Of a stretch of 23,042 bases of DNA, positions 1 through 23,042 are shown one piece after another (within the stretch, counting starts at the first letter, position 1; every line of letters begins with the position of its first letter). The translations under genes were made by a program, and so were the position numbers. This DNA is from a virus. The notes below the pieces were generated by a model, which saw nothing but the letters and a program-made list of their open reading frames with translations, did not search any database and was not told the DNA's origin. Where the stretch lies: IMG/VR virus record IMGVR_UViG_3300008448_000690, positions 1-23,042 of that record. The stretch is one strand, 5' to 3'.

Positions 1-723
1 AGGGCCGGTAATGTAGACTCTATTCAAAGTGTTTTAGTAACAAATTCAATTACAACGGGTTCAATTACTTTGACTCAAACTGGTTCTTTCGCAGAATTAG
101 TAACAACACAAGACGGAAATATAGGTAGAGATTTGTATGTAATTAGAGATATTATTACAAACAATGATATTGATGCGGGTGGAGACATTAGTGGTAGTGG
201 ATTACAAGTAAATGATACTCTTAATGTAACACATGAGTACTTAACATTTACAGGAAGTGCAAATTTAACAGGTTCAGTTGGTGTATTGGGTAATTTGACT
301 GTATTGGGTTCAGTAAATGCACAACAATTTAATATCAATGTAATTTCATCATCTGTTATATATCAAAGTGGTTCTACTAAATTTGGTGATACAATAGATG
401 ATAAACATGAATTTACCGGTTCGGTAGATATAAGTGGTTCATTGATTGTAAATGGTAGTGAAGTAGGTATTGCACCTGGTCCAAATACGTTTGATTTTAA
501 TCTAGACCCTGAAGCAGCGGGGACGGTAAACTTTATAGAAGATAGTACCGGTAACACTCAAGCAATTGCTAGAACTGGTTCTTTTGATGTTTTAATTGGT
601 AATAATAGATATTTATCAATTAGTTCATCCGCTATGAATGTTACAACGGGTAGTATAACGGCAAACTATATGCATTTGGCAAAATATATAACAACGGCAG
701 GAGATTTGGATTTTAATATTTAA
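1..723 (+). CDS. Tail fibre-like structural protein, 3' end (5' partial)
   Basis: The reading frame is open from the first base of the window, so this is the last 240 residues of a longer protein; the TTG at 70 is not a believable start. The protein is rich in Ser, Thr, Gly, Asn and short beta-type repeats (for example GSVDISGSLIVNGSE and GNLTVLGSV), the style of phage tail fibre and baseplate-decorating proteins. The segment around SGSTKFGDTIDD followed by FTGSVDISGS is of a type common in fibres of environmental phages. It ends in MHLAKYITTAGDLDFNI and has no S74 peptidase domain, unlike the next two genes. It is followed after 30 bases by a paralogous-looking fibre gene. Role in host recognition is inferred from composition and context; the missing N-terminus prevents a firmer call. 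Confidence 0.7.
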   Translation, partial: RAGNVDSIQSVLVTNSITTGSITLTQTGSFAELVTTQDGNIGRDLYVIRDIITNNDIDAGGDISGSGLQVNDTLNVTHEYLTFTGSANLTGSVGVLGNLTVLGSVNAQQFNINVISSSVIYQSGSTKFGDTIDDKHEFTGSVDISGSLIVNGSEVGIAPGPNTFDFNLDPEAAGTVNFIEDSTGNTQAIARTGSFDVLIGNNRYLSISSSAMNVTTGSITANYMHLAKYITTAGDLDFNI

Positions 724-725
724 TC

Positions 726-735
726 ATATTTATAA
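726..735 (+). promoter_or_regulatory. Candidate late promoter motif ATATTTATAA
   Basis: The motif starts 28 bases upstream of the ATG at 754, in the 30-base gap between two fibre genes. It is one of nine copies of ATATTTATA(A/T), or near-copies, found just upstream of genes in this window. No matching -35-type element is shared between copies. Confidence 0.4.
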
Positions 736-753
736 GAAACACAAAAGAATTAA

Positions 754-3231
754 ATGGCAGCTATATTTCAATTAAGAAGGGGTACAACCAACATCTCATT
801 AGCAGATGGAGAATTATACTTACATCAGGGTTCCGGTTCATTACAATTTGGTAGCGGGTCTACACAATATAATGTATTAACTTTAAACGCACCTGTAAAA
901 GGTGATATTAATTTAACTGGAAACATAACAGCATCATCTGCATATTTTAGTGGAGATGTTGCAATTTCTGGAAACCTATTTCTTGGAAATGCATCAAACG
1001 ATACAATTACTGCCGGTGGAGAGTTTACTTCAAATTTAATTCCAAACCCAACAAATACATATGCATTGGGTTCTTCTACAAAACTTTGGAAAGAAGTCCA
1101 TGCAACATCTATTTCAGGAGCAATAGCAGCAACAAATGGTGTTATTTCTGGTTCGGCACAAATAGCAGCATCACTACCTACTGGAATCGTTTCAGGTTCT
1201 TCACAAATAAATTTTACACAAATAAATGGGATATCAAATGATATAGTATCTGCATCAACTGATAGTACAAATATTGATTTTACTATTACAAATGGTAATA
1301 TTTCTGCAAATTTAAAAGGTGGAGTTGTATCTGGTTCATCACAAATAATATCGGTGTTAGATTCATTAAATCAATTTAGTAGTTCTATAAATACAGCAAC
1401 TGCTTCATTAAATTTAACAACAGCAAGTTTAAACACATTTACTGCTAGTAATGGTAATATATCATTAAATGAATATACTCAATCTTTAAAAGCGGCAATT
1501 AGTTTAGATACTACAAATGTAACTATATTGGGTGATTTGACCGTAAACGGAACAACTACTCAAATTAACTCTACACAAGTTAATATTGGTGAAAATATAT
1601 TAGAATTAAATTTTGGAGGTTCTGCAAATACTGCTGGAATTTATACAAAAGATGCAACCGGTGGTTCAACTACTTCTGGTTCTTTATTATGGGATTCAAC
1701 AAATGATTTTTGGAAAGCTGGTAAGAAAGATTTAGAATCAAAATTATTATTGGCAGGGGGTGATAATATATTATCGTCATCTGCACAATTAGTTGAATTG
1801 AATTCATTTACACAATCATCTAATTTAAGATTAAATAATTTAGAATCCAAATCAGCTTCGGTTGATATTAGTATTGCAAATTTAAATATAGTATCATCTA
1901 GTGTAAACGATTTTACAGCATCTACTTTAAATAGATTAAATAATTTACAATCAAAATCTTCATCAATTGATATTATTGTTTCCAATTTACAAATATCAAG
2001 TTCAAATTTAAATATAGTAAGCGCATCGTTAAATTCATATACTGCAAGTAATGATATTACCAATACTAATCAAAATAATAGATTAAGTAAATTGGAAGAA
2101 AGTACATCTTCATTAAATACATTTACTGCCTCGGTTGCCGGACATATTTCTGATATTAATGCTTGGACAGGTTCTCAAAAACAAAAAGATACAACACTAG
2201 AAAATGTAACAAGTTCTTTAAATTTACATACCCAATCATTAAACTCATATACAAGTTCAACCGAAGTAAGATTAGATGATTTGGAATATACTGCATCAAT
2301 TTCAATAGGTGCAGGTTTAGCTGGAGAATTTAGTAAAATTAATCAGGTAACCGCTTCATTACAATTATTTACTTCTTCAATTAATACAACGATTAAGACT
2401 AAATTAGATACCGATGGTGTAATAAGTGGTTCATCACAAGTTTCATATATTGGATTATCTAATATACCAGCGGGAATTATATCTTCATCTGCACAAATTG
2501 ATACACTATTTAATATAGATGGAATAGTTAGTGGCTCATCTCAAATTTCATATGTGGGATTGAGTAATATACCGGCCGGAATTATTAGTGGTAGTTCTCA
2601 AATTACATCATTATTACCTTCTGGAGTAATTTCTGGTTCTTCGCAAGTTTATTCGGGTGTAAGTGGAGATATTACAATAGCATCAAATGGTGTTGCAACA
2701 ATTCAAGCAAATTCGGTAGCATTAGGAGTTGATACTACTGGTAATTATATGAGTGATTTAACTCAAGGTACTGGTGTTACAATTTCACATACTCCTGGAG
2801 AAGGTTCAAATGCAACTATTTCGATTGCACAAGCAGTAGCAACAACATCCGATGTACAATTTGGTTCATTAGGAATTGGAACTGCAGCAAGTGGAGTTAG
2901 TGGTGAGATTAGAGCAACTGGTGACATAACGGCGTTTTATTCATCAGATGAAAGATTAAAATCAAATATACAACCAATAGGAGAGGCATTAACGAAAGTA
3001 AATCAAATTAGTGGTAATGTATATGATTGGAAAGAAGGATTCGAAAATATACACTCGCATACTGGTACGGATATAGGAGTAATAGCACAAGAAATTGAAA
3101 AAGTATTACCATACGCAGTAATTGATAGAGATAATGGATATAAAGCGGTAAATTACGAAAAAATAGTTCCACTATTAATTCAAGCAATAAAAGAATTATC
3201 ATCTAAAATTGATAGATTGGAAAGCAAATAG
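754..3231 (+). CDS. Tail fibre with C-terminal S74 intramolecular chaperone peptidase
   Basis: An 825-residue fibre. Residues about 5-40 (FQLRRGTT, GELYLH) resemble the N-terminal domain of major tropism determinant-type phage receptor binders. The middle is Ser/Thr-rich with repeats: a GVISGSSQI-type 9-mer recurs near residues 129, 144, 190, 555, 574, 590, 609 and 624, and NRLNNLESKS / SLNTFTAS heptad-like units suggest a trimeric stalk. Residues 730-825 are a peptidase S74 domain beginning SSDERLKSNI, with the later conserved IGVIAQEIEKVLP and GYKAVNYEKIVPLL. In this family the domain assists trimerisation and then cuts itself off at the Ser of the S-D-x-R-x-K motif, so cleavage near Ser731 is expected. 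The last residues look coiled-coil. The start has an A-rich leader (AAAAGAATTAA) and no Shine-Dalgarno. It is paralogous to the next gene. Confidence 0.9.
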   Translation: MAAIFQLRRGTTNISLADGELYLHQGSGSLQFGSGSTQYNVLTLNAPVKGDINLTGNITASSAYFSGDVAISGNLFLGNASNDTITAGGEFTSNLIPNPTNTYALGSSTKLWKEVHATSISGAIAATNGVISGSAQIAASLPTGIVSGSSQINFTQINGISNDIVSASTDSTNIDFTITNGNISANLKGGVVSGSSQIISVLDSLNQFSSSINTATASLNLTTASLNTFTASNGNISLNEYTQSLKAAISLDTTNVTILGDLTVNGTTTQINSTQVNIGENILELNFGGSANTAGIYTKDATGGSTTSGSLLWDSTNDFWKAGKKDLESKLLLAGGDNILSSSAQLVELNSFTQSSNLRLNNLESKSASVDISIANLNIVSSSVNDFTASTLNRLNNLQSKSSSIDIIVSNLQISSSNLNIVSASLNSYTASNDITNTNQNNRLSKLEESTSSLNTFTASVAGHISDINAWTGSQKQKDTTLENVTSSLNLHTQSLNSYTSSTEVRLDDLEYTASISIGAGLAGEFSKINQVTASLQLFTSSINTTIKTKLDTDGVISGSSQVSYIGLSNIPAGIISSSAQIDTLFNIDGIVSGSSQISYVGLSNIPAGIISGSSQITSLLPSGVISGSSQVYSGVSGDITIASNGVATIQANSVALGVDTTGNYMSDLTQGTGVTISHTPGEGSNATISIAQAVATTSDVQFGSLGIGTAASGVSGEIRATGDITAFYSSDERLKSNIQPIGEALTKVNQISGNVYDWKEGFENIHSHTGTDIGVIAQEIEKVLPYAVIDRDNGYKAVNYEKIVPLLIQAIKELSSKIDRLESK
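2413..2622 (+). repeat. Two tandem 35-codon repeats inside the fibre gene
   Basis: Two 105-base units (2413-2517 and 2518-2622) encode residues 554-588 and 589-623. Both read D-G-(V/I)-(I/V)-SGSSQ-(V/I)-S-Y-(I/V)-GLSNIPAGIIS, then diverge in the last third. A partial third unit (GVISGSSQV) follows. The DNA differs at many third positions, so this is an old, diverged duplication. Confidence 0.75.
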
Positions 3232-3241
3232 ATATTTATAA
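3232..3241 (+). promoter_or_regulatory. Candidate late promoter motif ATATTTATAA
   Basis: The motif begins one base after the stop codon of the first S74 fibre and lies 60 bases upstream of the ATG at 3292, the longest spacing in the set. The 60-base gap is otherwise A-rich and contains no hairpin terminator that I can see. Confidence 0.4.
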
Positions 3242-3291
3242 GGGTATAAGGAATTTCTTGTACTTTAAACTAAAAAAAAGAGTAAACTAAA

Positions 3292-5472
3292 ATGGGACTT
3301 AAATTTAGACGTGGTACGAACGCACAAAAATCCGGTTCGTTGGCATTTGGAGAACCTTATGTAAATACGGACTTAGGAACATTACAAATCGGTGGATTAA
3401 CCGGAGATATTACACTAGGAGCATCAGGAACAGGAAGTCAGGGTTCATTTGCTGGTATTTCAGGTTCTTCATTAGATATTACAGGTAACGCAAAAATTGA
3501 TGGTAATTTAATATTAGGTGGTACAATTACAATTGGTGATGCATCAACAGATAATGTTGTTGTAAACGCTGATTTGAGTTCATCAATTATACCAAATGAT
3601 GATAACGCATTTGATTTAGGTTCTACTTCTAAAAGATATAGAGCAATTTATGGTACAAATATATATGGTGCTATAAATGCAACAAATGGTGTGATAAGTG
3701 GTTCATCACAATTAAATACTTTAGCAACAACTGGTTCAAATACATTTAAGGGTAACCAAACAATCATAGGTAGTGGTGCAGGATTTGCAGCATATATATC
3801 AACATCTGTAAACGATGCAACATTAGGATTAGATACAACTGCCAATGTAAACGCAATGTATTTCTTAAAAGCTACTGAAAAGAATTTTGAAGTTAGTTTT
3901 GATACAACAAATGCAAATGGTATATTTAGATTACTACCATATGATAATAATAGTTTTATTCAAATAGGCAACCCATCTAATTCAGGTAATAGCAATACCG
4001 ATTATGTATTTGTTGCAGAATCAACTTATGGTAACGTATTGTTAGGTCCAGGAATTGGAAATGCAACATCATATTTAGGAGGTTCAACTCCATTAACTGA
4101 TAAAGTTCAAATAGCTGGTAATTTGTATGTGAGTGGAGCAATAAAAGCCAATTCATTTACGGGTTCAATTGCAGCAACAAATGGTGTTGTATCTGGCTCA
4201 TCTCAAGTAACTTTAAGTTCAACAACTGGATATAGTGATTTTAGTTCTTCATTGAATAGTAGAATATTAACTGAAAAAGGTAGAGTTGATGCAATACTTT
4301 CGGCAGCAGATGCAGATAAAGATTCATTTGCAGAAATTGTAACATTAATTAATTCAGTAGATACGACAAACGATAGTGCATTTGCATCATTTTATACTGC
4401 AAGTGTTGGTAGATTAAATAATTTAGAATCAACATCTGCAAGTTTATTAATTGAAACTGCAAATTTAGAATCATTCAGTAGTTCAGCACTTACAAGATTA
4501 TCGGCATTAGAATCTGAAACTTCTAACTTGGAATCATTTAGTTCTTCTGCATTGACAAGATTGACTAATTTGGAAGGTACTGATATTGGAATTACCTTAA
4601 CAGGTGATGTAACTGGTACAGGAACAATTACAAATTTAGGTAACGTTTCATTCGCAACTACAATAGCAGCAAATTCAGTAGCATTAGGAACTGATACAAC
4701 TGGCGATTATGTTGCAAGTTTAGTAGCAGGTACTAACATTACTCTTTCTAATAATAGTGGTGAAAGTGCAACCCCAACAATCGGTTTAACAAATAACGCA
4801 ATAACAATTGCAGGACAATCAACTGCATTGGGTAGTTCGATAACTGCGGAAACTATTAGAACAGCAATTGGAGCAGTTGTAACTGGTTCGGCTCAAATAG
4901 ATGTTGCATCTACTACCGGTGATATTGCATTAGGAACTAGAACATCTGGTAACTATGTAGCAACAATAACCGGAGGAACTGGCGTATCATCGACAGGTGC
5001 AACAACCGGTGAAGGAATTGCACATACAATTTCAATTGGACAGCCTGTTGCAACATCGGATAACGTTAGATTTAATTCAATTGGTGTTGGTGTAGCAGCA
5101 AGTGCGACTGCAGGTAGAATTGATGCAGCAAACGATATCGTAGCATTTTCATCTTCTGATATTCGTTTCAAAGAAAATATCAAACCAATTGAAAATGCAT
5201 TACAAAAGATTTCTAAAATTAGTGGTAATACTTACGATTGGAAAGAAGAAAACAAAATTGAACACGGATATGAAGGAAACGATGTAGGTGTAATTGCACA
5301 AGAAATCGAAGAAGTTCTACCACAATTAGTTCAAACTCGTGAAAACGGATATAAAGCAGTTAAATACGATAAATTAGTAGCATTATTAATTGAAGGTATT
5401 AAAGAACAACAACAACAAATTCATTCTTTAACAATAGAAGTAGAGGAGTTAAAGAAACAAAAAGGTTTATAA
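3292..5472 (+). CDS. Second tail fibre with C-terminal S74 intramolecular chaperone peptidase
   Basis: A 726-residue paralogue of the preceding fibre. The N-terminus (LKFRRGTNAQKSGSLAFGEP, then a TLQIGGLTGD segment) again resembles the Mtd-type N-terminal domain. A shared segment (IIPNDDNAFDLGSTSKRYRAI, then GAINATNGVISGSSQL) matches IIPN/LIPN...LGSSTKLW...GVISGSAQ in the neighbour. Two near-identical stalk units read NLESFSSSALTRL. Residues about 620-726 form the S74 domain: SSSDIRFKEN, DVGVIAQEIEEVLP, GYKAVKYDKLVALL, then a coiled-coil tail (EVEELKKQ). Self-cleavage at about Ser622 is expected from the family. The glycosyltransferase gene begins 4 bases after the stop, implying coupled translation. 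Tandem paralogues may bind different receptors or form one compound fibre; the sequence does not decide this. Confidence 0.9.
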   Translation: MGLKFRRGTNAQKSGSLAFGEPYVNTDLGTLQIGGLTGDITLGASGTGSQGSFAGISGSSLDITGNAKIDGNLILGGTITIGDASTDNVVVNADLSSSIIPNDDNAFDLGSTSKRYRAIYGTNIYGAINATNGVISGSSQLNTLATTGSNTFKGNQTIIGSGAGFAAYISTSVNDATLGLDTTANVNAMYFLKATEKNFEVSFDTTNANGIFRLLPYDNNSFIQIGNPSNSGNSNTDYVFVAESTYGNVLLGPGIGNATSYLGGSTPLTDKVQIAGNLYVSGAIKANSFTGSIAATNGVVSGSSQVTLSSTTGYSDFSSSLNSRILTEKGRVDAILSAADADKDSFAEIVTLINSVDTTNDSAFASFYTASVGRLNNLESTSASLLIETANLESFSSSALTRLSALESETSNLESFSSSALTRLTNLEGTDIGITLTGDVTGTGTITNLGNVSFATTIAANSVALGTDTTGDYVASLVAGTNITLSNNSGESATPTIGLTNNAITIAGQSTALGSSITAETIRTAIGAVVTGSAQIDVASTTGDIALGTRTSGNYVATITGGTGVSSTGATTGEGIAHTISIGQPVATSDNVRFNSIGVGVAASATAGRIDAANDIVAFSSSDIRFKENIKPIENALQKISKISGNTYDWKEENKIEHGYEGNDVGVIAQEIEEVLPQLVQTRENGYKAVKYDKLVALLIEGIKEQQQQIHSLTIEVEELKKQKGL

Positions 5473-5475
5473 TTA

Positions 5476-6474
5476 ATGTATGATGTTTACTACACTACCG
5501 CGGGTGGACCTTGGTTCAACAGCGGTGCAGATATATGGGTAACCGAATGGATAAAAGAAGTGGCACCTCATTTAGAAGTGAAGCCACTTCTACTTTTCCA
5601 TAGAAAGAAACCGGATAACTACGAAGAATTTCCAATTGATATTGACCACGTTTGGGAAACGAATGAATTAGAAATAGATAATATTCTAAAATCAGCTAGA
5701 AAGGTACACATTCTTCATGGTCATTATACTCCTACTACCGCTATTCATAATAATTTAGATAAAATTGATTCAATTATATTTCATAATTTAACAAAAGTAT
5801 CTATGTTATCCCAGATGGGAAAAGATGAATATCTTCATTGGTATGGAAATTGGGAATGGGAAAGTGAGTTAATAAATAAAATTAAAAATAAGATTTGGGT
5901 AGGATTATATCATTTTCCATATAAAACAGAAAATTTATATCATATTCCAAATACTTACGAATTTATAAATAATAAAAAATTAAGTGATTCTACAAAAGTT
6001 GGATTTGCTGCAAGAGCAGAGGGTAGAAAAAATGTAGAATATATAAATGAATTGGAAAGTTATATATTTACCAATTCGGATACATTTAATAAATATTATA
6101 GAAAAAAATATGGATATACATTCGAAAAAGGAAAAGTTTACAAATTTGATTATAAGCATAAGGAAAGGTTCTATGGACTTGATTGGGGAATATCTCACTC
6201 TTGCTTTGAACATGAACCCTTCGGATATGGAATATTTGAAGCAGTTGATTGGGGTAAACTACCGATATTACATGAAAAGTGGCACGACCCACTTGATTAT
6301 AAGTACAAAGCGGTTGACGAGGAGACATTTAAAAAGACCTACAAAACGATTTGTCAGGATGATTACGAAACCCGTAATGAGGAGTTTAAAAAATTAAAAA
6401 ATTGGATGATTAAACACTTTTCTAACAAAGAAGTGTGGAAAGAAAAACTTTTAGATATTTATAACGGAGAATAA
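5476..6474 (+). CDS. GT4-like (GT-B fold) glycosyltransferase
   Basis: A 332-residue protein with features of retaining GT-B glycosyltransferases. An N-terminal TTAGGPWFNSGAD segment looks like the Gly-rich donor/acceptor loop. Residues 175-187 read VGFAARAEGRKNV, in the place where GT4 enzymes have a (G/A)R-x-x-x-KN phosphate-binding strand-loop. The nucleotide-sugar motif E-x7-E is present at Glu247 and Glu255 within EHEPFGYGIFEAVDWGKLPI. No signal peptide or membrane segment is visible, so it should act in the cytoplasm of the infected cell. It lies between fibre genes and begins 4 bases after an S74 fibre, which suggests that it modifies a virion protein; modification of host surface sugars or phage DNA is also possible. 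Donor and acceptor cannot be read from the sequence. Confidence 0.75.
   Translation: MYDVYYTTAGGPWFNSGADIWVTEWIKEVAPHLEVKPLLLFHRKKPDNYEEFPIDIDHVWETNELEIDNILKSARKVHILHGHYTPTTAIHNNLDKIDSIIFHNLTKVSMLSQMGKDEYLHWYGNWEWESELINKIKNKIWVGLYHFPYKTENLYHIPNTYEFINNKKLSDSTKVGFAARAEGRKNVEYINELESYIFTNSDTFNKYYRKKYGYTFEKGKVYKFDYKHKERFYGLDWGISHSCFEHEPFGYGIFEAVDWGKLPILHEKWHDPLDYKYKAVDEETFKKTYKTICQDDYETRNEEFKKLKNWMIKHFSNKEVWKEKLLDIYNGE
6455..6464 (+). promoter_or_regulatory. Candidate late promoter motif ATATTTATAA inside the end of a gene
   Basis: This copy lies within the last codons of the glycosyltransferase gene (encoding D-I-Y-N) and 31 bases upstream of the ATG at 6486. The intergenic gap here is only 11 bases, so a promoter for the Hint-LamG gene would have to overlap the upstream gene. 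Confidence 0.35.
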
Positions 6475-6485
6475 CACTTTATACA

Positions 6486-8222
6486 ATGGCAAGAACAAAT
6501 TTATCATTAGGTAACTTATATAGAGCAGTAAGTGGTTCTGCTAGAGCAGGAGCAGTTTCAATTGGAGGTCTTGGTGGTCAAACTACAAATGGTTCTTTAT
6601 TATCATTTGCAACTGATGCAATAACCATCGCACCACCGACATACACTTATATAGTAGAAAGTACAACTGAAAACGGACAGTTCTCATTTAGTTCAACTGG
6701 TTCTTTATTCTATTCCAAAGTTCAACAACAATATAATAATTATACGTGTTCTTTTAATAATGCAAATTTCTCAACAGGAAGTAAGACAGTATCTACTGGT
6801 CCTACATTATTTCCAATAACACCTGCATCAATAGCACAATCTACATATTCTGAAGCATCATCTGTTTTAACAATGAAATATGAAGATGGATATAATGTAA
6901 ATGCAACAAATTATGGGAGTGTAACGACAAAAACATTATATGCAGTAGATGTTTATAATACAATTAACCAACCAGATTTTTGTTTATTATTTGGTACAAA
7001 GGTACAATTAACCGATGGTACTGAAACAAATGTAGAAGATTTAAATGTAGGTGATACTATTAAAGCATGGGTTCCTACTAATTTACCAGATGAAACTCAA
7101 TCTACGGAAAGTGACCAGGTTGATTGGAGATTCCATATGTTAGAAACAAATAGTGGAGAATATCAAGAAGTAGTTGTATCAGATGTTGTATTCAACTTTG
7201 CAAGTGGATATTTTTCAATAAATGATGGATTAATTAAAGCAACCGGAACACATCCAATTTGGGTATGGGATGCCGAAATACAAAAATATAAATTTAAATT
7301 AGCAGAAGATATTTTACCTGCTGATAAAATTGTAAAATACGATGAATTCGATGGTGTTCAAGAAATAGAAGTTTATAATATTGAAATAGTAACCGAAGAT
7401 GTAGAAATTGTAACACTTAATGTAGAAAATTTTGACGTTTATTTAGCAAATGGAACCATTTCGCACAACAAAGGTACAACGACACAACCATACATTCCAT
7501 CTTCTGGATTAAGAATGTATTTAGACCCATCAAAAGCATCATCAACAGATGGCACAGTCGGTACGGATTGGTTAGATTTGACCGGATATGGTACAGGTGT
7601 TAGACCTGCAGGTGCACCAAATGGTCTTGGTATTAGTGGTGGAAACCCAACGTATAATAATGGTGCAAGTAGAAAAGAAAAATATTGGTCATTGGATACT
7701 AATAAGTTTTGGTATAAAGATGGTTCATCAAATATAAATGGTGGATATACTCAATTTAACACAACTGCATATTCGGTAATAGCTTGGGTGAGATTCACAT
7801 CTCATCCTGCAAATGGGTATTATCAAATATTTGGTAAACACGATAATGGAGCATCACCGAGAGAAATTGCAGTTTATTTAAATTCAAATGGTAGTGGTAC
7901 TTATTTTATACACGATGGTACGACTGTACAATTTAATAGTAATACATTTACTCTTTCATTGAATACTTGGTATATGGTTACATACACCGCAGCATTAAAT
8001 GGTACAAACGTTGCTTATACTGATACTACATCAAGAGGAACTGTATCGAATGGTTCAAAAAATTATACTACATCGGGATTAATTCAAATTGGTGGTGGAT
8101 ATGGTGATAACAATTACTATTTCAATGGACAATTTGGTCCTGTGTTATTTTACAATACACAATTAAGTGGAACGGATATTACACAAGTATATAATTATTT
8201 CCAACCGACATATAGACCATAA
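6486..8222 (+). CDS. Virion/tail protein with intein-like Hint domain and C-terminal LamG (concanavalin A-like) domain
   Basis: A 578-residue three-part protein. Residues 1-165 are a Ser/Gly-rich N-terminal part of unknown type, probably the virion-attachment region. Residues 166-328 are a Hint domain: block A starts at Cys166 (CLLFGTKVQLTDGTE, then VEDLNVGDTIKAW), block B carries T-G-T-H at 253-256 (ATGTHPIWVW), and block F ends NFDVYLANGTISHN at 327-328. Residues about 337-578 form a LamG-3-like beta sandwich (GLRMYLDPSKA, YSVIAWVRF, NTWYMVTYTA, YFNGQFGPVLFYNTQLS). The residue after His-Asn is Lys329, not Cys, Ser or Thr, so ordinary splicing by transesterification is not expected; cleavage at one or both ends is. 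No homing endonuclease motif is seen. The LamG part could bind host glycans. Its location between fibre and sheath genes supports a tail-adhesin role. Confidence 0.85.
   Translation: MARTNLSLGNLYRAVSGSARAGAVSIGGLGGQTTNGSLLSFATDAITIAPPTYTYIVESTTENGQFSFSSTGSLFYSKVQQQYNNYTCSFNNANFSTGSKTVSTGPTLFPITPASIAQSTYSEASSVLTMKYEDGYNVNATNYGSVTTKTLYAVDVYNTINQPDFCLLFGTKVQLTDGTETNVEDLNVGDTIKAWVPTNLPDETQSTESDQVDWRFHMLETNSGEYQEVVVSDVVFNFASGYFSINDGLIKATGTHPIWVWDAEIQKYKFKLAEDILPADKIVKYDEFDGVQEIEVYNIEIVTEDVEIVTLNVENFDVYLANGTISHNKGTTTQPYIPSSGLRMYLDPSKASSTDGTVGTDWLDLTGYGTGVRPAGAPNGLGISGGNPTYNNGASRKEKYWSLDTNKFWYKDGSSNINGGYTQFNTTAYSVIAWVRFTSHPANGYYQIFGKHDNGASPREIAVYLNSNGSGTYFIHDGTTVQFNSNTFTLSLNTWYMVTYTAALNGTNVAYTDTTSRGTVSNGSKNYTTSGLIQIGGGYGDNNYYFNGQFGPVLFYNTQLSGTDITQVYNYFQPTYRP
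6981..7469 (+). other. Hint (intein-like autoprocessing) domain coding region
   Basis: This stretch runs from the TGT codon of Cys166 (6981) to the AAC codon of Asn328 (7467-7469) and encodes 163 residues, the size of a mini-intein without endonuclease. Codon use and AT content match the flanking gene, so a recent insertion is not indicated. The codon at +1 is AAA (Lys), as in intein-like domains that cleave rather than splice. Confidence 0.8.
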
Positions 8223-8246
8223 TTTGTTGTTTTGGTTGAAAAGTTT

Positions 8247-8256
8247 ATATTTATAT
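8247..8256 (+). promoter_or_regulatory. Candidate late promoter motif ATATTTATAT upstream of the sheath gene
   Basis: The motif lies 43 bases upstream of the sheath ATG at 8290 in the 67-base gap after the Hint-LamG gene. It is preceded by a TTG-rich stretch (8224-8238). No terminator hairpin is visible in this gap. Confidence 0.45.
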
Positions 8257-8289
8257 TGAGAATTAATAAATTTAAATTAAGCATATAAA

Positions 8290-10617
8290 ATGGCAGAGAA
8301 ATTAGTATCACCAGGCGTTTTCACAAGAGAAAATGACCTTTCATTCTTACAACAAGGAGTTGGAGAAATAGGAGCAGCGTTTATAGGTCCTTTTAAAGAA
8401 GGCCCATTAACACCAACAATTGTAAGTTCACAAGCAGAATTTGAAACATTATTTGGTAGTGTTGATGACACTTATTATACTCCTTTAGCAGTACAATCAT
8501 ATTTAAGAGAAGCAGGAACTGCAACAATTTGTAGAGTAGCTGGTGCAGCGGGATATACCGAAACTGCTCCTTTATTATTAGTAGCAAACACAACTCAATC
8601 AGCCGATGGAGCAGCACATTCTGCATCATTAGGTATTCTTTTTAATACATCTGCAAGTGCAAATGTAGGATTTACTGGAACTCTTACATCCGATAAAGAT
8701 GGTAATGGTGATTTTTCAATATTATTAAGTGGTAGTGGTGTAACTCACACAGGATATAGTGCATCTTTAAATTTAACAGATGTAAGTGATATCGAAGCGG
8801 TATTTGGTTCATCTGCATATGGTTCAGCAAGAGCTTACGCATACGCATTCTTTAAAGAAAACGGATTTATATATAATACCGGTTCTTATACATTATCTGG
8901 AACTGACGGAATTGGTTCTGGTTCAGTTACTTCATCTTTCAACTCACATACAACTGCAAGTGTAATTGTATTAGCAGACCAAAAATTTAGTGGTTCAACT
9001 GGTACTGGTGAAGCATGTGAAGCATTGACTCCATATATACAATCTCAATTAATCAATAGTACAAGACATAATTTATTTCAAATAGAAACAATAACCGCAG
9101 GAAACGTTGCAAATACTAAAATAAAAATTGGTATTTCAAATGTTAAAGCGGCTGGTTCAATAAATGGAACTGATTACGGTGCATTCACAATTGTAGTAAG
9201 AAATTTCTCTGATACTGATAAAAAGAAAAGTGTAATTGAAACTTTTGCAAATGTAAATTTAGACCCTAATTCTCCTAACTTTATTAGTAGAGTAATCGGT
9301 GATAGAAAAAGAACAATCAATCCAAATACTGGTAAAATAACAGAAATTGGCGATTGGGTAAATAATTCTAGATATATTAGAATTACTAATTTAAATGTAA
9401 ATGCACCTGTACAAGCAGTACCATTTGCACACGCAGCATATCAATTACCAGTAAATGCAGGAGCATACGCATCATTGGTACCGAGAGTAACATTCTCAAC
9501 TGGTTCAGTAACCGATTCTTCAAAATATAGTGGTATTGATTTAGATAATAATGGTGATAATAAGATATACATGAAACCAATTCCTGTTAGTGCGGGTAAT
9601 GGTTCTAACTCTGTATTCTCATTAGATACTATTTGTGGATTAAATTTAACTTCAAATGTTTCAACTGATGTTGCAAAAAGACAATTCGTTGTAGCATTCC
9701 AAGAAGGATTTGATGGACACTCTCCGGCTAACAATGCAGCAGATTTAAACCCTGCAACAACAGCAGGTAAAGCAGCATATCAAAAACATATTGCAGCATT
9801 ATCAAACGCTGATGAATATGATATCAATATGGTTGTTGCACCTCATGTTAATAGATACGACCATAGTTCAGTTTGGACTTCAATATTAGATATGGTAGAA
9901 CAAAGAGCAGATGCATTCTTCATTGGAGATGCGGGTAACGCTTCAACTTCTTTATCAGCAACTATAACACAAGCACAATCAGTAGATTCAAACTACGCAG
10001 CGGTTTACTACCCTTGGGTTAAAACAATTGATTTAAACACAAACAAATTAATAACAGTCCCACCATCAGTATTATTACCTGGAGTATTTGCGGCAAACGA
10101 TAATGTTGCAGGAGAATGGTTCGCACCAGCTGGTTTGAATAGAGGTGGATTAGTGGGAGCAGTTAGTGTATTAGATAGATTATCTCAATCTGAAAAAGAT
10201 GATTTATACGAAGGTAAAGTAAATCCAATTGTACAATTCCCAGGACAAGGTATCGTAGTATTCGGACAAAAAACATTACAAGATAAACCATCTGCATTAG
10301 ATAGAATCAACGTAAGAAGATTATTATTGACTGTTAGAAAATATATCGCATCTACTTCTAGATATTTAGTATTCGAACAAAATTCGGCAGAAACTAGAAC
10401 TAAATTCTTAAACATTGTAAACCCTTATTTAAGTGGAATACAAAGTAGACAAGGTTTATACGCATTCAAAGTGGTAATGGATGATTCAAACAACACACCA
10501 GATGTAATTGATAGAAACATTTTAAAAGGAGCTATCTACTTACAACCAACAAAGACAGCGGAATTTATTCAAATTGATTTCAACATCTTACCAACTGGCG
10601 CAAGTTTTAACGGATAA
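8290..10617 (+). CDS. Contractile tail sheath protein
   Basis: A 775-residue sheath protein, longer than T4 gp18 (659). The N-terminus has the family signature (KLVSPGVFTRENDLSFLQ, then GEIGAAFIGPFKEGP), and the second segment has the typical F-x-x-LFG (AEFETLFGSVDD) and CRVAG. Residues about 100-230 are a Ser/Gly-rich, probably surface-exposed insertion. The C-terminal domain is well preserved: NVRRLLLTVRKYIASTSRYL, FEQNSAETR, then DNTP-like DDSNNTPDVIDRN and the end strand AEFIQIDFNILPTGASF, which in the family links neighbouring subunits into the contracting lattice. The tail tube gene follows after 46 bases, the usual sheath-tube order of myoviruses. The ATG at 8290 matches the conserved N-terminus and sits behind an A-rich leader. 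Confidence 0.95.
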   Translation: MAEKLVSPGVFTRENDLSFLQQGVGEIGAAFIGPFKEGPLTPTIVSSQAEFETLFGSVDDTYYTPLAVQSYLREAGTATICRVAGAAGYTETAPLLLVANTTQSADGAAHSASLGILFNTSASANVGFTGTLTSDKDGNGDFSILLSGSGVTHTGYSASLNLTDVSDIEAVFGSSAYGSARAYAYAFFKENGFIYNTGSYTLSGTDGIGSGSVTSSFNSHTTASVIVLADQKFSGSTGTGEACEALTPYIQSQLINSTRHNLFQIETITAGNVANTKIKIGISNVKAAGSINGTDYGAFTIVVRNFSDTDKKKSVIETFANVNLDPNSPNFISRVIGDRKRTINPNTGKITEIGDWVNNSRYIRITNLNVNAPVQAVPFAHAAYQLPVNAGAYASLVPRVTFSTGSVTDSSKYSGIDLDNNGDNKIYMKPIPVSAGNGSNSVFSLDTICGLNLTSNVSTDVAKRQFVVAFQEGFDGHSPANNAADLNPATTAGKAAYQKHIAALSNADEYDINMVVAPHVNRYDHSSVWTSILDMVEQRADAFFIGDAGNASTSLSATITQAQSVDSNYAAVYYPWVKTIDLNTNKLITVPPSVLLPGVFAANDNVAGEWFAPAGLNRGGLVGAVSVLDRLSQSEKDDLYEGKVNPIVQFPGQGIVVFGQKTLQDKPSALDRINVRRLLLTVRKYIASTSRYLVFEQNSAETRTKFLNIVNPYLSGIQSRQGLYAFKVVMDDSNNTPDVIDRNILKGAIYLQPTKTAEFIQIDFNILPTGASFNG

Positions 10618-10629
10618 TTTAAAAAATAG

Positions 10630-10639
10630 ATATTTATAA
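10630..10639 (+). promoter_or_regulatory. Candidate late promoter motif ATATTTATAA upstream of the tube gene
   Basis: The motif lies 34 bases upstream of the ATG at 10664, in the 46-base gap between sheath and tube. It is preceded by G as in three other copies. A separate promoter here would allow more tube than sheath to be made. Confidence 0.45.
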
Positions 10640-10663
10640 AAGAACAATAAAATATAAACAAAG

Positions 10664-11155
10664 ATGCCAACAATATTAGGATTTGACAAGATGTTTTACA
10701 AAGAGTTTGAACCAAAACTTCAGAATAGATTTATTATGACAGTTGACGGTATCGAATCTTACATCATCAAAACAGCAAGTAGACCAACTTTCACATCGGA
10801 AGTAGTTGAATTAGACCATATAAACGTAAAGAGAAAGATTAAAGGTAAATCAACTTGGGATGATATAACAATTACACTTTATGACCCAATTGTTCCATCT
10901 GGAGCACAACAAGTAATGGAGTGGATTAGACAATCGCACGAATCATTGACAGGTAGAGATGGTTATTCTGCTTTCTACAAAAAACAACTTACATTCCAAT
11001 TATTAGGACCAGTAGGTGATATCGTAGAAGAGTGGTCATTAGTTGGAGCATTTATTTCTCAAGCTAATTTCGGTGAATTAGATTGGTCAAACACAACTGA
11101 CCCAGTATCTATTGAATTAACTATTTCTTACGATTACGCAATATTAGAATACTAA
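10664..11155 (+). CDS. Tail tube protein (T4 gp19-like)
   Basis: A 163-residue protein, exactly the length of T4 gp19. The features fit the myovirus tube family: an N-terminal FEPKLQNRFIM strand, a conserved central KIKGKSTWDDITITLYDPI motif, a Q-x-x-MEWIRQSHE helix, and a C-terminal pair of strands ending in SIELTISYDYAILEY. It would stack in hexameric rings to form the inner tube through which DNA passes, enclosed by the sheath encoded just upstream. It is followed within 25 bases by an intrinsic terminator, so sheath and tube form a transcription unit of their own or the end of one. I see nothing abnormal in length or sequence. Confidence 0.93.
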   Translation: MPTILGFDKMFYKEFEPKLQNRFIMTVDGIESYIIKTASRPTFTSEVVELDHINVKRKIKGKSTWDDITITLYDPIVPSGAQQVMEWIRQSHESLTGRDGYSAFYKKQLTFQLLGPVGDIVEEWSLVGAFISQANFGELDWSNTTDPVSIELTISYDYAILEY

Positions 11156-11175
11156 TATAATTAAAAATTATAAAA

Positions 11176-11215
11176 AAGAAGGGGATGCAGAAATGTTATC
11201 CCCTTTTTATTTTTT
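11176..11215 (+). terminator. Rho-independent terminator after the tube gene
   Basis: An 11-base-pair stem (11176-11186 with 11198-11208, core AAGGGGAT / ATCCCCTT, one G-T pair) encloses an 11-base loop and runs into TTATTTTT. It is the only strong hairpin-plus-T-tract in an intergenic gap of this window. It separates the abundant sheath and tube genes from the less abundant baseplate genes. Confidence 0.88.
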
Positions 11216-11225
11216 CTAAAACATA

Positions 11226-11235
11226 ATATATATAA
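11226..11235 (+). promoter_or_regulatory. Weak candidate late promoter motif ATATATATAA
   Basis: This differs at one position from ATATTTATAA and lies 32 bases upstream of the ATG at 11258, directly after the terminator. A promoter is needed here if the terminator is efficient, which supports a function despite the mismatch in a simple AT sequence. Confidence 0.3.
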
Positions 11236-11257
11236 TAAACACAATAGTTATAATATT

Positions 11258-12067
11258 ATGGAACAAAACATTGAACAACAGGTTACAAGAGGTGGTATTA
11301 ATCCAACCGCATTACCAAAATCATTCCCATTTGCAACAGAGATAATTTCACTTCCATCGGAAGGATTATGTTATCCTGAAACACATCCTTTATCAAAAGG
11401 AACAATTGAAATAAAGTTATTAACCGCTAAAGAAGAAGATATTTTAACTTCTATAAACTTAATAAGAAGAAACGAACATATAAACAAAATGTTAGAATCT
11501 ATTATAGTTGAACCAGGAGTAAATATAAACGATATATTAGTGGGTGATAAAAATGCAATATTGGTAGCATCTCGTATGTTAGCGTTTGGAGCCGATTATG
11601 ATGTTTCAATAGATGACCCCGAAACCGGTGAACCAACTCCTGTTACGATTGACCTTTCTCAAATTCAAACAAAATCATTGGATAAAGAATTATTGAATAG
11701 AAAAAATGAATATGATTTCATTTTACCTATTTCAAAAACTCAAATTAAATTCAAATTTTTAACACATGGTGATGAGATAGCAATTAGTAAAGATGTTGAA
11801 GCGATTGAAAAATTGACTAAAACATCAGGAGAGATTACAGCAAGATATAGACGACAAATCGTTGAAGTTAATGGTGTAAGAGATGCAGGTCATATTAGTA
11901 ATTTTGTAACAAATGGATTATTAGCCGGAGATTCAAAAGCACTTCGAAAATATGCAAACTCAATAACTCCAGATTTGGATTTAAAGTTTAAATATACAAC
12001 GGCTAGTGGTGAGGAGGAGGCTCTCCGAATCCCATTCGGGGTTGACTTTTTTTACCCTATCGACTGA
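11258..12067 (+). CDS. T4 gp26-like baseplate protein / candidate tail assembly chaperone, short form
   Basis: A 269-residue protein of the T4 baseplate (gp26-like) type. Typical segments are LPSEGLCYPETHPLSKGTIE, then LLTAKEEDILTS, and a C-terminal end in LRIPFGVDFFYPID. It is predicted cytoplasmic, with mixed alpha/beta character and no membrane segment. The last 20 codons are peculiar: GAG-GAG-GAG, CTC, CGA, ATC, GGG and other GC-rich codons rarely used by its neighbours, followed by a run of seven T and then a stop. An overlapping frame continues for 72 codons past that run. Its place directly upstream of a small gene and the tape measure gene is where long-tailed phages encode the two-part tail assembly chaperone. 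I therefore think the product is made both as this short form and as a frameshifted long form; the first is certain, the second inferred. Confidence 0.85.
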   Translation: MEQNIEQQVTRGGINPTALPKSFPFATEIISLPSEGLCYPETHPLSKGTIEIKLLTAKEEDILTSINLIRRNEHINKMLESIIVEPGVNINDILVGDKNAILVASRMLAFGADYDVSIDDPETGEPTPVTIDLSQIQTKSLDKELLNRKNEYDFILPISKTQIKFKFLTHGDEIAISKDVEAIEKLTKTSGEITARYRRQIVEVNGVRDAGHISNFVTNGLLAGDSKALRKYANSITPDLDLKFKYTTASGEEEALRIPFGVDFFYPID

Positions 12068-12272
12068 TTATAGTATAGCAATTCATCAAAAGATTTTTCA
12101 AATGGTGTATAACTCCAATGGTGGATTTACTTGGAGTGACGTATACTATATGTCTATTAAATTGAGAGAATTTTATTGGAATGAATTGGTTAAAGCCAAA
12201 AAAACGGAATCCGACCAATTAAATCAAATAAACAAATCACAAGCAGCATCGTCCAAAGTTAGACGAAAATAG
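12006..12272 (+). CDS. Overlapping downstream frame, likely C-terminal extension of the baseplate/chaperone protein by frameshift
   Basis: The frame is open from 11985 to 12272. GTG at 12006 or 12009 and TTG at 12042 are the only usual starts before the meaningful part, and none has a ribosome site at proper distance. From about 12054 the translation looks protein-like: STDYSIAIHQKIFQMVY, then NSNGGFTWSDVYYMSIKLRE and FYWNELVKAKKTES. A short helical domain with a W-(S)-D-V-Y-x-M-x-x-x-LR-x-FY pattern is what I would expect of the T-type half of a tail assembly chaperone or of proteins fused after gp26-like domains. It would give a fusion of about 337 residues. I favour production by +1 (or -2) frameshift at 12047-12053 over independent initiation. 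A sequencing indel in the T run is a real alternative; then this is simply the end of the upstream gene. Confidence 0.6.
   Translation: MVRRRLSESHSGLTFFTLSTDYSIAIHQKIFQMVYNSNGGFTWSDVYYMSIKLREFYWNELVKAKKTESDQLNQINKSQAASSKVRRK
12011..12053 (+). promoter_or_regulatory. Candidate programmed ribosomal frameshift signal
   Basis: In order: GAGGAGGAGG (12011-12020), a perfect Shine-Dalgarno-like run in a genome that otherwise lacks them; a hairpin with 8 pairs and a CCC loop (12023-12030 with 12034-12041, one T-G pair, core CCGAAT / ATTCGG); five bases; then TTTTTTT (12047-12053), read GAC TTT TTT TAC in the gp26-like frame. Moving forward one base (or back two) on the T run enters the frame that stays open to 12272. 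The zero-frame stop TGA is at 12065. No experiment supports this yet. Confidence 0.55.
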
Positions 12273-12281
12273 TATTGATTT

Positions 12282-12291
12282 ATATTTATAT
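12282..12291 (+). promoter_or_regulatory. Candidate late promoter motif ATATTTATAT
   Basis: The motif lies 23 bases upstream of the ATG at 12305, in the 32-base gap after the overlapping chaperone frame. This is the shortest motif-to-start distance in the set. Confidence 0.4.
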
Positions 12292-12304
12292 ACAAACATA
12301 TGAT

Positions 12305-12535
12305 ATGGCGAAGCAAAAATTAGTTGAAATAAATGTATTTTCCAAATTACTTAATTTATTTTTTACAGCAAAATCTAAAAATAAAGAAACTGTGTTTTTG
12401 AATAAAATTAAAGATTCAGATGAAGATGTATGGAAAACATTTGATGATATAAATTCAAGAATAGATGCTTCTACTAATAAATTGAACAAATACAATTCAA
12501 AGTTCAAAGATATTGACTTTTCCGATTTAAACTAA
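12305..12535 (+). CDS. Small protein of unknown function between chaperone and tape measure genes
   Basis: A 76-residue protein beginning MAKQKLVEINVFSKLLNLFF. I chose ATG at 12305 because the in-frame ATG at 12275 would place ten AT-derived residues (MIYIYIQTYD) over the promoter-like motif and only 3 bases after the preceding stop. It is Lys/Asp-rich with a short hydrophobic stretch at residues 9-20 and an amphipathic C-terminal half (VWKTFDDINSRIDASTNKLN) that could form a coiled coil. It contains no Cys and no recognisable domain. The tape measure gene starts 8 bases after its stop, so the two are likely co-expressed, and a role in tail assembly or tape-measure handling is a guess from position only. 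Confidence 0.65.
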   Translation: MAKQKLVEINVFSKLLNLFFTAKSKNKETVFLNKIKDSDEDVWKTFDDINSRIDASTNKLNKYNSKFKDIDFSDLN

Positions 12536-12543
12536 TTTAAGTA

Positions 12544-15507
12544 ATGGCAAAAGGCAAAAATCCAACTAACAAAAATAATAATGTAAAAAGTAGATTGAAA
12601 GCTGCTGCACCTCAACCTGCTAATCAACCTACTAATACTCCTCCACCTGTTGTTGATGATAAAGCAGCAAAGGCAGCTGAAAAATTAGCGGAAAATTTAA
12701 AAGAAGCTAGAAAAGAAGCCAAGGAGATGTATGAAGATATGTCCGAAATTGACGATTCCGTTAAAAGTATAGGACAGAATGTAGATAAAAACAATAGAGG
12801 GTTTAAAACATTTTCCAAATTTGCAGAAAGTATTAAAAAAAATAGTATAAGTATTGCAGATACACTTGGAAAACAAAATGATTTAACAATAAATGAAGTT
12901 AAATACATTAAAAAAGTAAATTCCGCAAAAAATAAATTTTTTAGTGAAGAAAAAAGATTAGGAAAGTTACTCAAGAATAAAGTAATTACCGAAGAACAAT
13001 TTAATAAATACACAGAGGCCGCAGCTAGAAATTATGCAAAAGTAGTTGATGGATTTGACGCCACATCTCAATCGGGTAAGCAAATAAAAGATTCGATGGA
13101 AGCTACCGCCGATGGTACTATGGATTTCACCAAAAATATGAAAAAAGCGGATGGGTTCATGGAATCATTTTTGGGTAATATGCAGGGTTCTGTCCCATTG
13201 GCAAATGAAATTGGTAGTGTATTCAAATCGTTAGGTAATGGTGGAGCTGGTATAAAAGCAGCGATAGGAGCATTGGCAGGTGCGGCTACATATCTTGCAT
13301 ATAAACAAGGTATGATGGGTGACTATTTTGGAAAGGTGGCATCTTTCAATATGAAAGACCAGGTTCTTGAAAATGAAATAGCACTTAAAAAAGCACAAAA
13401 TTCTGCAAGTTTTGCAATACAAGAAGCAGGTGTACAATTTGGTGCACAAATGCAAACTGCAGCGGATGATTTTAAACAAGAAATGAGAAATGCATTTTTT
13501 GGTGATGCATTAACTCAATTAGGTTCTAAAGCAGCTGCTCAATTAGCTAAAGCTGGATTTAGTGCAAAAGATATAGCAGAATCTAGTTTAAGTGTTGCGG
13601 GTAATTTGGGTGCAGGAGCAGATTCATCTCAAAGATTAGGTAAAGAAGTAGCGGTATTCTCAAAATATATGGGAATAGGTGCAGACCAGGCAACCGATTT
13701 AGCAGCTAATTTCCGTATAATAGATAACTCAACCGGAGAACAGGCTCTTAATATGTTAGAAGGAACTCGTCAGATGGCAAAGATGATGGGTTTAAATCCT
13801 GGTGAAGTTATGAAAGATATGGCAGATTCTACAAAAGAAATTGCACAATATAACTTTAAATCAGGTAAAGAATTACAAAAGCAAGTTATCGCCGTTAAAG
13901 CAATGGGTGGTAACTTTAATAAGATAGCATCGGCAGGTAGAAATATGGTATTGAACTATAAAGATAGTATCAAAGCCGAAATGGAATTATCTGCAATGTT
14001 AGGCAAATCTATAAACCTATCCGAAGTAAGAGCTAAATTTGCTTCTGGTCAAATACCAGAGGCGGTTAAATCATTACAAGATGAATTGGGTGGAATTGAT
14101 TTATCTCAATTAGATTTTTTCAGTAAAGATGCAATATCCAATGCATTAGGGGGTATGGATTTTGAAGAAATTGCAAAAATTGGTAGTGGAACTTATGGAG
14201 AAGTTGCAAAAAATACAAAAGATTTAGATGCGGGAATAGATAAATCATCAAAAGCTGTTGTAAAAGCAAGTATAGAACAAACAAATGCTCAAAGATTAAA
14301 TATAGAATATAGTATTGCAGAAACAAAAGCAATGAATGCTGCGGCAATACAAGCTCAAACACAAGTTGCAATGCAACAAATACAAAATCAAAAGTCATTA
14401 AATGATGTGATGATTGATAATGATTATTTGCAACTTAAAGCCAATTTAGCTTTTTTAAGAACATTAGGAACGGAACTTCCTGGAATGTTAATGAGTGGAT
14501 TGGTTGGTGGTTTAACATCATTTTTACCACAAATTTTAAGCGGGGCCTGGAAGATGCTTTCAGGAGGAGGGTTGAGTAGTGTTGCAGGTGGAGCCGGTGG
14601 TATAACTGCTGCAAGTGCAGGAACTTTTGCGGCAGGAGCAGCTGGTTTTTGGTCATTAGGAAAGGGGATGTATAATGTTGGAAGTAATGAAGCACAACGT
14701 GGTGGCAAAGGAGGTGGATGGCAAACTGCCGGTAACGTGGTGGCAGGTATTGGTGCAGAATTTGTAAATGCAGTGGATTATTTAACAGGTGGAATAATAC
14801 AAAAAGGCACAGATGCATTAGGTTTGTCATTGGAAGGTATTGATATATCGGAATTAGAAAAGTTTAGGTCGGCATATCGTTCTGCTACAGGTCAGCAAAT
14901 TGGAGTTGGTAGCGAATCAAATCAAAAATTAGCAAATTGGGTAGCAAGTAATATGCAGTTTTTATCATCTGGTGGATTAGAAGATGAGGTAAAGAATTTT
15001 CAAACGGCAGTACAAAAGGGCCTGATAAAAACAAATGTTTCAATAGCAGACCAGGTAACTGCAAATTCTGACCTAACAACTCAGGCGATTACAAAAACTT
15101 CAATGTCATCTTTGGATGATATAGAAAGACAGGCAACTGACGCATTAAATAAATCAAAAAATGCAAATAATAAAATAATTACCGATACTGGCAAATCTAT
15201 AACTGATATGACAAAAACGGCAATAACAAGTGTTACAACCACAGCAGCTGCCGGAGCTAATACATCATCGAGTTCAGGAACACCTACTCCAACTATAACT
15301 GCATCTAAAATAAGTTCAACGCCAGTATTTGATGTACATTCGGAAACAACTGCGAATACTACTATAAAAATATATGGATTGTTAGAGGCGTGGGCTAGAC
15401 AAGCTACTGGTGCAGGTGCAACTCAAGTATTCTTGGATGCAAAAAGAGTAAACAATGAGCTTAGAGATTCAAATAGAGCTCGTAGAGCAATATTTACAAT
15501 TGATTAA
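12544..15507 (+). CDS. Tail tape measure protein
   Basis: A 987-residue protein with tape-measure character. The N-terminal 40 residues are basic and Pro-rich; 40-200 is charged helix likely to form coiled coil (AAKAAEKLAENLKEARKEAK). Two hydrophobic, Gly/Ala-rich regions are at about 215-254 (AAIGALAGAATYLAYKQG) and about 633-715 (PGMLMSGLVGGLTSFLPQIL and following Gly/Ala stretch), typical of the part that enters the host membrane. Residues about 270-630 are Gln/Ala-rich helix; about 840-930 is Thr/Ser-rich. No lysozyme or peptidase motif is seen. It lies after the chaperone genes and before baseplate genes, as in most long-tailed phages. At about 0.15 nm per residue, the length predicts a tail near 145 nm, assuming no processing. 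Confidence 0.92.
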   Translation: MAKGKNPTNKNNNVKSRLKAAAPQPANQPTNTPPPVVDDKAAKAAEKLAENLKEARKEAKEMYEDMSEIDDSVKSIGQNVDKNNRGFKTFSKFAESIKKNSISIADTLGKQNDLTINEVKYIKKVNSAKNKFFSEEKRLGKLLKNKVITEEQFNKYTEAAARNYAKVVDGFDATSQSGKQIKDSMEATADGTMDFTKNMKKADGFMESFLGNMQGSVPLANEIGSVFKSLGNGGAGIKAAIGALAGAATYLAYKQGMMGDYFGKVASFNMKDQVLENEIALKKAQNSASFAIQEAGVQFGAQMQTAADDFKQEMRNAFFGDALTQLGSKAAAQLAKAGFSAKDIAESSLSVAGNLGAGADSSQRLGKEVAVFSKYMGIGADQATDLAANFRIIDNSTGEQALNMLEGTRQMAKMMGLNPGEVMKDMADSTKEIAQYNFKSGKELQKQVIAVKAMGGNFNKIASAGRNMVLNYKDSIKAEMELSAMLGKSINLSEVRAKFASGQIPEAVKSLQDELGGIDLSQLDFFSKDAISNALGGMDFEEIAKIGSGTYGEVAKNTKDLDAGIDKSSKAVVKASIEQTNAQRLNIEYSIAETKAMNAAAIQAQTQVAMQQIQNQKSLNDVMIDNDYLQLKANLAFLRTLGTELPGMLMSGLVGGLTSFLPQILSGAWKMLSGGGLSSVAGGAGGITAASAGTFAAGAAGFWSLGKGMYNVGSNEAQRGGKGGGWQTAGNVVAGIGAEFVNAVDYLTGGIIQKGTDALGLSLEGIDISELEKFRSAYRSATGQQIGVGSESNQKLANWVASNMQFLSSGGLEDEVKNFQTAVQKGLIKTNVSIADQVTANSDLTTQAITKTSMSSLDDIERQATDALNKSKNANNKIITDTGKSITDMTKTAITSVTTTAAAGANTSSSSGTPTPTITASKISSTPVFDVHSETTANTTIKIYGLLEAWARQATGAGATQVFLDAKRVNNELRDSNRARRAIFTID

Positions 15508-15526
15508 TTCAAATATTAATAAAAAG

Positions 15527-15536
15527 ATATTTATTA
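15527..15536 (+). promoter_or_regulatory. Candidate late promoter motif ATATTTATTA overlapping a TATAAATA
   Basis: The motif lies 26 bases upstream of the ATG at 15553. The region TATTTATTATAAATA (15528-15542) is nearly palindromic and includes TATAAATA (15535-15542), the T4 late promoter sequence, on the + strand. This is the only + strand TATAAATA I noticed in a gap. Confidence 0.4.
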
Positions 15537-15552
15537 TAAATAAAGAAATAGA

Positions 15553-17523
15553 ATGCCATCATTATTAGAATTATTAAATAGAGCACAAAAAGATAATATA
15601 GTTTCATATGGTGATACTGCATATATCCCTGCTGCAACTACGGACTCTTTAAATTCCGATGTTGGTAAATTTGAAGCTAGACCAAATTCATTAGAAAAAG
15701 TTTTAAAAAAATCATTAAAAAATCCATTAGATATACAAAATGTATTTGATAAAGCGGGTAGATTAATAATAGATACCAGAGGAGTAATTAATCCATTTAG
15801 AACAAAAATATTTACTGAAAAATTCCAATCAAATACAACTGGTGGAGAAATACTAAATCAATTTGTATCATTAGCAGGTTCCATACTAAAACAAAGAACT
15901 AGAATACCAGATACTATATTTAAGGCGAAAACTTTACCTCCTCCAATAAGTATGACAGCATTGCAACCGCAAAATGCATCTAGAGGAGAAGTAGATATAG
16001 AAGCCAATACACCATATTATGTAAAAACCGTCTTTAAACCTGGAGCAGAAATATTAGGTGGTGCTGCAAGGTCAGCAATACAAGGAGATTTGAGAGCTGC
16101 AAAACAAGCAGCATTGCAAGCAGGTCTTAATTTGGCAAGAAAACTAGGAAGAAAAAATAAATTAACATTGGATGATACCTATATTCAATCATCATACCAT
16201 CCAGCTGCAATGGATTTAAATTTAGATGGAAGAATTGGTGGTAAAAAGGGTATAGATAATGGCGAAGATGGTGCAAAAACATATACTGGATTTAAAGAAT
16301 ACTATTTAACTAAAATTGGAGGTACAAGGCCAGTAGCATTTAATGGCGTTCCAACTACAAATGGTACAATGAAAACATTAGTATCTAGGGATGCTGCCGA
16401 ATTTGAAATGCATACCAATAGAATGATAGATTATTTGATTGAATCAAGATTTCCCGTTGGTGTAATACCAGAGCAATCTTTAATTCCCTGGGTAAAAATG
16501 CACCCAATAGGATTCGAACCAATATATCTTCCAGGTACAATTTCAGGATTATCGGAAGATATTCAATCAACATGGGAAACATACAAATATATTGGCTCAC
16601 CATTTAGTTCTTACAAATACAATGGTGTAGAACGAAATATACAATTTAATATACATTTATATTGGCAAAGCGCAACACAAATATACAGAATAAAAAAACA
16701 AATTGAATATATAAAACAATTATGTTTTCCAGCACCGGATATTTCTATTGCAAAGTATAAAAATTCACCAACCGGTAGTTTAGGAGCATCTGACCAATTA
16801 TTTTATAGACCGCAGTTTTTAGAATTAACTATACATGGGTATAATAGAAAAATGTTTGGATTTATAGAATCTTTGAATATTAATATTCCTGATGATACAA
16901 CATGGCCATCGACTAATATTAACTCGGAATTTTCTAAATCATCAAAAAAACCACCAAAAATGGATCAAGGACTTTGGGATGCACTTTTGACTAACACTAT
17001 TTTTCCATCAAATGTTGAAATTTCAATAAACTTTAAAATAATAGAAAACCCTCATGCGGAATTATCAGGAACAGGTACCAAAGTTACTTACTCTTATAAT
17101 TTAGATGGAAACGGATACAATTCTACCAATAATAATAAATATCCAACAAGAGATAGTGTTATGTTTGTTAAAGAGGAAGACCCAACTAAAAGAGATGAAA
17201 CACCTGTGGCAGCCGCAACGACACAGCCAGCTGCCACTCCAAACAAAGTAACTCCTGCTAAAAAGAATACTTCATCAAAGAAAAGCACTTCAAAATCAAC
17301 AAAAACAGAAACAAAAACAACGACAGTTGCTCCTGTAGGTCAGACTACCAATGACCAGGCCAAAGATAAAAGCTATCCATTCCTTACTGGTAAAAAGCAA
17401 AACAATAACATATTTGGAGTTCCTTCATATGATGAAATGTTACAGAACATAGAGAAATCAAAAAAACAAGAGGAAGCGAAGAAAAAATTAGATGCATTGA
17501 ATAGTGGTATTTCAGGAAACTAA
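15553..17523 (+). CDS. Baseplate tube-cap-like structural protein (gp48/gp54-like domain)
   Basis: A 656-residue protein. Residues about 300-450 (PIGFEPIYLPGTISGLSEDI, then ERNIQFNIHLYW, IKKQIEYIKQLCFPA, FLELTIHGYNRKMFGFIESL) have the strand-helix-strand layout of phage tube-cap and LysM-partner baseplate proteins such as T4 gp48/gp54. The N-terminal 210 residues are basic and Ala-rich with no known domain. Residues 221-240 hold an EF-hand/dockerin-like loop (DLNLDGRIGG), though the usual Glu/Asp at loop position 12 is Lys. Residues about 545-600 are a low-complexity Pro/Ala/Lys/Thr/Ser linker, then a charged helix (EKSKKQEEAKKKLDAL). It is followed after 11 bases by a gp53-like gene, consistent with a baseplate operon. 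The fold assignment is by pattern only. Confidence 0.7.
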   Translation: MPSLLELLNRAQKDNIVSYGDTAYIPAATTDSLNSDVGKFEARPNSLEKVLKKSLKNPLDIQNVFDKAGRLIIDTRGVINPFRTKIFTEKFQSNTTGGEILNQFVSLAGSILKQRTRIPDTIFKAKTLPPPISMTALQPQNASRGEVDIEANTPYYVKTVFKPGAEILGGAARSAIQGDLRAAKQAALQAGLNLARKLGRKNKLTLDDTYIQSSYHPAAMDLNLDGRIGGKKGIDNGEDGAKTYTGFKEYYLTKIGGTRPVAFNGVPTTNGTMKTLVSRDAAEFEMHTNRMIDYLIESRFPVGVIPEQSLIPWVKMHPIGFEPIYLPGTISGLSEDIQSTWETYKYIGSPFSSYKYNGVERNIQFNIHLYWQSATQIYRIKKQIEYIKQLCFPAPDISIAKYKNSPTGSLGASDQLFYRPQFLELTIHGYNRKMFGFIESLNINIPDDTTWPSTNINSEFSKSSKKPPKMDQGLWDALLTNTIFPSNVEISINFKIIENPHAELSGTGTKVTYSYNLDGNGYNSTNNNKYPTRDSVMFVKEEDPTKRDETPVAAATTQPAATPNKVTPAKKNTSSKKSTSKSTKTETKTTTVAPVGQTTNDQAKDKSYPFLTGKKQNNNIFGVPSYDEMLQNIEKSKKQEEAKKKLDALNSGISGN

Positions 17524-17534
17524 ACACATTAAAA

Positions 17535-17837
17535 ATGACAAGCAGATACCAAAATAGAAAAATATTAGAAAATCCAAATACTAAAAAAAAGTATATGGAA
17601 TCTACTATATATCCAAAAGTAAAACCATCATCAAACGACACATATTTAATAACGGAATCAACCGATAGATTAGATTTATTGGCACAATCATATTATGGTG
17701 ATGTTTCTTATTGGTGGATTATTGCGGTTGCAAATAATTTACATGATGCGAGTTTAAATATGCAACCTGGTATTCAAATTAGAATACCTGGAGATATATC
17801 TAAAATTTTAAGTGATTTTGACAAAATAAATTTATAA
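17535..17837 (+). CDS. LysM-domain baseplate wedge protein (gp53-like / tail protein X-like)
   Basis: A 100-residue protein. Residues about 35-86 form a LysM-like domain: STDRLDLLAQSYYGD, then SYWWIIAVANNLHDAS and the closing QPGIQIRIP. The R-x-D-x-(I/L)A-x-x-(Y/F)YGD-x-x-x-WW-x-I-x-x-(A/N)N pattern is typical of phage gp53 and tail protein X rather than cell-wall LysM enzymes. T4 gp53 is about twice as long, so this is a minimal version with a short basic N-terminus. It should sit in the baseplate, possibly joining wedge to hub or holding the tube cap. The hub gene starts 4 bases after its stop (TAAGGTTATG), which suggests coupled translation and equal output. Confidence 0.85.
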   Translation: MTSRYQNRKILENPNTKKKYMESTIYPKVKPSSNDTYLITESTDRLDLLAQSYYGDVSYWWIIAVANNLHDASLNMQPGIQIRIPGDISKILSDFDKINL

Positions 17838-17841
17838 GGTT

Positions 17842-20223
17842 ATGGCAGGATTATTTGTATCCGATTTAAAAACTTGGGTTAAAGAAATTTTTTTAAATAG
17901 AGAAAAACTTGTAGAAAGTAGTATGTTTAAAACCCCATGGGTAATACTAACTTCTTCTGCATTAGTGGTACAGCAATCGGATAATAAAAAATTAACATTG
18001 CAGGAAAGAGCAAATATATTTGATGATATAATAAAAAAACCAACCCCAACAAATGGATATCAGGGATGTATCATCTCTAATGAATTACAAACTCCAAAAA
18101 ATTCTTATTCAACTAGCGGCCCTTCATCTATTGGAACCGACTTTACTGGAAAAAGAATAGTAGTAAGTGGTGAAAATAGTAGAGGAATTCCAAATCCAAT
18201 TATAGAAAGTGTAGAAATTGATACTGACGGTGTGGGTAATACTTTAAAAATAGCAAATGTAAATGTTAGATTATTTTCATTAAAACAATTGGAAATGTTT
18301 GAATTGTTTTTTTTAAAACCTGGAATGAATGTTTTATTAGAATTTGGAAATAATCAATCTGTTTTTGCAAATATAAGAAAAGAATACATTGATATGCGAT
18401 ATGGTAAAAATCCATCGTATCAACAAAGTGTAGGAGCACAATCGGATATATCACTTGCAGATATTATAGTAGATAAATCCAATTATGATACGTTTTGTTC
18501 AAATTTTGCAGAATTATCAGTAGGAGAAATTGAATCTATTAGAAAATATTATCAAAAAGTTGAAAAATCTAGAGGAACATATGAACAAGTAGCAGGTAGA
18601 GTATTAGATTATAATTATTCTATCGAAGAAAACGGAACATATATTGTTAATTTTAAAATAACCGCAGGAAATGAAGTTTCTAGAGCCATTCCAAAATCTA
18701 CAACATCTTCAAATAGTAAAACAAAAGGTCCTGTTGCAAATCCTTTGCTTTTTAATACTTGGATAAACCAAATAGAATCTGATTTTAGTTTACCTGATTT
18801 ATCCACAATCGTTACAGAAAAAGAAGATAAAAAACATTTTTTTAATTGGGGAATTACCAATGATAATAAAGCATACGAATCATTATCAAAAAAACCATAT
18901 ATTACATTAGGTTTTATTATTGACAAAATTTTGAATAATATAGCAGAATCAAAACCATCAATTGTTGATGCAAATCAATTAAAAATGGCAAAACAAAAAT
19001 TTTATACAGATGATAAAGGAGGTGGTGGAGTAGAAATGATATTAGCAAACTCGGCTAACAATTTAATTTCTGCAAATGAAAATATTATATTTCCAGGAGA
19101 ATTACCTAAAATAATAAAAAATAAAACAACTAATACGATTGTATTATCAACGGATAGTAAGGGTAATATTGAAAAATCAGATTGTACTATAAATGGGTTG
19201 GATTATACGTTAAAAGAAGCTGCATTATATATTGAAAATGAAAAACATAATGAAACTAATACAAAAAATCCTACTAAAAAATTTATAAAAATTTATGATA
19301 AAAATGACAATGTTATTTTAGGAAATGCTTTAAATATATTTGTTTCATATGATAGAGTAAAAGAGTTATGGCAAAGGTCATATACAAATATAGATTTTTT
19401 AGAATCAATATTAAAAATGATAAATGATAATTCGTTTGGTATGTTAAAACTTATAATAGGTACAACCGAAGGTGGAAAATCAGCATCATTTATAGTAGAT
19501 GGTAAAATTAAACAGGGTTCAAAAATATTATCGCAAGCTGTATCAACTGATACCAATGGACCATATAGATTTAAACCAACGACAGTTCAATCCATAGTTA
19601 AAGAGTTTACATATGAATTTAATATGAGTGAAGCCGTTGCAGGTAGAACTTTATTTAATTCGTATGCACATATTGCACAAGTTAAATCTGCACAATCAGG
19701 TTCAGTAGATGATTCTTTATTAGGTATTCCTAAAAATGCATATGAAAGTGTTGATTTTTATACAACACAAAACGCGGATGGATTTTATAGTTTAAATTAT
19801 GTTGATGTAAAAGCTGTCGAAAAAAGTATTAGAAAAGCTGCACAAGATGCCCAAAAAGGATTACAAAAGGGAACAAATACCCAGGCACCACAAGATGTTT
19901 CATTAACCATATCCGCAAATTCAAAAAAATTCAAATTAGCTGGTACTGAAAAAGTTTTAATTTTTACTGATGAAAAATTTATTGGTAATATAGTTAGTAA
20001 ATCTTTTTATGAAAAAAACAAAAGTTTATTAACACCAATTGAAATTAGTTTAACAATTGATGGAATAAGTGGTGTAAGTTGTGGTGAATTCTTTTTATGT
20101 GATGGTGTTCCGGAAATACATAATATAATTGGGGCATTTCAAATAGAAAATGTAAAACACTCTATAAATCCAGATGGTTGGTATACTATATTAGATGCAA
20201 GATGGAGAGTATTAGATATATAA
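17842..20223 (+). CDS. Large baseplate hub protein (gp27/gpD-like)
   Basis: A 793-residue protein. Residues about 118-172 (IIESVEIDTDGVGNTLKIAN, then FELFFLKPGMNVLLEFGNN) match the hub-domain pattern in which a strand pair is followed by P-G-x-x-(V/I)-x-(L/F)-E-(F/Y/W)-G. The last 100 residues (PIEISLTIDGISGVSCGEFF, then GVPEIHN, GAFQIENVKHSINPDGWYT, DARWRVLDI) are typical of the C-terminal barrel of hub proteins, with the conserved GISG, F-x-(I/V)-x-x-(V/T)-x-H and W-x-T-x-x-(D/E)-A. The middle 200-650 is variable and Lys/Asn-rich. No lysozyme or spike domain is present, so the puncturing spike must be encoded outside the window. It sits 4 bases after the LysM gene and 10 bases before the next. 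It should trimerise at the centre of the baseplate under the tube. Confidence 0.8.
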   Translation: MAGLFVSDLKTWVKEIFLNREKLVESSMFKTPWVILTSSALVVQQSDNKKLTLQERANIFDDIIKKPTPTNGYQGCIISNELQTPKNSYSTSGPSSIGTDFTGKRIVVSGENSRGIPNPIIESVEIDTDGVGNTLKIANVNVRLFSLKQLEMFELFFLKPGMNVLLEFGNNQSVFANIRKEYIDMRYGKNPSYQQSVGAQSDISLADIIVDKSNYDTFCSNFAELSVGEIESIRKYYQKVEKSRGTYEQVAGRVLDYNYSIEENGTYIVNFKITAGNEVSRAIPKSTTSSNSKTKGPVANPLLFNTWINQIESDFSLPDLSTIVTEKEDKKHFFNWGITNDNKAYESLSKKPYITLGFIIDKILNNIAESKPSIVDANQLKMAKQKFYTDDKGGGGVEMILANSANNLISANENIIFPGELPKIIKNKTTNTIVLSTDSKGNIEKSDCTINGLDYTLKEAALYIENEKHNETNTKNPTKKFIKIYDKNDNVILGNALNIFVSYDRVKELWQRSYTNIDFLESILKMINDNSFGMLKLIIGTTEGGKSASFIVDGKIKQGSKILSQAVSTDTNGPYRFKPTTVQSIVKEFTYEFNMSEAVAGRTLFNSYAHIAQVKSAQSGSVDDSLLGIPKNAYESVDFYTTQNADGFYSLNYVDVKAVEKSIRKAAQDAQKGLQKGTNTQAPQDVSLTISANSKKFKLAGTEKVLIFTDEKFIGNIVSKSFYEKNKSLLTPIEISLTIDGISGVSCGEFFLCDGVPEIHNIIGAFQIENVKHSINPDGWYTILDARWRVLDI

Positions 20224-20233
20224 ATTAATTTTT

Positions 20234-20614
20234 ATGGCATATAGTGATTTAATAAAAGAAAAGATTATACACACAATTGTAATACCAAATACAATAGTAC
20301 CAACTCCAACCGAAGTTGATTATAGTAATGGTATTATTAAAAGATATTTTGTTCAAAAAGCAAACGATGATAACGGACATATATTTGAAGTAAAAAAAGA
20401 TGTATACGAAATATATTTAGAAAATCCATATTGGAAAGGAGTTGAATTATTATGGAGAATCGAAGGGCCAAAAGAACTTGTTTACAAAAACGATGGTGGT
20501 ATAGATGATATAGGTGTATACAATTCAAATACCGCTTCAATTAATTTGGCATCTGCTAAATTAAAAAATATAGGATTGTATTTACCAAATATTTTACAAT
20601 TTCATAAAAGTTGA
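20234..20614 (+). CDS. Small protein of unknown function, probably baseplate-associated
   Basis: A 126-residue protein starting 10 bases after the hub gene and without a promoter-like motif of its own, so it is likely the last gene of the baseplate operon. Sequence landmarks are an N-terminal HTIVIPNTIVPTPTEVDY segment, a charged central part (KKDVYEIYLENPYWKGVELL) and a C-terminus ending NIGLYLPNILQFHKS. It has no signal peptide, membrane segment or catalytic motif that I recognise. The alternation of hydrophobic residues suggests beta structure. After it comes a 54-base gap with a promoter-like block of a different type, marking the end of the structural run. Function is inferred only from position. 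Confidence 0.75.
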   Translation: MAYSDLIKEKIIHTIVIPNTIVPTPTEVDYSNGIIKRYFVQKANDDNGHIFEVKKDVYEIYLENPYWKGVELLWRIEGPKELVYKNDGGIDDIGVYNSNTASINLASAKLKNIGLYLPNILQFHKS

Positions 20615-20631
20615 TAAAAATCATATTTGAA

Positions 20632-20661
20632 TTTTGTAAATTGAAAAATAAATAGTATATT
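20632..20661 (+). promoter_or_regulatory. Bacteroidota-like promoter upstream of the dioxygenase gene
   Basis: TTTTG (20632-20636), 19 bases, then TATATT (20656-20661), ending 7 bases before the ATG at 20669. The same arrangement with the same spacing lies upstream of the polymerase gene. The pattern resembles the Bacteroidota housekeeping promoter (TTTG, about 19 bases, TAnnTTTG), with an imperfect -7 box. The leader would be very short. Confidence 0.45.
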
Positions 20662-20668
20662 TAATTAT

Positions 20669-21430
20669 ATGAAATACATCACACAATCAGAAATAGAACA
20701 ATTGTTGCATGACTGGAAATACAAAGGATATGCAATTGTTGATGTTTTAACAGAATCGGAGGTAGATGAAATTATAGTAGAATTGGACAAATTGCGAATT
20801 AATAGAAATCAATCTGATAAAAAGTGGGGAGAATATGAACCATATATGCATCCACACAAAGAATCCGAATTAATTGAAAAAGTATTAGCACATCCAAAGG
20901 CAATTGAGTGTATGGAATTACTTTTAGATTCGGAAATACAAGGAGTTCAAACTTGGGCGTATTTTAAACCACCTGGAGAATTGGGTAGAGATGCACATCA
21001 AGACGGATTTTATTCTCAATCGGGTTGGAATAAAATAGCAAACATTGCGATATCATTAGATGATTCGGATGAAAGTAATGGTGGATTATGGGCATTTGAA
21101 GCTTCACATTATTTACCTTTGTTAGATATTGAAGTTGATGAGGATAGAGTTAAATCAAATCCAGGTAATTGGAGAAATGAAAGAGGTAAAGCAAGTAAAA
21201 TGCCAGAAGGACACAACTTTCCAAAAATATATGCAACTCTTAAAAAAGGACAAGCATTTTTAATACATTCACATTTAGTACATGGTTCCGATACAAATAA
21301 TGGAAATTCATTTAGACGTTCTATATTAAGTGGATATATGTTGAAAGGTGGGTATTTAAGACAGGGTGAACATATGAAAAGAGAACCAATAGATGTTTAT
21401 GAAATTAGAGATAAACATTGGAAAGATTAA
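20669..21430 (+). CDS. PhyH-family 2-oxoglutarate/Fe(II)-dependent dioxygenase
   Basis: A 253-residue protein of the phytanoyl-CoA dioxygenase superfamily. The metal-binding HxD is H110-Q-D112 (GRDAHQDGFY) and the distal His is H205 (HSHLVHGSDTN), followed by R216/R217 (NSFRRSI) suited to bind the 2-oxoglutarate carboxylate. Between them are the family's strand NIAISLDDSDESNGGLWAFE and the P-G-like turn before the distal His (KKGQAFLIH). Length and motif spacing are normal, so it should be an active oxygenase hydroxylating an unknown small molecule, nucleotide, sugar or protein side chain. No signal peptide is seen. Environmental phages often carry such enzymes; substrate cannot be told from sequence. 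It has its own promoter-like block and does not overlap neighbours, so it is likely controlled separately from the virion genes. Confidence 0.88.
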   Translation: MKYITQSEIEQLLHDWKYKGYAIVDVLTESEVDEIIVELDKLRINRNQSDKKWGEYEPYMHPHKESELIEKVLAHPKAIECMELLLDSEIQGVQTWAYFKPPGELGRDAHQDGFYSQSGWNKIANIAISLDDSDESNGGLWAFEASHYLPLLDIEVDEDRVKSNPGNWRNERGKASKMPEGHNFPKIYATLKKGQAFLIHSHLVHGSDTNNGNSFRRSILSGYMLKGGYLRQGEHMKREPIDVYEIRDKHWKD

Positions 21431-21460
21431 TTTTGTAATTTCAGGTATTTTTAGTATATT
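21431..21460 (+). promoter_or_regulatory. Bacteroidota-like promoter upstream of the polymerase gene
   Basis: TTTTG (21431-21435), 19 bases, then TATATT (21455-21460), ending 7 bases before the ATG at 21468. Aligned on the ATG, this 38-base leader and that of the dioxygenase gene share ATTTTGTAA and TAGTATATT at identical positions while the bases between differ. Confidence 0.5.
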
Positions 21461-21467
21461 GTAGGGT

Positions 21468-22739
21468 ATGAATCTAATTGAAGATAAACGTACCCTACTT
21501 TCGTTTTTAGGGGGTAATGTAAATATTGACCTTATTGTTCCTGTATGGAGTTCTCATAGAGCACATCCATTGGGGAATCGTTTGTCGTTCATTTATTATA
21601 GACAAATGAATGGCGAAGATGGAATAATAAATTTCAATCATATAGATGCAAAGAAATTAGACAAATTTGACATATCCAAAATAATTCATGTTAATACATT
21701 GGTTTTAGACAATAGGTATTTAAACACCATAGGATTGGATTATGAGTGGGTTTACTTTGAAGAGAATGGGAAACCATTTATCTTTAATGAGTTCGTTATT
21801 GGGGTTTATAGGGGGTATAAAAACGACTTTAAAGAGTTGAATGATTGTGTACCTTTAATGAAATGGTATGAAGTTCTAAAAACAATCCCAAATATCAGTA
21901 CACGAAGAGAGTGGGATAGAAAATATACATCAGCAATACAAACATTAGGAAGGTTGGAAGGGGCTGGGGTAAAGGTCGTTAGAGAAAAATTTATTGATAG
22001 TTTTAACTTTAACGAGCAATACTTGCGTAAAAATGATATCGTCTACACACAATACAACCCATATACAACAACCGGTAGACCATCCAATCGTCACCTTAAC
22101 GTTAATTACTCTGCTCTTAATAAATCGGATGGAACGAGAGAGTGCTTTGTTAGTAGGAATCCAAATGGTACTTTATTACAATTTGACTATGAGTCTTATC
22201 ACATTCGTTTGATTGCGAAAATGGTTGGATATGAATTTCCAAAGGGGATATCGGCCCACCAACACCTTGCAAACCTTTATGGGTGCGATTACGAAACGGC
22301 AAAGAAGATAACCTTTACATACCTTTATGGTGGATTAGATGATAATGCAAGAGGGATACCATTCTTTCAAAAGGTGGATGAATATATTAAGGGATTATAC
22401 CAAACGTTCGTCATTTCTGGAAAACTTACGACACTCTTATATAAAAGAGAAATACCATTTGATAGAATAGAAGGTGCAAACGAACAAAAGGTATTCAACT
22501 ATTTACTACAATCATTGGAGACTGAAATCAATTATATGAAGATTGGTGAGGTGTTGGAGTATTTGAGTGGTAAAATGTCGAAAATGGTATTTTATACATA
22601 TGATGCCTTTGTTATAGATACACATCCTATTGAAAGAGAAAATCTTTTAAACGACATTAGAGAAATAATGGAGAAGGGTGGTTTTCCGGTCAAAATAGAA
22701 GAAGGAGATAATTACAACAATTTAGTGGGAATAGATTAA
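21468..22739 (+). CDS. Short family A (Pol I-like) DNA polymerase
   Basis: A 423-residue protein with the three polymerase motifs of family A. An upstream TTGRPSNRHLNVNY (201-214) matches the T-x-TGR-x-S...N-x-N motif. Motif A is LLQFDYESYHIRLIAKMVG with Asp240. Motif B is ETAKKITFTYLYGG (276-289), keeping the Lys (K279), the aromatic (F283) and Tyr-Gly (287-288), but the position equal to E. coli Arg754 is Tyr275. Motif C is FYTYDAFVID with Asp379, while the usual next Glu is Ala380. Both catalytic Asp are therefore present. The first 140 residues show no convincing DxE exonuclease motif, so proofreading is probably absent; the protein is far shorter than Pol I (928). G-rich codons such as GGG and GGT are used more than in the virion genes, suggesting a different origin or expression class. 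Replication, repair or gap filling are all possible. Confidence 0.82.
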   Translation: MNLIEDKRTLLSFLGGNVNIDLIVPVWSSHRAHPLGNRLSFIYYRQMNGEDGIINFNHIDAKKLDKFDISKIIHVNTLVLDNRYLNTIGLDYEWVYFEENGKPFIFNEFVIGVYRGYKNDFKELNDCVPLMKWYEVLKTIPNISTRREWDRKYTSAIQTLGRLEGAGVKVVREKFIDSFNFNEQYLRKNDIVYTQYNPYTTTGRPSNRHLNVNYSALNKSDGTRECFVSRNPNGTLLQFDYESYHIRLIAKMVGYEFPKGISAHQHLANLYGCDYETAKKITFTYLYGGLDDNARGIPFFQKVDEYIKGLYQTFVISGKLTTLLYKREIPFDRIEGANEQKVFNYLLQSLETEINYMKIGEVLEYLSGKMSKMVFYTYDAFVIDTHPIERENLLNDIREIMEKGGFPVKIEEGDNYNNLVGID

Positions 22740-22745
22740 AAATAT

Positions 22746-22755
22746 ATATTTATAT
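22746..22755 (+). promoter_or_regulatory. Candidate late promoter motif ATATTTATAT
   Basis: The motif lies 27 bases upstream of the ATG at 22773, in the 33-base gap after the polymerase gene. It suggests that the late expression class resumes with the final gene. Confidence 0.4.
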
Positions 22756-22772
22756 CATATAATTATGTTAGT

Positions 22773-23042
22773 ATGAAATTAGTAGATTTGATTCCATTAA
22801 AGGAAATGTATAACCCAGCCGAAGCTTTTAATAAGAAAGTGAGTAGAATGACCGATAATAATGACCATACTGGAGCTACTATTGAATTGGCAATCTATAT
22901 GGATGATAGAGATGCACTTACTAAATTAAACCAAATCAAAAAAAGACAGGATATTAAAGGTTCAATTGCAAGTAATAAAGATGCAAATGAAAGAAATAGT
23001 ATATTTAATAAGTTGTTAAGAAAAGCAAAGAAAGAATTATCA
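22773..23042 (+). CDS. Protein of unknown function (3' end outside the window)
   Basis: The frame stays open from ATG at 22773 to the last base, giving 90 residues of a longer protein that begins MKLVDLIPLKEMYNPAEAFN. The alternative ATG at 22765 stops after three codons. The visible part is charged and probably helical, with a basic C-terminal half (ERNSIFNKLLRKAKKELS). A segment TGATIELAIYMDDRDALTKL is distinctive but I do not recognise a family. It carries its own ATATTTATAT motif 27 bases upstream, as the virion genes do, so late expression is likely. Coding potential is supported by codon usage like that of its neighbours and by the lack of stops in this frame in AT-rich DNA. Confidence 0.65.
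   Translation, partial: MKLVDLIPLKEMYNPAEAFNKKVSRMTDNNDHTGATIELAIYMDDRDALTKLNQIKKRQDIKGSIASNKDANERNSIFNKLLRKAKKELS

Follow-up and report, generated by a model that had tools for sequence, protein, structure and literature searches.

The window, by which we mean the whole analysed stretch of 23,042 bases (IMG/VR virus record IMGVR_UViG_3300008448_000690), carries the tail locus of what is, judging from its genes, a contractile-tailed phage. Genes for two S74-type tail fibres (754-3231 and 3292-5472) precede a 332-aa gene and a 578-aa gene, the latter encoding an N-terminal part, a Hint domain and a LamG domain; a tail sheath gene, a tail tube gene and a tape-measure-like gene follow (Table 1). 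The sheath gene is found downstream of the Hint gene in 117 of the 117 loci listed. A promoter scan around the Hint gene returned no more matches than in shuffled sequence. Further along, the window holds a PhyH-like 2-oxoglutarate dioxygenase gene (20669-21430) and, after it, a short 423-aa polymerase-A-like ORF (21468-22739) with only a partial match to the Pfam model.

Table 1. Features of the Hint locus and related genes (window positions unless a locus is named; "listed" refers to the relatives listed)
Feature	Position	Strand	Basis
GT-B glycosyltransferase-like gene (332 aa), directly upstream of the Hint gene	5476-6474	+	GT-B fold match; conserved neighbour
Tail-locus protein, 578 aa: N-terminal part, Hint, LamG	6486-8222	+	ORF; 119 distinct full-length relatives listed, 55-100% identity
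N-terminal part, residues 1-165, presumably virion-side	6486-6980	+	conserved in all relatives
N-terminal junction flank, residues 151-165, ending NQPDF ahead of Cys166	6936-6980	+	conservation, dN/dS
Hint domain, residues 166-328 (163 aa)	6981-7469	+	profile, HHalign, AF2 fold match
Cys166 (block A), predicted N-to-S acyl shift nucleophile	6981-6983 (TGT)	+	119/119 listed
Block B T253-G-T255-H256	7242-7253 (T253 from 7242, T255 from 7248, H256 CAT 7251-7253)	+	T253, T255, H256 119/119 listed
Asp317, where block F usually has His	7434-7436	+	119/119 listed
His327-Asn328, end of block G with the predicted site of Asn cyclisation	7464-7469 (H327 CAC 7464-7466, N328 AAC 7467-7469)	+	119/119 listed
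Lys329-Gly330, +1/+2 of the C-flank	7470-7475 (K329 AAA 7470-7472, G330 from 7473)	+	119/119 listed
Whole C-terminal (LamG) part, residues 329-578, 250 residues after N328	7470-8219	+	
LamG/concanavalin A-like domain, residues 419-565	7740-8180	+	Laminin_G_3 4.8e-13
Tail sheath gene, downstream neighbour	8290-10617	+	Phage_sheath_1; phrog_23 2.9e-75
Triple Hint/Hint-like protein in the same phages	L275:604-2871; L276:616-2880; L277:625-2832; L278:682-2979	-; +; +; -	

A Hint domain between two parts of a tail-locus protein

An earlier note, made from the sequence alone, had described an intein-like Hint domain with Lys at +1 that separates the virion-side portion of the protein from LamG. Profile searches, fold and conservation bear this out: the domain at 6981-7469 is genuine, far beyond chance, and a codon check found the residues named there (Cys166, T-G-T-H at 253-256, His327-Asn328, Lys329) and their coordinates exact, with C166 opening and N328 closing the interval. 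Pfam and NCBIfam scans of the whole 578-aa protein report no Hint, because its score falls below their cut-offs; even scanned alone, the domain stays under those of Pfam. The PHROG scan matches phrog_38766 (1.3e-7) across residues 148-330. Searched by sequence against solved structures, the Hint profile finds BIL2 of Tetrahymena (6Y75, 1e-5) as its best match and also BIL4 of Clostridium (2LWY, 0.009), and with HHalign three solved Hint sequences are matched at E 2e-9 and a probability of 96%.

The AF2 model, built from 62 sequences of the window family (mean pLDDT 85.8), agrees. Its Hint part matches BIL2 6Y75, BIL4 2LWY and the NpuDnaB intein 4O1R with target-normalised TM scores of 0.78, 0.80 and 0.73, respectively; among viral models a 153-residue protein reaches 0.88, and its accession and length indicate that it is probably the phage NCTB protein. 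This fold match, together with the conservation described below, rules out a chance motif. On the C-terminal, sugar-binding-like side, Laminin_G_3 scores 49.9 bits against a curated cut-off of 27.6. Residues 1-165 have no match in the Pfam scan and no confident relative among named phages.

Cys at position 1 and the block B TxxH, present in all 119 relatives listed, join the fold in placing the domain in the Hint superfamily. The A-type of bacterial intein-like (BIL) domains has a C-terminal His-Asn and no +1 nucleophile, and the B-type is without block G (PMC4031507, PMC7765530). Since block G, the C-terminal His-Asn, is present, the B-type label first given to this domain is rejected: His327-Asn328 followed by Lys329 rather than Cys, Ser or Thr, in 119 of the 119 proteins listed, is the A-type pattern. 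Cys, TxxH and His-Asn are intact, as the note described, but the usual catalytic set is not complete: for the block-F His every one of the 119 relatives listed has Asp (Asp317), as against His in BIL4, BIL2 and 8W20. On its sequence we class the domain as an A-type-like BIL and not as a member proper, because block F deviates, even though it is block G that separates A from B in the published scheme.

An ordinary parasitic intein, or a class 1 intein, is disfavoured: Lys occupies +1 in all relatives listed, so that the +1 nucleophile is missing, no empty allele is found among the matches listed, and 163 aa are too few to accommodate a homing-endonuclease domain. Phage mini-inteins of terminase, polymerase and ribonucleotide reductase share the Hint fold, but they sit in conserved enzymes with Cys, Ser or Thr at +1 as a rule, whereas the window Hint sits in a variable adhesin, lacks such a residue and is never absent among the matches listed.

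Conservation of the catalytic residues and the junctions

Relatives were collected by IMG/VR scans, taking the best 80 loci per scan, which gave 119 distinct full-length proteins including the window's own; they are 55-100% identical to the window protein, 65% on average. All close relatives are metagenomic, and none of the records is rated complete. A search of one genome per GTDB species found no bacterial relatives.

C166, T253, T255, H256, S326, H327, N328, K329 and G330 are unchanged in all 119 proteins listed, and so is Asp317. At the invariant catalytic and flanking residues the codons vary silently, with the exception of C166, which is TGT in all 119. H327 is encoded by CAC in 44 and CAT in 75 of the relatives listed, N328 by AAC in 66 and AAT in 53, K329 by AAA in 112 and AAG in 7, and G330 by four different codons.

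The most conserved 15-residue segments of the 578-aa protein begin at residues 151-155. A simple Nei-Gojobori calculation on 600 randomly drawn pairs gives residues 151-165 a dN of 0.016 against a dS of 0.745 (mean dN/dS 0.02), and residues 329-345, behind the Hint, a mean dN/dS of 0.12; the means by part are 0.33 for the N-terminal part, 0.27 for the Hint and 0.40 for the LamG part. Residues 159-163 are also the least confident part of the AF2 model (pLDDT < 50). A junction before Cys166 that is most conserved and at the same time least ordered in the model is what one would expect of a constraint set by chemistry rather than by packing.

LamG, in turn, is the most variable region of the protein, and the part from Lys329 onwards is fast-changing, recombining and the most exchanged between relatives. 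One relative (L003) is 100% identical to the window protein over residues 1-330 and only 69% identical over residues 431-578.

Complete ORFs of the family keep the order N-terminal part, Hint, LamG, a few broken copies aside. Neither a complete relative without the Hint nor a natural split at the Hint ends is found among the matches listed; as these are the best 80 loci per scan, distant relatives without Hint could exist. An apparent split at the Hint end in L195 is ruled out: a single in-frame TGA at residue 321 (L195:5955-5957) interrupts an otherwise intact frame, and it is either a nonsense change or a sequencing error. L058 and L197 are broken copies as well.

The invariance of all catalytic residues other than that of block F, of both junctions and of Lys+1 is indirect evidence that the Hint domain is very probably active. 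The view that its fold is kept as a rigid, non-reacting spacer is very improbable: the block-F His is lost, +1 is not Cys, Ser or Thr, and chains of beta domains are common among viral adhesins, but invariance of the remaining catalytic residues and both junctions in 119 relatives listed, in the face of silent codon change, is unexpected for a spacer.

Other Hint proteins of phages

The closest homologous group consists of jumbo-phage tail-protein Hints (PHROG 38766), whose named carriers are Erwinia phages Y3, Alexandra and Yoloswag, Dickeya AD1, Yersinia fHe-Yen9-02 and phage NCTB. HHalign gives E 1.6e-19 for the phage-tail Hints and 2e-9 for the BILs; the window Hint thus seems nearer to the former, with the E-values only a guide, as the profiles differ in size. 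Overall, the C-terminal phage-tail Hint group covers 48 Erwinia phage records together with Dickeya AD1, Yersinia fHe-Yen9-02, Alcaligenes Afa-NA1, Salmonella Sen-NF and NCTB. Block F has Asp in nine of the ten such Hints aligned, and the insert after block A is partly common to them and the window Hint. Their Hints, however, end the protein behind collagen-like or other repeats, leaving about 1-13 residues past His-Asn, whereas the window Hint is internal and ahead of LamG; at +1 they mostly carry Thr, otherwise Val, Met or Ala, with Lys also occurring in the group, in contrast to the fixed Lys of the window family.

A Hint protein of LR756508, a 484-kb uncultured phage, shares the HNK end, the Asp in block F and an adjacent, 36%-identical glycosyltransferase gene, but its Hint is C-terminal (..FHNKH*) and it has no LamG. 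Used as a query, it found no IMG/VR relatives.

The same phages as those of the window family (contigs of 145-245 kb) encode a second, otherwise unrelated protein of 735-765 aa in which three Hint or Hint-like domains follow one another in tandem. Neither Pfam nor PHROG gives a match to its N-terminal part. In L275, L276 and L277 the first domain ends in His-Asn immediately ahead of the second domain's Cys, and two phages have ..VHNK* as the C-terminus of this protein. A 511-aa homologue (L360:1501-3036, + strand) has one degenerate Hint-like stretch, which ends in QHN and precedes a Cys-rich tail of 31 residues (GTCYGWCGAWMCAVWCCSACGFCGGQPPSKL) resembling a releasable peptide.

Annotators already know of Hints in phage tail proteins: some proteins of the C-terminal group are annotated as tail proteins, "contains intein domain". 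Our literature search of open-licence papers turned up no work on phage adhesins with a Hint. What is new is that the Hint lies internally, ahead of LamG, and that Lys at +1 is fixed, an arrangement we did not find described; also new is a GT-B glycosyltransferase-like gene that is almost always adjacent. Among relatives the product of this gene shares about 80% identity, and the fold of its model (pLDDT 72.8) resembles GT-B enzymes with a best E of 1.4e-5. In 140 of the 144 loci listed the gene immediately precedes the Hint gene; three others have a truncated copy, and in the fourth, LR756508, the gene comes after the Hint protein rather than before it. The predicted enzyme may glycosylate the adhesin.

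Possible fates of the adhesin

Self-rearrangement of the adhesin backbone after synthesis is probable, as the Hint is intact in every relative listed and always followed by Lys. From the observed sequence, fold match and conservation we infer that the domain reacts, that both its ends do so and that its flanks are rejoined. Four readings nevertheless have to be kept apart (rejoining, cleavage, conjugation and inactivity), because A-type BILs mostly cleave, block F is changed and there are relatives with hardly any C-flank.

The reading that we tentatively favour, at somewhat less than an even chance, is excision of the Hint with LamG rejoined to the N-terminal part through an amine of Lys329. 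The 578-aa protein would start out as a precursor whose A-type-like Hint is active, and in it Cys166 would take the acyl group of Phe165 to form a thioester. Cyclisation of Asn328 would then cut before Lys329 and let the 163-aa Hint leave, and an amine of Lys329 (the alpha-amine, as proposed for A-type BILs, or that of the side chain) would most likely pick up the N-terminal part. The mature tail adhesin would thus consist of the N-terminal part and LamG, about 415 aa.

Known systems bear on this route. A-type BILs are able to splice even when +1 carries no nucleophile, as Asn cyclisation releases an amine that attacks the thioester (PMC4031507), and BIL4, as cited in PMC7664689, is reported to ligate without nucleophilic side chains. 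BIL4 (Clostridium thermocellum, PDB 2LWY) resembles the phage domain in its Hint fold, Cys1, TxxH, terminal His-Asn and non-nucleophilic +1, and A-type BILs such as BIL4 also lie internally within variable surface-type proteins. It differs in that the phage Hint has Asp for the block-F His, an insert of ~22 residues after block A and an invariant Lys+1-Gly+2, and belongs to a viral virion protein. BIL2 (Tetrahymena thermophila BUBL1; PDB 6Y75, 6TMM), the best profile match among solved structures, joins its N-flank to lysine side chains of other chains, e.g. ubl5 and Ras (PMC8616854); the ciliate domain differs in sitting between ubiquitin-like domains, keeping its block-F His and having a known lysine acceptor. 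An invariant Lys+1 beside an intact Asn fits either the A-type alpha-amine route or a BIL2-like use of lysine.

Rejoining is further favoured by the constraint on the catalytic residues, both junctions and Lys+1, by the lack of a Hint-less or split protein among the complete relatives listed, and by the consideration that a LamG adhesin would be useful only if kept on the virion. It is weakened by the block-F His being Asp here. This His is generally thought to aid Asn cyclisation, and its substitution may slow the reaction. The invariant Lys+1 could instead serve the rate of cyclisation or folding, which also counts against rejoining.

Cleavage without rejoining is the next reading, on the unlikely side; the earlier note had proposed a cut into three pieces. 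The Hint would cut at one or both ends, with the pieces held together non-covalently or LamG released, e.g. as an assembly aid or decoy. A-type BILs yield mostly cleavage products (PMC4031507, PMC7664689), and Lys is not a classical +1 nucleophile. Moreover, the distant tail-protein Hints stand at the C-terminus, where there is little to rejoin and only cleavage or transfer would be useful. Release of LamG would, however, lose the presumed receptor-binding part, and simple hydrolysis needs neither a conserved C-flank nor the Lys+1 side chain.

Rather unlikely is a specific form of ligation in which the side-chain amine of Lys329 would attack the Cys166 thioester and Asn328 cyclisation free the Hint, leaving the virion part and LamG joined by a lysine isopeptide bond. 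Transfer of the N-terminal part from the Cys166 thioester to an amine or hydroxyl elsewhere, the alternative of the earlier note, has a precedent in BIL2 handing ubl4 to Ras but is improbable; it could cross-link the virion or attach the protein to a glycan. For it speak BIL2 as the nearest solved sequence relative, with its conjugation to lysines of other proteins (PMC8616854), the related virion proteins with a C-terminal Hint and almost no C-flank, and the glycosyltransferase gene as a constant neighbour. The conserved C-flank and LamG right behind the Hint nonetheless offer an acceptor in cis, and no acceptor is known.

Phage Hint domains are mostly regarded as removable inteins in enzymes. 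Here, the Hint is fixed and under constraint in the tail adhesin of a large freshwater phage family, placed just ahead of a variable, exchanged LamG. If its flanks are rejoined or transferred through lysine, ATP-free ligation chemistry would operate in virion assembly or attachment, and in the isopeptide case lysine-based branched protein splicing would be built into a viral tail. The family would then also provide protein ligation with a Lys+1 Hint already optimised by nature.

Follow-up and report, generated by a model that had tools for sequence, protein, structure and literature searches.

In phages lambda (G/GT) and P2 (E/E') and in Mu-type phages, tail assembly chaperones (TACs) depend on a small gene, upstream of the tape measure gene, in which a low-level frameshift occurs close to the 3' end (PMC5009743). 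The shift is −1 in lambda and P2 and −2 in Mu; TAC frameshifts in each of the three directions have been described, and +1 frameshifting was reported for the TAC of the archaeal myovirus HSTV-2 and for cps/tsh of Listeria phage PSA (PMC5009743). T4-like phages were listed as an exception to the frameshifted chaperone rule (PMC5009743). The TACs of T4 are gp26 (short) and gp51 (long), encoded by one short and one long gene, as identified by Vladimirov et al. (2022) according to PMC10885494 and PMC12846349. Poly-T −1 signals are known in T4-like TAC genes (PMC12846349).

The locus described here lies in a virus record of 23,042 bases, the whole of which is called the window. T4 has two separate genes on opposite strands, whereas the window has one gene and a candidate frameshift, with two overlapping frames upstream of the tape measure gene (Table 1). 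As in lambda, P2 and Mu, a short and a long chaperone are expected, here from the sequence, the shift being +1 instead of −1 or −2; no sequence similarity to these systems is claimed, nor any kinship with the HSTV-2 and PSA genes, and PSA slips on a proline codon, unlike the window site. The initial annotation had placed the end of a gp26-like frame at 12065, just after a run of seven T (12047-12053), and a second open frame, one base ahead, at 11985-12272; all these coordinates were confirmed. Skipping one base at the slip site gives, by conceptual translation, a long form of exactly 337 residues. The programmed switch between a 269-aa and an approximately 337-residue product that had been proposed is supported, and so is its position just upstream of the tape measure gene, with one 76-aa ORF in between. 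This ORF had no convincing family match in phrog and Pfam searches. An ORF of similar size occupies the same position in Microcystis phage Mel-JY01 (5030-5245 of locus L082), and in Flavobacterium phage immuto the annotated tape measure gene occupies a place equivalent to that of the window.

Table 1. Features of the chaperone locus (window coordinates).
Feature	Position	Strand	Remarks
Tail tube	10664-11155		Chaperone gene stands between tail tube and tape measure
0-frame ORF, tail assembly chaperone of the T4 gp26/gp51 family (predicted), short form	11258..12067	+	269 aa
Possible 4-bp hairpin GGNG / CN'CT	12008..12024	+	GGAGG in loop; RNAalifold, weak, tentative
GGAGG	12016..12020	+	Occupies −31 to −27 relative to the T run; invariant in the window's clade
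T7 run	12047-12053	+	
Putative slip site TTT TTT TAC CCT	12047..12058	+	P-site UUU 12050-12052 would move to UUU 12051-12053, one base skipped
+1-frame extension, putative gp51-like helical C-terminal domain	12054..12272	+	72 aa plus stop
0-frame stop TGA	12065..12067	+	End of short form
Small ORF	12305..12535	+	76 aa, between chaperone and tape measure; from ORF list
Probable tape measure protein	12544..15507	+	987 aa; phrog_167 (tail length tape measure), E 0.00099, weak

Searches with the short form gave PF12322 (T4_baseplate) at an E-value of 3.8e-10 and a score of 40.3 bits, above the gathering cut-off of 24.5, and phrog_150 (baseplate hub) at an E-value of 3e-12. PF12322 covers T4 gp26 and gp51 over nearly their full length, and the window protein in part. 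The gp26 family membership initially attributed to this protein is thus retained on the basis of PF12322; its designation as a baseplate protein is not: as gp26 and gp51 are the TACs of T4, the name tail assembly chaperone (T4 gp26/gp51 type) suits it better. The short form and the tail (the +1-frame extension) were modelled with AlphaFold as two separate halves rather than as the fused long form. The short-form model (pLDDT 87) gave no significant match when compared with the PDB by Foldseek. In a second look, at 994 PDB chains, the only matches above Z 3 were the HK97 TAC (2ob9) and YqbN (3klu), which we take to be an XkdN-like phage tail chaperone. Both scored Z 4.8, a value that is weak by itself; for this model the identity of the two top matches is what is telling.

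The tail was modelled with a pLDDT of 82 and forms helices at residues 4-19, 27-31 and 35-66. It resembles the extra C-terminal stretch of T4 gp51. In hhalign comparisons, a mixed profile of the T4 gp51 C-terminus and other second-frame domains was matched with a probability of 95% (E 3.5e-8), and a profile made only of T4 and −1-frame sequences with a moderate probability of 63% (E 7e-5). These values are consistent with a gp51-like C-terminal domain but do not prove it.

Conservation was surveyed in 237 distinct relatives. In IMG/VR, the +1-frame domain was found in 80 relatives at 65-100% identity, in 73 further relatives down to 48% identity and in 80 relatives of phage immuto. All untruncated IMG/VR relatives retrieved with the gp26 query have the same split, offset and slip motif; only two loci (L162 and L193) lack a readable tail, and in both the contig stretch ends at the slip site. 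Split and offset are also the same in isolates, namely Flavobacterium phage immuto, Microcystis phage Mel-JY01, Bacillus phage SP-15 and Listeria phage LIS04, and the +1-frame domain is present in LR756508 and SagM-GXN1. Ten loci in genome assemblies, of which several belong to Flavobacteriales, carry it as well. Comparison with relatives, which had been suggested as a check of the split, the T run and the offset, thus shows that split, slip site and frame offset are conserved; in some variants the T run is only four or three bases long. Within the first 40 codons the +1 frame contains no stop in any of the 237 sequences, whereas the −1 frame is interrupted in 189; in the window it closes 11 bases after the stop, and a −1 shift in the window's clade was ruled out on this ground. 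Divergence of the tail at codon positions 1, 2 and 3 is 0.186, 0.115 and 0.349, and because it is concentrated at the third position the tail is a real coding frame.

Two individual loci are recorded separately. A WOR-3 chromosome (L260, CP070664) carries a TTT TTT TGG CCT copy followed by the +1 tail within a 2.8-Mb MAG chromosome, perhaps as part of a prophage or of a contractile injection system. In the huge phage LR756511 (L087, 4700-4930), the tail domain apparently stands as a gene of its own, with an ATG that overlaps the stop (TAATG); this may be a third arrangement.

The slip sites found were TTT TTT TAY, TTT TTT TGG, TTT TTT TTC, TTT CTT TGG, TTT CTT TAC, TTC TTT TGG/TAC and TTT TTC TGG, and CCT follows in all these types. 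When IMG/VR was scanned for variants with TTC at the first or second codon, TTC at codon 1 (TTC TTT T) was observed in at least 80 stretches, at least 76 of which are gp26 homologues, and TTC at codon 2 (TTT TTC T) in three, two of which are gp26 homologues. YUU followed by U or C is present at codon 1 or 2 in every one of the 237 distinct sequences, and yet 25% of the upstream Phe codons are TTC. Since YUU-Y is kept in all natural variants, +1 ribosomal slippage is the best reading of the site. Two observations count against it: a +1 slip would have to take place at codon 1 in LIS04 (TTT TTT A) and in two other loci (TTT TTC T; L349 and L350), and in the 0 frame the codon at the A site is a normal sense codon (UAY, UGG or UUC).

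The identical frame would be reached if the same two-product chaperone gene used a −2 shift, as in Mu (PMC5009743), the long form then containing one more residue (VDFFF-TLSTDYS). Perfect re-pairing is permitted by the T7 run, a move from CUU to UUC would be tolerable, and LIS04, L349 and L350 fit such a shift; however, at the 76 or more TTC TTT T loci and in phage SagM-GXN1 a UUU tRNA would have to pair with UCU, which creates a central mismatch, and LR756508 (TTT CTA TTC) fits badly. We consider a −2 shift improbable. The choice between +1 and −2, which the initial annotation had left open, is largely settled in favour of +1 by the natural variants of the slip sequence, and these also speak against slippage of the RNA polymerase. 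In that case some mRNAs would lose one U from the T7 run and encode the long form in a single frame; the seven-base run is present and a one-base deletion would yield exactly the fused product, but the frame is retained in relatives whose T runs are just four (TTCTTTTGG) or three (TTTCTATTC) bases long. Runs of this length are too short for polymerase slippage, and a transcriptional origin of the long form is very unlikely. Another in-frame TTT TTT TT run is present in the window at position 18307, inside the ORF 17842-20223, and could serve as a natural control for slippage on a bare T run.

It is just as hard to believe that the tail is a separate gene that overlaps the gp26-like gene and is expressed from its own start, for example by termination-reinitiation, even though it is annotated in that way in Mel-JY01, the downstream domain of KVP40 has a TAATG overlap and the domain of LR756511 looks separate. 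The sole canonical start of the +1 frame in the window is a GTG at 12006, which is available for such a gene but lies in non-conserved upstream sequence. Of the 237 distinct sequences, 77 carry no ATG, GTG or TTG anywhere from the upstream stop to codon +6; a stop stands two codons ahead of the T run in many relatives; and the earliest ATG that is common in the window's clade, at codon +16, falls within the conserved domain. This survey of start codons contradicts a separate gene and agrees with the initial view that the second frame has no credible start. Across the relatives the +1 offset was constant and no conserved start was found. Least likely of all is an error of assembly or in the homopolymer, or a pseudogene in decay: a frame break at a homopolymer is a typical signature of sequencing errors, but hundreds of independent contigs, and isolate genomes as well, share the identical architecture, and codons are constrained on either side of the break. 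Because the offset is constant, stops are absent, no start is conserved and coding is under selection, an assembly error and a separate gene are both regarded as excluded.

We infer from these sequences that a +1 shift does occur, and that a single TAC gene of the gp26/gp51 family very probably gives two products from one start. Most ribosomes would read the 0 frame to the TGA and release the gp26-like short form, and a minority would move one base ahead at UUU UUU UAC. With the aromatic codon in the A site still unfilled, the peptidyl-tRNA on YUU would re-pair with the UUU or UUC that starts one base further downstream, and the shifted ribosomes would continue in the +1 frame, adding a 72-aa helical domain presumably equivalent to the gp51 C-terminus. 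By analogy with lambda G/GT, the role of the short form would be to coat the tape measure protein; the long form, which would be rare, would additionally recruit the tail tube protein via its extra domain. A comparable slip is made in prfB (RF2), where YUU moves +1 onto UUU as proposed for the window site; the immuto clade has exactly CUU U. Ribosomes on prfB pause at a UGA stop, with a Shine-Dalgarno sequence 3 bases upstream. In the window's family, unlike prfB, the A-site codon is a sense codon (UAY, UGG, UUC), and a GGAGG sequence ends about 26 bases upstream.

Of 202 distinct loci, 145 have GGAGG at precisely −31, and so do all 72 loci of the window's clade, where synonymous codon resampling leads one to expect about three. 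By the same procedure, it was observed in 50 of 53 loci of the next group (3.75 expected), and in immuto-like phages it was found at varied positions in 49 of 77 loci (11 expected). Since it is missing from 28 of the 77 immuto-like loci and from 31 of 46 TTC-type loci, the element is not universal. It may lie in the loop of a small hairpin (Table 1), but in the window itself U faces U at N-N'. When 91 third-position pairs were ranked by complementarity in excess of expectation, the hairpin pair −37/−25 came first (0.75 against an expected 0.55). Downstream of the site, RNAalifold gave only a weak candidate stimulatory structure, made mostly of invariant pairs, and an Rfam scan of the window gave zero matches.

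Two roles for GGAGG were considered and rejected. As an initiation signal, it would lack a conserved start at a suitable spacing in the tail frame. Shine-Dalgarno stimulators are spaced by 3-14 bases in prfB and dnaX, and at about 26-29 bases GGAGG stands much too far away for a classical stimulator acting on the same ribosome; we know of none that acts at such a distance. The hosts are probably Bacteroidota, as suggested by the Flavobacteriales assemblies and by the immuto isolates, and the genes of the window have no Shine-Dalgarno leaders. According to PMC9976891, Bacteroidia ribosomes do not recognise Shine-Dalgarno sequences at initiation, and PMC6321510 reports stimulation of +1 shifting by an upstream RNA duplex in other systems. 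It is conceivable, although doubtful, that GGAGG at −31, with the possible hairpin, is a distant frameshift stimulator in hosts that sequester the anti-Shine-Dalgarno sequence. If so, its role would point to a conditional use of the rRNA tail during elongation or to a new upstream-RNA mechanism for +1 shifting, and GGAGG constitutes a testable puzzle about Bacteroidota ribosomes.

In T4-like cyanophages and in KVP40, Aeromonas phage CC2 and Stenotrophomonas phage Moby, a −1 site is located in the same gene and at the same place as the +1 site of the window. Their gp26 genes have an open −1 frame that encodes the same kind of domain after an FF motif, and the site is the canonical heptamer T TTT TTC, whereas in the window the shift would be +1 at YTT-Y and the −1 frame is closed. 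In cyanophages and CC2 (L169, L262-L265), a GAGGG-like or AAGGG-like sequence is found about 12 bases before T TTT TTC; this is the usual distance of a −1 Shine-Dalgarno stimulator. The initial view that a switch on a gp26-like protein had not been described is not upheld, given these −1 sites and PMC12846349. Neither a conserved +1 shift in the gp26/gp51 family nor a distant GGAGG at a frameshift site was found in the literature searched, to which Vladimirov et al. (2022) did not belong; programmed frameshifting of the TAC type is itself known, and the forward-shifting version in the T4 gp26/gp51 family appears to be undescribed so far. Three solutions occur in the family: a −1 shift in cyanophages, KVP40, CC2 and Moby, a very probable +1 shift in the window's relatives, and two genes in T4. 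As the same short and long pair is reached by three routes, the requirement for two forms outlives the mechanism that provides them. From the hundreds of natural variants one could also work out the rules that govern bacterial +1 frameshifting at YUU-Y. The immuto annotation lacks the long form, and that of Mel-JY01 lists the tail as a hypothetical protein of its own; the annotation of these phages is probably wrong at the frameshift spot.

Several other genes of the window were noted. A family A DNA polymerase of 423 aa (21468-22739) matches a short part of the Pfam model only and may be reduced or split. A fibre-like protein (6486-8222) ends with a Laminin_G_3 lectin domain, and its middle part (FGTKVQLTDGTE ... 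TGTHPIW ... NGTISHNKG) reads like a self-processing module of the Hint/intein type, which was not called by Pfam. A phytanoyl-CoA dioxygenase (PhyH) gene (20669-21430) adjoins the structural genes. Two neighbouring tail-spike-like proteins (754-3231 and 3292-5472) each carry a terminal Peptidase_S74 intramolecular chaperone, and the second begins with an Mtd_N-like segment.
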